DNA of 64,000 bases, taken from the NCBI RefSeq assembly GCF_038051945.1, contig NZ_CP150302.1, forward strand, positions 7,378,001 through 7,442,000, given 5' to 3'. Position numbers and translations under genes: made by a program. Source of the stretch: Paenibacillus sp. FSL H3-0469 (GTDB taxonomy: Bacteria > Bacillota > Bacilli > Paenibacillales > Paenibacillaceae). Under the pieces are notes generated by a model that was not told the DNA's origin, made no database searches, and saw only the letters and a list, made by a program, of their open reading frames with translations. Positions 1 to 64,000 of the stretch are shown in pieces (position 1 is the first letter of the stretch; every line of letters begins with the position of its first letter).

Positions 1-1
1 A

Positions 2-196
2 CTGGGCGGACTGCTGCACCGGGAGCTGGACTATCTGCTGGAGACCCGAAATACCGCAGGTGTCTGGGAGCTGACCTGGAGCTGGGAAGGATATGAACGC
101 GAGTATGCTATTAGTGAGAACTGGTGGAAGGGGCATATCGTGATTGAGAATTTGCGGCTGCTGCGGGAATTCGGACGAATGGCGGAGCTGCTATGA
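2..196 (+). CDS. C-terminal end of an unidentified protein (5' truncated)
   Basis: An open frame enters from the left edge and ends at TGA 194-196, giving the last 64 residues. The peptide is rich in Trp, Leu and Glu (TWSWEGYEREYA, then SENWWKGHI and a leucine-rich tail). The composition and codon use look like real coding sequence. I do not recognise the family and no catalytic motif is visible. A strong hairpin at 239-284 follows and may end its transcript. Confidence 0.6.
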   Translation: MGGLLHRELDYLLETRNTAGVWELTWSWEGYEREYAISENWWKGHIVIENLRLLREFGRMAELL

Positions 197-238
197 ACAG
201 AACTGGAATACCGTCTGGCATAAAATAAAACGAATGAA

Positions 239-284
239 GCGGTCAAGCCACAGCTCCCGGTACGGAGGGCTGTGGCTTGACCGC
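239..284. terminator. Strong 16-bp hairpin, probably a bidirectional terminator
   Basis: GCGGTCAAGCCACAGC (239-254) pairs perfectly with GCTGTGGCTTGACCGC (269-284). On the minus strand the hairpin is followed by a T-rich tract (the complement of 220-238). This suits termination of the leftward dehydrogenase gene ending at 324. It may also stop the rightward gene ending at 196. Confidence 0.75.
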
Positions 285-323
285 GTCGCGTGCCAATTGC
301 AGCCTTATCACTGGCAGCAGCTA

Positions 324-1181
324 TTAGGCGCCCCCGGATTGAAGGAATTCCTGCTCGTAAATGGCCCGGACATCCTTCAGGATACGGCTGCTATGCTCTG
401 TGAATTTCAGCGGTTTGACCTGATTCTTAATCAGGAAGACACCGGACTTGCCGCTGTGTTCACCCAGAGCTGCCTGATACAGCAGGCCTGCGCCATGGGT
501 AGGCTCGGGGAAGAACAGCCGTGTAATGGGTTTTAACCATAACGGGATACCGGATTTTTTGCCGCTGCGAAGGGTGTTGTTGCCTCCGGGATCGGCGCTG
601 CGGATCAGGATGCCCTCCGCCGCAAGCGCCGGGGCCGCCGCTTCCGTCCACAAGGACAAGGCACGCTTGGTGTCGGCATAAGGGCCGGTCAGCATCTGAA
701 ATTTGGCCGGGTGCTCCAGAGAATCCGGATCGAAGCTGCGCTTCATCATAAACGCATTGGAGGACGTGTTCACGACCGTGCGGAGATTGCCTTTTTTCAA
801 GAGGGGCTTCAGCTCCATCATAATGATATACGGAACCACCGTCTGCAGCTCATAATGCAGCTCACGCCCTTGCTTGGACAAGAATAATTCGGGGAAGCTG
901 CCCCCGGCGTTGTTGAACAGAATGTCAATGTGCGCTTCGTGATGGTTAATCTCCTGCAGGACATTCCGTAATTGCCCGAAATCGCTTAAATCTGCCTTAT
1001 AGATTCGAAGTTGTCTGCTGCTGAGTGCCTGCTGGGTAAGCGGGTCATCTTCTGCAAAAGCAGAGCGGATCAGCGCAATGACCTCCCAGCCTTCATTCAG
1101 AAGTCTATGGGTCAGGGCCAGCCCGATACCGTGATTGGCTCCAGTAATCAGCGCGGTGCGCGGGGGATGTGATGATTTCAT
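324..1181 (-). CDS. SDR family NAD(P)-dependent oxidoreductase
   Basis: A 285-residue short-chain dehydrogenase/reductase with a cytoplasmic Rossmann fold. Visible motifs are the cofactor loop TGANHGIG near the N-terminus, NNAGG, the catalytic Ser in NTSSN, and the YADTK form of YxxxK. The substrate cannot be read from sequence; the C-terminal part resembles the retinol-dehydrogenase-like group. The start at 1181 is chosen because GAGGAG lies 8 nt upstream; a longer frame to 1247 would run through the promoter. The gene is divergent from the MerR gene at 1338. Its own promoter has a 19-bp spacer carrying a CTTGGAG dyad, so MerR-type activation is likely. Confidence 0.9.
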   Translation of the reverse strand: MKSSHPPRTALITGANHGIGLALTHRLLNEGWEVIALIRSAFAEDDPLTQQALSSRQLRIYKADLSDFGQLRNVLQEINHHEAHIDILFNNAGGSFPELFLSKQGRELHYELQTVVPYIIMMELKPLLKKGNLRTVVNTSSNAFMMKRSFDPDSLEHPAKFQMLTGPYADTKRALSLWTEAAAPALAAEGILIRSADPGGNNTLRSGKKSGIPLWLKPITRLFFPEPTHGAGLLYQAALGEHSGKSGVFLIKNQVKPLKFTEHSSRILKDVRAIYEQEFLQSGGA

Positions 1182-1221
1182 AGTGGTTGCTCCTCTACAT
1201 GGAAAGTGGTGAATGGTGCTC

Positions 1222-1252
1222 ATTGTATAACTTGGAGCCGAATCCAAGTCAA
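1222..1252 (-). promoter_or_regulatory. MerR-type promoter/operator for the SDR gene
   Basis: On the minus strand, -35 TTGACT (complement of 1247-1252) and -10 TACAAT (complement of 1222-1227) are 19 bp apart. That is the overlong spacer typical of MerR-activated promoters. The spacer holds the dyad CTTGGAGCCGAATCCAAG (1231-1248). This matches the second operator at 1273-1290. Confidence 0.8.
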
Positions 1253-1268
1253 GCGATAAAATGTGTCA

Positions 1269-1299
1269 TTGACTTGGAGCTGACTCCAAGTTGTAGAAT
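1269..1299 (+). promoter_or_regulatory. MerR-type promoter/operator for the regulator gene
   Basis: -35 TTGACT (1269-1274) and -10 TAGAAT (1294-1299) are separated by 19 bp. The dyad CTTGGAGCTGACTCCAAG (1273-1290) fills the spacer. It is nearly the same as the operator on the opposite strand, so the regulator probably controls both itself and the SDR gene. Confidence 0.82.
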
Positions 1300-1337
1300 G
1301 GAGGGGAGGATTGAGAACAATCAAAGGGAGTGATTCT

Positions 1338-1790
1338 ATGAGTGTGGCGGAAGCGGATCTCCAGCAGGGATATTCGATTAAGGAAACGGCGGAGCGGACG
1401 GGCATGTCTGAGGATACGATAAGGTATTATGAGAAGATTGGGCTGCTGCCCCGGGCGAAGCGCAAGGGAAACAGCCACCGCATCTATAGCGAATCAGACC
1501 TGAACCGGATGCTGCTGATTACATGTCTCAAAAAAACAGGGATGTCGCTGGACGACATGCGTCCTTATCTGCACTTGTCTATGGATGCAGACCTGTCTCA
1601 GTATCCTGAGCTCCACACGATGATTCGGAATCACCGGCAGAAGATTATCGAGCAGATCGCATCGCTGCAGCAAATTGTTGACTTCATAGATGTCAAAATC
1701 GACCAGGGGAGCCTGGGCCCGCAGGCCTGTGAGCTGACCGGGGACCGCAAGCAGATGCCAAGAGGACGTAAAGTCAAGACTACAGTGTGA
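1338..1790 (+). CDS. MerR family transcriptional regulator
   Basis: A 150-residue DNA-binding regulator. The N-terminal winged helix is typical of MerR (YSIKETAERTGMSEDTIRYYEKIGLLP), followed by a dimerisation helix (residues about 80-120). There are Cys residues in TCLKK and near the C-terminus, but no metal-binding CxxC pair. An aldehyde/thiol-stress sensor of the AdhR/NmlR sort is therefore more likely than a metal sensor; this is inference. The start at 1338 is supported by AAAGGGAG upstream. It is divergent from the SDR gene and both promoters carry a matching operator. Confidence 0.92.
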   Translation: MSVAEADLQQGYSIKETAERTGMSEDTIRYYEKIGLLPRAKRKGNSHRIYSESDLNRMLLITCLKKTGMSLDDMRPYLHLSMDADLSQYPELHTMIRNHRQKIIEQIASLQQIVDFIDVKIDQGSLGPQACELTGDRKQMPRGRKVKTTV

Positions 1791-1860
1791 GGATCGATGA
1801 AGTGGTGGAATACAGGCGGAGCCTATAGCGGCTGAGCTGGACCGGAGCTCTGCAAGAAGC

Positions 1861-2607
1861 TTAAACGAGCGTAGAACCGCCATCCACGACAATAATTTGA
1901 CCGGTAGAATAGTTCTCCCGCATTAGGTATAAAAATGCTTCGGCACCATCCTCCGGTTCACCGATTCTCCCCACTGGAAGTGATTCCCCGACATTATTGT
2001 ACATTATGCTCCGGTGCTTCTCAGGAACCTCGTTCCAAAACTCGGTACGCATAATGCCGAAGCTAACGGTGTTGACGCGAAGCGGGCTCAACTCGACGGC
2101 CAACGCTCTGGTGAGGGACTCAACAGCTCCACATATACTGGCTGCAACAGTAACTCCTTTCTGCGGACGAGCTCCGGCGATACCGGAAGTCAGCGTGAGC
2201 GAACCGCCTCGCCGGATGTTCTGACTGCCGTATTTGGCAGCCATGAACGCTCCCCAGTATCGCAAGTTGAATAATTGCTGTGCAGTCCCGATGTCGGTGA
2301 TATCCAGATTTTCGATCATCATTGGGTCGCCGGCAGTAAACACCAAGTGATCGAATTCGCCGATATTACTAAAAAATGTTCTAACCTGTTCCTCATTCGT
2401 CAAATCTACCGCACACCCTTTGGTGCCTTCGGGCAAACGCGAAACGGCCCGGTCAACATTTTCTTTTTTACTGGACACGACGACTAGGTTCGCCCCTTCC
2501 CGGGCGGCGGCTTCGGCGGTCGCAAATCCGATTCCTGAGGTTCCTCCAAGAATAACAACACGTTTGTCTTTGAAACGATGCCCATATTCGTTCTCTATTG
2601 TTTGCAC
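1861..2607 (-). CDS. Atypical SDR family oxidoreductase lacking YxxxK
   Basis: A 248-residue Rossmann-fold protein with the cofactor loop GGTSGIG at the N-terminus and the usual SDR ending TGQIIVVDGG. The active-site strand reads LTSGIAGARPQKGVTVAAS, and the region that should hold the catalytic Tyr-x-x-x-Lys has Val and Ala instead. The protein therefore belongs to a subgroup whose chemistry is not classical SDR catalysis, or it has another role. The start is GTG at 2607 with AAAGGAG upstream. It is divergent from an XRE/MmyB regulator at 2778, a pairing often seen with SDR genes. Confidence 0.85.
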   Translation of the reverse strand: MQTIENEYGHRFKDKRVVILGGTSGIGFATAEAAAREGANLVVVSSKKENVDRAVSRLPEGTKGCAVDLTNEEQVRTFFSNIGEFDHLVFTAGDPMMIENLDITDIGTAQQLFNLRYWGAFMAAKYGSQNIRRGGSLTLTSGIAGARPQKGVTVAASICGAVESLTRALAVELSPLRVNTVSFGIMRTEFWNEVPEKHRSIMYNNVGESLPVGRIGEPEDGAEAFLYLMRENYSTGQIIVVDGGSTLV

Positions 2608-2719
2608 AAGAAAAATCTCCTTTGTATTCGATATTTGAATTTAAGAACGGGTGATAACACGATTATAATCAGTTATAGAACCGGTACACAGGTGTGCGTT
2701 TATACTACTGCTCCGGATA

Positions 2720-2759
2720 CTATTGGCACGATTACTAGTATAAAAAGTATCACCAATAG
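2720..2759. promoter_or_regulatory. Inverted repeat in the divergent SDR/XRE promoter region
   Basis: CTATTGG (2720-2726) and CCAATAG (2753-2759) are perfect 7-bp arms, with GATAC and GTATC also mirrored nearby. It lies just before the XRE gene's ribosome-binding site. It is a plausible operator for that regulator, but nothing in the sequence proves it. Confidence 0.35.
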
Positions 2760-2777
2760 AGAGGAGGTAACCTGTTC

Positions 2778-3650
2778 ATGAATGATGAGAGAAGACGTAA
2801 AGAATTGGCTGATTTCCTCCGTTCACGACGCTCGCGTGTCTCTCCGGTAGAGATGGGGCTGCAGGTGGAACAGTCACGCCGCCGCACGAAAGGCTTGCGG
2901 CGGGAAGAAGTGTCAAGCTTATCGGGCATTTCTTTGCCATGGTATACAGCACTGGAGCAGGGCCGGGACATTCATGTGTCGGAGCAGGTTCTGGAAAGTC
3001 TGGTGAGGACATTGCGTCTTAACAGCGGCGAACGCAACCATCTTCTTTTATTGGCCAATCCTTCACCGCTTCTGCAGTCAAACTCGGATGATGCCGTTCC
3101 TCCTTCCCTGCAGAAGATACTGGACAGGATGGGAACCTATCCAGCGTACATTATGGATCGACGCTGGAATGTTATCGCAATGAACCAAATAACAGATACG
3201 TTGTGTAGAGACTTCAGCCGAGACCCGGAGCTCGGAAAAAATATTCTTTGGCGTGTTTTTGCAGTGGAGGAGAGCAAGCTTCGCATTGCGAATTGGGAGA
3301 AGGTTGCCTCGATGATGGTGGCCCATTTCAGAAGCCGGTTTGCCTTTTACATGAACGATTCGTGGTATCAGGAGCTGGCCGAGAAGTTAATGGACAGGAG
3401 CGAAGAATTCAGGACGTTATGGGAACGGCATGATGTCTCCGATTCTTTCGAGGGTGAACAAATCATCCGTCTTCCTGAAACTGAACTGCTGACGTTCCAA
3501 TACCATACTTTTAAAATTTCTGAGAGCAGCGATTATGCAATGAGGGTATTCACGCCCGTATCCGAAGAAAATAAAGTGCAGGTGCTGGAGGACATGCTTG
3601 AAGCTGACCGCCGGGGAGCCGGATGGCTTATCCAGCCCAATGGCGGGTGA
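2778..3650 (+). CDS. XRE family regulator with MmyB-like ligand-binding domain
   Basis: 290 residues. The N-terminal third is an XRE helix-turn-helix (LADFLRSRR, RRTKGLRREEVSSLSGIS, WYTALEQGRDIHVS). The C-terminal two thirds match the MmyB-like domain (DRRWNVIAMN and following), thought to bind small lipophilic ligands. GAGGAGG precedes the ATG. Divergent from the atypical SDR gene, which it probably represses or activates. The ligand is unknown. Confidence 0.9.
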   Translation: MNDERRRKELADFLRSRRSRVSPVEMGLQVEQSRRRTKGLRREEVSSLSGISLPWYTALEQGRDIHVSEQVLESLVRTLRLNSGERNHLLLLANPSPLLQSNSDDAVPPSLQKILDRMGTYPAYIMDRRWNVIAMNQITDTLCRDFSRDPELGKNILWRVFAVEESKLRIANWEKVASMMVAHFRSRFAFYMNDSWYQELAEKLMDRSEEFRTLWERHDVSDSFEGEQIIRLPETELLTFQYHTFKISESSDYAMRVFTPVSEENKVQVLEDMLEADRRGAGWLIQPNGG

Positions 3651-3761
3651 AAGCGGCTCTCCCTGCCATTGTTAATTTTTGCGTAACCACTTTCGTACAT
3701 ATTTCACCTTCGGGAGCCAAACAATGAGAACAATTGTTGAATCACGAAGGAGGTTCTATAG

Positions 3762-4658
3762 ATGAAGAGACGCAATTCCAGAAGGAAGCATATCCTTGTG
3801 TATCTGCTGGCTGCGGTTATGGTAATGCTCACTGCGCTTGTTCCTCCAGCTCCGCATATGGTGTCTGCTGCTCCGGCAGGCAAGGCCGCTTCCCCACCTG
3901 CACCTGCGGCCCACAGCGGTTCCGTCACCCGGCAGGAAGCGGAGCAGAAGCAGCAGCCCCGCGTCGCTGTTATTATTGATGACTTCGGCAATGACATGCG
4001 CGGGACGGAAGAGATGTTCAAGCTACCGGTCAAAATTACCGTGGCGGTGATGCCGTTCATGCGCTCCAGTGAGCAGGATGCTCGGCGCGCGCATGAGCTT
4101 GGCTTCGATGTGCTGGTCCATCTGCCGATGGAGCCGCGCCAGGGCAAGCCGGAATGGCTGGGGCCGGGGGCCGTGCTGACCAGCATGAATGATGCCGAGG
4201 TCCGCCAGCGGGTGGAGGCTGCGCTCGATAATGTGCCTTACGCGATCGGCATCAACAATCATATGGGCTCCAAGGTGACGGGAGATGAACGGGTCATGGG
4301 TATCGTGCTTGCGGTCTGCAAGGAGCGCGGGCTATTCTTCGTAGACAGCCATACCAACTACCGTTCAGTTGCGGGGCGGATGGCCCGTGAGCTGGGAATG
4401 CCGCCGGTGGAGAATCATATTTTCCTGGATGATGTGCATTCGGCAAGCCATGTAATCAAGCAGATGAAGCTTGTGCAGGAGCGGGCCTTGAGCCAAAAGT
4501 TCTGCGTTACCATCGGTCATGTCGGCATCCAGGGTAAAGAGACCGCCGCGGGCATCCGCAGCGGCATTGCCGGAATGAAGGACAAGGTGCAATTCGTCGG
4601 TATCTCCGATCTGGTCCGCGACGAATGGAAGTGGAATGCCCGGCTTACACTTCCATAA
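3762..4658 (+). CDS. Divergent polysaccharide deacetylase (YibQ family), secreted
   Basis: 298 residues. A signal peptide (KRRNSRRK, hydrophobic stretch, then VSAAPAG) leads into an Ala/Pro-rich linker. The domain is that of the divergent polysaccharide deacetylase family: RVAVIIDDFGND, VMPFMRSS, LVHLPMEP, INNHMGS, FFVDSHTN and IGHVGIQ. The conserved Asp and His residues of this NodB-related fold are present. The substrate for the family is unsettled; a role at the cell wall is likely. GAAGGAGG precedes the ATG. Its 3' end overlaps by 14 bp the end of the convergent amidase gene. Confidence 0.92.
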   Translation: MKRRNSRRKHILVYLLAAVMVMLTALVPPAPHMVSAAPAGKAASPPAPAAHSGSVTRQEAEQKQQPRVAVIIDDFGNDMRGTEEMFKLPVKITVAVMPFMRSSEQDARRAHELGFDVLVHLPMEPRQGKPEWLGPGAVLTSMNDAEVRQRVEAALDNVPYAIGINNHMGSKVTGDERVMGIVLAVCKERGLFFVDSHTNYRSVAGRMARELGMPPVENHIFLDDVHSASHVIKQMKLVQERALSQKFCVTIGHVGIQGKETAAGIRSGIAGMKDKVQFVGISDLVRDEWKWNARLTLP

Positions 4659-5448
4659 GGTAAGCAGCGATCCCGTTCGCAATGGCTTCGGCGATTTCTT
4701 CCTGTCCCTTCGGTGTACAGAGCTTCTCGCGGTCAGCCGGACTGCTGACAAATCCCGCCTCAACGATCACCGTTGTGGCGGTTATTTTGTTGAGCAGATA
4801 GAAGGGTTTGCCCCGGACAGGATCATTCTTCATCCCGTAGAGCCTGTTGAGCTGATCCTGTATGGTCCGGGCCAGCAGGAAGCTGCGTCCTTCCTGGCGG
4901 TACAGGACGAGCGGACCATGCTTGGACGGGGATTTCGCCCAGTTAATGTGGATGCTGACCACAACATTGGCCGGAAGCGTCTCTGCCAGCTCCTTGCGCT
5001 GGGCCAGATCGCGCAGATGCCGGGATCTGTTCCTCAGCCACAGATTCTCATCGCTGGGCGCATAATCGCCGGTCCGGTTCAGGATCGTATCGAAGCCGTC
5101 CGCACGCAGCAGGAGGAAGAGACGGCGTGAGATGGCGAGGGTAATGTCCTTCTCCAGAATGCTGCCGTAGGAAGTTCCGCCGTCAATTCCTCCATGCCCG
5201 GCATCGATCAGAATGATCCGCTGGTCATGGCCGAGCATATGCTGGCGGTGTTTGGGCTGCTCTGCCTGCGGATTAGTGCGTGAAGCAGCCGCGTGGATCA
5301 CAGCGGGGTTGCCTGCTGTAAGCATGAGCAGAACGCTTGCTGCGGCTATGATCTTTTGCAGCCGGTACCGGGATCTCGGCGGGGCCTGCTCTTTTAAATG
5401 ATGGGAATGTGTAGCGGTATGGGACTCCAATGCTTCTGATTGTCTCAA
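4645..5448 (-). CDS. N-acetylmuramoyl-L-alanine amidase (Amidase_3)
   Basis: 267-residue zinc amidase that cleaves the bond between muramic acid and the stem peptide. A positively charged N-terminus and a hydrophobic segment (residues about 31-52) indicate secretion. Zinc ligands are H84 in DAGHGG, E99 in EKD and H167 in SIHIN, and the catalytic Glu is E230 in VEAGF. No SPOR or LysM domain is visible, so it resembles the single-domain CwlD type used in spore cortex maturation; that role is inference. The start is TTG 5448 with GGGAGG upstream. It converges on the deacetylase gene. Confidence 0.93.
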   Translation of the reverse strand: MRQSEALESHTATHSHHLKEQAPPRSRYRLQKIIAAASVLLMLTAGNPAVIHAAASRTNPQAEQPKHRQHMLGHDQRIILIDAGHGGIDGGTSYGSILEKDITLAISRRLFLLLRADGFDTILNRTGDYAPSDENLWLRNRSRHLRDLAQRKELAETLPANVVVSIHINWAKSPSKHGPLVLYRQEGRSFLLARTIQDQLNRLYGMKNDPVRGKPFYLLNKITATTVIVEAGFVSSPADREKLCTPKGQEEIAEAIANGIAAYLMEV

Positions 5449-5654
5449 GTGAATAACCTCCCTGCCGGAATAATCAACAGCTACTTGAACTTAACGACGG
5501 TTTATACAGGTGTAGTCTTGTTAGATTGTGCCTTAACGGCCCAACCTATGCGAAGCTTCGGATTCCGGTTTAGAGATCGGAGGATTGGAGCACACTATAG
5601 GTATAAGATCAAGGGGCGGGAACCCGCCAAGCACTCACCTGGGAGGTGTATGAG

Positions 5655-5849
5655 ATGGCATCCGGCGGAGATGATCTGGTGAAGTATATTACGGAGAAGG
5701 TAGTCGTCTACATTGAGAACCCTCGGGCTGTCCATGCCAGACGGAAGGCAGAGAAGCAGCCATGGGCGGAAAAATGGTTCGGCACGCTGCCGCTCGCCTG
5801 GTCCGTGTGGCGCAGCAAATGGAGCCGGAACGGAGATAGTAAGGAGTAG
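5655..5849 (+). CDS. yqzE: YqzE family small protein
   Basis: 64 residues, matching the small YqzE family of Bacillales: DDLVKYITEKVVVYIENP, a basic middle, then WFGTLPLAWSVWRSK. Function is unknown. In B. subtilis the gene sits beside the comG competence operon, but no com genes are visible here. ATG 5655 is preferred over GTG 5646 because GGGAGG (5641-5646) is then 8 nt away. Confidence 0.85.
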   Translation: MASGGDDLVKYITEKVVVYIENPRAVHARRKAEKQPWAEKWFGTLPLAWSVWRSKWSRNGDSKE

Positions 5850-5881
5850 CGCTTCAGCCGGTAAGCGGGCGCTGTGTGGGC

Positions 5882-5997
5882 ATGAGGTGTATAAATGCAC
5901 CTCATTCTGTCCTTTTGCCCGATTTCCACTAATTCAGGGGGTACAAGTGCACCTGAGTTCGCAGAAGTCGGGCGTTGAGTGTGAATCAGGTGTATAA
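5882..5997. repeat. Palindromic-box repeat, three boxes at 51-52 nt spacing
   Basis: Boxes start near 5882, 5933 and 5985. The first is ATGAGGTG (5882-5889) with CACCTCAT (5898-5905). The second carries GTACAAGTGCACCTG. The third is ATCAGGTGTATAA. The last spacer contains TTCGCAGAAGTCGGGC, which resembles a stretch between the boxes at 51314 and 51366. It lies between yqzE and a convergent gene and shows no coding sequence. Confidence 0.6.
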
Positions 5998-6000
5998 GCA

Positions 6001-6049
6001 AACAGCCTTCCCAAGTGGCGCCGTACAGACGGTGCCCGGGAAGGCTGTT
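6001..6049. terminator. 12-bp hairpin, terminator of the leftward secreted-protein gene
   Basis: AACAGCCTTCCC (6001-6012) pairs perfectly with GGGAAGGCTGTT (6038-6049). It lies 34 bp past the stop of the minus-strand gene ending at 6083. The T-run is weak on both sides. Confidence 0.65.
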
Positions 6050-6082
6050 TCAGTATGGAGCAGGAATTCTGCCAGTGTCAGT

Positions 6083-7162
6083 CTACCGGCTTGAACCGGG
6101 CAGAACAGCCGAGCCCAGCGAGGTTCCTCCGGGCAGCGGTACCGGCAGCTTGTGGAAGGTTCCGGCCTTCTGTAGGGCATTAAGCGGGAGGTAGCGGATG
6201 CCACCGGGACCGGCAGCAGCATAGACTACTGCGGCTTCTGTGCTTCCCTGGTCCCGGGAAGCGCCGGGCTTCAGCCAGCTCTGGCTGCCTGTAATCATGA
6301 ATGGCGCGCCCAGCGTGTCGTTGTGCCCCGAAGACTGGAAGGCGAGACTGCCCCGCTCCTGCAGCAGAGCGCTAAGGCTTGCTCCATTCAGCGTCTTCAG
6401 ACTGGGTGCGGTCAGCCACAGCAGATCGGCATAAGGGTCATCCTCTCCGCCGCTCCGCAGAGCGGGCAGGGCAGTTCGAGCTTGCCCAGGGCTGGAGGAC
6501 AGCATAGCTGAGGCTTCCGGTGCAGCATTAAGAATAGGCTCAGCCTGGCCCTGACTCCAGGGTAGGGTCTCCAGGACGGCAGCATTCAGATACAGCGTGC
6601 TGTTCTTGGTAGTGATTTTCCAGACAGGCAGCATTGGAGCATAGAGCGCCGTAACCCCGATAGCACCTGAAGAATTAGAGGGTATCAGTCCTTGCTGCAC
6701 CAGATACTGGCGCAGTTCAGTCATACTATAAGGGAGTCCATCGGTTCCGGCTCCGTATTCGCTAAGCAGATATCCGCCCTGATCCGCAGCGGAGATAATG
6801 AGATAGCCGATCCGCTGGCCGCTGCTCATCACATTGACCAGCCAGCTGCGCGTTCCCGGACCAAGAGGGTAGACCTCCGTTACGGCATTCTTCCATTCCT
6901 TAAAAGGAGCATCCGCAGAGAGCTGATTCATCGTCTGCCGGGTGAAGGCCTGCAGCGTTTCCGGCGCCGGAATCGGCTTCATTTCAAGTCCCGGAAGAAC
7001 CTCCTGCGTGACAGCCTGCGTCACGGTCGTCCGGCTGGCTTGTGATGCTAGCGCCTGAGGAGAGGAGGCACTGGCAGCCAGCAGAGTCAGTCCAAGAATC
7101 AGACAGAGGAGCAGGCGGCCACGCCGCCGGAATGAACCCTTCTGCCTTATAGAGATGTTCAT
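6083..7162 (-). CDS. Hypothetical secreted protein
   Basis: 359 residues, family not recognised. It has a Sec-type signal peptide (MNISIRQKGSFRRRGR, a hydrophobic core, then PQALA). The mature region is soluble and rich in Ser, Gly, Leu and Pro, with no transmembrane segment or repeat. A patch reading GTRSWLVNVMSSGQRIGYLIIS resembles conserved surfaces of uncharacterised Bacillales exported proteins. The start at 7162 is supported by AAAGGTG upstream and the signal peptide; the frame stays open to 7360 but that part is not signal-like. It may share a transcript with yqhG and yqhH upstream, though a 199-bp gap separates them. Confidence 0.75.
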   Translation of the reverse strand: MNISIRQKGSFRRRGRLLLCLILGLTLLAASASSPQALASQASRTTVTQAVTQEVLPGLEMKPIPAPETLQAFTRQTMNQLSADAPFKEWKNAVTEVYPLGPGTRSWLVNVMSSGQRIGYLIISAADQGGYLLSEYGAGTDGLPYSMTELRQYLVQQGLIPSNSSGAIGVTALYAPMLPVWKITTKNSTLYLNAAVLETLPWSQGQAEPILNAAPEASAMLSSSPGQARTALPALRSGGEDDPYADLLWLTAPSLKTLNGASLSALLQERGSLAFQSSGHNDTLGAPFMITGSQSWLKPGASRDQGSTEAAVVYAAAGPGGIRYLPLNALQKAGTFHKLPVPLPGGTSLGSAVLPGSSR

Positions 7163-7361
7163 AGTATAGGTCACCTTTCCTGTACCCAAGGATATTCGCA
7201 GAGCACGCTGTCCCGGCCGCCTTGCCGCAAGCCCGGGCTTGCTTCCGCTTCTTACTGTCCATTCTAGGGGACAAGCCCTGAAAAGGCTGTTGCTTGCTGT
7301 CGCGCCGGGCGGCGGGAGTTTCGCTGTTTTTTTGCCTGCTTTTAGCGGACCAGGTCGCATT

Positions 7362-8420
7362 CTATGTGCTGCGCAGATGAAACAATCCGTACGTTACGGC
7401 AGAAACTGCAATCTGCGGCTCATACTGCCACGAGGTCTCCTGACGGCGGCGGTTGTACTGCTCCTGGATGGCGAGCCGCTTCTCTTCTTCCGGTTCTTTC
7501 AGCAGCTCCGCGTAGTAGATGTCCACGATACTAAGCTCCAGCTCCAGCCGCTCTCGGGCTTCTTCCGCCCAGGTGTAATCCAGCAGCGCCAGCTTGGAAG
7601 TCAGATATCCCTCCAGCCGGTCGGCTCCGTCCGTAATCCCCAACTCGAACGGCTGAACATGAATGTTCTCCGGCAGCCGTGGCGTCAGCTCCTTGCCGGC
7701 CAGCCGGGCCTCGAAGTCCGGGACGATCAGCCCGGTGGTTAAAGAGACCGCGATGAAATGCAGCTCCTCGCGCTTCAGGTCACAGGTCATTTCGACCTTG
7801 TAGCAGACCGCCAGCCACGGCTCGTAGGCGGCCGAGAACAAGGTGGTCCGCTGCCTGAGGCCAGGGTCCTCGAACAGTTGGAGACACCGGCCTTCGTCCC
7901 GCGCCGCCGACCAGATCTGCCGCAGGCGCTTGCTGCCGTAGGTCACATCCTCGCGGCGGATCATCCCCGGTCCGAGGCGCGGCAGCGCCGGAACGATGCC
8001 GAAATACCGCGCGAGGATGCTGTCTTCCGGCGCAGCCGATACCCCCGGCGGCAACGCCGCTCCCTGCGCCGCGCCAAGGTCCGCGCTTGCTTCGGCATCC
8101 GCCGCCCCGGCCAGACCCGGCGGCGCTCCCGCCCCTGCCGGGCGGCTTGCCCCGCCGCGCGGGCGGGCCGCAGGCGTGGCAGCCTGCGCGGCCAGTTCAT
8201 CGTACTTCTGCGGGTCGAAGACGAAGCTGAAGGACAGGGTCTCGGGATCTACGCCCGTGCGCTCCACGAAGCCCCAATAATAAGGGCGGTCCGTCAGCAT
8301 CCGGTCCGCGCGCGGGGAGAGCTTCACCGTCACATGCAGGGGAGAGGATTCGAGAATGGTGCATTCGGTCGCTTCGAGATAATCCATGACCTGCTTGCGC
8401 ACCTCTGTAGGAGTCAGCAT
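7362..8420 (-). CDS. yqhG: YqhG family protein with an Ala/Pro/Gly-rich insertion
   Basis: 352 residues, YqhG family, function unknown. The N-terminal part (QVMDYLEATEC, RADRMLTDRPYYWGFVERTG) and C-terminal part (SKRLRQIWSAARDEGRC, LEGYLTSKLALLDYTWAEEARERLELEL) look conserved. Between them, residues about 76-133 form a low-complexity Ala/Pro/Gly stretch encoded by extremely GC-rich DNA (about 8021-8192), which explains the length. The start ATG overlaps the stop of yqhH by one base, so the two are translationally coupled. The yqhH-yqhG pairing is the same as in B. subtilis. Confidence 0.88.
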   Translation of the reverse strand: MLTPTEVRKQVMDYLEATECTILESSPLHVTVKLSPRADRMLTDRPYYWGFVERTGVDPETLSFSFVFDPQKYDELAAQAATPAARPRGGASRPAGAGAPPGLAGAADAEASADLGAAQGAALPPGVSAAPEDSILARYFGIVPALPRLGPGMIRREDVTYGSKRLRQIWSAARDEGRCLQLFEDPGLRQRTTLFSAAYEPWLAVCYKVEMTCDLKREELHFIAVSLTTGLIVPDFEARLAGKELTPRLPENIHVQPFELGITDGADRLEGYLTSKLALLDYTWAEEARERLELELSIVDIYYAELLKEPEEEKRLAIQEQYNRRRQETSWQYEPQIAVSAVTYGLFHLRST

Positions 8421-10165
8421 CAGTTAGGCACCCCGCTATCATCCAGCTTGGCGTGGGTCAATTCACTGAGCGAATCGCCGATCGTATCCAGCCCGCTGCG
8501 CAGCTCCTCGTCGCTGCCCGCTTCGAGAACGATTTTGTACAGGCTTTTTTCAAGCGAGCCCTTCTGCTCGAAGCGCTCCAGAATGACATCCAGCCCGCCG
8601 ATGACCATCTCGAACATGTTGATTTTCTCATGCAGCAGGTGGAGGATATGCTCTTCAATCGTCCCTTCGGTGGAGAGGTTATAGATGACCACATCATTCT
8701 CCTGACCGAGCCGGTGGACCCGGCCGATCCGCTGCTCGACCCGCATCGGGTTCCAAGGCAGATCGAAATTGATCATATGGTGGCAGAACTGCAGGTTGAT
8801 CCCTTCGCCGCCGGCTTCAGTGGCAATCATCACCTGGGCGCGTCCGCGGAAGAGGTCCATCATCCAGTCTTTTTTGCCGCGGTTCATCCCGCCGGAATAC
8901 GTCACACATTGCAGTCCATGCTCGCGGAAATACTGAAGCAGATACTCCTGCGTGGCCCGGTATTCCGTGAAGACGATCACCTTCTCGTTCATTTCACGGA
9001 TTAATTCCATCGTCTTCTCCGCCTTGGTATTCGTCTTGACCGTTCGGATCGTCTGGAGCAGCCCCATCATCCGCTCGCGCTTGGGCGAATCGGCCGGCAG
9101 CTTCTTGATCAGATTCACCAGCGTAACGAACACCGCATCCCGGCTGCTGCACACCTCACGTTGAAGCGTGACCAGGGAGAGCATACTGCTGAGATTGCCG
9201 CCCGCCTCCTGATACTGTTCTTTGACAAAAGCGGTCACGCCATCATACAGCGCCTTCTCCTCTGCGGAGAGGGTGAGGGGGATATTGCGCACCTTGCGCT
9301 TGGTGAAATTCACCGGGCCTTCGCCCCGGCGGTTGCGGATCATGACCTTGGACAGCTCGCCCCGGAGCTGAACCTCATTCTTGGGCTGGCGCTTATCCAC
9401 CACGAAATTGGTAGCAAAATCGCCCTGATTCCCAAGCTGGCCCGGCTTCAGCAGCGTAATCAGATTGAACAGCTCGCCAAGATCGTTCTGCACGGGGGTG
9501 GCGGTGAGCAGCAGGCAGTATTTTTTGCGGAGCTGCTGTACGAACAGATAATTGGTCGATTTCTTGTTCTTCAGCTTATGGGCTTCGTCGATAATCAGCA
9601 TGTCATACTCCTGGCTCAGCAGCATTTCCTTATGAGGGTCACGCTTGGCTGTATCCATCGAGGCGACGACAATGTCATTGCCCCAGGAATAGGCTTTCTT
9701 TTGCGCTACGGCAGAGATTCCGAACTTCGTATTCAGCTCTCGTACCCATTGCAGGACAAGCGAGGCCGGCACCAGAATCAGAACCTTGCTCACCAGCCCG
9801 CGCACCAGATATTCCTTCAGCACAAGTCCCGCTTCGATGGTCTTGCCAAGTCCGACTTCATCGGCCAGAATCGCTCGTCCCGACATCTCGAACAGCACCT
9901 TGTGCGCCGTATCCAGCTGATGGGGCAGGGGAGACAGCCCGGACAGATGCTTCATACACTGCAGCTCATCGAAGCTGGTCACCAGGCCCGACTGCTCTCC
10001 CTGTACAGCAAGGCGGGATAAGCGCCAGTCGCCCCACGGCCCTCCTTTATCGAGTCTCGATTCCAGATCATGCAGCCAGTTACGCTCAAAAGATAGAGGA
10101 ACAGGCAGCAGCGGCGCAGAAGTTACCTTCTCTTGGGGCAAGGAATTGCGGAATAATTGCGTCAT
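8420..10165 (-). CDS. yqhH: SNF2-type DEAD/DEAH helicase YqhH
   Basis: 581-residue Swi2/Snf2-related ATPase. Walker A DEVGLGKT is at residues 102-109, followed by DEAH in IIDEAHKLKN, TATPVQND, and helicase motifs in the C-terminal lobe (ATEAGGEGINLQFC, RIGRVHRLGQ). The family resembles RapA/HepA-like ATPases; the YqhH role itself is not established. GGAGGAGG precedes the ATG. It heads a leftward operon with yqhG. Confidence 0.92.
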   Translation of the reverse strand: MTQLFRNSLPQEKVTSAPLLPVPLSFERNWLHDLESRLDKGGPWGDWRLSRLAVQGEQSGLVTSFDELQCMKHLSGLSPLPHQLDTAHKVLFEMSGRAILADEVGLGKTIEAGLVLKEYLVRGLVSKVLILVPASLVLQWVRELNTKFGISAVAQKKAYSWGNDIVVASMDTAKRDPHKEMLLSQEYDMLIIDEAHKLKNKKSTNYLFVQQLRKKYCLLLTATPVQNDLGELFNLITLLKPGQLGNQGDFATNFVVDKRQPKNEVQLRGELSKVMIRNRRGEGPVNFTKRKVRNIPLTLSAEEKALYDGVTAFVKEQYQEAGGNLSSMLSLVTLQREVCSSRDAVFVTLVNLIKKLPADSPKRERMMGLLQTIRTVKTNTKAEKTMELIREMNEKVIVFTEYRATQEYLLQYFREHGLQCVTYSGGMNRGKKDWMMDLFRGRAQVMIATEAGGEGINLQFCHHMINFDLPWNPMRVEQRIGRVHRLGQENDVVIYNLSTEGTIEEHILHLLHEKINMFEMVIGGLDVILERFEQKGSLEKSLYKIVLEAGSDEELRSGLDTIGDSLSELTHAKLDDSGVPN

Positions 10166-10402
10166 GTTGCAGCCTCCTCCGTCGCAGTTTCATATCGAAA
10201 TGCGTAACAGTAGTATGCTCGTTTCAGAGAGATTTCATAACCAGAGGGGCATGGAATTCACAGAGGAACGCTGTAATCCGCCTTGAAAGCTTTCAGTTCC
10301 GCTGCCCTGCAAAAAAGCGAGAAAGAGGGAGGAAATCAGCCGTTCTTTTCCTGTTTTTCCGTTATTCCTGCCTGGGGCTGCTTTTTCAAAAAAGACCTCT
10401 AT

Positions 10403-10449
10403 CCACAACATGTGGTATAGTTTAAAAGTTAACGCACACCATATATTGT
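10403..10449 (+). promoter_or_regulatory. Tandem NrdR boxes upstream of nrdJ
   Basis: Two 16-mers start 31 bp apart: CCACAACATGTGGTAT (10403-10418) and GCACACCATATATTGT (10434-10449). By eye they match the NrdR consensus ACACWATATATWGTGT at 11 and 12 of 16 positions. The three-helical-turn spacing is the usual NrdR arrangement. A -10-like TATAGT (10416-10421) overlaps the first box, so binding would block transcription. The 5' leader to the TTG start is about 165 nt, and no B12 riboswitch could be recognised in it. Confidence 0.72.
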
Positions 10450-10590
10450 TACAAAAGCATGAAATTTAGCGGGTATGCGGATTTAATTCGGTTGTTTGTT
10501 ATTGACAAAAGGAGCTTTCGCCGGACAAGCAGGCTGCGGCTGCCTTGCCGCCGGAAGCATGACCTATTACATCCCCGGGAGGTTTTGGTA

Positions 10591-13500
10591 TTGAGTACAG
10601 TGGAACACAACAAGCGTCTAGAGGGTCTGAGCGAGAAAATATTCCTGGACCGTTACGCCTGGAAGGACGCAGACAGCAATAATGCCAAGGTAGGCGATGT
10701 GGTGCTAGTCCTGACCAAGGACGATCCGAAGTTCCCGACCAAGGAGGTCGGCGAGATTGTGGAGCGCACAGGCCGGATCGTTACGGTTCGAACCCGCAGC
10801 GGGGAGCTGGTGCAGTCGGATGTCGAGAAGCTGACGCTGAACATCGAGAAGACGCCGGAGGAGATGTGGGATCGTCTGGCGGCCGCGATGGCCTCAGTAG
10901 AGAAGACACCCGAGCTTCAGGAGGAGTGGACCAGCCGGTTCCGCTCCATTCTGGATGACTGGAAGCTGGTTCCAGGGGGACGGATTGCGGCTGGCGCCGG
11001 GGCAAGCGAAGAGCTTACGTTATTCAACTGCTATGTTATTCCCTCTCCAAAAGACAGCCGGGGCGGCATCATGGAGACCCTCTCCGAGATGACCGAGATT
11101 ATGGCCCGCGGCGGCGGGGTTGGCATCAATCTGTCCTCGCTGCGTCCGCGCCGCGCTATTGTCCGTGGGGTGAACGGTTCCTCCAGCGGCTCTGTCTCCT
11201 GGGGTGGCCTCTTCAGCTACACTACCGGACTGATTGAACAGGGCGGCAGCCGCCGCGGTGCGCTGATGCTGATGATTAACGACTGGCACCCGGATGTGCT
11301 GGATTTCATTACCGTGAAGCAGACGATGGGCCAGGTGACGAACGCCAATCTATCGGTATGCGTGAGCAACAGCTTCATGAAGGCCGTGAAGGAGGATCTG
11401 GATTGGGAATTGGTCTTCCCCGATACGACTGACCCGGATTATGACACCCTGTGGGACGGCGATCTCGATAAATGGAAGGCCGATAACCGCCGCGTCATTC
11501 CTTACCGTACCGTCAGAGCGCGCGATATCTGGCAGACGATTATCGAATCGGCCTGGAAATCAGCGGAGCCGGGCGTTGTTTTCATGGAGTATTATAACCA
11601 GATGTCTAATAGCTGGTATTTCAATCCAATCATTTGTACCAATCCGTGCTTCCACCCGGATACCCGTATTGCAACGGAATATGGACTTTTAACCATTGAA
11701 GAGTTATATAAGAAGGTTGGAACGGAATCCTTCCTGGTGGGAACCGATTTGAGACTAGTCGAGCAGGCCAAAGTGGTCGGCGGCAGAAGCTATGAAGTTC
11801 CAGGTCTACAGATGAGACGGGCTACAGTGTTCCCGACTGGGACCAGAGAAACCTTGAAGATCTCGCTGCAAAATGGGGTTGTGCTATCCGTTACGCCTGA
11901 GCACCGCTTATTTACCGACTCCGGCTGGAAAGAGGCCCGGAACCTGAATGCAGAGGATTGTGTATATTTGCAGTCCGGTGAAGGCGGGTTTGCGGCTGAG
12001 GATCAGCTTGGTGAGGGTTGGGTCCGCGAACAGCTTGAGGGACTTGGAGTCAAGGCGGTTAGAGCCGGTGAGAAAGAGGTTCCGGCTGCACTGTATAGCG
12101 CTTCACGTGAGACCGTTGTTGCGTTCCTGCAAGGATTATTCTCGGCAGACGGAACGGTATATGACCGAGATGAGATGCACCGTTCGGTACGGCTGACTTC
12201 AGCTTCGAAGAAGCTGCTTCAAGGCGTTCAATTGCTGCTGCTTAATTTCGGAATTAACAGCTCCATCAATAGCGACGGACACAGCGGATTCTATGAGCTT
12301 ATCCTAAGCGGCAACAACATCCTGGAATTCAAGAATAAGATCGGCTTCAAGCTTCTTACCAGAAAACAAGAGGCACTGGAGCGCATTGCCAGACCTTCCC
12401 GCAAAAATGAAAAGTTTATCTCCAAAGTCGTTGGTATCGAAGCAGGCGAGGTTGTGACGGTATACGATATTACTGAGCCTGTTACGCACTCCCTGATCGC
12501 TGGCGGTGTTGTGGCTCATAACTGCGGGGAACAGGGCCTGCCCGGCTGGGGCGTGTGCAACCTGTCCGCAGTCAATCTCTCCAAGTTCTACGATGCCGAT
12601 AACCATGATGTGGACTGGGCAGATCTTGCGAGAACTACCCGTTATTCCGTGCGTTTCCTGGATAATGTTATCGACAAGACACCGTATCATTTCCCGGAAA
12701 ATGAAGCGAACCAGAAGCTCGAACGCCGCGTAGGCCTCGGCACCATGGGACTGGCTGAGCTGATGATTAAGCTGAATATCCGCTACGGCAGCCCCGAATC
12801 GCTGGAGTTCCTGGACAAGCTCTACGGCTTCATGGCCCGCGAGGCCTATCTGGCTTCTGCGGAGATTGCCGGAGAGAAGGGCTCATTCCAGGCGTTTGAC
12901 ACCGACAAATATTTGCAGAGCGGCTTTATGCGGAATATTACCGAGGTGTACCCGGAGGTCGGCGAATCGATCCGTAAGCATGGCATGCGTAACGTGACTG
13001 TAATCACCCAGGCCCCTACCGGCAGCACAGGAACCATGGTCGGTACATCTACAGGCATCGAGCCGTATTTTGCCTTCAAATATTTCCGCCAGAGCCGTCT
13101 CGGCTATGACGAGCAGTTCGTGCCGATCGCTCAAGAATGGCTGGAAGCCCATCCGGGAGAGGAGCTGCCGGAATACTTCGTCACTTCGATGGACCTGTCC
13201 GCTAAGGATCATATCCGTGCTCAGGCCGCTATTCAGCGCTGGGTGGACAGCTCCATCTCCAAGACCGCGAACTGCCCGTCCGACTTCACGGTAGAAGAGA
13301 CCGCCGAGCTGTACGAAATGGCCTTCGATCTGGGCTGCAAAGGCGTGACGATCTACCGTGACGGCAGCCGTGATGTGCAGGTGCTGGAAACGGCGAAGAA
13401 GGAAGACAAGAAGGAAGAGGCAGCTGAAGTTAAGTCGGTGGAGGCTAAGGAAGCAAAACAGGCAGCTCCGGCTACTGTAGTTGCAAAGCCAATGACTATG

Positions 13501-14127
13501 GAAGCATCGGCGGGCCTGCCAGGGGCCAGCGGAGTAGACAAACAATACAAGAAGCGTCCGCAGGTGCTGCGCGGAGCGACCTATAAGATCAACACACCGT
13601 TCGGCATGGCGTATATCACCATCAATGACCTTGATGGCATCCCGGCCGAAATCTTCCTGAACGTCGGCAAGGCTGGCTCTGACGTCTTCGCCATGGCCGA
13701 AGCCCTCGGTCGAGTTTGCTCGCTGTTCCTGCGCTATGGCGACCACGGCGAGAAGGTCGGCCTGCTGATCAAGCACCTCAAGGGCATCGGCGGATCCGGC
13801 GCCATCGGCTTCGGTGCGAATCGCGTCGAGTCTATCGCCGACGCAGTAGCCAAAGCCCTGGAGACCCATGTGCTGAACAACGCCCATGACGACCATATCC
13901 CAGCGCCCATAGCGGCTACACTGGAGCTTGATTTCAACGAGGCGCTGAGCGCTGAGCTGAAATCCACCGTTCCTCCGGTAGCAACGAACGATAGCCACGG
14001 CGGTCATGACGCGCACAGCCACGTTACTGCTTCGCGGGATCTCTGCCCTTCCTGCGGGAGTGCCTCGCTGATTAATATTGAGGGATGTAAGACCTGCGGG
14101 AATTGCGGGTATAGCCGGTGCGGGTGA
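10591..14127 (+). CDS. nrdJ: Vitamin B12-dependent (class II) ribonucleotide reductase with intein
   Basis: 1178-residue precursor that makes deoxyribonucleotides using adenosylcobalamin. Redox Cys C147 is in LFNCYV, and GGGVGINLSSLRPR marks the barrel core. An intein occupies residues 353-644. Immediately after it comes CGEQ, so the spliced product reads NPCGEQ, the thiyl-radical cysteine motif. A charged linker (KKEDKKEEAAE) leads to a TSCPD-type domain and a C-terminal zinc-ribbon-like tail with six Cys (CPSC, CKTCGNC, C). Spliced length is about 886 residues. TTG 10591 is preferred because CGGGAGG lies 8 nt upstream; the longer frame to 10459 has no RBS. NrdR boxes lie upstream. Confidence 0.93.
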   Translation: MSTVEHNKRLEGLSEKIFLDRYAWKDADSNNAKVGDVVLVLTKDDPKFPTKEVGEIVERTGRIVTVRTRSGELVQSDVEKLTLNIEKTPEEMWDRLAAAMASVEKTPELQEEWTSRFRSILDDWKLVPGGRIAAGAGASEELTLFNCYVIPSPKDSRGGIMETLSEMTEIMARGGGVGINLSSLRPRRAIVRGVNGSSSGSVSWGGLFSYTTGLIEQGGSRRGALMLMINDWHPDVLDFITVKQTMGQVTNANLSVCVSNSFMKAVKEDLDWELVFPDTTDPDYDTLWDGDLDKWKADNRRVIPYRTVRARDIWQTIIESAWKSAEPGVVFMEYYNQMSNSWYFNPIICTNPCFHPDTRIATEYGLLTIEELYKKVGTESFLVGTDLRLVEQAKVVGGRSYEVPGLQMRRATVFPTGTRETLKISLQNGVVLSVTPEHRLFTDSGWKEARNLNAEDCVYLQSGEGGFAAEDQLGEGWVREQLEGLGVKAVRAGEKEVPAALYSASRETVVAFLQGLFSADGTVYDRDEMHRSVRLTSASKKLLQGVQLLLLNFGINSSINSDGHSGFYELILSGNNILEFKNKIGFKLLTRKQEALERIARPSRKNEKFISKVVGIEAGEVVTVYDITEPVTHSLIAGGVVAHNCGEQGLPGWGVCNLSAVNLSKFYDADNHDVDWADLARTTRYSVRFLDNVIDKTPYHFPENEANQKLERRVGLGTMGLAELMIKLNIRYGSPESLEFLDKLYGFMAREAYLASAEIAGEKGSFQAFDTDKYLQSGFMRNITEVYPEVGESIRKHGMRNVTVITQAPTGSTGTMVGTSTGIEPYFAFKYFRQSRLGYDEQFVPIAQEWLEAHPGEELPEYFVTSMDLSAKDHIRAQAAIQRWVDSSISKTANCPSDFTVEETAELYEMAFDLGCKGVTIYRDGSRDVQVLETAKKEDKKEEAAEVKSVEAKEAKQAAPATVVAKPMTMEASAGLPGASGVDKQYKKRPQVLRGATYKINTPFGMAYITINDLDGIPAEIFLNVGKAGSDVFAMAEALGRVCSLFLRYGDHGEKVGLLIKHLKGIGGSGAIGFGANRVESIADAVAKALETHVLNNAHDDHIPAPIAATLELDFNEALSAELKSTVPPVATNDSHGGHDAHSHVTASRDLCPSCGSASLINIEGCKTCGNCGYSRCG
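11647..12522 (+). mobile_element. NrdJ intein with LAGLIDADG-type endonuclease region
   Basis: 292 residues in frame with nrdJ. It starts with Cys (CFHPDTRIATEYG, block A). It continues with VVLSVTPEHRLFT (block B, with the TxxH motif) and ends with VVTVYDITEPVTHSLI and GGVVAHN before the +1 Cys (blocks F and G). All splice-junction residues (Cys1, Asn292, Cys+1) are present, so splicing should work. The central part has one good dodecapeptide motif (FLQGLFSADGTVY); a second is not clear. The homing endonuclease may therefore be reduced. The insertion point is immediately before the catalytic Cys of the NPCGE motif. Confidence 0.93.
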
Positions 14128-14260
14128 GGAAATCAAAAACAGGACATCCACAATCTTAAGTGAAAAATCATTTTCTGCACAGATTTAACAGATGTAATTC
14201 TAGCCTTTAGAAATCCGTATTTTCCTTATGCAATAACAAACATTGTGAGGAGGAATTTAA

Positions 14261-14440
14261 ATGCGTGATCGTAATAAGGATGGTCAATATCGTCAGAAGC
14301 GTGCAGACACAAAGGTTGGGAATATCGAAGCTAAGTATGGGGTTGATTTTGGGGTTCGAAGTGACATGGAGCTTGGGACCTTAAGAAAACAGCATGGCGA
14401 CAAATCACTGACTCAAATTCTAAAAGATCAAAACAAATAA
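14261..14440 (+). CDS. Small hypothetical protein (59 aa)
   Basis: ATG 14261 is preceded by GTGAGGAGG at good spacing, and the frame ends at TAA 14438. The peptide is highly charged: basic N-terminus (MRDRNKDGQYRQKR), then YGVDFGVRSDMELGTLRK and a C-terminal LTQILKDQNK. The DFGVRSDMxLGTL pattern resembles short conserved hypothetical proteins of Firmicutes. Function is unknown. It opens the AT-rich block and is followed by its own terminator (14448-14477). Confidence 0.75.
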   Translation: MRDRNKDGQYRQKRADTKVGNIEAKYGVDFGVRSDMELGTLRKQHGDKSLTQILKDQNK

Positions 14441-14447
14441 CAACATA

Positions 14448-14477
14448 GGGGGAGTGACTGTTGGCTCCCCTTTCTTT
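14448..14477 (+). terminator. Rho-independent terminator after the 59-aa gene
   Basis: GGGGAG (14449-14454) pairs with CTCCCC (14465-14470), followed by TTTCTTT. It lies just past the stop at 14440. Confidence 0.7.
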
Positions 14478-14850
14478 AATAAAATGACAGCAAGAAACGC
14501 ATAAGGTTCGCATAACAACCAATAAGGGAGTCATAATGTATGCCTCAGATAATAAATCAAGTAACCAAGTTAGCAGTTCGTAAATAGTTATATACTCATG
14601 TTACTGATTAAGCTTAGAAGAAGCGATACCATTATTGATGGGAAGAGTAATAAATAAGAACATTAAAGAATTACTCCAACGTGTTAAATGCCTTTGCTTA
14701 ATTTGATGAACATGTAAATTTTGAAAAATTAATAATTGAACATGTTTTCCTTAGATAATAAGATTGATTAAAAAATTATATTGGAGAATGAATAATTTAC
14801 AGAACAAAGTAATGAAATCCACATTATGATTAGTGAAAGGAGAATAGTAA
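14478..14850. other. AT-rich gap with no gene seen
   Basis: Roughly 370 bp of very AT-rich DNA between the small gene and the helicase. No open frame has a ribosome-binding site except the helicase's own GAAAGGAG near 14838. I see no repeats, attachment site or clear promoter hexamers. Confidence 0.5.
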
Positions 14851-16059
14851 ATGAGTCATTTCTCAGAAAGATATAATGATCTACGTTATACTATTTCGAC
14901 TGATGGAACGCTTGGACTGAGGAATGCTCAAATAGGCGCTATTCATGCGATTGCTTCATTTAATACTTTGCAGAAAAAAATCGCTGGTATAGTTGTCATG
15001 CCAACAGGATCAGGAAAGACGGCCGTTTTAATGATGGCACCATATATCACGAATAGCATGAAAGTTTTAATTGTAACACCAAGTGTCATGGTTCGTGGAC
15101 AAATCTTTAACGACTTTTCAGAGCTTAAAACACTGAAAAAGGCTTTGGTTTTTACGAATGAAATTACTCCGCCAGCTGTTTATGAACTGAAAAATAAATA
15201 TTCTATTGAACTTCAATCTACTGTTGAAGCTGCAGATGTTATTATTGCAACTCCTCAATGCGCATTGTCCTTATCTGAAAGTGATATTAGTAATTTATTT
15301 GATTTAGTATTAATAGATGAGGCGCATCATGTACCGGCACTTACATGGCAACAGATCCTTATAAACATGAAGGAATCGAACCATTTTTTATTCACTGCTA
15401 CGCCTTTTCGCATGGATCGTAAAGAGATCAAGGGCGAAATTTTATATACTTATCCGTTGTCAATGGCTCACCGTGATGGTATTTTTGGTGAAATTCTTTA
15501 CATCCCGATTGATGAGGCACCTGAAAAAGATAAACTCATTGCAAAAGAAGCAGAACGTTTATTTCTAAACGATAGACAGCAAGGATACGATCATTACCTT
15601 ATGGTGAGAACTGATACTAAAGAGAAGGCTAAATACCTAGAACATCTTTACAAAACCGAAACAGCTTTAACTTTAAAACGCATAGATAGCTCTATGTCTT
15701 TCAGGACTGTAGAACTGAGTATTAGCGCATTAAAAGAAAGAAAGATTGATGGAATCATTTGTGTTGATATGTTAGGAGAAGGATTTGACTTCCCTAATTT
15801 GAAAATAGCTGCTATTCATGATCCTCATAAATCTCTTGCTAATACTCTCCAGTTCATTGGCAGATTTGCACGAACAAATGCTGAAAATATTGGTGTTGCA
15901 AAATTTATTGCCATGAATGATGAAGAATTGATGGTGGAAAATTTCAAGCTTTTTTCTAGTGATGCTATTTGGCAAGAAATAATAGTGGACCATGAGCGAG
16001 AGAACTATTCGCAAAGAAGAAGAAGTAAAAAAAAATCTAAGCGAGTACGTTCGAGATGA
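14851..16059 (+). CDS. DEAD/DEAH helicase, N-terminal part (frame interrupted)
   Basis: 402 residues of a superfamily 2 helicase. Walker A MPTGSGKT (residues 50-57), DEAH (156-159), TATPF (182-186), VDMLGEGFDFP (about 305-315) and motif VI QFIGRFART (334-342) are all present, so both RecA lobes are complete. The last 24 residues after EIIVDH turn Lys/Arg/Ser-rich, as in a wrong frame. The sensible continuation (MSERTIRKEEEVKKNLSEYV) lies in the +1 frame at 15992. One extra C at about 15990-15991 would explain the break. Base composition is much more AT-rich than the flanks. GAAAGGAG precedes the ATG. A defence or DNA-repair role is possible but unproven. Confidence 0.85.
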   Translation: MSHFSERYNDLRYTISTDGTLGLRNAQIGAIHAIASFNTLQKKIAGIVVMPTGSGKTAVLMMAPYITNSMKVLIVTPSVMVRGQIFNDFSELKTLKKALVFTNEITPPAVYELKNKYSIELQSTVEAADVIIATPQCALSLSESDISNLFDLVLIDEAHHVPALTWQQILINMKESNHFLFTATPFRMDRKEIKGEILYTYPLSMAHRDGIFGEILYIPIDEAPEKDKLIAKEAERLFLNDRQQGYDHYLMVRTDTKEKAKYLEHLYKTETALTLKRIDSSMSFRTVELSISALKERKIDGIICVDMLGEGFDFPNLKIAAIHDPHKSLANTLQFIGRFARTNAENIGVAKFIAMNDEELMVENFKLFSSDAIWQEIIVDHERENYSQRRRSKKKSKRVRSR

Positions 16060-17722
16060 CGGTTTAACTATGTCAGAAGATATTATCACTTTGCATAGTT
16101 TAAGACCTAATTGCCATGCGAAAGTTTATCATATATCGGGTTTTGATATTAACGGGGATTTCCCAAAAATATGTCGTGTGGGAGAGAATATCTATAGAAA
16201 TCCTGCGGATAATACGGTGATAGGCATTGGAACATTAAAAAATCGTCCGAAATGGTCTGATACCGACCAAGTGTTGGACATTCAAAATTTTCTCTTCATT
16301 GTACATTACCAAAAAGAAACATCGCTGCTCTTTATATATTCACAAATGAAAAGCGAAATGGATTATCAATTGATAGCAGAAGCATTCACTACCAGTTATG
16401 ACAAAATTCCAAGGAATGAAATTCATCGCGTATTAGGTGAGTTGCAAGAATTCGAAATGTTTAACACCGGTATGCAAAGTAGATTCGCGGAGACTGGTGA
16501 GTCATATCGTATCTATGCTGGTTCAAATGTAGCATCTGCGATCAATCCGGTTACCGGAAAAATGTACTCAGCAGGACATGTGTTTTGCAAAGCGGTTGCA
16601 GAAGCTGGATCAATTACTATCGGTTATAGTAGTGGATCGAAAATATGGAGCAGCTCATATGTAGTAATACCAGAATACATTAAATGGTGTAATTCGTATG
16701 GGGCTAAAATTGCTAATGAAAAAATGGAAGTAAAGACTAACACTAATTATGATTTGATGCCATTGCCAAGGAGACTCATTAAATTCCCTGAAAAGATATT
16801 TTTTTGTTTTTTTTCTGACAGAACATATACATCACCACCAGCACTTATGTTGAGCGTAGATAAAGTATCTGAGATTATTCTTACAGATGCATCATTAGAA
16901 ATTATATCTGTATCAGAGGAAGAAGTTATTATTGAAGTATGTTTATCTAAGCTTAGAGAAATAGTTGTTTACTGTGTTAATGGAACTTACTCTTCTCCGG
17001 AGCCTGCTATGCTATTGAAAGACGGTAAAAATAAAGTCTTACTAGCGGAATATCTTAATAATTATCCATTGGTTTTAAAAACAACTGATGACTCTGTAAT
17101 AGAAGGGAATGAAATATGTTCTGGTGCACCCGACGCAATTGTTTTTTCTAGCAACAACATAAATAATATTGCCTGGGAAAAGTATGACACAGATATTAGA
17201 TGTGAGTTTGGGCAAGCTACACCAGGTCAAATTTCTATTCAAGATGCATTAGATAAAATACTGATCGAACAAGATAATTTTGATTATATGCTCTATGATC
17301 ATGGCTCAGGAGAAATAGCCGACTACATCACTATCAAAGAAACAGAGCACATGATTGAAGTTGTTCTTTTTCATGTAAAAGCGATGGGAGGAAAAAAATT
17401 TAACGGAGATTTAGGCGATATTTATGAAGTCACACAACAAGCAATAAAATCAACAATATGGTTAAAATCGAGGGGGACTTTATTGGATAAAATAAAAAGC
17501 CGTAGAAAAAGCAACCATGGCGTAATGAGAAAAGGCGAATTTAATAAACTCGAAAAATTAATGAAACAAAATAAGTTATTTACTGCTAAAATTATTATTG
17601 TTCAGCCAGCTATTAAGAAGAGTGTTGAACTACCTTCTAAATATCAAGAGGTGTTAGCGGCTACAAGTTATTATATTATTAATAGTGGCCGTGTAACTGA
17701 ACTGGGTATATGGGGGAGTTAA
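15992..17722 (+). CDS. C-terminal part of the same helicase protein (separate frame)
   Basis: 576 residues with no helicase motif, overlapping the preceding frame by 68 bp and shifted +1. No ribosome-binding site precedes ATG 15992. The first residues read as the natural continuation of the helicase. It is therefore best seen as the C-terminal half of a roughly 956-residue protein split by a frameshift. The region contains no domain I can name; a stretch near EQDNFDYMLYDHGSGEIADY and VVLFHVKAMGGKKFNGD has a nuclease-like look (D, then H and K), which is only a suggestion. If the split is real biology, translation could be coupled or depend on slippage at A9 (16027-16035). AT-rich like the first half. 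Confidence 0.75.
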   Translation: MSERTIRKEEEVKKNLSEYVRDDGLTMSEDIITLHSLRPNCHAKVYHISGFDINGDFPKICRVGENIYRNPADNTVIGIGTLKNRPKWSDTDQVLDIQNFLFIVHYQKETSLLFIYSQMKSEMDYQLIAEAFTTSYDKIPRNEIHRVLGELQEFEMFNTGMQSRFAETGESYRIYAGSNVASAINPVTGKMYSAGHVFCKAVAEAGSITIGYSSGSKIWSSSYVVIPEYIKWCNSYGAKIANEKMEVKTNTNYDLMPLPRRLIKFPEKIFFCFFSDRTYTSPPALMLSVDKVSEIILTDASLEIISVSEEEVIIEVCLSKLREIVVYCVNGTYSSPEPAMLLKDGKNKVLLAEYLNNYPLVLKTTDDSVIEGNEICSGAPDAIVFSSNNINNIAWEKYDTDIRCEFGQATPGQISIQDALDKILIEQDNFDYMLYDHGSGEIADYITIKETEHMIEVVLFHVKAMGGKKFNGDLGDIYEVTQQAIKSTIWLKSRGTLLDKIKSRRKSNHGVMRKGEFNKLEKLMKQNKLFTAKIIIVQPAIKKSVELPSKYQEVLAATSYYIINSGRVTELGIWGS

Positions 17723-17919
17723 ACTCTTTCCAACTTGTAACAGTGTATCAAGTGCTGTATGAATATTACATTCTTAAAAAATTCAGTTATTCAAACCGAT
17801 ACAATGCAAATGACAGATGACAGCTTGATGATCCCTAGAATGGAATATATGGCCCAAAAAAATTTCAAAAGATTTGTATTAATCCTAGCCATTATTTTGG
17901 GTCACAGTTTAACAATAGC

Positions 17920-17971
17920 AGCGGCAGCTTAAGACTTTCTTTACCAGGTCTTAGACTGCCGCTGTTTTTTT
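17920..17971 (+). terminator. Strong terminator closing the AT-rich block
   Basis: AGCGGCAG (17920-17927) plus TTAAGAC pairs with GTCTTA and CTGCCGCT (up to 17963), followed by a run of seven T. It separates the helicase region from cydABDC. A further hairpin, GCCCAAA (18018-18024) with TTTGGGC (18032-18038), lies nearer cydA. Confidence 0.8.
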
Positions 17972-18178
17972 ATTCACAGATCAGTCCCCTACCACGTTAC
18001 CCCCCAACCAAACAATAGCCCAAAAGAGTAGTTTGGGCCGTATTCACCAAGATGTAAGAAAGAATTGAGACTTTCATGAACGTTTGAAGGCAATAAGGTG
18101 ACCGGAACCGTTTTACTTAAAATTAAAGATATAATAATTCAAAATATCTAACCGCTTGGATAAGGAGGCACTAACGTT

Positions 18179-19546
18179 ATGGGCATCGATACTGTGCTGT
18201 GGAGCAGACTGGTGACAGGCTTGACACTAGGGTTCCACGTTATTTTCGCAACAATTGGCGTTGGGGTTCCGCTAATGATCGCCATTGCAGAATTCATGGG
18301 CATACGCAAAAAAGACGCTCACTACACGCTGATGGCCAAGCGATGGGCCCGCGGGTTTGTCATTTCTGTAGCCGTGGGCGTGGTGACAGGTACGGCGATT
18401 TCACTGCAGCTGGCCTTGGTCTGGCCGAATTTCATGAAGCTTGCCGGTAACGTGATTGCGCTTCCGCTATTTATGGAAGTATTTGCTTTCTTTTTTGAGG
18501 CGATCTTCCTGGGCATTTATCTCTATACCTGGGACCGCTTCAAAAAGCCGTATATCCACTGGCTCCTTACGATCCCGATTGTTGCCGGTGCCGGGATGTC
18601 CGCTGTGTTTATCACAACTGTAAACGGGTTCATGAATCAGCCTGAGGGCTTTGCCATGGCGGGAGGACAATTCACAGCTGTGAATCCGGTCGAGGCGATG
18701 CTGAATACAGCGACGTTCTCCAAGGTGTTCCATGTCTTAAGCTCAGCCTATCTGACCGGGGCCGCACTGCTGGCAGGCATAGCCGCGTTTGCACTCCTGA
18801 GGAAGGGCGCCTCGGAATACCATAAAAAAGCGCTGAAGCTGATGATGGCCGTAGTGATGGTGTTTGGACTGCTGAACGCACTTGCTGGAGATGTATCTGC
18901 GAAATTTTTGGCGGAGCATCAGCCGGAGAAGCTGGCAGCGGCAGAGTGGCATTTTGAAACGGAGAGCGGAGCAGATCTGATTCTGTTAGGGTGGCTTAAC
19001 GCAGAGCATGAGGTGCTGGGCGCACTGCACATTCCCAAATTTCTCAGCTTCCTCGCCTTTGGCGATTTCAATGCAGAGGTAACCGGTCTGAATGAATTTC
19101 CTGCGGATGAGCGGCCGCCGCTCCTGGTTCATTATTTGTTTGATCTAATGGTCGGTATAGGGTTCGCTCTATTAGGTATTTCATTCCTGTATTTCCTGTT
19201 TGTATTCTGGAAAAAACGCAATGAGCATAACAAATGGCTGCTTCGCGCGATCGCATTAGGGGCGCCGCTTGCTTTTTTGGGAGTCGAGCTGGGATGGTTT
19301 TACGCTGAAATCGGGCGCCAGCCCTGGATCTTAAGGGGATACATGCGTGTAGAAGAGGGGGCTACGGCATCACCGAGTGTGAGAATCCTGTTTTTTGTAT
19401 TCCTGTTGCTGTACATCCTGTTAGGCACTGTCTGTGTTCTTGTGCTGCGGCGCATGTTCAAGGACAATCCGGCAGAAACCGAGATGGAGAAGTGGAATCA
19501 GCCTCCCGGCGACAAATCAACAGCAAGGGGTGAGCGCGCAAAATGA
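18179..19546 (+). CDS. cydA: Cytochrome bd ubiquinol oxidase subunit I
   Basis: 455-residue integral membrane subunit that oxidises quinol and carries the haems of the bd-type terminal oxidase. The N-terminal haem-ligand His is H20 in LGFHVIFAT. A second His is in KVFHVLSSAYLTG, and GWFYAEIGRQPW is the conserved C-terminal block. The Q-loop is short, as in Bacillus enzymes. TAAGGAGG precedes the ATG. A -10-like TATAAT (18130-18135) lies upstream, but no convincing Rex site is seen. First gene of cydABDC; its stop overlaps cydB by 4 bp (ATGA). Confidence 0.97.
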   Translation: MGIDTVLWSRLVTGLTLGFHVIFATIGVGVPLMIAIAEFMGIRKKDAHYTLMAKRWARGFVISVAVGVVTGTAISLQLALVWPNFMKLAGNVIALPLFMEVFAFFFEAIFLGIYLYTWDRFKKPYIHWLLTIPIVAGAGMSAVFITTVNGFMNQPEGFAMAGGQFTAVNPVEAMLNTATFSKVFHVLSSAYLTGAALLAGIAAFALLRKGASEYHKKALKLMMAVVMVFGLLNALAGDVSAKFLAEHQPEKLAAAEWHFETESGADLILLGWLNAEHEVLGALHIPKFLSFLAFGDFNAEVTGLNEFPADERPPLLVHYLFDLMVGIGFALLGISFLYFLFVFWKKRNEHNKWLLRAIALGAPLAFLGVELGWFYAEIGRQPWILRGYMRVEEGATASPSVRILFFVFLLLYILLGTVCVLVLRRMFKDNPAETEMEKWNQPPGDKSTARGERAK

Positions 19547-20556
19547 GTTATGAGCTGATTGGAATTTCAGTGCTCTGGCTGTTTTTATACGGCTATTTAA
19601 TTGTGGCCTCCATTGATTTTGGAGCCGGGTTCTTTGCCTTTTATGCCCGGCTGACGAAGCAGGATCATCTGATCAACCGTCTGATCTCCCGCTACCTATC
19701 GCCTGTCTGGGAGATTACGAATGTGTTTTTCGTCTTTTTTTACATTGGACTTGTCGGCTTTTTCCCGGACACCGCTTATTATTACGGCTCGGCGCTGCTA
19801 GTTCCGGGAAGTATTGCTGTTATCCTCATCGCGATCCGCGGTTCGTTCTATGCGTTCGAGAATTACGGCTCCAAAAATAACATCGTATATCTGTTTCTGT
19901 ATGGCGCTTCGGGCCTGCTAATTCCCGCATCCTTGTCCGTGGCGCTTACCCTGTCGGAAGGCGGCTTTATCTTTAAGCAAGGGGAGACCGTGTCTCTGGA
20001 TTACTGGACCTTGTTCACGAACCCCTTATCCTGGAGCATTGTAGGCTTGGCGATTGTATCCGTGCTGTTCATCAGCGCCTCCTTCTTGGCTTTTTATGCT
20101 TCCCGGGCTGAGGATCATAATGCACTGAAGCTTATGCGTACTTATGCGCTGTTCTGGAGCACGCCGACGATTGTGATCGCGCTGACGGCCTTTATTTATT
20201 TGGGCCAGCACAATGAGCGGCATTTTCAAAATATGATGGATCTATGGTGGCTGCTTGCGCTGTCCGTAGCGTTCTTCATGCTTGCCATGTGGCTGCTATA
20301 CAGCGGACGCCGTTACGGCTTGGCATTCATAAGCATCATGCTGCAATTTCTCTGCGCCTTCTTCGCTTACGGCATCGGGCAGTATCCTTATATTCTGGAC
20401 CCGTTCATTACGATCGGGAACAGCATCACTTCACCGGCCATGGGCCTGGCGCTGGTCATTGTGTTCATCGGCGGGATGTGCTTGCTGATTCCTTCCCTGA
20501 TTCTGGTGTTCAAGCTGTTTCTCTTTGACGCAGATTATGTGAAAGGAAAGAAATAA
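19543..20556 (+). CDS. cydB: Cytochrome bd ubiquinol oxidase subunit II
   Basis: 337-residue polytopic membrane subunit. The N-terminal block LYGYLIVASIDFGAGFFAFY and the conserved stretch YLSPVWEITNVFFVFFYIGLVGF fit CydB. It pairs with CydA to form the oxygen-reducing complex. The start overlaps the cydA stop by 4 bp and the stop directly abuts the cydD ATG, so the four genes are translated as one unit. Confidence 0.96.
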   Translation: MSYELIGISVLWLFLYGYLIVASIDFGAGFFAFYARLTKQDHLINRLISRYLSPVWEITNVFFVFFYIGLVGFFPDTAYYYGSALLVPGSIAVILIAIRGSFYAFENYGSKNNIVYLFLYGASGLLIPASLSVALTLSEGGFIFKQGETVSLDYWTLFTNPLSWSIVGLAIVSVLFISASFLAFYASRAEDHNALKLMRTYALFWSTPTIVIALTAFIYLGQHNERHFQNMMDLWWLLALSVAFFMLAMWLLYSGRRYGLAFISIMLQFLCAFFAYGIGQYPYILDPFITIGNSITSPAMGLALVIVFIGGMCLLIPSLILVFKLFLFDADYVKGKK

Positions 20557-22317
20557 ATGAACAAGACAACAAGCCTGATCGCTGAGCAAATGTCTAGGCA
20601 ACGCAAACGATTGGTTATGCTGACCCTCCTGTCGCTCCTGCTCGGCATTGCGATCGTAAGTCAGGCCGGGCTGCTGGCGGAAGCGGTCCAGCGGGTGTTC
20701 GTGGAGAAGGCTTCCTTATCCTCGGTTGCTCTGCTGCTCGCTCTTCTGCTGTCAGTGATGGCGATCCGCAGTTTACTGTTATACGCAAACGGAAAAGTTG
20801 GCCTAACTATGGCTGCCGCCGCTAAGGCAAATATGCGTTCAGCCGTGCTGCAGAAGCTTACCCATGCGTCCATACCTTCAACACTGCGGGGGCAGACGGG
20901 AGGAAAGGTCAGTGTGGCGCTGGACGCAGTGGACGAGACGGACAGTTACTTCAGTCAATACATGCCGCGGATGGCCGAAGCAGCGATCATCCCGGTTCTG
21001 ATTCTGGCCGTTACCTTTACCTTACATGCGAATACCGGCTTCATTCTGCTGTTTACGGCACCGTTCATCCCGCTGTTTATGATTCTGGTGGGACTGCAAA
21101 CGAAGAATAAATCCGAAGAAAAATATGCGCAGCTCGCAGAATTCTCCGGCACCTTCCTGGATTCGCTTCAAGGGCTGGTGACCTTAAAAATTTTCGGACA
21201 ATCCCGCCGCCAGCAGCAGCAGATTGAGCGCAGCAGCCTGGGTTACCGTGATGCGACCATGGATATTTTGAAGGTTGCCTTTACGAATACGTTTATGCTG
21301 GAATCGATCGTCATGCTGGGCATCGGGATTGTTGCTCTTGAATTGGCTATTCAACTGCTCGTTTTCAAATCCATGCCGTTCCACACAGCTTTTCTTGTCC
21401 TGCTGCTTGTTCCCGAGTTCTTTAACCTGCTCAAGAATACAGGAACCGCTTTTCACAGCGGGCGGACCAGTATGGGGGCGGTCCGTAAGGTGGAGCAGAT
21501 GCTTGCGGAAATAGGCGGCGGTACCGGCACACAGCCGGACGGGGGAGGGCAGTCCTCAGCCAAGCTGCTCAAGCTGCCGCCATCCATTGCGCTCAATGGT
21601 GTACATTTCCACTATGCACCCGGTTCATTCGAGCTTAAGGCTGGGTCTGTCTCCATAGAACCCGGACAGCATGTTGCCATCGTCGGCCACAGCGGCTCGG
21701 GCAAAACAACCTTACTCCATCTCATTGCCGGGCTTTTGAAGCCGGTATCAGGGACAGTGACGGTGAACGGAAGCCCGCTGACAGCGTGGGAGGAAGACTC
21801 GTGGTTTGAGCAGGTCAGCTACATTACTCAGCATCCCTATATTTTTGCCGGTACCTTTGCTGAGAATATCGCCATCGGCGCCGGACGTGAGGTCTCCAGG
21901 GAAGAAATCAGGCAGGCCGCAGAGGAAGCGGGACTTGCAGCGCTGGTTGCCGGACTGGAGCAGGGACTGGACACCCATGTCGGGGAGGGCGGCAGGGGAT
22001 TGTCGGGAGGGGAAAAGCAACGTCTTGCTTTAGCGCGGGCATTCTTGAAACGTCCGGCCCTGATCTTGTTCGATGAGCCTACAGTAGGTCTCGACTTGCA
22101 GACCGAACAAATCCTGCAAAGCTCCATAACAGCGCTGGCCCAAAAGGCCACGATGATCACAGTCGCACACCGGTTATACACGATCCGGCAAGCGGATAAT
22201 ATTTTGTTTATGGACCATGGAGTATTAGCAGCGGCCGGACCTCACGACGAGCTCCTTGAACGTATGCCTCAATATGCCGAGATGGTTGATATGCAGCGAA
22301 AAGGAGGGTCAGCATGA
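20557..22317 (+). CDS. cydD: Thiol reductant ABC exporter subunit CydD
   Basis: 586 residues. An N-terminal membrane domain (about residues 20-300) is fused to an ABC ATPase: Walker A GHSGSGKTT, signature LSGGEKQRLALARA, Walker B LILFDEPTVGLD and the H-loop AHR. CydDC exports cysteine/glutathione-type reductants needed to assemble cytochrome bd. Placement directly after cydAB fixes the assignment. The stop overlaps the cydC start by 4 bp. Confidence 0.94.
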   Translation: MNKTTSLIAEQMSRQRKRLVMLTLLSLLLGIAIVSQAGLLAEAVQRVFVEKASLSSVALLLALLLSVMAIRSLLLYANGKVGLTMAAAAKANMRSAVLQKLTHASIPSTLRGQTGGKVSVALDAVDETDSYFSQYMPRMAEAAIIPVLILAVTFTLHANTGFILLFTAPFIPLFMILVGLQTKNKSEEKYAQLAEFSGTFLDSLQGLVTLKIFGQSRRQQQQIERSSLGYRDATMDILKVAFTNTFMLESIVMLGIGIVALELAIQLLVFKSMPFHTAFLVLLLVPEFFNLLKNTGTAFHSGRTSMGAVRKVEQMLAEIGGGTGTQPDGGGQSSAKLLKLPPSIALNGVHFHYAPGSFELKAGSVSIEPGQHVAIVGHSGSGKTTLLHLIAGLLKPVSGTVTVNGSPLTAWEEDSWFEQVSYITQHPYIFAGTFAENIAIGAGREVSREEIRQAAEEAGLAALVAGLEQGLDTHVGEGGRGLSGGEKQRLALARAFLKRPALILFDEPTVGLDLQTEQILQSSITALAQKATMITVAHRLYTIRQADNILFMDHGVLAAAGPHDELLERMPQYAEMVDMQRKGGSA

Positions 22318-24035
22318 ATGAACTGGCGATTTTGTCCAAGGCCATGATAGCGGAGCGTAAGGATATTCTCCTGTCGATTCTGGGAGGGTTTATTGCCGGC
22401 GCAGCCGGTGTGGCCCTCTTCTCCGCGAGCGGATATCTGATTTCACAGACGGTCTTCATGCCGCCGCTCTACACCCTGATCGTACTGACCTCGCTGGTCA
22501 AGCTGCTGGGTTTGCTCCGGGCGGCAAGCCGTTACGGAGAACGCCTGTATTCGCACAGAGCAACCTTTTCCATGCTTAGCCGTTTGCGCACAGGCTTTTT
22601 TGCCAGGCTGATCCCGTTAACGCCCGGTATCTTGAACAAGAACCGCAGCGGAGATCTGCTTGCACGGATTGTCGGGGATGTAGAGAGCCTGCAGAATTAT
22701 TTTTTGCGTGTTGCTTATCCGCCGGTTATCGTCATCACGGTATTTCTGGCAACTATGGTGTTCAGTGCTTCTTATTCATTCTGGATGGCTTGCTTGTTTG
22801 TAACAGGAATGCTGCTGACTGCATGGGTTGTACCGGGAATCGTATTGATGGGCCAGCGGACGGTACACGGCCGTGTCCGTAAGCAGCGGGCGCTGCTGTC
22901 AACGGAAGTCACCGAAGTATTGTATGGCTACCGTGATCTGAAGGTGTACGGGCAATTGCCGCAGCGGGAGCAGCAGCTTCAGGCGGCTTCGGCAGCACTG
23001 ACAGCAGAGCAGCAGCGTGCAGCAGGTCATCTGTTACGCGGACAGGCGATGCACACCTTTGTAACCTTTTTTATATCGTGGGGTGTACTGACGCTAGGGG
23101 CCTATCTAATTATGGAAGGTGCGCTGGCAGGCGTATTCTTAGCGATGCTTGTTATGGCCTCACAGACGGTGTTCGAAGAAGCAGCGGCCATGGCTACTTT
23201 ACCAGCCTATAAGCAAGACAGTGAGCACGCGGCCAAAAGGCTGACTGAAACCGTATTGACTTCCGGTGATTTACCTGTGCAGCCGGGCCGCACCCTGGCG
23301 GCAGGAGAGCCTGTTTCGGTAGAGCTGTCCGGCGTTACATTCCAATATGAAGACGAGTGGCGGCCCGCGCTGACGGAAGTGTCACTACACCTCCCGGCCG
23401 GCTCCCGAACGGCTGTGGTTGGACCAAGCGGATCCGGCAAATCCACCCTGATCGATCTGCTGCTCAAGCTGCGTACGCCTGCATCTGGAGCCATACGTTT
23501 TAACGGCATTTCGGTACAAGAGCTGGATGAGTCAGGCATTTGGGAAGCCTCAAATGTCGTATTGCAGCAAAGCCATTTTTTCCGCGGAACGGTCCGTGAT
23601 AACTTGCTGCTGAATGGAGAAGAACAGTCTGACGAAGTATTGTTAGTAGCTCTAGCTAAGGCCCAATTGCCGGATATGGCATTAACCGATGTTGTATTCG
23701 AAAAAGGAGAGAACCTGTCCGACGGCGAGAAGCAGCGTCTGGCTCTGGCCCGGGTCATGCTCCGCAAAGGGCGGTTATGGCTGCTGGATGAACCTACATC
23801 TTCGCTGGATTATGTCACGGAAGGGCGCGTATTAACCCATCTCTACGAACAGTCCGCCGGAGATACCTTACTGCTCATTTGCCACCGGCTTACCGGCCTG
23901 GAAGGGATGGACAGGATTATCGTCATGGAGCAGGGCAGGGTGATCGAAACGGGTTCATATGCGGAGCTAATGGAACAAGAGGGCTACTTGTACCGGATGA
24001 AGCAGATTGAGCTGCAGATGATTGGAGAGCAATAG
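22314..24035 (+). CDS. cydC: Thiol reductant ABC exporter subunit CydC
   Basis: 573 residues, the partner half-transporter of CydD. Membrane domain, then Walker A GPSGSGKST, signature LSDGEKQRLALARVML (Asp in place of the usual first Gly) and Walker B LWLLDEPTSSLD. Last gene of cydABDC, followed by a 12-bp terminator hairpin. Confidence 0.94.
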   Translation: MNELAILSKAMIAERKDILLSILGGFIAGAAGVALFSASGYLISQTVFMPPLYTLIVLTSLVKLLGLLRAASRYGERLYSHRATFSMLSRLRTGFFARLIPLTPGILNKNRSGDLLARIVGDVESLQNYFLRVAYPPVIVITVFLATMVFSASYSFWMACLFVTGMLLTAWVVPGIVLMGQRTVHGRVRKQRALLSTEVTEVLYGYRDLKVYGQLPQREQQLQAASAALTAEQQRAAGHLLRGQAMHTFVTFFISWGVLTLGAYLIMEGALAGVFLAMLVMASQTVFEEAAAMATLPAYKQDSEHAAKRLTETVLTSGDLPVQPGRTLAAGEPVSVELSGVTFQYEDEWRPALTEVSLHLPAGSRTAVVGPSGSGKSTLIDLLLKLRTPASGAIRFNGISVQELDESGIWEASNVVLQQSHFFRGTVRDNLLLNGEEQSDEVLLVALAKAQLPDMALTDVVFEKGENLSDGEKQRLALARVMLRKGRLWLLDEPTSSLDYVTEGRVLTHLYEQSAGDTLLLICHRLTGLEGMDRIIVMEQGRVIETGSYAELMEQEGYLYRMKQIELQMIGEQ

Positions 24036-24054
24036 TGAATTCTCATTTACATTT

Positions 24055-24092
24055 ACACGACAGCATGTAATTTGATGCTGTCGTGTTTTAAG
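24055..24092 (+). terminator. Terminator of the cydABDC operon
   Basis: ACACGACAGCAT (24055-24066) pairs perfectly with ATGCTGTCGTGT (24075-24086) around an 8-nt loop, followed by TTTAAGTTT. It also lies next to the end of the convergent gene at 24098. Confidence 0.85.
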
Positions 24093-24097
24093 TTTAA

Positions 24098-24688
24098 TTA
24101 AAATGATTTTGAATTTAAGTAATCGTAAAGGGGCTGTGGATTCCAGATTTGAGCTTCAATGTATTCAATGTAAGGGCCCATACCTTCCCAAAGTGCAGTT
24201 CTGCCTTTATCCTCTGGTGCACCGTAAATATCCGCTAACATAGCTAAGTCTGAGAGAGTAAAGATTCTCCCATGATACTGTGATTGATAATGAGCAGATT
24301 CCTTATCTGCCCCTAGCCAATAGGTAACCATGCTATCGGGATAAGTGAAGCTTATATCCTGGTGCGAAAAAACACTGAGCGGAACACGGATTCTGCTTAA
24401 TTCAAGGGCAGACAAGTGATCTTCCATCCATTGAGAGTAGCCCAGCACTGCGTAGAGTGGATAATTTTCTTGGGGATTTCCCCCTTGTTCTATGAATTCA
24501 CTCATTACCCATTGTTCAGCTTGCCGTCTATTATGTAAATATTGAGCAGGTTCCTTGAATCTATCGGCTACCGGGTTATCCACATATAAAGTCTCCATAA
24601 CTTGAATTGCATCAGAATCACTTAATGCGGTTAGGCTGCGGAATGGTGTATCACCCTGTCTATAATAATGAGTCAGAAATGTAATCAT
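24098..24688 (-). CDS. Conserved hypothetical protein
   Basis: 196 residues, no signal peptide or membrane segment. It starts MITFLTHYYRQGDTPFRSLTALSD and is rich in Tyr, Trp and acidic residues. It resembles uncharacterised Bacillales/Clostridia proteins with this N-terminal pattern, but I cannot name a function. GAGGAG precedes the ATG. It lies 18 bp after the stop of the TetR gene in the same direction, so both are probably on one transcript. Confidence 0.8.
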   Translation of the reverse strand: MITFLTHYYRQGDTPFRSLTALSDSDAIQVMETLYVDNPVADRFKEPAQYLHNRRQAEQWVMSEFIEQGGNPQENYPLYAVLGYSQWMEDHLSALELSRIRVPLSVFSHQDISFTYPDSMVTYWLGADKESAHYQSQYHGRIFTLSDLAMLADIYGAPEDKGRTALWEGMGPYIEYIEAQIWNPQPLYDYLNSKSF

Positions 24689-24706
24689 GTTTCTCCTCTT
24701 CAGTAA

Positions 24707-25300
24707 TTATTTTTTGGAAAGTGCACTACATTTCAATACATAATACATTTCCTCAAGCATGACTATCGCGTCGTCAATGGTTAGTTCCTGCGAGTTCATG
24801 TGGATCATAACTCCAATTCCGAGCCAATATGCCGAAAGCTTCTTGAACATTTCCCGGGTTTTTATTGTGCTCATCGTGCATAGCTGAGGATCTAACTGAA
24901 GAAACGCCTGATAGATCTCTTCTGAGAGCAGGTCATCATTATTCTTGGTGTAGTCACTGCTGTACTCAGATAAAAATAATAATCGGAACAGATGCTTCTC
25001 TGCTTGAGCAAAAAATAAACAACCTACTGCCAGGTTCATTGCGGGTTCATTCTTCTCATTGCTGTATTGTTTGATCTCATTTAATGCGAAATCAACAATA
25101 CGCTTGTATACGTCTTCCTTGACCTCTTCCATACTTTTGTACAATCGATAGACAGGTTGAGTAGAGCATTTTAGCTTTACCGCGATATTTCTGGCTGTCA
25201 GCACCTCGAATCCGGCTTGGCGGGTTAGTTCGAATGCTGTAAGGGAGATCTGTTCTCTAGTAACTTCTGCTTTTGGCGGTATTTTTCTCAACTCCTTCAA
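24707..25300 (-). CDS. TetR/AcrR family transcriptional regulator
   Basis: 197 residues. The N-terminal helix-turn-helix (SLTAFELTRQAGFEVLTARNIAVKLKCSTQPVYRLYKS) is typical of TetR, with a divergent all-helical ligand domain after it. TTG 25300 has no good ribosome-binding site, and the nearby GAAGGAG is too close to the next TTG, so the start is uncertain. It is divergent from an ABC exporter pair, with an inverted repeat (25312-25341) between them. Repression of the exporter is the likely job. Confidence 0.85.
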   Translation of the reverse strand: MKELRKIPPKAEVTREQISLTAFELTRQAGFEVLTARNIAVKLKCSTQPVYRLYKSMEEVKEDVYKRIVDFALNEIKQYSNEKNEPAMNLAVGCLFFAQAEKHLFRLLFLSEYSSDYTKNNDDLLSEEIYQAFLQLDPQLCTMSTIKTREMFKKLSAYWLGIGVMIHMNSQELTIDDAIVMLEEMYYVLKCSALSKK

Positions 25301-25311
25301 CTGAAACTAAA

Positions 25312-25341
25312 AATAACAACTGTTATGTAACGTATGTTATT
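25312..25341. promoter_or_regulatory. Candidate TetR operator between regulator and exporter genes
   Basis: AATAACA (25312-25318) and TGTTATT (25335-25341) are mirror arms, with further inner symmetry around GTTATGTAAC. It lies just upstream of the TetR start and about 75 bp before the exporter gene, where a repressor could act on both. Confidence 0.6.
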
Positions 25342-25416
25342 ACCACTTCAATCAATTGTCAATCCCTGTAATCCAACAGGTTGTAGATTTCCTGAATTAT
25401 AGTTATATTTTAGGAA

Positions 25417-27231
25417 ATGATGAAGGAGAGAATGAATGAGATTATGCTTAAGCAAGCCATGAAATACATCGCTATTTTATACAAATATGCTCCCTATCTG
25501 ATCATCTTGAAGTTCTTACAAATCCTGCTGCTTGCTCTGACTACTCCACTGACGCTATACATAACACAGCATCTGATTGATTCTTTACAAGGTTATATCA
25601 ATAATGGTGTTCCGCTGAATCAGCTTGTCCAATGGGGAGCAGCCTTGGTAGCTACCTTGCTCTTCACAGCGAATAGCACCTTCATGGACAGTATGATTAC
25701 CCTACGCTTAAGAAGTAAGCTGAACAAGGATTTTATGGAAGAAATTGTGGAGAAATTTAACCGGATAGAGTACTCCTGCTACGAGGATTCCAAGGTACAG
25801 GATTATTTGAATAAGATGGGAAATCACCCGGATGAGAAGATTCTGGAGGTGCTGATCCAGACCTTAACGATGATATCGCAGCTGGTCAGCTTAGTGAGCT
25901 TGATGGCTATCTTTTTACAGGTATCGGGCTGGTTTACTGTGGCCTTCTTGATAATCTTCACACTAATGGTAGTACTGAACTTCAAAGCGATGAAAATGAT
26001 GAACGGGCTGTTTACCAGCCAATCCCGGGAGGAGCGGGAATTATCCTATCTGGGGGGACTGCTTAGTGATAAAAGATCCCTGCTTGAACTCAAGGTATTT
26101 GGTGCGGTCGGATACATACAGAGTAAATGGAAACAAAAATCGGAAAAGGTGCTAAAAGAGCGGTTGATGACGACGATAAAGTCTCATCGCTATTTTGCTG
26201 CCAGCAGCTTTTTACTACTGATGTGGATCGGATTAGTAATCTTTGAGCTGATATATGGAGTCATGGAACGACGGGTTTCTGTCGGGTTGTTCGTTTCTTT
26301 GATTGGAGCATCCGGCAGTATTCTGGGAATTGCAGATGATCTGTCATTATTGTTCTCCCGGCTGTCTCATCGTTGTATGGAGATTATGCATTATGAAATG
26401 TTCATGCGGCTTCCAGAGCGGCACAATACCGCTTTATCCGGACATTCTGCGACGCTCAACTCTGCAGCTCATCCGTTCATAGAATTTAAAGATATTTGTT
26501 TTACCTATCCGGGGACTGCAGAGCAGGTGCTGAAGAAGGTCTCCTTCACCATTCATCAGCATGAACATATTACTTTGGTTGGAGGGAATGGGGCCGGTAA
26601 ATCGACAATTGTAAAGCTGTTAATGAAGCTGTATGTTCCAGATCGCGGAGAGATATTGATAGATGGTGTACCCTTGAACCAGATCAGTCAAGAAAATCTT
26701 AGAAACAGTATAGGGATTATCTTTCAGGATTACGGCAAGTATTCATTGACTCTTCGAGAGAATATCGCTTTTGGCAACATCGCCAAAATAGGAAATGACA
26801 ATGACCTTAGAGGCGCTTTGACCAAGGCAGCACCCGATGGGTTTCTGTCTGATTTGGATACGGCTTTAGGGAAAATTGCGGAGAACGGTATAGATCTGTC
26901 TGGAGGACAATGGCAGAAGATTGCCATGGCCCGTGCTTATCTGGCAGATTGCCCTTTCATGATTATGGATGAACCGACAGCGGCATTAGATCCGGTGGCT
27001 GAAAGTGAATTGTACGCAACTTTTAGAGATATGATGGGGGAGAAGGGTTGCTTATTTATCTCTCATCGTCTGGCGAGCGCCAGGTTCTCTGACCGTATCT
27101 TAGTGCTACAAGACGGTGCTATTGCGGAAGACGGAACTCACGAACACTTAATCAGTCAGAAGGGTATGTATGCAAATCTATGGAGCAAGCAAAGCTCTTG
27201 GTATAGGGACAGTGATAACCATGAAGGATAG
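25417..27231 (+). CDS. ABC exporter subunit (fused permease/ATPase)
   Basis: 604 residues. A six-helix membrane domain (about residues 20-310) is fused to an ABC ATPase: Walker A GGNGAGKST, signature LSGGQWQKIAMARAYL, Walker B FMIMDEPTAALD and H-loop SHR. It forms a pair with the next gene, whose start overlaps this stop by 11 bp, indicating a heterodimeric exporter. The substrate (drug, peptide or lipid) cannot be read; control by the divergent TetR suggests a toxic or signalling compound. The start is uncertain: 25432 has a nearby AAGGAG but very short spacing. Confidence 0.88.
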   Translation: MMKERMNEIMLKQAMKYIAILYKYAPYLIILKFLQILLLALTTPLTLYITQHLIDSLQGYINNGVPLNQLVQWGAALVATLLFTANSTFMDSMITLRLRSKLNKDFMEEIVEKFNRIEYSCYEDSKVQDYLNKMGNHPDEKILEVLIQTLTMISQLVSLVSLMAIFLQVSGWFTVAFLIIFTLMVVLNFKAMKMMNGLFTSQSREERELSYLGGLLSDKRSLLELKVFGAVGYIQSKWKQKSEKVLKERLMTTIKSHRYFAASSFLLLMWIGLVIFELIYGVMERRVSVGLFVSLIGASGSILGIADDLSLLFSRLSHRCMEIMHYEMFMRLPERHNTALSGHSATLNSAAHPFIEFKDICFTYPGTAEQVLKKVSFTIHQHEHITLVGGNGAGKSTIVKLLMKLYVPDRGEILIDGVPLNQISQENLRNSIGIIFQDYGKYSLTLRENIAFGNIAKIGNDNDLRGALTKAAPDGFLSDLDTALGKIAENGIDLSGGQWQKIAMARAYLADCPFMIMDEPTAALDPVAESELYATFRDMMGEKGCLFISHRLASARFSDRILVLQDGAIAEDGTHEHLISQKGMYANLWSKQSSWYRDSDNHEG

Positions 27232-28990
27232 ATACACACCGCTGGTGATTGTGCTCAGAGTATACAAACAAACGTTAAAGGCTGCTCCTTGGTCAGGGGT
27301 TTTGTCTCCGCTGTATTATTTGCTCGAGGGCATTTTTCCGGTATTTATAACGATAATTTCAGCCGGTCTTTTTAACGAGGTTTATTCTTATTCGCAGGGA
27401 AAAACGGAGGGGTATCCTCTTTATTTCTATGGAGGAGTTCTGCTGGCAGGCTATGTATTAAAGCAAATCCTTCAGTTTATCTCTAATATCACGATCAATG
27501 CCGGGGTCTATGAACGATGCACAGATTATCATAAACAGGCTATAGCACATAAGAGCTCCCGGTTACCGCTGATCCTGTATGAGGACTCCGAGACCATGAA
27601 CATCAAAGCTAGAGCTATGGACTGTGTAAACCGTGAAATTCTAAGTCAAATTTATATGTCATCTGCGGTATTTGCTACAAGCGCTATCAGTATTATTTCA
27701 TTGGTGTCTGTGCTTGCCAGCTACAATCTGCTGTTTATTCTGTTGTCTTTGTTGACAGTCATGCCCTACTTTATTGCGAGAAGGCTGCGTGGTAAGGATT
27801 TCTATGCGCTGAAGAAGAGACAAACCAAACGAGTCCGCTATAGGGATTACTTGTGGGAAATGTTCAATGATAAGACCGCAGTGAAAGAAATGCGAACTAT
27901 GGGGTTCGACCAGTACTTAAGAGAGCAATTCAAAGAAACAAGAGTTGAGATAGATAAGGAGTTATGGGAATTCAGTAAAAAGGATGCATTATCTTTGCTA
28001 TTCTGCGATACGATTCGTGGCATTGGTTATACGGCGAGTGTCGTTCTCGCACTGGTCCTAACCGTATCCGGTGAGATTAACATAGGCTTGTTCGGAGCAA
28101 GCATCGGGGCTTTCTTATCCGTACAGAATGAAACGAAAAAGTTCTTAATGGATCTGGGCAGCCTTCCTGAGAAAATAGCCTTTGCCAAGGATTATTATGC
28201 TTTTTTGGACTTACCTGAAGAGCGTAAAGGATCAGTGCAAAAAGAAAGTCTTACAGAAAACATAAAGCTGAAGCAGCTTGAATTTACTTATCCTAACGCA
28301 GGTCGCAAAACGATTAAAGGAGTTAACCTGGAAATTCATAAAGGTGAGAAGATAGCGGTTATAGGTGAAAATGGAAGCGGGAAAACAACGCTCTCGAAGT
28401 TGATTTTGGGACTATACCCCGTTCAGCGCGGTGCAGTTACCTATGATGGAGAAGCCTTAGAGGGTCTGAATCAGGAGGCTCTTTTCCAAATGATCTCTAT
28501 CATTCCACAGGATTTCATGAGATATTCACTTACTCTGAGAGAGAATATCTGTATATCGGATTTGGCGAGGTCTGATACTGACCGTGATATCTTGGAGGTG
28601 CTGGAAATGGTTAAGCTGGATATTGATCCTTCCGGACTCAATCGTACACTAGGGAGAGAATTCGATGGACTGGAGCTTTCGGGCGGACAATGGCAGAAAC
28701 TCTCCATTGCGAGGGGATTATTCAAGAGGAGTGAGATTATCGTAATGGATGAGCCGACTAGCGCATTGGACCCGCTGATTGAGAATGAGATCCTGATGAA
28801 TTTTCTCACAGTGGCACAGGACAAGACGGCAATTATCGTCTCCCACCGGACCGGCTTGTGCCGGCATGTGGATAGAATAGTAGTAATGAAGGCCGGTGAG
28901 ATCGTCGAAGTCGGCAGCCACAGTGAGCTGATCCAGAGAGAGGGCGAGTATACAAGGCTGTATACAACGCAAGAGCAATGGTATGTTTAG
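27221..28990 (+). CDS. ABC exporter subunit, partner of the preceding gene
   Basis: 589 residues, with membrane helices over about residues 20-320. The ATPase domain has Walker A GENGSGKTT, signature LSGGQWQKLSIARG, Walker B IIVMDEPTSALD and H-loop SHR. Both subunits keep the Walker B glutamate, so neither site is obviously degenerate. The start at 27221 overlaps the upstream stop by 11 bp and matches the natural N-terminus MKDRYTPL; the frame extends to 27170 without support. Its end overlaps by 4 bp the end of a convergent AraC gene. Confidence 0.88.
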   Translation: MKDRYTPLVIVLRVYKQTLKAAPWSGVLSPLYYLLEGIFPVFITIISAGLFNEVYSYSQGKTEGYPLYFYGGVLLAGYVLKQILQFISNITINAGVYERCTDYHKQAIAHKSSRLPLILYEDSETMNIKARAMDCVNREILSQIYMSSAVFATSAISIISLVSVLASYNLLFILLSLLTVMPYFIARRLRGKDFYALKKRQTKRVRYRDYLWEMFNDKTAVKEMRTMGFDQYLREQFKETRVEIDKELWEFSKKDALSLLFCDTIRGIGYTASVVLALVLTVSGEINIGLFGASIGAFLSVQNETKKFLMDLGSLPEKIAFAKDYYAFLDLPEERKGSVQKESLTENIKLKQLEFTYPNAGRKTIKGVNLEIHKGEKIAVIGENGSGKTTLSKLILGLYPVQRGAVTYDGEALEGLNQEALFQMISIIPQDFMRYSLTLRENICISDLARSDTDRDILEVLEMVKLDIDPSGLNRTLGREFDGLELSGGQWQKLSIARGLFKRSEIIVMDEPTSALDPLIENEILMNFLTVAQDKTAIIVSHRTGLCRHVDRIVVMKAGEIVEVGSHSELIQREGEYTRLYTTQEQWYV

Positions 28991-29871
28991 ATTTGAGCAG
29001 AACGTAATAACCGGTACCTGCCCGCAGGCATTCCATAGTGTGTCTTAAAGGCTGAGCAAAATTGCTCAAGCGACGAATAACCGACCGTTTCTGCGATATG
29101 GCTGATGGTCATGGCGGTCATGGTCAGGTAATGAGAAGCTGCATTTAACCGGGCTATGGTCCGTTTCCGGGTAAAGGTCATGCCGTAAAATTGTCTGATC
29201 GTTCTTTCCGTCTGTCTGACGCTCAAGCCCAATGTGTCCGCCAGCGCTTGTACGGTAATAAAGCGGTATTGGTACAGAAAGCTGTGTTCAATGGCAGCCA
29301 GCCGGGTATCGTCGAGCGTCTGCAGCGGTGCCTGTGAGATGGAAGCGGCCGGCTGGTCACCCATATAATTCCGGATCAGCTTGACGACAATCTGTTCAAG
29401 AATCGTGCTTACATACCGGTGATAGCCGATGAATTTGCGGGTAGTCTCGAAGGAGAGCTGCTCAAACAATGGCATCAGGTTTTGTGTATCCTGGCCGATC
29501 CAGAATGGTGTCTGTGCGAATGTTCCGGTGATGCTATCAAGCTCCTGATCCCGGGCAGGCTTGTTTTCCAGCAGCTCGAAGCAGATACAGTACTCCGACA
29601 TGGGGTCCGAAGGATTCGTAATCTGCTCGTGGACGACATCCGGTCCTGTCATGAACAAGGTACCCGGGACGACCGGATAACTGTGCCCGTTCGCGATCAG
29701 CGTACCTTGCCCTTCCGGGACATAATGCAGTTCATAGCTTCGTTTGCTGTGGATATGCTCGGGAAAAGAACGGTGAAACGTGCCGAACAGTATATAGGGC
29801 ACATTCAGTGTTAGTCCTCCGACAGTAATCCGCAAATTCATATTCTCCAGGTGGATCGGCGGTAAATTCAT
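28987..29871 (-). CDS. AraC family transcriptional regulator
   Basis: 294 residues. An N-terminal cupin-type sensing half (HIHSKRSYELHYVPEGQGTL, then VVPGTLFMTGPDVVHEQ) is followed by two helix-turn-helix motifs in the last 100 residues (ITVQALADTLGLSVRQTERTIRQFYG and ISHIAETVGYSSLEQFCSAFKTHYG). GAGGAG precedes the ATG. It is divergent from the GH95-like gene at 30027, so it probably activates that gene in response to a sugar. Confidence 0.9.
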   Translation of the reverse strand: MNLPPIHLENMNLRITVGGLTLNVPYILFGTFHRSFPEHIHSKRSYELHYVPEGQGTLIANGHSYPVVPGTLFMTGPDVVHEQITNPSDPMSEYCICFELLENKPARDQELDSITGTFAQTPFWIGQDTQNLMPLFEQLSFETTRKFIGYHRYVSTILEQIVVKLIRNYMGDQPAASISQAPLQTLDDTRLAAIEHSFLYQYRFITVQALADTLGLSVRQTERTIRQFYGMTFTRKRTIARLNAASHYLTMTAMTISHIAETVGYSSLEQFCSAFKTHYGMPAGRYRLLRSAQI

Positions 29872-30026
29872 GGGTTATCCGCTCCTCATTGCCGCTTGTG
29901 CCCCTATTATAACAGATCTGCGAAATTGCGACATGCGAAGCGGGAATCCGTCGTTTCTGTGAATGCCGCTTGAAGCCAGGTCTTCTTTATAATAAGAGGC
30001 AAATGAGGGGGAGGGAGCATCATCGC

Positions 30027-32744
30027 ATGAAGAATGATTTGCAATCTGCACGCCTGTACGAACAAGGGAATTATGCCAGCACCTACACGGAGATTCCAGC
30101 GTCCAATCCCGGCCGGGCATGGCGGGACGGAATGGTCAGCGGAAACGGGGAGAACGGATATGTCACATCGGGAGCGCCGTATGCGGACAGCTTTATTTAT
30201 CAATATATGTGGTTCAACTATCCGTCTGGCGATCCGCGAGTGATTCCGGAAGAATTGACCGGACAGCTGGCCGAGGCCAGGAGAAATGTCTTCCAGCTTA
30301 ATGATCAATGGAAGATTACGTTTGCGGACGGGACCACCAGGGCAAGAACCTTTCTCTACAGCTATCATCCGGGGCACCAGCTCCGGTTAAGCGCCATGAA
30401 TAAGGGAACCGTGTCCGGTTATGAAAGATGGACCAACTATGAGACAGCGGAAACCGGCGTGCGCTACTCCGATGAAGGCGGCGAGTGGATCCGAACCTCT
30501 TTTACGTCCAGGGAAGACAATGTATCGGTTACGAAGATCTCGCAATCGTCGGCCGGTACCAAGATCAACATGATCATTTCGATTGATGACATTTCGGGGA
30601 TGTACAAAGCGCAGGATGGGGCGACCGAGGTGACCGCACTCCAATACAAGAAGCTGGTTGATCCGGATGCGGACTATATCGCACAGGTGGCCCATTACCC
30701 TTCCTACCCGGGCAGCGAGCTGGCCGATGGGGGATACGCCGGCTTGACCCGGGTTGTGGTCATTAACGGAACCCGGAGGAGAGTGCTGCTTGCGGACACG
30801 AATGAACCGATGAATGTCGGCGCAGACCAGAATCCGGTGATTCAAGTGAACGATGCGGAAGCCGTGTACTTAATCACGCAGTCGGACCGGACCTTTCATA
30901 TGGGTAAGACCGGTGATTTTGCAGGCCAGACGAGCTATGCGATAGTGGACGGTCTTTTGCAGATTACGAATGCTGTTGCGGTAAAATATCAGGACGCTTC
31001 GGGCATCTTCGATTACAATGCAGCCCTTGCGCCTCATGCCCGGAAGCACGCCGCAGAATTTAACGCCGTACGTTTCTCTCTTGCAGGTGACAACGAGGAC
31101 AAGTCCGCAGACAATGAAACGTTGATCAACGCGCAGAAGGCTTGCAAATCAAGAATCCATCATGCTTTCTTGGAGCAGGTGTACAATCAGGGGCGGTATG
31201 CCTTGATCTGCTGCAGCGGCTCAAGCGCCCCGAGGTTATATGGAATGTGGACCGGGGAGTGGAATCCTGGCTGGCGGGGGATTTATACGCTGGATGCCAA
31301 TGTGAATCTGCAGGTGGCAGCTATGAATACTGGTCATTTGACTCTTGCCCAACTCGGGTATATTACTTTTTTCCTCCGGAATACGCCCGATTTCGAATAC
31401 AATGCGCGAATGGCCTACGGAATGCATGATGCGCTTCAGGTATCGGTCAACTCGGACATCGACCGCGGGATGCATGTGGAGTACGATAACGACTACCCGT
31501 TTCAATATTGGAATGCGGGGGCAAGCTGGTGTCTGCTTCCTATCTTCGAATATTGGCAGTGCTACGGCAACCAGCAGATTCCCATCAACGAGTACATGAG
31601 AATCCACGAACTGAAGCCGATTCTAAGCGTTGAAGACGGAGGGCTGACGGATGAAGAATTCGCAGAGCTGCTCGGCAGGGGATATCTGGATTTAGAGCAA
31701 GATATTTTGCTTACGCTGTTAACCAAGCAGGCTAATTTCTGGGAGCAGCTATGTACGCCGGAGTACTATACGGATGTTAATGGCACAGCGTGCTATGAGC
31801 AAGGGAAGACGGAGCTGCATCCGGGCGAGAAATATCTGCTCCTCCCTGGCTATTCGCCGGAGAATCACCCGGTCGGTTACCATAGCACACTCACAGCCAA
31901 TGCCAGTATGGATATTTCAGCAGCAAGGGACGGACTGGGTATGGTAATCACTATTGAACGGGCGGTTAAGCGTAACGGATACGAAGCGGCAGCCGCCAGA
32001 TGGGAAGCGTTACTTGCGCTGCTGCCGGACTACAAGGTGGACAAGGACGGCGCTTTGCGCGAATGGGCGATGAACGAATATACGGAGAACAACGACCACC
32101 GCCATTTGAGCCATCTCTACCCGGCCTGGCCCGCCTATGAGACGCAGAACGATGCAGAGCTCTTAAGAGCGGCAATTACCGCGATGGAGAACCGGAACAA
32201 ATACAATACGTCGGACGCCACGGCGGGGCACGGCTGGATGCACAAGGCGCTGGTCTGCGCGCGGTTAAAGGACGGCAACGAAGTGGCCGCTTCGCTTTTG
32301 CCGATGATGACGGACTCCGGCTACTATGCATCACTGATGACAGACCACGACACCAACGGGAGAAATGACTGCTATTGTACGGATACCTTATTTGGTACAG
32401 TAGGAGCGGTGAATGAGGCGTTGCTGTTCTCGAGTACCGGTGAAATAGAGCTTCTTCCGGCTTTGCCATCAGGATGGCAAGCAGGTTCCATACATGGGCT
32501 GATGGCCAGAACCCTGCTGGAGGTCCGTACTTTAACGTGGAACCTTGAATCCAAATCGGTGAGCGTTACCCTGGAATCCATGATTGATGCTAACGAGCTC
32601 CAATTGAAATTGGGCATTCCTTGGACAACAGCAACGGTCAACGGAGAAGAGACCAGGGCACTTGGAGAGGGAGCGGGGAAATATCTTCGCTTGACGTTGA
32701 GTTCGGGTGTTGCTGTTATGGTTAAATTCACGTTAGGTGGTTAA
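30027..32744 (+). CDS. GH95-like glycoside hydrolase (probable alpha-L-fucosidase family)
   Basis: 905 residues, no signal peptide, so it acts on imported oligosaccharides. N-terminal beta region starting ASNPGRAWRDGMVSGNGENGYV, then an (alpha/alpha) barrel with YGMWTGEWNPGWRGIYTLDANVN, YHSTLTANASMDIS and HRHLSHLYPAW. These match, at some distance, conserved GH95 segments (the Asn pair after YT and the HRHLSHLY motif). The divergence leaves specificity open between L-fucoside and L-galactoside. The start at 30027 follows GAGGGAG; the longer frame to 29970 lacks an RBS. Divergent from an AraC gene. Confidence 0.8.
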   Translation: MKNDLQSARLYEQGNYASTYTEIPASNPGRAWRDGMVSGNGENGYVTSGAPYADSFIYQYMWFNYPSGDPRVIPEELTGQLAEARRNVFQLNDQWKITFADGTTRARTFLYSYHPGHQLRLSAMNKGTVSGYERWTNYETAETGVRYSDEGGEWIRTSFTSREDNVSVTKISQSSAGTKINMIISIDDISGMYKAQDGATEVTALQYKKLVDPDADYIAQVAHYPSYPGSELADGGYAGLTRVVVINGTRRRVLLADTNEPMNVGADQNPVIQVNDAEAVYLITQSDRTFHMGKTGDFAGQTSYAIVDGLLQITNAVAVKYQDASGIFDYNAALAPHARKHAAEFNAVRFSLAGDNEDKSADNETLINAQKACKSRIHHAFLEQVYNQGRYALICCSGSSAPRLYGMWTGEWNPGWRGIYTLDANVNLQVAAMNTGHLTLAQLGYITFFLRNTPDFEYNARMAYGMHDALQVSVNSDIDRGMHVEYDNDYPFQYWNAGASWCLLPIFEYWQCYGNQQIPINEYMRIHELKPILSVEDGGLTDEEFAELLGRGYLDLEQDILLTLLTKQANFWEQLCTPEYYTDVNGTACYEQGKTELHPGEKYLLLPGYSPENHPVGYHSTLTANASMDISAARDGLGMVITIERAVKRNGYEAAAARWEALLALLPDYKVDKDGALREWAMNEYTENNDHRHLSHLYPAWPAYETQNDAELLRAAITAMENRNKYNTSDATAGHGWMHKALVCARLKDGNEVAASLLPMMTDSGYYASLMTDHDTNGRNDCYCTDTLFGTVGAVNEALLFSSTGEIELLPALPSGWQAGSIHGLMARTLLEVRTLTWNLESKSVSVTLESMIDANELQLKLGIPWTTATVNGEETRALGEGAGKYLRLTLSSGVAVMVKFTLGG

Positions 32745-32846
32745 GGTAGAGGAGTAGCAGGTATTCAATAACGGCATATGAAACTGTGACAGGCAGGGAT
32801 ACGTATCTGAGGTAGGTCAGACTCTAACATATCGGAGGTACGAATC

Positions 32847-33338
32847 ATGAAACAACTCTACATCAAACAAAAGGTATTCAGCATAGGTGAGAAGTTTACG
32901 GTGAAGGATGAGCGGGAGCAGGATGTGTATGTTGTGGAGGGCAGCTTCATGCGCATTCCCAAGACGTTCTCGATTATGAACGCAGGCGGAAGGGAAGTTG
33001 CGCAGATTACGAAGAAGGTGTTCAGCTTCCTGCCCAAGTTCTTCGTGGAAGTGGATGGCCGTGAGATATTGACGATTAAAAAGGAGCTGTCGTTCTTCAA
33101 GGCGCGCTATTCGATAGATTCGGCGGATATTGAGGTGCACGGGGACTGGTGGGACATGGATTTCCAAATCCTGCAGCGCGGAGCCGTTGTAGGGGAAGTT
33201 AGCAAAAAGTGGTTCACCTGGGGAGACAGCTACAGTGTTGAAGTTTTGAATGAGGAGCTGGAGGCGGTCATCGTCGCGATTGTGGTTGCCATTGATTGTG
33301 TGAAGGCGGATCACCGTGCCGCTGCTTCTAATTCGTAG
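32847..33338 (+). CDS. LURP-one-related family protein
   Basis: 163 residues of the LURP-one-related/tubby-like beta-barrel family: KQKVFSIGEKFTVKDEREQDVYVVEG, RIPKTFSIMNAGGREVAQITKK, then a repeated strand pattern ending with the hydrophobic segment AVIVAIVVAIDCV. Function in bacteria is unknown; phospholipid binding has been suggested for the family. CGGAGG precedes the ATG. A terminator hairpin follows. Confidence 0.88.
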   Translation: MKQLYIKQKVFSIGEKFTVKDEREQDVYVVEGSFMRIPKTFSIMNAGGREVAQITKKVFSFLPKFFVEVDGREILTIKKELSFFKARYSIDSADIEVHGDWWDMDFQILQRGAVVGEVSKKWFTWGDSYSVEVLNEELEAVIVAIVVAIDCVKADHRAAASNS

Positions 33339-33362
33339 TTAATAACAATATTTTCAAATACA

Positions 33363-33387
33363 CCCTCTCCGCACGGAGGGGGCTTTT
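33363..33387 (+). terminator. Terminator after the LURP-one gene
   Basis: CCCTCTCCG (33363-33371) pairs with CGGAGGGGG (33374-33382), with one T-G pair, followed by CTTTT. Confidence 0.6.
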
Positions 33388-33505
33388 GGCGTGCACCTGC
33401 ATGTGAGGATAGATCAATTATGATCCTGCTTAGATCATTGTTTTGGGCTAGTAGGTTGATTAGAATTTGGGGTGTAGGCAATGTAAACGTAAAGGAGACG
33501 GTAAC

Positions 33506-35038
33506 ATGCTTAGATTGATCAATGTGGAGAACGGTACGGTAAAAGGCTTGCCCGCAGCCGATCCCCGGATTACGAGCTTCAAGGGAATACCGTTCGCAGC
33601 GCCGCCTGTAGGCGAGAACCGCTGGCGGGCACCGCAGCCTGCGGAAGACTGGGAAGGCGTGCTGCTGGCTCATGAGTTCGCGCCGGTCTCCATGCAGGTC
33701 AGACAGGAGCTGGATGACAACAATATCTATACCCGTGAATGGGCGGTTGAGCCTGATATTGCGATGAGCGAGGATTGCCTGTACCTGAACGTATGGACCC
33801 CGGCCAAGCAGGCGGACGAGAAGCTTCCAGTGTATGTATGGTATTTCGGCGGCGGGCTGCAGGTAGGCCATCCGGCGGAGATGGAATTCGACGGCGAACG
33901 GATTGCCCGCCGGGGGATCGTTGTTGTAACGATTAACTACCGGCTGAATATCTTCGGCTTCCTCTGTCATCCCGAGATTACAGCGGAATCGCCTGAAGCA
34001 CCGGCTAACTTCGGCAACCTTGACCAGCAGGCGGCGACACGCTGGGTGAAACGCAACATTGCGGCCTTCGGGGGCGACCCGGACAATATCACCATCGGCG
34101 GGCAGTCGGCGGGCGGCGGCAGTGTCATGAGCCAGCTCACCTCTCCTCAGAACGAAGGATTGTTTCAGCGGGCGATTGTTGAAAGCGGTATCTTCACCGA
34201 TCTGTACCCGGGAACCCTGCTGCCGCCGCTCCGGGGAACGCTGCAGGACGCGGAGCGGGACGGAATTGAGTTCTTCAAATATCTGGGCGTATCCTCTCTG
34301 GCCGAAGCGCGGAAGCTGGATGCAGTCTATCTGCGGGACAAGGCAGTGGCGCTTGGCGGCTTCTGGGGGACTGTTGCTGATCAGAAGTTCCAGGTAGGCA
34401 CCCCGTTCGACAGGTTCGTGCAGAATAGACGCTTGAAGGTGCCGGTCATGCTCGGCCATACCTCCTCCGAGTTCTTCAGCACTCCAAAGGTACAGTCCTA
34501 CGAGGAGTTCAAGCAGCTTGCGGCAGACATGTTCGGGGAGGATGCGGAGACCTTCCTGAAGCTTAGCGGCGCAGGGCCGGATGCCGTTCAGGAAGCGGCG
34601 GAGCGGGCAGCGGTAAGCGGGATCGAATACGCGATCCGTATTGCCGGACAGGCGAATGCCGATACCGGAGGCGAAACGCCGCTCTATTACTATAACTTCG
34701 ATGCCGAGATTCCGGGATGGGATAACCCGGGCACCTTCCACTCGGTGGATCTGTGGTTCTTCTTCGAGACGCTGGCCAAGTGCTGGCGGCCGTTTGTCGG
34801 CAAGCATTACGATCTGGCCCGTCAGATGTGCAATTACACTGCACACTTCATCCGTACCGGTGACCCGAACGGCAAGGATTCCACAGGCGAAGAATTGCCG
34901 CGCTGGGAGCCGTACACCCCGGAAGCACCTTACGGGATGCTGTTCGCAGACAAGGCTGAGTTCTCCAGAGAACAGCCGGGTGAGATCATGAATTTTCTGG
35001 TGCAGCAGTATTTCAAGAAGGCTGGCAGCCCGGTCTGA
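33506..35038 (+). CDS. Type B carboxylesterase
   Basis: 510-residue alpha/beta hydrolase of the carboxylesterase/cholinesterase family. N-terminal FKGIPFAAPPVGENRWRAP and SEDCLYLNVWTP are family signatures. The nucleophile S201 is in GGQSAGGGS, the His is in FHSVDLWFF, and an acidic residue is in HTSSEF. There is no signal peptide, so it is cytoplasmic. Beside glycan genes it could remove acyl groups from imported oligosaccharides; this is inference. The start at 33506 follows AAAGGAG. It converges on an AraC gene. Confidence 0.88.
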   Translation: MLRLINVENGTVKGLPAADPRITSFKGIPFAAPPVGENRWRAPQPAEDWEGVLLAHEFAPVSMQVRQELDDNNIYTREWAVEPDIAMSEDCLYLNVWTPAKQADEKLPVYVWYFGGGLQVGHPAEMEFDGERIARRGIVVVTINYRLNIFGFLCHPEITAESPEAPANFGNLDQQAATRWVKRNIAAFGGDPDNITIGGQSAGGGSVMSQLTSPQNEGLFQRAIVESGIFTDLYPGTLLPPLRGTLQDAERDGIEFFKYLGVSSLAEARKLDAVYLRDKAVALGGFWGTVADQKFQVGTPFDRFVQNRRLKVPVMLGHTSSEFFSTPKVQSYEEFKQLAADMFGEDAETFLKLSGAGPDAVQEAAERAAVSGIEYAIRIAGQANADTGGETPLYYYNFDAEIPGWDNPGTFHSVDLWFFFETLAKCWRPFVGKHYDLARQMCNYTAHFIRTGDPNGKDSTGEELPRWEPYTPEAPYGMLFADKAEFSREQPGEIMNFLVQQYFKKAGSPV

Positions 35039-35066
35039 GCTGAGAAGCGCAGGAAGCGCGCGGTAA

Positions 35067-35840
35067 TCAATATATCTTACCTCTGGCCTGTCTCTGGTAA
35101 TTTCGCGGTGTATACCCGGTCACCTGCTTGAATTGCCGGCAGAAATGCTCCACATTCGGATAGCCGCACCGTGCTGCGATATCGGCGATGCTCTCGGAGC
35201 TGTAGACGAGGTATTCCTTGGCCATGCGGACGCGGCTGTTAATGACATCCTCCATGCAGGAGAGTCCGAAGTTTTTTTTGTAGATACTCTGGAGATAGCC
35301 TGAACTGATCTCAAGCACACCGGCCATTCTGGCCACGGTCCAGTACTCTCCGGGGTTCGTCTGAATGAGCGTGCGCAGCTTCAGCAGCTTATAGTATTGC
35401 GGGGTAATATTGTCCTGGAAATAGGATTCCCAGAGTTTGTTGAACAGCGCGTGCAGGAGCAGATCGATGGAGGAGGCTTTGCAGTCCCCGCCCATATGGT
35501 GCTCGCTGGCGAGCAGTTCAAGCAGCTTTTGACAATAGTCAGGGTCGCTAAGCGCAAAAGGGATACCTAGGGGAAGCGGAGATTCCGTGACATAAGGCTC
35601 ATTGGTTTCAAAGCGAATCCAGTCATTAATAAACTGGCCGCCGCATGCCTGATAATAGACTTTCTGCTGCGGCTGGTACAGAACTACGCTGTGGGCAGGG
35701 TACGGCTTGAGTCCGCCATGCACCCAGAATAGCGCCGGAGTCTTGGTAATGACCAGGAGCCAGTGCGCACCAGCGGGAACATCTACAACGAAGTTAGAGG
35801 CGTGTATCGTATTGCACTCGACATAGTGAATAAGGGCCAT
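35067..35840 (-). CDS. AraC family transcriptional regulator
   Basis: 257 residues. A cupin-like N-terminal half (ECNTIHASNFVVDVPAGAHW, PAHSVVLYQPQQKVYYQ) precedes two HTH motifs (WTVARMAGVLEISSGYLQSIYKKNFG and SIADIAARCGYPNVEHFCRQFKQVTG). AGGAGGAG precedes ATG 35840. It lies 13 bp downstream of a second AraC gene in the same direction, so the two are co-transcribed. The pair is divergent from the first sugar-importer operon. Confidence 0.9.
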   Translation of the reverse strand: MALIHYVECNTIHASNFVVDVPAGAHWLLVITKTPALFWVHGGLKPYPAHSVVLYQPQQKVYYQACGGQFINDWIRFETNEPYVTESPLPLGIPFALSDPDYCQKLLELLASEHHMGGDCKASSIDLLLHALFNKLWESYFQDNITPQYYKLLKLRTLIQTNPGEYWTVARMAGVLEISSGYLQSIYKKNFGLSCMEDVINSRVRMAKEYLVYSSESIADIAARCGYPNVEHFCRQFKQVTGYTPRNYQRQARGKIY

Positions 35841-35853
35841 TTCCGTACTCCTC

Positions 35854-36678
35854 CTAATGAATCTCGCGGAATTCACCTGGCGTAATTCCTTCGGATTCCA
35901 TGAATTTCTTGTTGAAGTAGCTGATGCCCGGATACCCGGAGAGGATGGCAACCTCTTTGATGGACATCGAGGGATGGGCCAGCAATAATTGCTTGCTTTT
36001 TTGAATCCGGCATTTGGTGATATAAGTGACAGGGGTCATTTTCGTTGCCTTTTTAAACAGGCTGCAGAAATAATTCGGTGTCAGCCCTGCTTGAGCCGCC
36101 CACCATTCCAGCTCAAATGGAAGGTGGGCTTTTTGTTGCATTTTGGGCAACAGAGCCGTTATTTTATCCAGATGATTGGTGCTGCGGTAGGATGAGAATG
36201 GAAGCGAATTGCTCACAAATTCAATGATTACGCTATAGGTTAAGGTGGAGATATGGGAGGGGCGGAGGAAATTATAATGTTCAACCTCATGAAATAAATC
36301 TTCAAATGCCGAATGCAGGAGGGAATCGTTCTTCAGCGTCCAGATCGAAGAACTGGTATACCGGTTATCCAGGAAGTAAGCCGGGAGTGCATTGCCGTTA
36401 AACTGAATCCAGAAAATATTCCACGGGTCTGACTCTGAGCAATAATATCGCATACGGTCGTTCGGGAAATGGAGGAAGGCATCCCCAGCGCCCAATGTAA
36501 AGGTTCTGTCCCCGATTTCGATATCCCCGCTTCCACTAACGATATAATGCAAACTGAAATCTCTGACCCCATTCGGCCGGTTCACATTATGATCATCCGG
36601 GCGGACGAAGTTTCCGAACGAATGCGGAAAGCAGAAGAACCGGAATTCTGTAAAATTGGGTAAGTAATAAGTTCGCAT
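35854..36678 (-). CDS. AraC family transcriptional regulator
   Basis: 274 residues. N-terminal sugar-sensing cupin half (DFSLHYIVSGSGDIEI, LGAGDAFLHFPND) and a C-terminal DNA-binding half ending GYPGISYFNKKFMESEGITP. GGGAGG precedes the ATG. Divergent from the permease at 36907 across a 228-bp region holding a cre-like palindrome. Tandem AraC genes are unusual; the two may sense different sugars or act together. Confidence 0.9.
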   Translation of the reverse strand: MRTYYLPNFTEFRFFCFPHSFGNFVRPDDHNVNRPNGVRDFSLHYIVSGSGDIEIGDRTFTLGAGDAFLHFPNDRMRYYCSESDPWNIFWIQFNGNALPAYFLDNRYTSSSIWTLKNDSLLHSAFEDLFHEVEHYNFLRPSHISTLTYSVIIEFVSNSLPFSSYRSTNHLDKITALLPKMQQKAHLPFELEWWAAQAGLTPNYFCSLFKKATKMTPVTYITKCRIQKSKQLLLAHPSMSIKEVAILSGYPGISYFNKKFMESEGITPGEFREIH

Positions 36679-36830
36679 GTTGCTGTCCTCCCGCCTTTCC
36701 TCTATCAGATAAAATCTTAATATAGTTTCATTAATAGTATAATATTATTATTTCGTCAAGGATTATTGATCATTATAATGAGAACAATAAACTATTTTTG
36801 TTTCAGAAGACGGTGCCCGATATATAAAAG

Positions 36831-36854
36831 TGACAACGCTTTCTAGAAAACGTT
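36831..36854 (+). promoter_or_regulatory. cre-like site/palindrome before the first importer operon
   Basis: TGACAACGCTTTCT (36831-36844) matches the CcpA cre consensus TGWAANCGNTNWCA at 12 of 14 positions by eye. It overlaps a near-perfect palindrome, AACGCTTTCTAGAAAACGTT (36835-36854), which may be a separate operator. It lies about 55 bp before the permease start. Confidence 0.5.
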
Positions 36855-36906
36855 AGCTTACGCCGCGGTTCCCCGGGAAGGTAAACTACAGGTAAAGGAG
36901 GAACGA

Positions 36907-37884
36907 ATGATGCAACTCGAAACAAACTTAACCGGCACGGGAGTTCAACGGGGCCAGATATGGAAGCGGTTTAAAAAACAAAGAGTGCTCCATTTATTTG
37001 TCGGGCTCGGCATGGTTTTTCTGGTGATTTTTTCCTACACTCCAATGTTCGGGATTCTGATGGCGTTTAAGGACTACAGCATTTCCGACGGGATCAAGGG
37101 GATTTTTACAAGTGATTGGGTGGGACTCCGGTATTTCGATGAATTTATCCACGATTATCAGTTTGGTAAGATCGTCAGGAATACGCTTGTGCTCAGCTTC
37201 TTAAAAGTGATTTTCGCTTTTCCAGCCCCCATTATACTGGCCATTCTGCTCAACGAAGTAAAAAGCATGCCGTTCAAGCGGTTCGTGCAGACGATCAGCT
37301 ATTTGCCTCATTTTATCTCATGGGTAGTAGTGGTCGGAGTCTCCTATGCGTTCCTGTCCGCAGATATGGGGCTTGTGAACAAAGCGCTGCTGCAAGCCGG
37401 GTTCATCGACCAGCCGCTTAATATTCTGACGAGTCCGAATTATTTCTGGGGCCTCGCTGTAGGGAGTGCCGTGTGGAAAGAGATGGGCTGGTGGACGATT
37501 ATTTTTCTGGCCGCGATTACAGGCATCAATCCTTCACTTTATGAAGCCGCTGAGATTGACGGGGCTGGCAGGCTGGCCCGCATCCGCCATATCACACTTC
37601 CGGGAATGAAGGGGACCATCGTCGTCGTGCTGGTTCTGACCATCGGCAGCATTCTTGGAGGCGGCTTGGTCGGCTCTAACTTTGAGCAGGCGTATCTCCT
37701 GGGGAACAGTATTAATAATCCGACCTCGGAAATCGTGCAGACTTATGCGTTCAAGGTGGGTTTAAGCGACGGCCGGTTCTCTTATGCAAGTGCGATTGAT
37801 TTAATCCAGTCTGTTATCTCGGTCATTCTAATCTTCTCCAGTAACTTCATTGCGAAGCGCGTCTCTGGCTCAAGTCTATTCTAG
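36907..37884 (+). CDS. ABC transporter permease (LplB type)
   Basis: 325-residue inner-membrane permease of the carbohydrate uptake family used with YtcQ/LplA-type binding proteins. Six hydrophobic segments; the EAA loop reads YEAAEIDGAGRLARIRHITLPG. GGAGG precedes the ATG. It forms a pair with the next permease. No ATPase gene is nearby, so a shared MsmX/MsmK-type ATPase elsewhere probably powers it. Confidence 0.93.
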   Translation: MMQLETNLTGTGVQRGQIWKRFKKQRVLHLFVGLGMVFLVIFSYTPMFGILMAFKDYSISDGIKGIFTSDWVGLRYFDEFIHDYQFGKIVRNTLVLSFLKVIFAFPAPIILAILLNEVKSMPFKRFVQTISYLPHFISWVVVVGVSYAFLSADMGLVNKALLQAGFIDQPLNILTSPNYFWGLAVGSAVWKEMGWWTIIFLAAITGINPSLYEAAEIDGAGRLARIRHITLPGMKGTIVVVLVLTIGSILGGGLVGSNFEQAYLLGNSINNPTSEIVQTYAFKVGLSDGRFSYASAIDLIQSVISVILIFSSNFIAKRVSGSSLF

Positions 37885-37901
37885 AGAAAGGAGCGTTAAC
37901 A

Positions 37902-38783
37902 GTGCTCAAGAGTCAAAAACAAAAAGATCTGGTCATGGACAGTACCGTATATTTGCTTCTTTCCATTATTGCGCTAACGATGTTATATCCCTTTTATTAT
38001 GTACTGATTGCTTCGTTTAACAAGGGTTCTGACACATTATTAGGCGGGATGTATTTATGGCCGCGCAGTGTAACCTTTGAGAATTACAGGATTTTCCTGG
38101 AGGACCCCAAATGGATGAAGGCGTTCCTGGTTACTGTGGCCCGCACGGTCTCCGGCACCGCGCTCGGGCTTCTGCTCACCAGTCTTGTAGCCTATGCGCT
38201 GTCTCACCGGGATCTGCTGTTCAGTAAATTTTATTTCACCTTGATTATTTTCGCGATGTACTTCTCCGGCGGCCTGATTCCGTATTACGTGGTGCTGCGT
38301 TCATTGGGGCTGCTGAATTCGTTTGGCGTGTACATTGTACCCTCTATGCTGAATACATTTTTCTTGCTTATCGCTATCTCGTTTTTCCGGGAGATTCCCG
38401 GCGAATTGAAGGAGTCTGCTCACATGGATGGCGCAGGCGAGTTCACGATTTACTTCCGCATCATCCTGCCGGTCTCGATGCCGCTGCTTGCCACAATGGC
38501 ACTGTTCATGGGGGTGGGCCAATGGAATGCCTGGCTGGACTCCGCGTATTTCGTCCAGTCCGAGAATCTGCGGACGCTTACATTCCGCATGATGGAGATC
38601 ATCAACCAGAGCAACGCCCCGATGGATTCGGTGGCTGTAGCCAACCGGCCCGGCGGCGGAGTTACCAGCTTTTCCTTGCAGGTCACCTCGATGGTCGTCT
38701 CCATCTTGCCGATCATCTGCGTATATCCGTTCCTGCAGAAGTATTTTGTACACGGGATTATGTTAGGTTCTGTCAAAGGTTAA
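37902..38783 (+). CDS. ABC transporter permease (YtcP/MalG type)
   Basis: 293 residues with six membrane segments. The EAA-like loop reads KESAHMDGAGEFTIYFRIILPVSMP, and the tail YPFLQKYFVHGIMLGSVKG is typical of the family. GTG start with AAAGGAGC upstream. Second half of the importer; the substrate-binding lipoprotein is at 41280, after the GH2 gene. Confidence 0.93.
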   Translation: MLKSQKQKDLVMDSTVYLLLSIIALTMLYPFYYVLIASFNKGSDTLLGGMYLWPRSVTFENYRIFLEDPKWMKAFLVTVARTVSGTALGLLLTSLVAYALSHRDLLFSKFYFTLIIFAMYFSGGLIPYYVVLRSLGLLNSFGVYIVPSMLNTFFLLIAISFFREIPGELKESAHMDGAGEFTIYFRIILPVSMPLLATMALFMGVGQWNAWLDSAYFVQSENLRTLTFRMMEIINQSNAPMDSVAVANRPGGGVTSFSLQVTSMVVSILPIICVYPFLQKYFVHGIMLGSVKG

Positions 38784-38819
38784 TCAGGATGCTGAAAACA
38801 AAACAGGGAGAGATACACA

Positions 38820-41261
38820 TTGCTTAGAGAGAATCTGGACCGGAATTGGGAGTTTGAACACGGGAAGCCGTTTCACATTCAAAGCAAGGAAAACGGGCAG
38901 GCGAGAATCGTTCATCTGCCGCATGACTTCACGATTGAAACGGATACGTGGGCGGAGGCTCCCGGCGGGAGAGCAACCGGATATTACGGCGGCGGAATCG
39001 GTACTTACACCAAGATGCTGGATATCCCGGCCGAGGCTGAGGGAAAAAGAGTGCTGGTCGAATTCGACGGCGCGTATATGAACACCACTGTGGTACTCAA
39101 CGGGCATACCGTAGCCCAGCATCATTACGGATATACGCCATTCCATGCTGACCTCACGCCTTATATGAGGCCCGGTAATCCGAACCGGCTCGCGGTGACG
39201 GTGAATAATGCCGCACAGCCCAACTCCCGCTGGTACACGGGGTCAGGCCTATACCGCCATGTCGATCTGTTAACCAGTCCGAAGCTGCATATCGTACCAT
39301 GGGGAATCTATGCCCGCACCTCGCATATCGTGGGCGGCACAGCGTTCATTATTGTGGAGACAACGGTAGCGAATCATGCGGATACTCCAGCCAGTGTATG
39401 GGTGGACCTCAAGCTGGAGAAGGAAGCCGGAGGGGGTGAGGCGGGAAACGGAAGAGTGCAGGTCTATGTACCTGCGGCCGGGAAAGCTGTTGGACGGGTG
39501 ACGGTCGCGGTTGACCATGCCGAATGTTGGGATATTGATGCCCCGTTTCTGTACCGCATTACCGCATCTTTGAATGGGAGCGACAGGCACTATGACAGCG
39601 ACAGCACTCTGTTTGGCATCCGTACGCTCAGTGTTGATGTGAAGAACGGCCTGATGCTGAACGGGCGCACGGTCAAACTGAAAGGCGGCTGTGTGCACCA
39701 CGATCACGGGATTCTTGGAGCCGCTTCCTACAGAGACAGCGAGTACCGCAAAATGAAGCTGCACAAGGATAACGGATACAATGCCATCCGCTGCGCCCAC
39801 AATCCGCCATCCAGGGATATGCTGGATGCCTGCGACCGGCTGGGCCTGCTTGTGATGAATGAAGCCTTCGATATGTGGACGATGGACAAAAATCCGCATG
39901 ATTACAGTTTGTATTTTGAGCGCAACTGGAAGTCTGACATCGAAGCATTTATGCGGCGTGACCGCAATCATCCCAGCATCATCATGTGGTCAACAGGCAA
40001 TGAAGTCAATGAGCGCGGAGGGTTGTCCGGCGGATATGAGTGGGCTGCCCGGCTCACGGCATGGGTTAGAGAGCTGGACCCGAGCCGTCCGGTTACCAAC
40101 GCGGTATGCACCTTCTTCAGCGGACTGGAGGATGAGGATCAGGAGCGGTTCTATGATGATCTCAAGAACCCGCCGAAGGAGTCGGCAGGCTTCGTCAATT
40201 TTGACACGGAGTTCGGCAAGCAGGTATGGGACGGCTATACCGAAGCCTTCTGCGCTCCGCTCGATATTGTGGGCTATAACTATCTGATTCATCAATTCGC
40301 TGCCGCTGCCCATAAATATCCTGACCGGGTGATCTGCTCGACCGAGAGTATAGCCAGAGATATGGATCAATATTGGGAAGGTGTAGAACGCCATCCTTAT
40401 ATTATCGGCGATTTCAACTGGACCAGCTTCGATTACATCGGGGAGGCCGGACTGGGCAAGACGATATATGCGGAACCTCATGAGGCGGACGAACGGCGTA
40501 AAACCTTACATGAGTCCCCGTATCCATGGCGCCTGTCCTACGACGCGGATTTCGATCTGTGCGGCTTCGCGCGCCCCCAGCTTGCTTACCGGCGGATTGT
40601 CTGGGGTTCTGACGAAACCTTCATTGCTTCACACCGTCCTGAAAACTACGGCAAAACCGAGCTGATTAGCGGATGGGGCTGGACGGAATGCGAGCATGCC
40701 TGGAGCTGGATCGGGTATGAAGGCGAACCTGTTACTGTCGATGTCTACTCGGCAGCTGAGGAAGTCGAGCTCATTCTGAACGGTGTAAGCTTGGGCAGGC
40801 AACCCGCAGGCAAGGTTAACCGCTTCAAGGCGCGATTTGTTCTTACCTATATTCCGGGCACCTTGGAGGCTGTGAGTTATACCAAGGACAGCAAAGTTTC
40901 AAGCGATGTGCTCCACTCGGCCGGAGAGCCGGCGGGCATCCGCATTGTTCCGGAGAAAAAAGAGCTTGCTGCAGATGGGCAATCGCTCTGTTACGCGGTT
41001 GTTGAGATCATCGACGGTGCCGGTAATTGGGTGCCGGAGGCCTCGCTTTTGGCAGAGGCACGGGTACAAGGTGCGGCTACACTGGCTGGCTTCGGCACCG
41101 GCAGACCCCAGACGACCGAGAATTATACTACCGGCCGGTTCACTTCCTTCAAAGGCAGACTGCTGGCCGTTGTCCGAGCAGGGGTTGAGCCGGGAATCTC
41201 CACGCTGACAGTCAGCGTTGACGGGCTGGAGCCGGTTAGCCTGGATATTCCTGTGAATTAA
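38820..41261 (+). CDS. Glycoside hydrolase family 2 (beta-galactosidase type)
   Basis: 813 residues, no signal peptide. N-terminal sugar-binding domain (GYYGGGIGTYTKML, HHYGYTPFHADLTPY), immunoglobulin-like domain, TIM barrel with acid/base E395 in STGNEVNE and nucleophile E509 in CSTESIARD, then C-terminal beta domains. This order fits GH2 beta-galactosidases of Bacteroides/Firmicutes glycan clusters. Substrate could be galactose side chains on xyloglucan or a beta-galactoside. TTG start with GGGAGA upstream. It lies within the importer operon, between permease and binding protein. Confidence 0.93.
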   Translation: MLRENLDRNWEFEHGKPFHIQSKENGQARIVHLPHDFTIETDTWAEAPGGRATGYYGGGIGTYTKMLDIPAEAEGKRVLVEFDGAYMNTTVVLNGHTVAQHHYGYTPFHADLTPYMRPGNPNRLAVTVNNAAQPNSRWYTGSGLYRHVDLLTSPKLHIVPWGIYARTSHIVGGTAFIIVETTVANHADTPASVWVDLKLEKEAGGGEAGNGRVQVYVPAAGKAVGRVTVAVDHAECWDIDAPFLYRITASLNGSDRHYDSDSTLFGIRTLSVDVKNGLMLNGRTVKLKGGCVHHDHGILGAASYRDSEYRKMKLHKDNGYNAIRCAHNPPSRDMLDACDRLGLLVMNEAFDMWTMDKNPHDYSLYFERNWKSDIEAFMRRDRNHPSIIMWSTGNEVNERGGLSGGYEWAARLTAWVRELDPSRPVTNAVCTFFSGLEDEDQERFYDDLKNPPKESAGFVNFDTEFGKQVWDGYTEAFCAPLDIVGYNYLIHQFAAAAHKYPDRVICSTESIARDMDQYWEGVERHPYIIGDFNWTSFDYIGEAGLGKTIYAEPHEADERRKTLHESPYPWRLSYDADFDLCGFARPQLAYRRIVWGSDETFIASHRPENYGKTELISGWGWTECEHAWSWIGYEGEPVTVDVYSAAEEVELILNGVSLGRQPAGKVNRFKARFVLTYIPGTLEAVSYTKDSKVSSDVLHSAGEPAGIRIVPEKKELAADGQSLCYAVVEIIDGAGNWVPEASLLAEARVQGAATLAGFGTGRPQTTENYTTGRFTSFKGRLLAVVRAGVEPGISTLTVSVDGLEPVSLDIPVN

Positions 41262-41279
41262 TACTATGGAGGGATTACA

Positions 41280-42839
41280 TTGACAAAGACAACAAGCCGC
41301 AAGACGCTTGCGGCAACCATGGCAGTTACCTTGACGCTGGGACTATTGTCCGCTTGTGGCGGAGGCAATAGCGAAGATGCCAAACAGGGGGAAGCTGCCG
41401 CAACAGCCGGAGCTGGAGCTGTGAAGGAATTATCCTTGTTCATTGATTTTCCCTGGTGGGCAACCAAGGACTGGAAAGGGCCGATTGCGGAGAAAATCAC
41501 CGAGAAGACGGGCGTTAAGCTGAATGTAACCGTGGCCACAGACGACAAGCAGCTCCCGCTGATGATTGCTTCAGGCGATCTGCCGGATCTGGTGCTCACC
41601 TCCAGCAACGTAGGCCGGATGTCCGATGCCAAGCTGTCGTATTCGTGGAATGAGCTGATCGAGAAGTATGCGCCGGACTTCAAGCTGGATGCCACCCGAA
41701 TTGCGATCAATACGATGGATGACGGCAACTTCTATACGGTCCGCAATGCCTTCGCCACCCAGGAAGAGATGTCCAAGAATAAATTTGCGCTTGGCGGGGA
41801 CGGCAATCCGGGGATTGCGGTGCGTGAAGATATCCTGAAGGAGCTTGGGAATCCCCCAATCAAGACACTGGATGACTTCGTGAAGGTGCTCGGTATGGTC
41901 AAGGAGAAGTATCCCGACATGGTGCCGCTGGTGCTGGACAAGAACTGGATCGAGCAGTATTTTCTCCAGCAGTTCGGTGCTGAGGCCCTGTTTGACAATT
42001 GGTACGAGCATGACGGGAAAGTGGATTATTTCATCAGACAGCCGCAAATGCTGGAGTTCTTCAAATTCATGAACAGCTTGTACCGGGGTGGCTACATTCT
42101 GGCTGAGAACTTTGCGTTTGCCAATGATCAGATTGACGAGCAATATGCGACAAGCGGCAAAGCGTTCGCCCACGGTCACACCGTAGGTACTGCGGATACG
42201 GACAACAGCGCCATTAAGAAAAACAACGGTACGTTTACCTTCAAAATGCTGCCGAGCGCATTGACCAAAGAAGCGAAGAAGGTAAGCACAGGACTGGGCT
42301 TCGCCGGCACCTTCATCACCAAGAAGAATAAGGACCCGGAGGCCTCGATCAAGCTTCTGCAATATCTGGCCAGCGACGAAGGGAAGAAGCTGACGATGTT
42401 CGGGGTAGAGGGCGAGCATTGGACGTGGAATGAAGAGGGACACCCGGATCTGAAGTATGATTCGTCTGATCAGGACTTCATGAATGCCAGCGGCATCGGC
42501 TGGTGGGTGCTGTACAATGACGGTGTCATGGAGGGCATGAGAGGATATGTGCCGGGCAAGCAGAAGACACAGGCGCTGATGGAGACAAAGGCGATCACAA
42601 CCTACAAGCCGGCGCTCGGCCTGATTCAGACGCAGCCGGATTCTGCGGAGAAGACGCTCAAGACCAAAATCGACGAGATGATTAAGAATGAGAAGGTCAA
42701 GATCTATCTGGCAGGCTCTGAAGCGGAGGCAGTAGCCAATTACGAGAATCTGGTGAAAACGGCCGAGAGTCTGGGCTTGCAGCAACTGGTAGACTGGGCC
42801 AACGATACGTATCAGAAGAAAAAGGAGCTATTCAAGTAA
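41280..42839 (+). CDS. Extracellular sugar-binding lipoprotein
   Basis: 519 residues. Lipoprotein signal with lipobox LLSAC (Cys 26) and a linker rich in Gly, Ala and Glu. The body has the pattern of family 1 oligosaccharide-binding proteins (KNKDPEASIKLLQYLASDEGKKL). It captures an oligosaccharide for the permeases at 36907 and 37902. TTG start with GGAGGG upstream. A strong terminator follows, so the operon ends here and the next gene has its own promoter or reads through. Confidence 0.92.
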   Translation: MTKTTSRKTLAATMAVTLTLGLLSACGGGNSEDAKQGEAAATAGAGAVKELSLFIDFPWWATKDWKGPIAEKITEKTGVKLNVTVATDDKQLPLMIASGDLPDLVLTSSNVGRMSDAKLSYSWNELIEKYAPDFKLDATRIAINTMDDGNFYTVRNAFATQEEMSKNKFALGGDGNPGIAVREDILKELGNPPIKTLDDFVKVLGMVKEKYPDMVPLVLDKNWIEQYFLQQFGAEALFDNWYEHDGKVDYFIRQPQMLEFFKFMNSLYRGGYILAENFAFANDQIDEQYATSGKAFAHGHTVGTADTDNSAIKKNNGTFTFKMLPSALTKEAKKVSTGLGFAGTFITKKNKDPEASIKLLQYLASDEGKKLTMFGVEGEHWTWNEEGHPDLKYDSSDQDFMNASGIGWWVLYNDGVMEGMRGYVPGKQKTQALMETKAITTYKPALGLIQTQPDSAEKTLKTKIDEMIKNEKVKIYLAGSEAEAVANYENLVKTAESLGLQQLVDWANDTYQKKKELFK

Positions 42840-42852
42840 ATCAGGGACAACC

Positions 42853-42883
42853 GGTAGAGGCGATGAGCCTCTACCTTATTTTT
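42853..42883 (+). terminator. Terminator after the first binding-protein gene
   Basis: GGTAGAGGC (42853-42861) pairs with GCCTCTACC (42867-42875) around GATGA, followed by TTATTTTT. Confidence 0.85.
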
Positions 42884-42922
42884 CGTCAGACGATACTCAT
42901 TACAACAGGAGGAATGGCAAAC

Positions 42923-43687
42923 ATGAGAGTACTGATTGTAGATGATGAACCGCTGATTCTGAACGGGCTGGTGAAGATTATCGGGGAGGCGGCTCCGCTC
43001 GGGACGGAGGTTTTCAGGGCGGACAATGCGTTTGAGGCCTTGGAGCTCATGATAGACTGTATGCCGGATGTGACCATTACAGATCTTCATATGCCGGAGA
43101 AAAATGGCTTCGAGCTCATCGAGGCGGCCAGGGAGAGCGGACTCTGCGACCGTTTCATTATTCTGACGGGCTACGATGAATTTGAATATGTCCGCAGAGC
43201 GCTCCGCACGGGGGTGGTGGATTATCTGCTGAAGCCGCTGGGTAAGGATGAGATTGCCGCTCTGCTGGAGCGGATTGAACAGGAGCTTCCCTCTGAAGCC
43301 GATCCGGAGTATTCGAACCATGCGAAGCGCATTCTAGCCTATACCAAAACCCATTATATGAACGATCTGTCGCTCAACCATCTGGCGGAATTGATGAATC
43401 TTCATCCGAAATATATCAGCAGTCTGTTTAAAAGAGTGACCGGCGATACGTTTGTCAATTATCTGAACGGATTTCGGATTAAGGAGGCTCAGAGGCTGCT
43501 CAGGTCCCATGGCCGGTTATCCGCAAACGCCATCGGCAAGAAGGTCGGGTTCGAGGACAAGCATTATTTCACTAAAGTCTTCAAGAAGTATACAGGAATG
43601 ACGCCGGGCGCTTACCGTGATGAGAGCAAACCGGAGTATCCGGCGAGTGGCGAAGAAGCAACCGGAGCTGGAGGGCTGGAGCTGTAA
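42923..43687 (+). CDS. Orphan response regulator with AraC DNA-binding domain
   Basis: 254 residues. Receiver domain with acidic pocket (VDDEP), phospho-acceptor D54 in TDLHMP, and conserved Lys in LLKPLG. It is followed by a compact AraC domain (SLNHLAELMNLHPKYISSLFKRVTG, ANAIGKKVGFEDKHYFTKVFKKYTG). It is much shorter than the usual YesN-type regulators, lacking the long middle region. No histidine kinase is adjacent; the kinase at 47523 has its own partner. The ATG at 42923 follows AGGAGG. Confidence 0.9.
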   Translation: MRVLIVDDEPLILNGLVKIIGEAAPLGTEVFRADNAFEALELMIDCMPDVTITDLHMPEKNGFELIEAARESGLCDRFIILTGYDEFEYVRRALRTGVVDYLLKPLGKDEIAALLERIEQELPSEADPEYSNHAKRILAYTKTHYMNDLSLNHLAELMNLHPKYISSLFKRVTGDTFVNYLNGFRIKEAQRLLRSHGRLSANAIGKKVGFEDKHYFTKVFKKYTGMTPGAYRDESKPEYPASGEEATGAGGLEL

Positions 43688-43749
43688 GATAAGCGCAGTT
43701 AAACCGCTGCATCCGGGATTATGTCAATGCCGGTTAAGTGAAGTAAAAA

Positions 43750-43800
43750 TGTGAGCGTTGTCAATAAATAGATGCCTCCCCCATAATGAAAGCGTAACCA
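43750..43800 (+). promoter_or_regulatory. Promoter with cre sites before the second importer operon
   Basis: -35 TTGTCA (43758-43763) and -10 CATAAT (43782-43787) are 18 bp apart. TGTGAGCGTTGTCA (43750-43763) matches the cre consensus at 13 of 14 positions and overlaps the -35. TGAAAGCGTAACCA (43787-43800) matches 12 of 14 just after the -10. CcpA repression is likely. Confidence 0.65.
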
Positions 43801-43836
43801 AAATAAAGACCACAATAATTGAACTGGGGGTTGACT

Positions 43837-45564
43837 ATGAACACAGGTACAAGAAAAGGTCCGGGCCTACTGAAGAGTACTTCCATCCTGTTGTTGTCTG
43901 CACTGCTGTTGTCCGCTTGCTCGGGCAAGCTGGAATCCGGTAACGGCGGCAAGGAAGCGGCAGCCGGTAATGATCCGAAGCCAAACGCAGCTGTAGATGA
44001 GAGCCCGCTCGGCAAATATGATCCTCCGATTGAGGTATCGTTCGTCAGAGATCTGGGCGATGTGGTAGAGAATAACGTGCTTGGCGTATTGAAGGACGAG
44101 ACGATTGATAATAACCGCTGGACCCAGTTGTATGAGGATCAGCTCGGCATCAAGATCAAATATAACTGGATTGTGAAGGGCAGCCAGACCTCGGATCAAT
44201 ATTTGCAGAAAATCAATGTCACCCTGGCCTCCGGCGATCTGCCGGATGTAACGCCGGTCAACGCCACCCAGCTGAAGCAATTGGCCGATTCAGACCAGAT
44301 TGAGGATATGACGGCGTTATATGAAAAGTATGCTTCCCCGTTCACCAAGAAGGTGCTGTCGGGAGAAGGAACGAGTGTGTTCGATGCCGCGACCTTTGAC
44401 GGGAAGCTGATGGCCATTCCGAGCCTGGAGTCCTCCATCGAACGGTCGATGTATATCTGGATTCGTACCGACTGGCTGGAGAAGCTGGGGATGCAGCCGC
44501 CTAAGACGATGGCGGATGTGCTTGCGATCTCTGAAGCCTTCGCGGATAAGGACCCGGACGGGAACGGAAAGAAGGACACCTACGGCCTTGGCATTACCAA
44601 GGATCTGTGGGGCGGGGCGATGGGGCTGGAGGGCTTCATGGCCGGGTATAATGCCTATCCGAACATCTGGCTGGATGACGGAACGGGCAAGCTGGTCTAC
44701 GGCAGCATTCAGCCGGAAGTGAAGAAAGCGCTCCAAGTGCTGCAGGATATGGCCAAGAAGGGGCAGCTGGACCAGGAGTTCGGCGTCAAGGACGGGGGCA
44801 AGGTCTCCGAGCTGATCTCGGCCGGGAAGATCGGGATGGAATACGGCGAGCAGTGGAACTCCATCTGGCCGCTGCAGCTTAACCGTGACAATGATCCCAA
44901 GGCCCAGTGGCAGGCCTTCCCGATTGTCTCGGAATCGGGCGACACGCCGAAGGTGCCGCTGAAGTTCAGCACCACCCGCTTCTTCGCGGTCAAGAAGGGC
45001 GCCGCCCATCCGGAAGCGGTGATCAAATTGTTCAACCTGCATCTGGAGAAGAACTGGGGCGAGACGGCCGAATTCGATAAGTACTTCGCACCGCCGGAAG
45101 CGGAGAGCGTGTGGCAGTTGTCTCCGGTTACCCCGTATCCGGTAACGAAGAACGTAGACGCGTTCCGTGAGATTGATGCCGCCCGCAAGGCCGGAGATTT
45201 CTCGACTCTGAAGGGCGAGGCCAAGACAATTCAGGAGAAACTGGAATCCTATGCTTCAGGCTCAACAGAAGGCTTCGCACTATGGGGCTGGGAGCGGATC
45301 TACGGCGAGCAGGGCTCCATGGGCATAGCTGACCAGTACATCAAGAATGACCAGTTCATTCAGGAGAAGTTCGTCGGCGCTCCGACTCCGACCATGGTTG
45401 AGCGCAAGACAACGCTTGAGAAGCAGCAGAATGAAATGTTTGTCAAAATCATTCTGGGTGATCCTATCGATAAGTTCGACCAGTTCGTGAAGGACTGGAA
45501 GAAGCTGGGCGGCGATCAAATTACGCAAGAGGTCAACGAATGGTACGCAGCGACTAAGAAATAA
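43837..45564 (+). CDS. Extracellular sugar-binding lipoprotein
   Basis: 575 residues. Lipobox LLSAC (Cys 28), charged linker, then a large periplasmic-binding-type fold. A dockerin-like calcium loop (DKDPDGNGKKDTYG, about residues 237-250) is common in this subfamily. It binds a glycan for the permeases at 45637 and 46551. Start preferred at 43837, where the N-terminus is a typical signal; the GGGGG upstream is a weak ribosome-binding site. An intercistronic hairpin follows the stop. Confidence 0.92.
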   Translation: MNTGTRKGPGLLKSTSILLLSALLLSACSGKLESGNGGKEAAAGNDPKPNAAVDESPLGKYDPPIEVSFVRDLGDVVENNVLGVLKDETIDNNRWTQLYEDQLGIKIKYNWIVKGSQTSDQYLQKINVTLASGDLPDVTPVNATQLKQLADSDQIEDMTALYEKYASPFTKKVLSGEGTSVFDAATFDGKLMAIPSLESSIERSMYIWIRTDWLEKLGMQPPKTMADVLAISEAFADKDPDGNGKKDTYGLGITKDLWGGAMGLEGFMAGYNAYPNIWLDDGTGKLVYGSIQPEVKKALQVLQDMAKKGQLDQEFGVKDGGKVSELISAGKIGMEYGEQWNSIWPLQLNRDNDPKAQWQAFPIVSESGDTPKVPLKFSTTRFFAVKKGAAHPEAVIKLFNLHLEKNWGETAEFDKYFAPPEAESVWQLSPVTPYPVTKNVDAFREIDAARKAGDFSTLKGEAKTIQEKLESYASGSTEGFALWGWERIYGEQGSMGIADQYIKNDQFIQEKFVGAPTPTMVERKTTLEKQQNEMFVKIILGDPIDKFDQFVKDWKKLGGDQITQEVNEWYAATKK

Positions 45565-45573
45565 GGCGCCCCT

Positions 45574-45602
45574 GGAGGAAGAAAAAGACCTTTTCTTCCT
45601 CC
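45574..45602 (+). promoter_or_regulatory. Intercistronic hairpin between binding protein and permease genes
   Basis: GGAGGAAGAAAA (45574-45585) pairs perfectly with TTTTCTTCCTCC (45591-45602) around AGACC. With only a weak T-run after it, it probably stabilises the upstream message or partly terminates. That would make more binding protein than permease, a familiar pattern in such operons. Confidence 0.6.
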
Positions 45603-45636
45603 ATTCCATTCTTGCCTGCAGATGTGGAGGATAACG

Positions 45637-46536
45637 ATGAGAGCAAAACTGCGAAAAGAACTGCCGCTTCATTTGATGCTTTTGCCGGGACTGGTGATGA
45701 TCATTCTGTTCTCCTACGTCCCCATGGCCGGTGTCATGATCGCGTTCCAGAAATTCATCCCTGCCAAGGGCTTGTTCGGGGATCAGAAGTGGGTGGGCCT
45801 GGATAACTTCGAATATGTGATGAACCTGCCAAGCTTCACACAGGTGCTGTGGAATACGCTGTTTATTTCGAGTCTTAAGCTGATTCTGGGCCTGATTATT
45901 CCGCTGGTGTTCGCAATTCTGCTGAACGAGCTGGCTAGTAATGTGATCAAACGGTCCGTGCAGACAGCGATTTATCTGCCGTATTTCTTGTCCTGGGTTG
46001 TGCTTGGCGGCATCTTGATTGATATTCTGTCTCCATCGGGCGGGATTGTGAATGAATTCCTCGGATGGTTCGGCGTCTCCAAGATCTTTTTCCTCGGCGA
46101 CAATGACTGGTTCCCCTTTACGCTGATTGCCTCGGATGTGTGGAAGAACTTCGGCTACGGCACGATTGTATATCTGGCGGCTATAACGGGCATTGACCCC
46201 GGGTTATATGAAGCAGCTACCATTGACGGCGCCAACCGCTGGCACAAGACCTGGCATATTACCATTCCGGGCATACGTATGGTCATCGTCCTGCTGTCGG
46301 TACTCAGTCTGGGACAACTGCTGAATGCGGGCTTCGATCAGGTCTTCAATCTGTACAGTCCGCAGGTCTACGAGAGCGGGGATATCCTGGATACCTTCGT
46401 CTACCGGATCGGTCTATTGGACGCCCAATACGGCGTAGCGACTGCCGTCGGCTTCTTTAAATCAATCATATCGCTCACCTTGATTTCCAGCTCGTATTTC
46501 CTGGCTTACCGTTTTGCCAAATACCGGATCTTCTAG
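45637..46536 (+). CDS. ABC transporter permease (LplB type)
   Basis: 299 residues with six membrane segments and EAA loop YEAATIDGANRWHKTWHITIPG. TGGAGG precedes ATG 45637. First permease of the second sugar importer, between the binding protein at 43837 and the second permease at 46551. Confidence 0.93.
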   Translation: MRAKLRKELPLHLMLLPGLVMIILFSYVPMAGVMIAFQKFIPAKGLFGDQKWVGLDNFEYVMNLPSFTQVLWNTLFISSLKLILGLIIPLVFAILLNELASNVIKRSVQTAIYLPYFLSWVVLGGILIDILSPSGGIVNEFLGWFGVSKIFFLGDNDWFPFTLIASDVWKNFGYGTIVYLAAITGIDPGLYEAATIDGANRWHKTWHITIPGIRMVIVLLSVLSLGQLLNAGFDQVFNLYSPQVYESGDILDTFVYRIGLLDAQYGVATAVGFFKSIISLTLISSSYFLAYRFAKYRIF

Positions 46537-46550
46537 AGGAGGGAGTACCC

Positions 46551-47471
46551 TTGGAGCAACAGCTAACGCCCAAACCGGAGGAATGGACTCCCATTCGCCC
46601 CAAAAAACGCTTTGACGGGATTGCGGTACTCAACGCAACCTTTCTGATTCTGGTTTCACTGCTCTGTATCCTGCCGCTCATTCATATTATAGCGGTGTCC
46701 TTCAGCTCCAGCGCGGCAGCCTCCGCAGGTTATGTCAGGCTCTGGCCGGTAGACTTCACGTTCGCCTCGTATATGTACACGATGAGCCGCACGGAATTCT
46801 GGCAGTCGATGCTGGTCTCCCTGACGCGGATCGGCATCGGCACACCGCTGAATCTTCTGTTAACGATCCTTGTCGCTTACCCGCTATCTAAGGAATCGCA
46901 CGCTCTGCGGTTCCGCAGCGTCTATGCCTGGGCCTTCTTCGTCACGATGCTGTTCAACGGCGGGCTGATCCCCTGGTATACGACGCTCAAGGAGTATGGC
47001 CTGCTGGATTCCATCTGGGCACTGGTACTGCCCGGCGCCGTTCCTGTGTTCAGCGTAGTGCTGCTGCTTAACTTCTTCCGGGAGATTCCGAAGGAGCTGG
47101 AAGAGGCAGCGCTGATTGACGGGGCCGGCCATTTCCGGACGGTCTGGTCCATCTTCGTGCCGATCTCAAAGCCCGCGCTGGCAACACTGGCCTTATTCTC
47201 GATGGTGGAGCACTGGAACAGCTGGTTCGACGGCCTGCTGCTTATGGGGAATCCGGCCAACTATCCGCTGCAAAGCTATATTCAGACGATTGTAATCCAG
47301 CAGAACCTGTCGAATATGTCGCGTGATGCCATGCTTGATCTGGCGCTGATCTCGGACCGGACGCTGAAGTCCTCCCAGATCTTCCTCGGCTCCCTGCCGA
47401 TTATTCTGGCTTATCCGTTTCTGCAGAAATATTTCGTGAAGGGAATTGTACTCGGCAGTGTCAAAGGTTAA
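46551..47471 (+). CDS. ABC transporter permease (YtcP/MalG type)
   Basis: 306 residues, six membrane segments, EAA-like loop EEAALIDGAGHFRTVWSIFVPISKP and tail YPFLQKYFVKGIVLGSVKG. TTG start with GAGGAGGGAG upstream. It pairs with the preceding permease; no ATPase gene is nearby. Confidence 0.93.
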   Translation: MEQQLTPKPEEWTPIRPKKRFDGIAVLNATFLILVSLLCILPLIHIIAVSFSSSAAASAGYVRLWPVDFTFASYMYTMSRTEFWQSMLVSLTRIGIGTPLNLLLTILVAYPLSKESHALRFRSVYAWAFFVTMLFNGGLIPWYTTLKEYGLLDSIWALVLPGAVPVFSVVLLLNFFREIPKELEEAALIDGAGHFRTVWSIFVPISKPALATLALFSMVEHWNSWFDGLLLMGNPANYPLQSYIQTIVIQQNLSNMSRDAMLDLALISDRTLKSSQIFLGSLPIILAYPFLQKYFVKGIVLGSVKG

Positions 47472-47522
47472 CCTCCCGGAAGTTATGCATAAGTCTGCGG
47501 CTTCCCCCGGATTCAGGCTATA

Positions 47523-49319
47523 ATGGTGAAAATGATTGCTGGGGGCCTGGGATTGTTGTTCAAAAAGGATTACTCACTGCGCAATACGATATTTTTGCGG
47601 CTGATCGTGACCTTTCTGCTCATTATGCTGCCTATTCTTGTCTTCGCCGCCTATCTGTATCAATGGATTATGCAAACGGCCAGCAGCGATATCCGAAGCT
47701 CGGCCAGCGCCCAGACCGTCTTTTACTTAAATGATATGGAGAATGAGATCGAGCGGATGAAGCTGCTGCAGTACAGTCTGCTGGAGGATGAGGATCTGAA
47801 CAAGCTGGCCCTGACTTGGGAGACGCTGCCGACCATTGACCGCACGGAGAATCTGAATTCACTGATGAAACGGCTGTTCATCGTGCAGAACAGCAGCACG
47901 TATATCAAGGACGTTAGGGTGCATATCATGACTATAGGCCGGACTATCTCATCGGTCGGCGGTGTGCGTGAGATTGAACTGAAGCGCTTCCGCGAGATCC
48001 GCTCGGTCTTCGGGGACCGCCGTTCCCAGGTGATTGAGTGGGATGGCGGCCTGTATCTCAGTGCGATGAAGCAGCGGGGCATCAAGGGTGCGGAGCCGCT
48101 GCTGACGGTCGAGATTGAGCTGGACACCCAGGAGCTGCGGGCGGCGCTGGGCCAATTCAATACGTATCCCGGCAGTGGAACGCTATTGCTCTCCGATAGT
48201 GCGAGATTCGCGCTCTACAGCATGACCGGCGAGCTGGCGCAGGCGGAGCCGTCCCGGTATGCCCGGGATATCCGTACGGTGGCCTCCGGGGAGAGGCTGA
48301 GGATCGCCGGCGCGCCGTATTATATCGTCCAGACCGGCTCACAAGAGCTTGGGTTGTCCATTTACCGGATCATCCCGGAGGACATTATCAAGAATCCGCT
48401 TAGCAAATTCTATACCTGGGCCTGGGTGTTTGGTGTGGCTGCGCTTGCCATCATTATTGCTTTTGCGCTGTCGACCTACAAGTTCATTCATAAGCCGATG
48501 CTGACGCTGGTGAAAAGCTTCCGGAGAATGGAGCAGGGCGATCTGGATATTCATATCCAGCATGAGTCGAAGGATGAATTCCGTTATCTGTACAGCCGCT
48601 TCAACCAGATGGTGAGCAATCTGCATTCCCTGATTGATCAGGTGTACAAGCAGAAGATTATGGCCCAGCGGGCAGAGCTGAAGCAATTGCAGTCACAGAT
48701 TAACCCGCATTTTCTGTATAACAGCTTCTTCATTCTGAACACGATGGCGAAGACCGGCGATACCGAACGGATCGAACAGCTTACTACAATGCTCGGCGAA
48801 TACTTCCAGTTTGTCACCCGTAACGCTTCCGATCTGGTGTCCTTGGAGCAGGAGATTCACCATGCAAGAATGTATACAGAGATTCAGGCTATGCGCTTCT
48901 CCCGCAGAATTGGAGTCCGGTTCGATGCTTTGTCCGAGGAGCTGAAGAAGGTGGCCGTTCCGCGGCTGATTGTGCAGCCGATTATTGAGAACGCGTTCAA
49001 GCATAGCCTGGAAAAGAAATCCATGGAGGGCCTGATCATTATCCGCTTCGCCCAGGAAGGCCCGGACATCCGCATTATCGTCGAGGATAACGGGGATAGG
49101 CTGAGTGATGATACGCTAGAGCAATTGAAAGAGTCCCTTAATGTCTATCGGGAGCAGGCGGAGACCACGGGCCTGGTGAACATTCACCGGCGCATCCGTA
49201 TTACCTTCGGGGAAGAGAGTGGCTTGCTGGCGGACCGGAGTGAGCTGGGCGGACTAAGGGTAACCATCCTTCTTAGAGCTGGAGGTGAGAATGCTGGTGT
49301 ACAGGATGCTTATCGTTGA
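47523..49319 (+). CDS. Membrane sensor histidine kinase (YesM/LytS type)
   Basis: 598 residues. N-terminal transmembrane helix (FLRLIVTFLLIMLPILVFAAYL), extracellular sensing domain, second helix (about residues 297-320), HAMP, then the His_kinase domain with H396 in NPHFLYNS and an ATPase domain with N490 in IIENAFKHS. It senses an external sugar and phosphorylates the AraC regulator encoded next, whose start overlaps this gene by 29 bp. The start is uncertain: 47523 has no clear RBS, and TTG 47553 is possible. Confidence 0.92.
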   Translation: MVKMIAGGLGLLFKKDYSLRNTIFLRLIVTFLLIMLPILVFAAYLYQWIMQTASSDIRSSASAQTVFYLNDMENEIERMKLLQYSLLEDEDLNKLALTWETLPTIDRTENLNSLMKRLFIVQNSSTYIKDVRVHIMTIGRTISSVGGVREIELKRFREIRSVFGDRRSQVIEWDGGLYLSAMKQRGIKGAEPLLTVEIELDTQELRAALGQFNTYPGSGTLLLSDSARFALYSMTGELAQAEPSRYARDIRTVASGERLRIAGAPYYIVQTGSQELGLSIYRIIPEDIIKNPLSKFYTWAWVFGVAALAIIIAFALSTYKFIHKPMLTLVKSFRRMEQGDLDIHIQHESKDEFRYLYSRFNQMVSNLHSLIDQVYKQKIMAQRAELKQLQSQINPHFLYNSFFILNTMAKTGDTERIEQLTTMLGEYFQFVTRNASDLVSLEQEIHHARMYTEIQAMRFSRRIGVRFDALSEELKKVAVPRLIVQPIIENAFKHSLEKKSMEGLIIIRFAQEGPDIRIIVEDNGDRLSDDTLEQLKESLNVYREQAETTGLVNIHRRIRITFGEESGLLADRSELGGLRVTILLRAGGENAGVQDAYR

Positions 49320-50925
49320 TGATGAAGAGATAATCACAGATGGACTGGCAGTTATTTTCGGCAAAATGGAGCTTGAGCTGGACATCTACAAGGCCTACTC
49401 GGGCCGCGAAGCGCTAAATCTGCTGCACCGGACCCGGGTGGACATTGTTCTGTCTGATATCTGCATGCCTGAGATGGACGGGCTGGAGCTGATGGAGCAT
49501 ATCCGCCGGAGCTGGCCGCAATGCAAAATCGTCTTCCTGACCGGACACAGCGACTTCAATTATGTCTACCAGGCGATTCAGGCTCCGGGCGTCCAATATG
49601 TGCTCAAGAATGAAGGCTATCCGAAGCTGATTGAGGCGGTAATGCGTGCGCTCCAGGAGCTGAACGACACCATGCAGGTGAATGATCTGATCCGTGAATC
49701 CAAGGAGCAGCTTAACACACTGGAGACCTTGGCGCAGGGCGATTATTTCCGCCATCTCATTCACAGCGTCAAGGCGGATCAGGATATGGCCGGGGACTTC
49801 GTCCGTCTGAACATTCCGCTGGATGCTTCGCGGCCGGTCCTGATCGCACTGGGCAGTATCAGTGATCCTGAATCCTCACGCACGTATATGGACCGCCGGG
49901 AGACGGCGCTCGCGGTGAAGTTCCTGTCGGAGAAGCTGCTGAAGGAGCGGACGGTCAGCCTTGGGGTCATCGACCGGTACGGTGACCTGATCTGGCTGAT
50001 TCAGCCGGGCGGTACGGGAGAGGCTTCGCAGCCGGAGGATCTGGAGCAGATGATTAAATTCCTGGAAGGCACCTTCGAGCTGATTCAGCAGTCGTGCCGG
50101 GAATCGCTGGAGGTCGGGATGGCCATCACCCTCAGTGCGGAGGAGTCTGCCTGGTCCAGGCTTCCGCTTGTGTACGATAAAGCGAGGCAGGTTCAGCATT
50201 ACCGGGCCGGAGATGGGGAGCGGATGGTGCAGAAGGTGCAGCTGAATGAAGCAGCGGTGCCGGATACCGTGCGTGACCGCTTCCTGCGTGACAAGGTGGA
50301 GACCCTGGCTGCACATCTGGAGGCGGGCCGTAAGGAGGAGTTCCTCCAGCTGTTCGGGGAGATGGCTGAACCGGCAGGGCAGGAATGCACGCGGGGCAAT
50401 CCTTATCTGACCGAGCTGTATTACACCATTGCGCTGATGCTCATGTCGTATACAAACAGATGGGAAGCGGACGAGGAGATCGGGGCAAGCGGGCTGATGC
50501 AGCTTGAGGTCCACCGGACGCTGGGCGAAGCCTTCCAATATCTTCGGGACACGGCAGAGCTGCTGTTCTCTGTCAGGAAGAGCGGGGAGCAGAAGCGGGC
50601 AGCGGGTGTCATCGACCGGATCTGCATATATATAGAAGAGAATCTCGACCAGGACCTGTCGCTGGTCCGTCTGGCCGATGTGATCCACTTCAATCCCTCC
50701 TACCTGTCCCGCCTGTTCAAGCAGGAACGGGGAATCAATCTGTCCGAGTACATCGAGGATATGCGCGTCCGCCAGGCCAAGGAGCTGCTGCGCAGAGGGG
50801 AGCTGAAGGTCGCCGAGGTCGGCTCGCTGATCGGCTACGTCACCCCGCAATCCTTCACCCGGGTATTCAAAAAATGGACTGGAACCACGCCGCAGGAATA
50901 CCGTGCGGATATGGTGGGGGGGTGA
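49291..50925 (+). CDS. YesN-type response regulator (REC plus AraC domain)
   Basis: 544 residues. Receiver with phospho-acceptor D56 in SDICMPEMDG, a long middle region, and an AraC DNA-binding domain at the C-terminus (SLVRLADVIHFNPSYLSRLFKQERG, KVAEVGSLIGYVTPQSFTRVFKKWTG). GGAGG precedes ATG 49291. It overlaps the kinase gene, so the two form one two-component system, probably switching on the importer operon upstream. Confidence 0.93.
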   Translation: MLVYRMLIVDDEEIITDGLAVIFGKMELELDIYKAYSGREALNLLHRTRVDIVLSDICMPEMDGLELMEHIRRSWPQCKIVFLTGHSDFNYVYQAIQAPGVQYVLKNEGYPKLIEAVMRALQELNDTMQVNDLIRESKEQLNTLETLAQGDYFRHLIHSVKADQDMAGDFVRLNIPLDASRPVLIALGSISDPESSRTYMDRRETALAVKFLSEKLLKERTVSLGVIDRYGDLIWLIQPGGTGEASQPEDLEQMIKFLEGTFELIQQSCRESLEVGMAITLSAEESAWSRLPLVYDKARQVQHYRAGDGERMVQKVQLNEAAVPDTVRDRFLRDKVETLAAHLEAGRKEEFLQLFGEMAEPAGQECTRGNPYLTELYYTIALMLMSYTNRWEADEEIGASGLMQLEVHRTLGEAFQYLRDTAELLFSVRKSGEQKRAAGVIDRICIYIEENLDQDLSLVRLADVIHFNPSYLSRLFKQERGINLSEYIEDMRVRQAKELLRRGELKVAEVGSLIGYVTPQSFTRVFKKWTGTTPQEYRADMVGG

Positions 50926-50958
50926 ATGGATAGGATAGTAGAATAGGATATAAGAAAG

Positions 50959-51012
50959 TCGCTCCTTCGGGATGGATGGCGTTGCCTCCATCGTCCGGGG
51001 GAGCGATTGTTC
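50959..51012 (+). terminator. Long hairpin, probable terminator of the importer/two-component operon
   Basis: TCGCTCC (50959-50965) pairs with GGAGCGA (51000-51006), with inner pairing of GATGGA and TCCATC. TTGTTCGTT follows. Confidence 0.6.
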
Positions 51013-51029
51013 GTTGAGGAGAGTAAATG

Positions 51030-51270
51030 AGAGGGATAAATTACATTAATGCAGCCCAAAGTCGGCCTGACGGGCGAATGAAAGGGATAAATCCCTTTGG
51101 TGGGGCTGGAAGTGGAGTAACTGGTGAAATGAAAGGGATAAATCCCCTTGGTGGGGCTGGAAGTAGAGTAAATGGTGAAATGAAAGGGATAAATCCCTTT
51201 GGTGGGGCTGGAAGTAGAGTAAATGGTGAAATGAGAGGGATAAATCCCTTTGGTGGGGCTGGGCTTGGGC
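51030..51270. repeat. Five palindromic boxes at exactly 51-nt period
   Basis: Boxes start at 51030 (degenerate), 51081, 51132, 51183 and 51234. The core is AAAGGGATAAATCCCTTT, a palindrome with 8-bp arms, followed by a conserved spacer reading GGTGGGGCTGGAAGTAGAGT. Because 51 is a multiple of three, frames stay open: on the plus strand 51027-51317 would encode a 17-residue repeat around MKGINPFGGAGSRV, with a fair GAGGAGAG in front. Two minus-strand frames are equally open, so coding is not established. Confidence 0.8.
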
Positions 51271-51313
51271 TAAAGGAGTGCCTGGATATGGTAGGTGCAG
51301 GCAAAATGAGTAA

Positions 51314-51404
51314 ATGAGGAGCACAAGTGCACTTGAATTTGCTAAAATACGGGCAAAACGAGCAAATGAGGAGCACTTGTGCAGCACAAGTGCTCCTCAT
51401 TTTT
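51314..51404. repeat. Palindromic-box repeat pair ending in a terminator-like hairpin
   Basis: ATGAGGAGCAC boxes begin at 51314 and 51366, 52 nt apart. The second forms a perfect 17-bp hairpin: ATGAGGAGCACTTGTGC (51366-51382) with its mirror (51384-51400), followed by TTTT. The unit contains CAAGTGCACTTGAATTTGC and CGGGC, related to the repeat at 5882-5997. It also lies next to the end of the convergent GH8 gene and could terminate transcription. Confidence 0.75.
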
Positions 51405-51447
51405 CAATTTCGTCTTAGATGGGCGGATTGCTTCAAGCTGCTTACCG

Positions 51448-52593
51448 TTACTTATAAATCCGATAATTCCCGCTCAGTGCCAGCATGGTGAAGAAATACA
51501 GGCAGTTGTCATAATAGCGCCGTTCTCCGGTGCGCAGGGGGGTGTTCCAGAACAGCTTGACGAAGTGCCCGGCATCCGGGCCGTCGGCGGCGAGCGAGGC
51601 CATGGCCAGAGTGGACAGCAGGCCGACTGGATGCAGGGAAGGCTCGTCAAACGGCTGCCCGTCAATCGTATACCGCCGGTAATCAGCCGGATCGATATCG
51701 CGGAAGAACGCCTGAATGCGGTTTGACTGCTCTACCTGCCAAGGATCGCAGCGGAACCATTCATAGTCCAGCCCGATATTAGCGGCGACCCGGTAGGCGT
51801 CACTGAAAAAGTGGCGGAAATCCCCGTGCGGCTGGGGTTCAGCCGGAGTTCCGTCATAATTGGCGTATTCCGGGGACAGTCCAGTAACCGGGTGGCAGGC
51901 CAGGTGCAGGTAATCCCGGCTACGGGCGGCTGCATCCTTCCAGAACGCCCGGTCTGCTTCATCTGCCTGCAGGGCGAACAGATCATAGAATTGCGGCAAA
52001 TGATAGGAGGGATCACTGAACGGAGTCTCCGGGATGAACTTAATCAGCCGGGTCTCGGGGTCCCACATCGGATCGCCTTCCCCGTCTTCTCCCTTGTGCA
52101 CACAGGCGCGGAGAATGATTCTGGCCTGCTCGGAATAATTGAACGGCGCGGCCCCGTCACCCCAGCGGCTGGAAGCAAAGAACAGCGCCATCGCGAAGAA
52201 CTCCTCTCCGTCCGGGGCGGGTCCTTGCGACAGCCTTGTACCGTCCAGCCTGCATTGCCAGGCAAAATAATCCTTATAACGTCCCTCCGTATGCTGCATG
52301 AAGACCTTGGCGAATTTCCAGAGCCGGTCGAACTCCTCTTTTTTATCCATCTGAACCGCCATCATCATCCCGTAGGACATGCCCTCTGTACGCACATCGG
52401 TATTGCCTGTATCTACGATATAACCCTTATCATCATCCATCGTATGGTAGAGCCGGACATCAGGGGCACCGTAGAACATTTCGTTCCAGGTATCTTCCAG
52501 CCGCTGCTGAATGGCCTCCGGACGCAGTCCGTGCTCAAGAAAGAGATTTCTATACTCTCCTGTATAAAAAGAGCCCTCTGTAGTATTCATCAT
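51448..52593 (-). CDS. GH8 reducing-end xylose-releasing exo-oligoxylanase
   Basis: 381 residues, no signal peptide, so it acts on xylo-oligosaccharides after uptake. Catalytic acid E70 is in RTEGMSYGMM and the base region is SDAYRVAANIGLDY (Asp 265). Both match the layout of the Bacillus halodurans Rex enzyme, which has E70 as the acid and a similar length. It releases xylose from the reducing end. GGAGG precedes the ATG. Divergent from the GH43 gene at 52816. Confidence 0.93.
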   Translation of the reverse strand: MMNTTEGSFYTGEYRNLFLEHGLRPEAIQQRLEDTWNEMFYGAPDVRLYHTMDDDKGYIVDTGNTDVRTEGMSYGMMMAVQMDKKEEFDRLWKFAKVFMQHTEGRYKDYFAWQCRLDGTRLSQGPAPDGEEFFAMALFFASSRWGDGAAPFNYSEQARIILRACVHKGEDGEGDPMWDPETRLIKFIPETPFSDPSYHLPQFYDLFALQADEADRAFWKDAAARSRDYLHLACHPVTGLSPEYANYDGTPAEPQPHGDFRHFFSDAYRVAANIGLDYEWFRCDPWQVEQSNRIQAFFRDIDPADYRRYTIDGQPFDEPSLHPVGLLSTLAMASLAADGPDAGHFVKLFWNTPLRTGERRYYDNCLYFFTMLALSGNYRIYK

Positions 52594-52651
52594 AACATCC
52601 TCCAGGTGAATTTGATTTTGCCCAAGTATATCATAAGCGGCGGTATAGAGA

Positions 52652-52665
52652 TTAAAGCGTTTTCC
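52652..52665 (+). promoter_or_regulatory. Candidate cre site between GH8 and GH43 genes
   Basis: TTAAAGCGTTTTCC matches the CcpA consensus TGWAANCGNTNWCA at 12 of 14 positions by eye. It lies in the 222-bp divergent region. No clear promoter hexamers are assigned. Confidence 0.4.
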
Positions 52666-52815
52666 GGATAATTTATAGATGATTCCGGATCTTGACCATA
52701 ATCTAAGGATAGATCAAGCTTAGGTGTCTATATGTCATGGACTTCACGCCAAAAGCTTCTCTATACTGGTAGGGATACGCTGCAAGATGAATAAAAAGGT
52801 AAGGGTGATAGAGCT

Positions 52816-54639
52816 ATGAATGAGGTGTCAGAGCTAATGAAATTTACAGTCTACACGCGCATACCGAACCAGGATTACACCGGGTCCCTCAGCAACAGTG
52901 TTCATATGGCCTGCACAGATGATCATAATGAATTTCAGCCGCTTAACCGGAACTATGGCCTATTATTTGCCGTGGCGACCGTGGATGAGAAGAATGTGAT
53001 CCATGAAAAAGGACTCAAAAATCCCCATTTGTTCCGCACACAGGATGGTGCTTTCGGGATTGTTGCGGTAAGAGTTGACGCCTCCTCGGGGGAGGATGAC
53101 GGGGAGAGCAGAGGGCAGATTCTGCTGTGGACCTCGCCGGATCTGGTGACCTTCGATGCCCAGCGGCTTGTCCGGCTCGATAAAGAACGATATGTAAAAG
53201 AAGCCGTCTGCGCACTGGACAGTACAGGAGCAGGATATGAGATCCGCTGGCAGGACAACGACGGCAACTATTATGTTAACCGGCTGGCTGACCTGCGGAA
53301 GCCGGAAGAGATCTCGCCGCCGGAGCCTGCAGAAGCTTACACGGTAGAGCAGCCCGCTAGGCCGCTGCCCGGAACCCGTCCGGGGAATGTGCTGACAGTG
53401 GACGGTCCCACAGGCCGCAAGGTACAGGCAGCATGGACCCCGGTGTATAACACCGGTATTCGCGTGGCAGAGCAGGTCAGTGTCCGCTCCGCCGGGGAAT
53501 TAGCGAAGGTCAGAGCCACAGCGCTGTATTCGGACGGCTCCATTGCCGATAAGCGGGTGGACTGGGATACCGCAGGAATTGATTTCACCTTGCCGGGAAC
53601 CCATACCATACATGGCAAGGTAGTCACATATGACTTACCGTTCCCTTTGGCAAGCGGCTATGCAGACCCGGTAATTCTCCCTTGGAACGGCAGGTATTAC
53701 TTCCTGGCTACCAATGACAATGTCAATAATATCGGCATCTATGTCCGCGTGGCAGATACCTTGCAGGACCTATTCGTTCCGGGCTTCGAGGAAGCCGTTA
53801 TACTGGATCTTAATGAGGAGCTGAACTTCATTCAGACCTTCTGGGCGCCGGAATTCCATGTCATCGGCGGGGAGCTGTACATCCTGTTCGCCGTTGGCGG
53901 CAAGGTATGGGGGCCGCAATGCCATCTGATGAAGCTGAACCCCGGCGGCGATATTATGAAGGCCGGGGATTGGAGCACACCGGTCCGGGTGAAGCGGATG
54001 GACGGTACTCCATTAGCCGCAGACGGTATTACGCTGGATATGACTTATTTCAAAGCAGACGGCACCTCCTGTGTAGTCTGGTCTTACCGCAAAGGAATCG
54101 GAACGCCGCTGGATACCGGCTCCATGCTGTATATCGCCACGGTAGATGAAGCGAACCCGGCGGTATTAGCGAGTGAGCCGGTGCTGCTGTCGCGTCCGCT
54201 GCTGGGCTGGGAGAATGTTCAGGGCACGATTAATAACGAAGGCCCGTATCCGCTGCTTACAGAAGATACCGTGTATATTGCCTATTCCGGCGGGGCGGCA
54301 ACGGGATATACCTACGCAGTGGGCTGGTTAAGCATTCCACGGGGTGGAGACTATCTGGATGCCAGCGCCTGGAGCAAGGCGGGTACGCCGGCACTTTCTT
54401 ATTATTCGCTGGACGGGGTGTACGGTCCGGGGCATAATTCCTTTTTCCAGGATACAGACGGTACTACGCTAGTCCTCTACCACGGGGAAGAGCAATTGGT
54501 GAAGCATGGAACGAGATGTTCGGCAATCCACAGAGTCCATTACAACAGTAACGGCGTTCCACTGCTTGATGTGGCCGGGGAGAGAGATGTACATCCGGAT
54601 TACGCCGACTGCAAGGTGCAGGTGACTGTGCTTACTTAG
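52816..54639 (+). CDS. GH43 family glycosidase with N-terminal accessory domains
   Basis: 607 residues, cytoplasmic. N-terminal part (about residues 1-180) resembles a partial beta-propeller, followed by an immunoglobulin-like domain (VRATALYSDGSIADKRVDWDTAG). The catalytic five-bladed propeller then begins at SGYADPVILPWNGRYY, where the Asp of YADP is the expected base. Later comes FWAPEFHVIGGELYI, with the usual conserved acidic residue, and GPGHNSFFQD. Arabinofuranosidase or xylosidase activity is likely. Start at 52816 with AAGGGTGAT upstream. Confidence 0.88.
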   Translation: MNEVSELMKFTVYTRIPNQDYTGSLSNSVHMACTDDHNEFQPLNRNYGLLFAVATVDEKNVIHEKGLKNPHLFRTQDGAFGIVAVRVDASSGEDDGESRGQILLWTSPDLVTFDAQRLVRLDKERYVKEAVCALDSTGAGYEIRWQDNDGNYYVNRLADLRKPEEISPPEPAEAYTVEQPARPLPGTRPGNVLTVDGPTGRKVQAAWTPVYNTGIRVAEQVSVRSAGELAKVRATALYSDGSIADKRVDWDTAGIDFTLPGTHTIHGKVVTYDLPFPLASGYADPVILPWNGRYYFLATNDNVNNIGIYVRVADTLQDLFVPGFEEAVILDLNEELNFIQTFWAPEFHVIGGELYILFAVGGKVWGPQCHLMKLNPGGDIMKAGDWSTPVRVKRMDGTPLAADGITLDMTYFKADGTSCVVWSYRKGIGTPLDTGSMLYIATVDEANPAVLASEPVLLSRPLLGWENVQGTINNEGPYPLLTEDTVYIAYSGGAATGYTYAVGWLSIPRGGDYLDASAWSKAGTPALSYYSLDGVYGPGHNSFFQDTDGTTLVLYHGEEQLVKHGTRCSAIHRVHYNSNGVPLLDVAGERDVHPDYADCKVQVTVLT

Positions 54640-54689
54640 CTAGTCTACACTTACAACGACAATCTATATAACAAATGGAGGATGTTAGA

Positions 54690-56117
54690 ATGACACAACA
54701 ACAAGGATTCAACCCATATCTGCCTTCCTGGGAGTACGTGCCGGATGCGGAACCTTATGTTTTTGAAGGAAGAGTCTATGTCTATGGCTCGCACGACCGG
54801 TTCAACGGACATGCCTTCTGTCTGAACGACTATGTCTGCTGGTCAGCGCCGGAGGACAATCTGGGCGATTGGCAGTATGAAGGGGTGATCTACAAGACAA
54901 CAGATGACCCGCTCAACCCGGAAGGCAGCATGTGTCTCTATGCACCGGATGTGACACAGGGACCGGACGGGCGCTACTATCTCTACTATGTACTGGACAA
55001 GGTTTCTCTCGTATCGGTAGCGGTCTGCGATAAGCCGGGCGGCAAATATGAATTCTACGGCTATGTAACCTACGGGGACGGCACGCGTCTGGGCGAACGG
55101 GAAGGTGATGAGCCGCAGTTTGACCCGGGGGTATTGACCGAAGGCGACACCACGTACCTGTACACCGGCTTCTGCGGATATGGCGATAAGTCCAGGCACG
55201 GCGCGATGGCTACTGTACTCGGTCCCGATATGCTTACGATTATTGAAGAGCCTGTGTTCGTGGCACCGAGCCAGCCTTACAGCCAGGGAACCGGCTTCGA
55301 GGGCTATGAGTTCTTCGAGGCTCCTTCCATCCGCAAAAGAGGGGATATCTACTACCTGATCTATTCCTCCATTTCCATGCATGAGCTGTGTTATGCCACG
55401 AGCAGTCATCCTACCCGGGATTTTGTGTATCAGGGGGTCATTGTGAGCAACTGTGATCTGCATATTGATACGTATAAGCCAGCGGACCAGACGATGTATT
55501 ACGGCGGCAATAACCACGGCAGCATCGTGGAGATTCAGGGGCAGTGGTATATTTTCTATCACCGGCATACCAACGGAACCGCGTTCTCGCGCCAGGGCTG
55601 CATCGAGCCGATTACGTTCCGTGAAGACGGCACCATCCCGCAGGTGGAGATTACAACCTCCGGCCCGAACGGCGGCCCGCTGGAAGGACGCGGTGAATAT
55701 CCGGCTTATCTGGCCTGCCACCTGTTCACCAAGGATCAGGAGATGTACACTGGAGGCTTCGGCAAGGTGGGTGCCTGGATGGACAGCCGGTTCCCGAAAA
55801 TCACCCAGGACGGCAGAGACGGCGAAGAAGAGATGGGCTATATTGCCAATATGACGGAGTCGGCCACCGCCGGGTTCAAGTATTTTGACTGCAAGGGGGT
55901 TAGCCGGGTCTCCATTAAGGTGCGGGGATATTGCCATGGTGAGTTCCAGGTGAAGACGGCTTGGGACGGGCCTGCGCTTGCTTCTATTCCGGTAGGCTTC
56001 ACGAATGTCTGGAAAGAATATGCTGCGGACGTGGCGATTCCGGACGGCGTTCAGGCACTGTATTTCACGTATACCGGGGGCGGCGGCGCGCAGTTTGCTT
56101 CGTTTACGCTGGCTTAA
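54690..56117 (+). CDS. GH43 family glycosidase with C-terminal beta domain
   Basis: 475 residues, no signal peptide. The propeller begins NPYLPSWEYVPDAEPYVFEGRVYVYGSHD (D as base), with CLYAPDVTQGPDGRYYLYY and EGYEFFEAPSIRKRGDIYYLIY carrying the other conserved acids. A CBM6-like beta-sandwich follows at the C-terminus (residues about 340-475). The enzyme probably removes xylose or arabinose from oligosaccharides. GGAGG precedes ATG 54690. It follows the other GH43 gene by 50 bp, so they share an operon. Confidence 0.9.
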   Translation: MTQQQGFNPYLPSWEYVPDAEPYVFEGRVYVYGSHDRFNGHAFCLNDYVCWSAPEDNLGDWQYEGVIYKTTDDPLNPEGSMCLYAPDVTQGPDGRYYLYYVLDKVSLVSVAVCDKPGGKYEFYGYVTYGDGTRLGEREGDEPQFDPGVLTEGDTTYLYTGFCGYGDKSRHGAMATVLGPDMLTIIEEPVFVAPSQPYSQGTGFEGYEFFEAPSIRKRGDIYYLIYSSISMHELCYATSSHPTRDFVYQGVIVSNCDLHIDTYKPADQTMYYGGNNHGSIVEIQGQWYIFYHRHTNGTAFSRQGCIEPITFREDGTIPQVEITTSGPNGGPLEGRGEYPAYLACHLFTKDQEMYTGGFGKVGAWMDSRFPKITQDGRDGEEEMGYIANMTESATAGFKYFDCKGVSRVSIKVRGYCHGEFQVKTAWDGPALASIPVGFTNVWKEYAADVAIPDGVQALYFTYTGGGGAQFASFTLA

Positions 56118-56162
56118 GCGGTCGCGGGCGGGACGGGATGGAATGGAATAGAGCATGACAAA

Positions 56163-56199
56163 CAGCAGCGCCCGAGAACTCTCTCAGGCGCTGCTGCTC
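56163..56199 (+). terminator. Terminator after the GH43 operon
   Basis: CAGCAGCGCC (56163-56172) pairs with GGCGCTGCTG (56187-56196). The T-run is weak (CTCTATTGG). Confidence 0.6.
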
Positions 56200-56297
56200 T
56201 ATTGGATGGAGGATAGTTAGTTGAAGACAGAGAGGGTTCCTCCTATTTGGCTCCACTCATTTGCAACTTATGCCTTAGCTCCAACATCTGAAGTAGT

Positions 56298-56480
56298 GCA
56301 CGGACACAGGTGCCGCTATTTTGTCCAAAAGTGTGATTATTCACGAGCTACGGACTCAGTGGACCTTAAATGGGCGATATGGAAGCCAAATAAGATAGAA
56401 ACAGTTAATTAACGGCCACTGAGTCCGTGAAAAGCTCATTTCTTCGGTTTTCAGGAATATAGCGGCATCTGAGTCCGCAT
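56298..56480. repeat. Large inverted repeat of palindromic boxes at 50-nt spacing
   Basis: Forward boxes ACGGAC begin at 56300 and 56350 (50 bp apart). Reverse boxes GAGTCCG begin at 56421 and 56471 (also 50 bp apart). The two ~70-bp arms are roughly mirror images with similar internal spacers, so the element could fold into one long hairpin. ACGGACTCAGTGG (56350-56362) pairs perfectly with CCACTGAGTCCGT (56416-56428). No gene is seen in this ~480-bp gap. Confidence 0.75.
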
Positions 56481-56599
56481 GGCTTGCAGCCAGGTGCAAG
56501 AAATCTCATGCCTAGTAATCTAGCTCGTACAGGGCGGAGCCTATTTGTTGTCCGCTCCCGCCCACACACACTAGATGGTAATGGAGTATGCCCCGGACA

Positions 56600-57493
56600 C
56601 TACACGCCGGAAGAATACCGTGCCTTGTACTCTGAGGGCGTCATGTTCATATAATGCTTGAACCACTTGGAGAAATAGCTGACATGCTGGTAGCCCGACT
56701 CCAGCGCAGCCTCCAGCACATTGTATGATCCGCTGCGGAGCAGACTGGCCGCCTGGCTGATGCGGATATAGTTCAGATACTCCATCGGGCGCATCCCCGT
56801 CTGAGCCTTGAAAAACTTGCAGAAATGCGAGCGGCTCAGCGCTACCACAGAGGCAAGCTGATCCAGCTCCAGCCGGTCGCGGGAATGGGTCTCCATATAG
56901 CTCAGCACCTCCCGGATCTGCCGGTTATATTCCCGGCCGTGCCGGGGTTCCGGCTCCGGGTTCAGTGCGGTCAGCCCGTATTGATAGCTGTCTGCAATGA
57001 ACAGCAGCAGGAGCGCCTTCAGGCTCATTTCGTATGCAGCAGATTGATGCTCATAGCGGCTTAACAGCTCTCTGATCAGCTGAAGCAACGGGGAGTGGGC
57101 GGCATCTGCGGCAGATAACATAGCAGGAAGCCGTATCTTCCCTTGCAGAACCGGGTCCAGGAACAGCTCCTGTACCCGGTCGGGCTGCGGTGAAGACAGC
57201 CAGGAACCTTTGAACACGATGGAATAATAACAGGTGCCGCCCATAGCGGTGTCCATACCCGAATGAAGCTCACCGGGGTGGACGATCAGGGCATCTCCAG
57301 CCTGAATGGCGAACTCGCGGCTCTCAATATGGAAGGTAGCCTTGCCTTCTGCCAGATAGATAATCTCCATTTCGTTATGCCAATGGACGGGAAGAATGGA
57401 ATGCACGCGGGCCTGATGCTCCACCCGGTAGATATGCAGGGGGAATTCCGGCTGGCCGTGCAGCTTGTTCTCCCGGTAACGGTGTTCGTACAT
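56600..57493 (-). CDS. AraC family transcriptional regulator
   Basis: 297 residues. Cupin N-terminal half with LPVHWHNEMEIIYLAEGKAT and IQAGDALIVHPGELHSG, and a C-terminal AraC domain (LELDQLASVVALSRSHFCKFFKAQTG, ALESGYQHVSYFSKWFKHYMNMTP). AGGAGG precedes ATG 57493; the frame to 57580 is not supported. Divergent from the GH31 gene at 57613, its probable target. Confidence 0.9.
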   Translation of the reverse strand: MYEHRYRENKLHGQPEFPLHIYRVEHQARVHSILPVHWHNEMEIIYLAEGKATFHIESREFAIQAGDALIVHPGELHSGMDTAMGGTCYYSIVFKGSWLSSPQPDRVQELFLDPVLQGKIRLPAMLSAADAAHSPLLQLIRELLSRYEHQSAAYEMSLKALLLLFIADSYQYGLTALNPEPEPRHGREYNRQIREVLSYMETHSRDRLELDQLASVVALSRSHFCKFFKAQTGMRPMEYLNYIRISQAASLLRSGSYNVLEAALESGYQHVSYFSKWFKHYMNMTPSEYKARYSSGV

Positions 57494-57612
57494 GATGTCC
57501 TCCTGTGAATCGCCATATTGTGTTGATATCGCGCAAATATATGCTAGATGAACCGGTACCAATAATAATATCATTATCATCAGAGGAAGTCATAAGGAAG
57601 GGTGGAACCATT

Positions 57613-60039
57613 GTGAAACTGATAACTGTTCAATCCGGCGAGGCCGGCGTAAGGCTTGCGACTAGTGAGGGAATGATGCATATCGGCTGGTGTACGCCGG
57701 GGATTGCCAGAATCCGTTATACGCTGAATGCTGAGCTGAGCGGCAAAGAGAGTCTGATGGCGGTAAGCCGGCCAGAAGCCGGGAAAGTAGAATACAATAT
57801 GGCAGACCTGCCCGGCCATCTGGTGATCTCAACGGCGCAGCTAACGATTGAAGTGGATAAAGAGACCTGTGCGTTCAGCTACAGAACTGCGGATGGCACA
57901 CTGCTGACACGGGAGCCGGCCAGAGGCGGCAAAACCCTGGAGCGCACAGAGGTCTATCATACAGTCTTCGATGCTTCAGCAGATACGGTAGAGACGGGAC
58001 AGGGTGCTGACGGGCTGCGTGCCAGAGCGGAAGGAGTGAACCGGAGGCTCGACAGAGAGGCTTTTCATACGAAGCTTGAATTTGAATGGCAGGAAGGGGA
58101 GGCCCTGTACGGACTTGGCTCCCATGAAGAGGGGATGATGAACCTCCGGGGACGGCAGCAATACTTGTACCAGCAGAATATGAAGGCGGTTGTACCGGTA
58201 CTGGTGTCTACACGCGGCTACGGGATTCTGGTAGATTCGGGGTCGTATATGACTTTTCATGACGATGCCTTTGGCTCGTACCTCTGGAGCGATGCGGATG
58301 AAGAGATGGATTACTATTTCATTTATGGTCCGGAATTCGATCAGATTACGGCGGGCATCCGCTATCTGACCGGAGAAGCGCCGATGCTGCCGAAGTGGTC
58401 CTTCGGGTATGTGCAGTCCAAGGAAAGATACGTCTCCCAGGCGGAACTGCTTGCCATCGTGCAAGAGTACCGTGAACGTTCGCTTCCCCTCGACTGTATC
58501 GTACTCGACTGGCAGTCCTGGACGGGCAATCTGTGGGGGCAAAAGACTTTCGATCCTGAGCGCTTCCCCGATCCGGTGCAGATGATGAACAGCCTGCACG
58601 CTATGAATGCCAAGCTGATGGTATCGATCTGGCCGATTATGGGTGCGGGTGGGGATAATCATGAAGAGATGAAGGCGCGCGGCTTCCTGCTCGGCAATCA
58701 GGCGACATATGACGCCTTCTCGGAGGAGGCTCGTGCGCTGTATTGGAAGCAGGCCAACGAAGGGCTGTTCACCCACGGCATTGATGCCTGGTGGTGCGAT
58801 TGCACCGAGCCGTTCGAAGCGGACTGGAAAGGCGCGGTGAAGCCGGAGCCGGAGCAGCGGCTGCTGATTAATACGGCAGAATCGAAGCGGTATCTCGATC
58901 CGGGCTTGATCAATGCCTACTCCATGCAGCATTCCAAAGGGATCTATGAAGGCCAGCGTGCAGCGACCTCAGCGAAGCGGGTAATCAATCTGACACGCTC
59001 CGCGTTCGCAGGGCAGCACCGCTATGGCACGATTACATGGTCTGGTGATACAGCCGCCAACTGGGAGACGCTGAGGAAGCAGATTGCAGACGGCCTTAAC
59101 TTTTGCCTGACCGGTTCGCCATACTGGACGCTGGATATCGGAGCGTTCTTCGTGAAGAATCACAAGGAGCAATGGTTCTGGAACGGGGATTATGACGAGG
59201 GTGTTGCGGATTTGGGCTACCGGGAGCTATATGTCCGCTGGTTCCAGCTTGGCGCGTTCCTGCCGATGTTCCGTTCTCACGGAACCGATACTCCAAGGGA
59301 AATCTGGCAGTTCGGCGGGGAGGGTGAGCCGATGTATGATACGCTGGTGAAATACCTGAAGCTCCGTTACCGGCTGATGCCATACATCTACTCCCTGGCC
59401 GGAGCTGTGGCACACCGCAGCTATACTATGTTCCGCGCACTGGCCTTTGACTACCGGGAAGATGTGCAGGTCCATTCGATCGGCGACCAGTTCATGTTCG
59501 GTCCGGCTTTCATGGTGGCTCCCGTGACAGAGGCTATGTATTACGGTCCCGGCTCCCGCGAGCTTGAAGGGGTTCTTAAGCAGCGCAGTGTATATCTTCC
59601 TGAAGGCGAATGGTACGATTATTGGAGCGATGAACGGCTGGAGGGCGGTGTGACGATTGTAGCAAAAGCGGATCTGGAGACGCTTCCCTTGTATGTCCGC
59701 GCCGGGTCCATTATTCCGCTCGGCCCCGATGTTCAGTATTCGGATGAACAGCCGGAGGCTGTGACCCGGCTCAAGGTATACGGCGGCAAGGATGCAGCCT
59801 TCACCCTGTATGAAGATGAAGGCGACAATTATAATTATGAGACCGGCTCCTATGCCATGATTGAGCTGAGCTGGTGTGAAGCGGACCGCAGCCTGACTAT
59901 CGGGAAGCGGGCAGGAGACTATGCCGGAATGCAGGCGGTAAGGCAATTTGCCGTAGAACTGGCGGGGCATGCGGGAAGCTGTGTTGTCACTTATGAAGGG
60001 GAAGCTGTAACCGTCCGCGAGGAGGATCTTCAGAGCTAA
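57613..60039 (+). CDS. GH31 family glycosidase (alpha-glucosidase/alpha-xylosidase)
   Basis: 808 residues, no signal peptide. N-terminal beta domain, then a TIM barrel with nucleophile D396 in WWCDCTEP and acid/base D479 in TWSGDTAANW, then C-terminal beta domains. The WWCDCTEPFEADW loop suggests alpha-xylosidase or alpha-glucosidase action; xyloglucan oligosaccharides are a plausible substrate given the neighbours. The start is GTG 57613 after GAAGGGTGG; the longer frame to 57505 has no support. Confidence 0.92.
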   Translation: MKLITVQSGEAGVRLATSEGMMHIGWCTPGIARIRYTLNAELSGKESLMAVSRPEAGKVEYNMADLPGHLVISTAQLTIEVDKETCAFSYRTADGTLLTREPARGGKTLERTEVYHTVFDASADTVETGQGADGLRARAEGVNRRLDREAFHTKLEFEWQEGEALYGLGSHEEGMMNLRGRQQYLYQQNMKAVVPVLVSTRGYGILVDSGSYMTFHDDAFGSYLWSDADEEMDYYFIYGPEFDQITAGIRYLTGEAPMLPKWSFGYVQSKERYVSQAELLAIVQEYRERSLPLDCIVLDWQSWTGNLWGQKTFDPERFPDPVQMMNSLHAMNAKLMVSIWPIMGAGGDNHEEMKARGFLLGNQATYDAFSEEARALYWKQANEGLFTHGIDAWWCDCTEPFEADWKGAVKPEPEQRLLINTAESKRYLDPGLINAYSMQHSKGIYEGQRAATSAKRVINLTRSAFAGQHRYGTITWSGDTAANWETLRKQIADGLNFCLTGSPYWTLDIGAFFVKNHKEQWFWNGDYDEGVADLGYRELYVRWFQLGAFLPMFRSHGTDTPREIWQFGGEGEPMYDTLVKYLKLRYRLMPYIYSLAGAVAHRSYTMFRALAFDYREDVQVHSIGDQFMFGPAFMVAPVTEAMYYGPGSRELEGVLKQRSVYLPEGEWYDYWSDERLEGGVTIVAKADLETLPLYVRAGSIIPLGPDVQYSDEQPEAVTRLKVYGGKDAAFTLYEDEGDNYNYETGSYAMIELSWCEADRSLTIGKRAGDYAGMQAVRQFAVELAGHAGSCVVTYEGEAVTVREEDLQS

Positions 60040-60096
60040 GGCAGAGGTTCATTGTAACCAACCTGAACGTTTTGTAAGCTGAATAGAGAAGCTCTA

Positions 60097-60963
60097 CTAG
60101 GCTCTGTTACTCTTGCGGTAGGCGGCGGGTGTCATGCTGGTGATTCTTTTAAATGTACGGTAGAAGTGGGGCAGGCTCTCGAAGCCGCAGGCCATGGCGA
60201 TCTGCTCAATGGTGCCGCTTGATTGCAGGAGGCTGTCCTTGGCGGCAAAAATCCGCTTAGTCGCAATATAATCCGTCACATTCATGCCCAGACGCTGCTT
60301 GAAGACCCGGCTGAAATGGGCCGGTGAGATCGAGGCCCGTGCAGCCAGGGAGCTTAGCTCCAGCGGCTGATCCAGATGATCGTTGATATAACTGAGCGCC
60401 TCACGGAACCATTCCGGCAGCAAGGGATTTGAAGCAACCGGCTCGGCCGCTTGCGGCAGACAGTAGCGGTTCAGATGCAGCAGTGTAAGATGAAGCAGCA
60501 GTGTAAGCGCCTGCCCGCCGTCCGGCTGATTCTGCTCGCGTTCCCGGTGGATCGCTTCGATATCATTTTGCAGAATCCCAGCATGCTCAGGAGACAGGGT
60601 ATACTTGTACTGCTTGTTGGTCTTGGCAGCGTCGAACAGCTTTAGATAGGGATAAGACTCATTGTAGGTATGATTATGGATCAGAGCCGGGCTGAAAAAA
60701 AGAGCGGAGGAGGTCACCGGCTCCTCATTGTCGGGAAATCCCCGGTGTACCGTGTTCCCGGGAACAACAATGATGTCACCCGGCTGCATCTCATAAAAGG
60801 TCTGATCGATGAAAAAGCTTCCTTTGCCGCCGTATACGTAGATGAATTCGTACCAGTCATGCTGGTGGTCGGGCAGCTCACGCTGCGGGCTTTTTGTTTC
60901 CTTATAGTCCAGCAGCAGCGTAATTGGCAATTGATGGTCAAAATGCCTGCGGATCGGTTCCAT
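60097..60963 (-). CDS. AraC family transcriptional regulator
   Basis: 288 residues. Cupin N-terminal half (LPDHQHDWYEFIYVYGGKGSFF, QPGDIIVVPGNTVHRGF) and a C-terminal AraC domain (LELSSLAARASISPAHFSRVFKQRLG, IEQIAMACGFESLPHFYRTFKRITSMTP). GGGAG precedes ATG 60963. Divergent from the amidohydrolase, aldo/keto reductase and dehydrogenase genes, which it probably controls. Confidence 0.9.
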   Translation of the reverse strand: MEPIRRHFDHQLPITLLLDYKETKSPQRELPDHQHDWYEFIYVYGGKGSFFIDQTFYEMQPGDIIVVPGNTVHRGFPDNEEPVTSSALFFSPALIHNHTYNESYPYLKLFDAAKTNKQYKYTLSPEHAGILQNDIEAIHREREQNQPDGGQALTLLLHLTLLHLNRYCLPQAAEPVASNPLLPEWFREALSYINDHLDQPLELSSLAARASISPAHFSRVFKQRLGMNVTDYIATKRIFAAKDSLLQSSGTIEQIAMACGFESLPHFYRTFKRITSMTPAAYRKSNRA

Positions 60964-61094
60964 AAAGTCTCCCCCTGAGTGAAATCTCTGCATTCTTACT
61001 TACATCATATCAAAATAAGGTATAAATTTGTTTGTTTTAGCTATTTTTATTCCTTTATCGGATGTTTACAATAAGGTGGAATGGAGGCGTTATC

Positions 61095-61931
61095 ATGTAT
61101 ATTGATGCTCACCAGCATTATTGGAAGATAGACAGGGATGATTATGGATGGATTACGCCGGAGATTCCGGTGCTGTTCCGGGATTATCTGCCTGCTGATC
61201 TGGAGCCGGAGCTAACGAAGCATGGGATCAGCCGCACCATTGTGGTACAGGCTGCGCCGACCGTGGAGGAGACGGAATACATTCTGGGACTCAGCGGGCA
61301 GTCGGAGTCTGTCGCGGGTGTGATTGGCTGGCTGGATCTTGCAAGCCCTTCCTTTCAGGCAGAATTCGAGCGGCTCAGCAGACATCCGAAGTTCACCGGG
61401 CTGCGGGTGATGATTCAGGAGATGGCAGACCCCGGTGTGCTTTTGACCCGGCCATATATAGAAGCGCTCTCATATCTGGCGGAACGGGATGTGCCGGTGG
61501 ATCTGCTGGTGCTGGCGGATCAGCTTCCGCAGCTTATTGCGATGCTGGAACAGGTTCCGGGACTGCGGGGAGTTATCGACCATCTGGCTAAGCCTAAGAT
61601 TGCTTCGGGCCAATTAGAGCCTTGGAGAAGCTTAATGGAGGAGGTAGCTAAGCATCCGGGAATTTACTGCAAGCTGTCTGGAATGGTGACGGAGGCTGAT
61701 CCGCAGGGCTGGACGCAGGAGGATTTCTCGGCTTACGTCCATGCTGTGCTGGAGCTGTTCGGACCGGAGCGGGTGATGTTCGGCAGCGACTGGCCGGTGT
61801 GTCTGATGGCGGCAACCTATGAGGAGGTTGTGGGGATTTTGCGCACAGCACTGCAAGACCGCTTGTCTGCGGAAGAGATGGAGCCGGTGTTTGGAGCGAA
61901 TGCTGCTAGATTTTATAAGTTAGATCTATAA
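61095..61931 (+). CDS. Amidohydrolase, probable L-fuconolactonase/sugar lactonase
   Basis: 278 residues, TIM-barrel amidohydrolase of COG3618 type. Metal ligands are H6 and H8 in DAHQHYWK, with FGSDWPVC carrying the catalytic Asp. In related pathways the enzyme opens L-fucono- or L-rhamnono-lactone. The start at 61095 follows GGAGG; a longer frame to 61062 is not supported. First gene of an operon with the aldo/keto reductase and dehydrogenase. Together with GH95 it suggests a non-phosphorylating L-fucose route. Confidence 0.88.
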   Translation: MYIDAHQHYWKIDRDDYGWITPEIPVLFRDYLPADLEPELTKHGISRTIVVQAAPTVEETEYILGLSGQSESVAGVIGWLDLASPSFQAEFERLSRHPKFTGLRVMIQEMADPGVLLTRPYIEALSYLAERDVPVDLLVLADQLPQLIAMLEQVPGLRGVIDHLAKPKIASGQLEPWRSLMEEVAKHPGIYCKLSGMVTEADPQGWTQEDFSAYVHAVLELFGPERVMFGSDWPVCLMAATYEEVVGILRTALQDRLSAEEMEPVFGANAARFYKLDL

Positions 61932-61951
61932 ACCATAGGAGGTAGTGCAAG

Positions 61952-62911
61952 ATGAAATACAGAAAGCTGGGCAATACGGGACTGGATGTCTCAGCATTAA
62001 GCTTCGGGGCCTCTTCACTGGGCAGCGTGTTCCGGGAGGTCCCGAAGGATGAGGCCATCCTTACGGTTCATACGGCGATTGATCTGGGGATTAACCTCAT
62101 TGACGTCTCCCCATATTACGGTCTGATGAAAGCGGAAACGGTGCTGGGCGAGGCGCTGCAGACGGTACCGCGTGACAAGTATATTCTGAGCACTAAGGCC
62201 GGGCGTTACGGGTCAGATGAATTTGACTTCTCCAGAGAGCGGATCTTCCGCAGCGCGGAAGAGAGCATGGGCAGACTGGGCACGGATTACCTGGATATTC
62301 TGCTGCTGCATGATGTTGAATTCGGCTCGCTTACGCAGGTGATGGAGGAGGGAATTCCGGCGCTGGAAGAGCTGAAGCAAGCAGGCAAAATCCGTTACTT
62401 CGGTGTCAGCGGCCTGCCGCTGAGTGTGTTCGAGAAGGTGCTGCCGCAGACCAAGCTGGATGTCATTCTGTCCTATTGCCATTATTCGCTCAACGATACT
62501 ACGCTGCTCCAGCTCCTTCCGCTGCTGGAGGAGAGCGGCACAGGGCTGATGAATGCGTCGCCTATCTCGATGGGTCTGCTCAGCAACCGCAAGGTGCCGG
62601 ACTGGCATCCGGCAAGTGCGGAGATTCAAGCCGCGTGTCAGCGCGCCGCTGAGTATTGCAGAGACAAGGGCAAAGACATCGCCAAACTGGCGGTCCAGTT
62701 CTCCACGGCGAACGAGCAGATTCCAACCACCTTGGTCAGCACGGCGACACCGGCTAATATCCGCAACAATATTAAGTGGACCGAGGAGCCCATAGATCAA
62801 CAATTACTGGCAGAAGTGCGCGATATTCTGAAGCCGATCGACGGTGCAACCTGGCCGAGCGGCCGGGCAGAATGGAACGAAGCATCTGGCCGGAACGGGG
62901 AGCGCTTATAA
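61952..62911 (+). CDS. Aldo/keto reductase, probable L-fucose/L-galactose dehydrogenase
   Basis: 319 residues, NAD(P)-dependent (beta/alpha)8 barrel. The catalytic tetrad is D51, Y56, K82 and H120. The overall pattern (RKLGNTGLDVSALSFGASSLG) is close to L-galactose/L-fucose dehydrogenases, which oxidise the sugar to the lactone opened by the preceding enzyme. TAGGAGG precedes the ATG. The stop overlaps the next start by one base. Confidence 0.9.
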   Translation: MKYRKLGNTGLDVSALSFGASSLGSVFREVPKDEAILTVHTAIDLGINLIDVSPYYGLMKAETVLGEALQTVPRDKYILSTKAGRYGSDEFDFSRERIFRSAEESMGRLGTDYLDILLLHDVEFGSLTQVMEEGIPALEELKQAGKIRYFGVSGLPLSVFEKVLPQTKLDVILSYCHYSLNDTTLLQLLPLLEESGTGLMNASPISMGLLSNRKVPDWHPASAEIQAACQRAAEYCRDKGKDIAKLAVQFSTANEQIPTTLVSTATPANIRNNIKWTEEPIDQQLLAEVRDILKPIDGATWPSGRAEWNEASGRNGERL

Positions 62912-63930
62912 TGAAGGGAATTATTTGTGAGGAAGTCGGTAAGTTCGTATTCCGCGAGGATCTGCCGGAGCCGGAGCTGGTGGACGGGGAAGCAGTTGTA
63001 AGCATCCGCCGTATCGGCATCTGCGGGACAGATCTGCACGCTTACCGGGGGAACCAGCCTTATTTCACTTATCCGCGTGTGCTGGGGCATGAGCTGTCCG
63101 GGATTATTGAGCGCATTGGCGACAACCCGCAAGGGCTAAAGGCCGGTGACCAGGTCAGTGTCATTCCGTATCTGCATTGCGGAGAATGCCGGGCTTGTCT
63201 GAGCGGTAAAACGAATTGCTGCCAGAAAATGAGAGTGTTCGGTGTTCATCTGGACGGCGGGATGCGGGAACGGGTGAGTCTGCCTGTAGGCAATCTGCTG
63301 AAGACAGACGGGCTGACGCTGGATCAGGCGGCCATGCTGGAGCCGCTGGCGATTGGTGCCCATGCGGTTCGGCGCTCCGGTGTCGGCGCTGGAGATCAGG
63401 TGCTGGTGATCGGCGCAGGTCCGATTGGGCTGGGCGTAATGGCGATGGCCCGGTACGCCGGGGCGAAGGTGATTGCGATGGACGTTAACGATGAACGTCT
63501 GGCCTTCTGTAAGGGCTGGGCGCAGGCGGAGCATACGGTAAGCGCGTTGAAGGAGCCGAAGGAACAGCTGTCGGCGTTGACGGAGGGCAACTTCCTGCCG
63601 CATGTTATTGATTCCACAGGCAACATTTCCTCTATGGAAGGGGCTTTCGGACTGGTTGGACATGGCGGTACATTGACTTATGTCGGCTTGGTCAAAGGGA
63701 ACATTACCTTTAGTGACCCCGATTTCCATGCCCGTGAGATGACGGTGCAGGGCAGCAGAAATGCGACCCGCGAGGACTTCGAACAGGTGATTAGCGCCAT
63801 TAGAGACGGTTACATTGATGTGGACCGCTATATTTCCCACCGCTGCTCTTTCGGGGAGATGACCCTGCAGTTCGAGAGCTGGCTGAATCCTGAGTCCAAG
63901 GTAATCAAGGCATTGGTGGAACTGAATTAA
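62911..63930 (+). CDS. Zinc-binding alcohol dehydrogenase family protein
   Basis: 339 residues, medium-chain dehydrogenase. Catalytic zinc ligands are the Cys in GICGTDLHAY and the GHE pair in LGHELSG; the structural zinc site has CGECRACLSGKTNCC. The NAD-binding GAGPIGLG is in the middle. It may act on a later keto-deoxy sugar acid in the fucose route, or on a sorbitol-like polyol. The start at 62911 overlaps the previous stop by one base and follows GGGGAGC. A longer frame to 62776 is spurious. Confidence 0.9.
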   Translation: MKGIICEEVGKFVFREDLPEPELVDGEAVVSIRRIGICGTDLHAYRGNQPYFTYPRVLGHELSGIIERIGDNPQGLKAGDQVSVIPYLHCGECRACLSGKTNCCQKMRVFGVHLDGGMRERVSLPVGNLLKTDGLTLDQAAMLEPLAIGAHAVRRSGVGAGDQVLVIGAGPIGLGVMAMARYAGAKVIAMDVNDERLAFCKGWAQAEHTVSALKEPKEQLSALTEGNFLPHVIDSTGNISSMEGAFGLVGHGGTLTYVGLVKGNITFSDPDFHAREMTVQGSRNATREDFEQVISAIRDGYIDVDRYISHRCSFGEMTLQFESWLNPESKVIKALVELN

Positions 63931-63951
63931 CTGCGAAGGAGCGGAAAAGCG

Positions 63952-64000
63952 ATGACAAGCACAAAACAGAGCCAGCGGTTATGGTACACGGAGCCGGCAC
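63952..64000 (+). CDS. Start of a GH95 alpha-L-fucosidase (truncated by window end)
   Basis: ATG 63952 follows GAAGGAGC. The first 16 residues include RLWYTEPA, the usual opening of GH95 enzymes. It fits the fucose-oxidation operon directly upstream, but too little is present to be certain. Confidence 0.65.
   Translation, partial: MTSTKQSQRLWYTEPA

Follow-up and report, generated by a model that had tools for sequence, protein, structure and literature searches.

Dispersed four-box palindromic repeats of Paenibacillus combine fixed box spacing with helically phased spacers

The window (the whole 64-kb stretch of DNA that was analyzed) contains a palindromic element of four boxes, situated between two convergent genes. 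The features of the element and of its neighbors are as follows.

54675-56117, + strand: left neighbor (context only), glycosyl hydrolase family 43 (GH43) gene (PF04616, E=9.8e-25)
56301-56477: whole four-box element, 177 bp, dyad at base 56389
56301-56318, + strand: outer forward box F1, CGGACACAGGTGCCGCTA, match to CGGACTCAGTGGCCGYTA
56319-56350: left 32-bp spacer with AT blocks phased at 10 bp, at family columns 19-21, 27-30, 37-40 and 48-50
56351-56368, + strand: inner forward box F2, CGGACTCAGTGGACCTTA, match to CGGACTCAGTGGCCGYTA
56369-56409: 41-bp center with AT blocks at family columns 69-71 and 77-80 and one at the dyad (88-90)
56410-56427, - strand: inner reverse box R2, CGGACTCAGTGGCCGTTA, match to CGGACTCAGTGGCCGYTA
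56428-56459: right 32-bp spacer, AT phasing symmetric
56460-56477, - strand: outer reverse box R1, CGGACTCAGATGCCGCTA, match to CGGACTCAGTGGCCGYTA
56600-57580, - strand: right neighbor (context only), convergent AraC-family regulator gene (PF12833, E=1.7e-21; PF02311, E=8.7e-16)

The 18-bp boxes (CGGACT-N9-YTA) are arranged as F1-50-F2-59-R2-50-R1, measured from start to start. This confirmed the two forward and two reverse boxes at 50-nt spacing that the first-pass annotation had described, with spacings of 50, 59 and 50; the core, however, measures 177 bp and not the 183 bp given there. When the 64-kb window was searched with CGGACTCAGTGGCCGYTA (up to three mismatches), four matches were found, all within the element, against 0.05 expected, and none of 100 shuffles reached four. 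The arms had also been said to mirror each other over about 70 bp. This was true of the boxes (16/18 and 16/18 identical positions) but not of the 32-bp spacers (12/32), and the element is thus a four-box palindrome rather than a continuous 70-bp inverted repeat. A terminator-like hairpin (CAGCAGCGCCCGAGA/TCTCAGGCGCTGCTG) lies at 56163-56196, downstream of the GH43 gene, and relatives carry a differing hairpin at this place.

We searched for the boxes in the genome from which the window was taken (7.77 Mb, one contig). The single box gave 54 matches compared with 20 for the reversed control, the two-box pattern gave 61 compared with 19, and nearly every true box match belonged to a complete F-50-F-59-R-50-R layout. 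Of 100 Paenibacillus genomes, 45 contained a three-box pattern, as did 61 of 392 genomes of the order, with 0 matches for the control, and the fourth box, which was absent from the query, turned up at exactly 50. Strict detection yielded 271 distinct elements, 191 of which were exactly 50-59-50, and nearly all others were within 1 bp of this arrangement; the reversed-sequence control yielded 0. Single-box and two-box searches, which were not conditioned on four boxes, gave the identical layout. Further, only 4 of 484 F-F pairs lacked an R-R partner, indicating that the four-box unit is indivisible. A genome-wide box search had been set beforehand as the check on the spacing rule, and it revealed a family that is neither single-copy nor loose in its spacing: the rule holds genome-wide and genus-wide.

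A model built on sequence only (E 1e-4) detected members in 77 of the 100 Paenibacillus genomes, with at least 27 scored candidates in many of them, and none in the other 23. It was also present in Cohnella and in a second family of the order. Among the matches listed from 84,980 species genomes, almost all were from Paenibacillus, Cohnella and Paenibacillaceae assemblies. Complete four-box copies were also seen in Alkalihalobacterium chitinilyticum and in one assembly labeled 'uncultured Bacillaceae' (L304 7709; L241 195; L243 1525), which, provided that they are labeled correctly, do not belong to Paenibacillaceae. The element had 0 matches in 2.9 million IMG/VR contigs, and a viral or phage origin of the family was rejected on this ground. 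Whole elements were tandemly duplicated locally every ~220-430 bp in genomes G000, G039 and G017 (loci L006 1450-2216, L191, L071, L190, L183 and L160). A search of the open-access literature returned no earlier description of the family.

The window holds two other repeats, at 51.0-51.4 kb (51021-51400), which turned out to be a single family of direct arrays with 51-bp spacing, a common spacer consensus and mixed arrays in which the palindromic core GGGATAAATCCC is swapped for GAGCACaaGTGC. Direct 51-bp arrays with the swapped palindromic cores AAAGGGATAAATCCC and GAGCACaaGTGC were observed in G000, G008, G059, G085, G046 and G067. In six genomes with a located dnaA, 148 of 148 matches pointed from origin to terminus, as did nine more in G000 that have the second type of core. 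On either replichore, each of these 157 two-box matches thus read 5'->3' in the origin-to-terminus direction. This polarity may reflect either a KOPS/SRS-like orientation or lagging-strand single-strand transposition. The arrays share with the four-box element a near-50-bp spacing and a partial 10-bp AT phasing, but they are direct and replication-polarized, whereas the four-box element is palindromic. Thus, of the proposal that all three repeats form one class, the near-50-bp spacing stood, while the other two belong to a separate direct-array family.

We then compared divergent copies of the four-box element. Thirty-eight elements less than 58% identical aligned without gaps over 177 columns, and the conserved letters were CGGAC and the terminal TA of every box (18-bp consensus CGGACT[CG]A[AG]..GCC[CG]YTA). 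AT-rich blocks occupied family columns 17-21, 27-30, 37-40, 48-50, 67-71 and 77-80, with a further block at the dyad (88-90), and GC-rich blocks lay between them. The AT content of the spacers peaked at a period of 10.1 bp (bootstrap 10.05-10.10), with a phasing power of 2.1 compared with a maximum of 0.6 among shuffled profiles. AT content was 84% in phase and 36% out of phase in divergent copies (89% and 43% in the window copy), and it was higher in phase in 54 of 54 divergent copies. The phasing ended at the outer boxes, save for ~3 bases. Note that the elements were detected by box letters only, and the AT signal of the spacers was therefore not built in.

Spacer identity among divergent copies was.368, compared with.374 expected from column frequencies alone. 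Thus, no ancestral letters are left, and the spacers are saturated. In ortholog pairs, in-phase positions changed more slowly than out-of-phase positions; GC-to-AT mutation bias could partly account for this difference, and the argument therefore rests on the saturated spacers. Within the boxes, bases 7-10 showed strong neighbor dependence (mutual information), as expected for DNA-shape readout. A hairpin within the box was rejected, as the mutual information linked neighboring bases and not stem partners. We concluded that the element belongs to a large family of clade-specific repeats, as yet undescribed, in which selection acts on the geometry of the DNA.

An inverted repeat of this length might instead act as RNA or as a single-strand hairpin, either as a REP/ERIC-like transcript structure or as a bidirectional terminator. 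The elements are intergenic and near 3' ends, and the predicted fold of one copy (56288-56490) is very stable (-81.9 kcal/mol, z = -7.2). However, there was no F1:R1 covariation at variable box positions (z=0.4), and the RNAalifold covariation term was just -0.17. The stem was disrupted at most variable columns, being broken there in about half of the sequences, and helical phase, not base pairing, governs the conservation of the spacers. Rfam covariance models gave chance-level miRNA hits only, none of them on the element. F1:R1/F2:R2 cells were paired in 78.0% of cases compared with 75.4% in column shuffles, and the covariation score was also slightly higher; this slight excess probably stems from shared ancestry, which leaves a little room for a weak stem role of these box pairs. 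The hairpin reading was rejected by the pair-similarity, stem-counting and RNAalifold tests, and we regard it as very improbable.

REPs of Enterobacteria are palindromes of 20-40 bp with GTAG or CGTC tags, the GTAG type being tied to RAYT transposases (PMC3733652). The four-box family resembles REP and BIME-2 in that its members are dispersed intergenic repeats that favor 3' ends, for which a topological role has been proposed. In contrast to REP/BIME, its consensus has neither a GTAG/CGTC tag nor an internal stem, its hairpin is not conserved, and its constraint lies in the strict 50-59-50 spacing and the 10.1-bp phasing of the spacers.

The gene-pair context of the copies was convergent in 73, divergent in 28 and tandem in 107 cases (p=9e-6). 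The median distance was 251 bp to the nearest 5' end and 170 bp to the nearest 3' end, and the copies were spread evenly from origin to terminus. No recurrent neighbor gene was found across 244 copy contexts, and a gene partner for the element was rejected accordingly. Several specific boxes with dyad symmetry at an intergenic location would suit an operator or enhancer through which a transcription factor acts on neighboring genes, but such a site is hardly to be expected where divergent gene pairs are depleted relative to convergent ones, 5' ends are farther than 3' ends and neighboring gene families are not shared. We consider this reading very unlikely.

The first-pass annotation had suggested comparing positions to see whether the elements move. 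Copies were found at orthologous places of G000 in 7 of 8 cases in P. silagei and in 6 of 7 in P. piscarius (13/15 in total), and the identity of orthologous elements was mostly above that of their own 100-bp flanks. Thus, the family is mainly resident, the exceptions being a MITE-associated subfamily, described below, and the window copy. The latter was absent from its locus in P. silagei, G085, G059, P. piscarius and G037, and any given copy is therefore dispensable. The locus was empty in the close relatives, with blurred breakpoints. In contrast to these, the more distant species G030 has the window copy at the same place and in the same orientation with 73% identity, compared with at most 57% for unrelated copies. 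The window copy is thus atypical, being absent from close relatives and retained by one distant species, a distribution with which repeated loss and exchange by recombination are both compatible.

In G000, 13 copies form a subfamily that is enclosed by a 380-bp MITE whose inverted repeats are CTAG-ended (MITE loci with four-box cargo: L014, L019, L033-L036, L043, L044, L046, L058, L117, L120 and L126). This ~380-bp MITE, with ends like CTAG-TAnnGCATCAGATTTAAA, carries the four-box element as cargo, and we suspect an IS5-like CTAG target for it. At L011, L018 and L120, four-box copies are linked or broken up by another hairpin repeat (GGAAACGGCTTTGCCGTCCTTTTAAAGGACGG...AAACATATAA).

Some young amplified subfamilies, among them the one in the MITE, the dispersed and multiple copies and the lack of the window copy in close relatives are what would be seen if the element itself were MITE-like, its boxes being transposase sites and its copies being spread in trans by a transposase. 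Like bacterial MITEs (bcr1, RUP, NEMIS, ERIC), the element is a short, non-coding, dispersed inverted repeat, and one of its subfamilies is located inside a MITE. However, the homology of divergent copies outside the boxes stopped within ~3 bp, which speaks against a shared terminal repeat or a target duplication outside them; the outer boxes are inverted, yet homology stopped there without further terminal sequence, and no direct repeats were seen beside the outer boxes in the copies read by eye. Further, unlike MITEs, the general family keeps its positions between species and has four internal boxes at fixed spacing. Half-elements flanking a gene were not found, no neighbor gene was recurrent, and the phasing of the spacers survived sequence saturation. 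The boxes were also rejected as transposon ends, given the near absence of F-F pairs without an R-R partner. We therefore judge a MITE-like origin of the family to be unlikely.

The geometry of the boxes and AT blocks remained fixed although nearly all else changed, which suggests DNA wrapped around a putative protein. On the evidence of the sequences, we infer that the element is probably a resident, dyad-symmetric site in double-stranded DNA, of which ~177 bp would be wrapped around a putative symmetric multi-subunit protein. The four boxes (CGGACT...CSYTATTT), centered ~36 and ~86 bp on either side of the dyad, would be contacted at points that lie, in either arm, five turns of the helix from each other; their bases would be read in major grooves, and AT-rich minor grooves would face the putative protein every 10.1 bp. 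Nucleosome-positioning DNA has AT steps every ~10.1 bp. The element resembles it, by analogy only, in this period and in its near-nucleosomal length, and differs in its strict sequence-specific boxes. The fixed copies would probably help to organize or buffer local chromosome topology, and the convergent preference and the even spread from origin to terminus fit the kind of topological function that has been suggested for E. coli BIME-2.

DNA gyrase is a candidate for the wrapping protein, and the elements would then be strong gyrase sites and the local counterpart of BIME-2. In E. coli, gyrase is enriched at BIME-2 and recognizes a motif of 130 bp that is symmetric, varies in GC content with a period of 10.75 bp and has an aperiodic 36-bp center (PMC6379681). 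Both this motif and the element are long and symmetric with a helical-phase GC/AT variation that is read as wrapping, and the motif is the nearest described relative of the element in principle; the preference of the elements for gene 3' ends also accords with gyrase. However, the element has 177 bp and a period of 10.1 bp, with 0.3% of the peak power at 10.75 bp, its phasing continues through the dyad in place of an aperiodic core, and it has four strict and specific boxes whereas the gyrase motif is boxless. Further, a 4-bp staggered cut calls for a dyad between two bases, but that of the element coincides with a base. The occurrence of the element is patchy, and the 23 Paenibacillus genomes without it contrast with gyrase, which is essential in bacteria. 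Gyrase is therefore a rather improbable partner.

Old intergenic sites of this family number in the dozens to hundreds in Paenibacillus and related bacteria. The idea of a wrapping protein might be taken further: tentatively, Paenibacillaceae and relatives could possess a nucleosome-like particle in which a putative multi-subunit protein wraps DNA, is addressed by sequence to dozens or more fixed, dyad-symmetric four-box sites per chromosome and organizes supercoiling, which would be an undescribed clade-specific chromosome architecture. Even without the protein, a geometry kept strictly while the spacers are saturated is an uncommon mark of selection, and one that concerns DNA mechanics rather than sequence or RNA structure. 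If the wrapping is true, the family maps a DNA-wrapping complex of bacteria purely from sequence, and contact points, helical repeat and dyad would be readable from evolution alone at fixed orthologous sites, and the purpose of dispersed intergenic repeats would become directly testable in a tractable genus.
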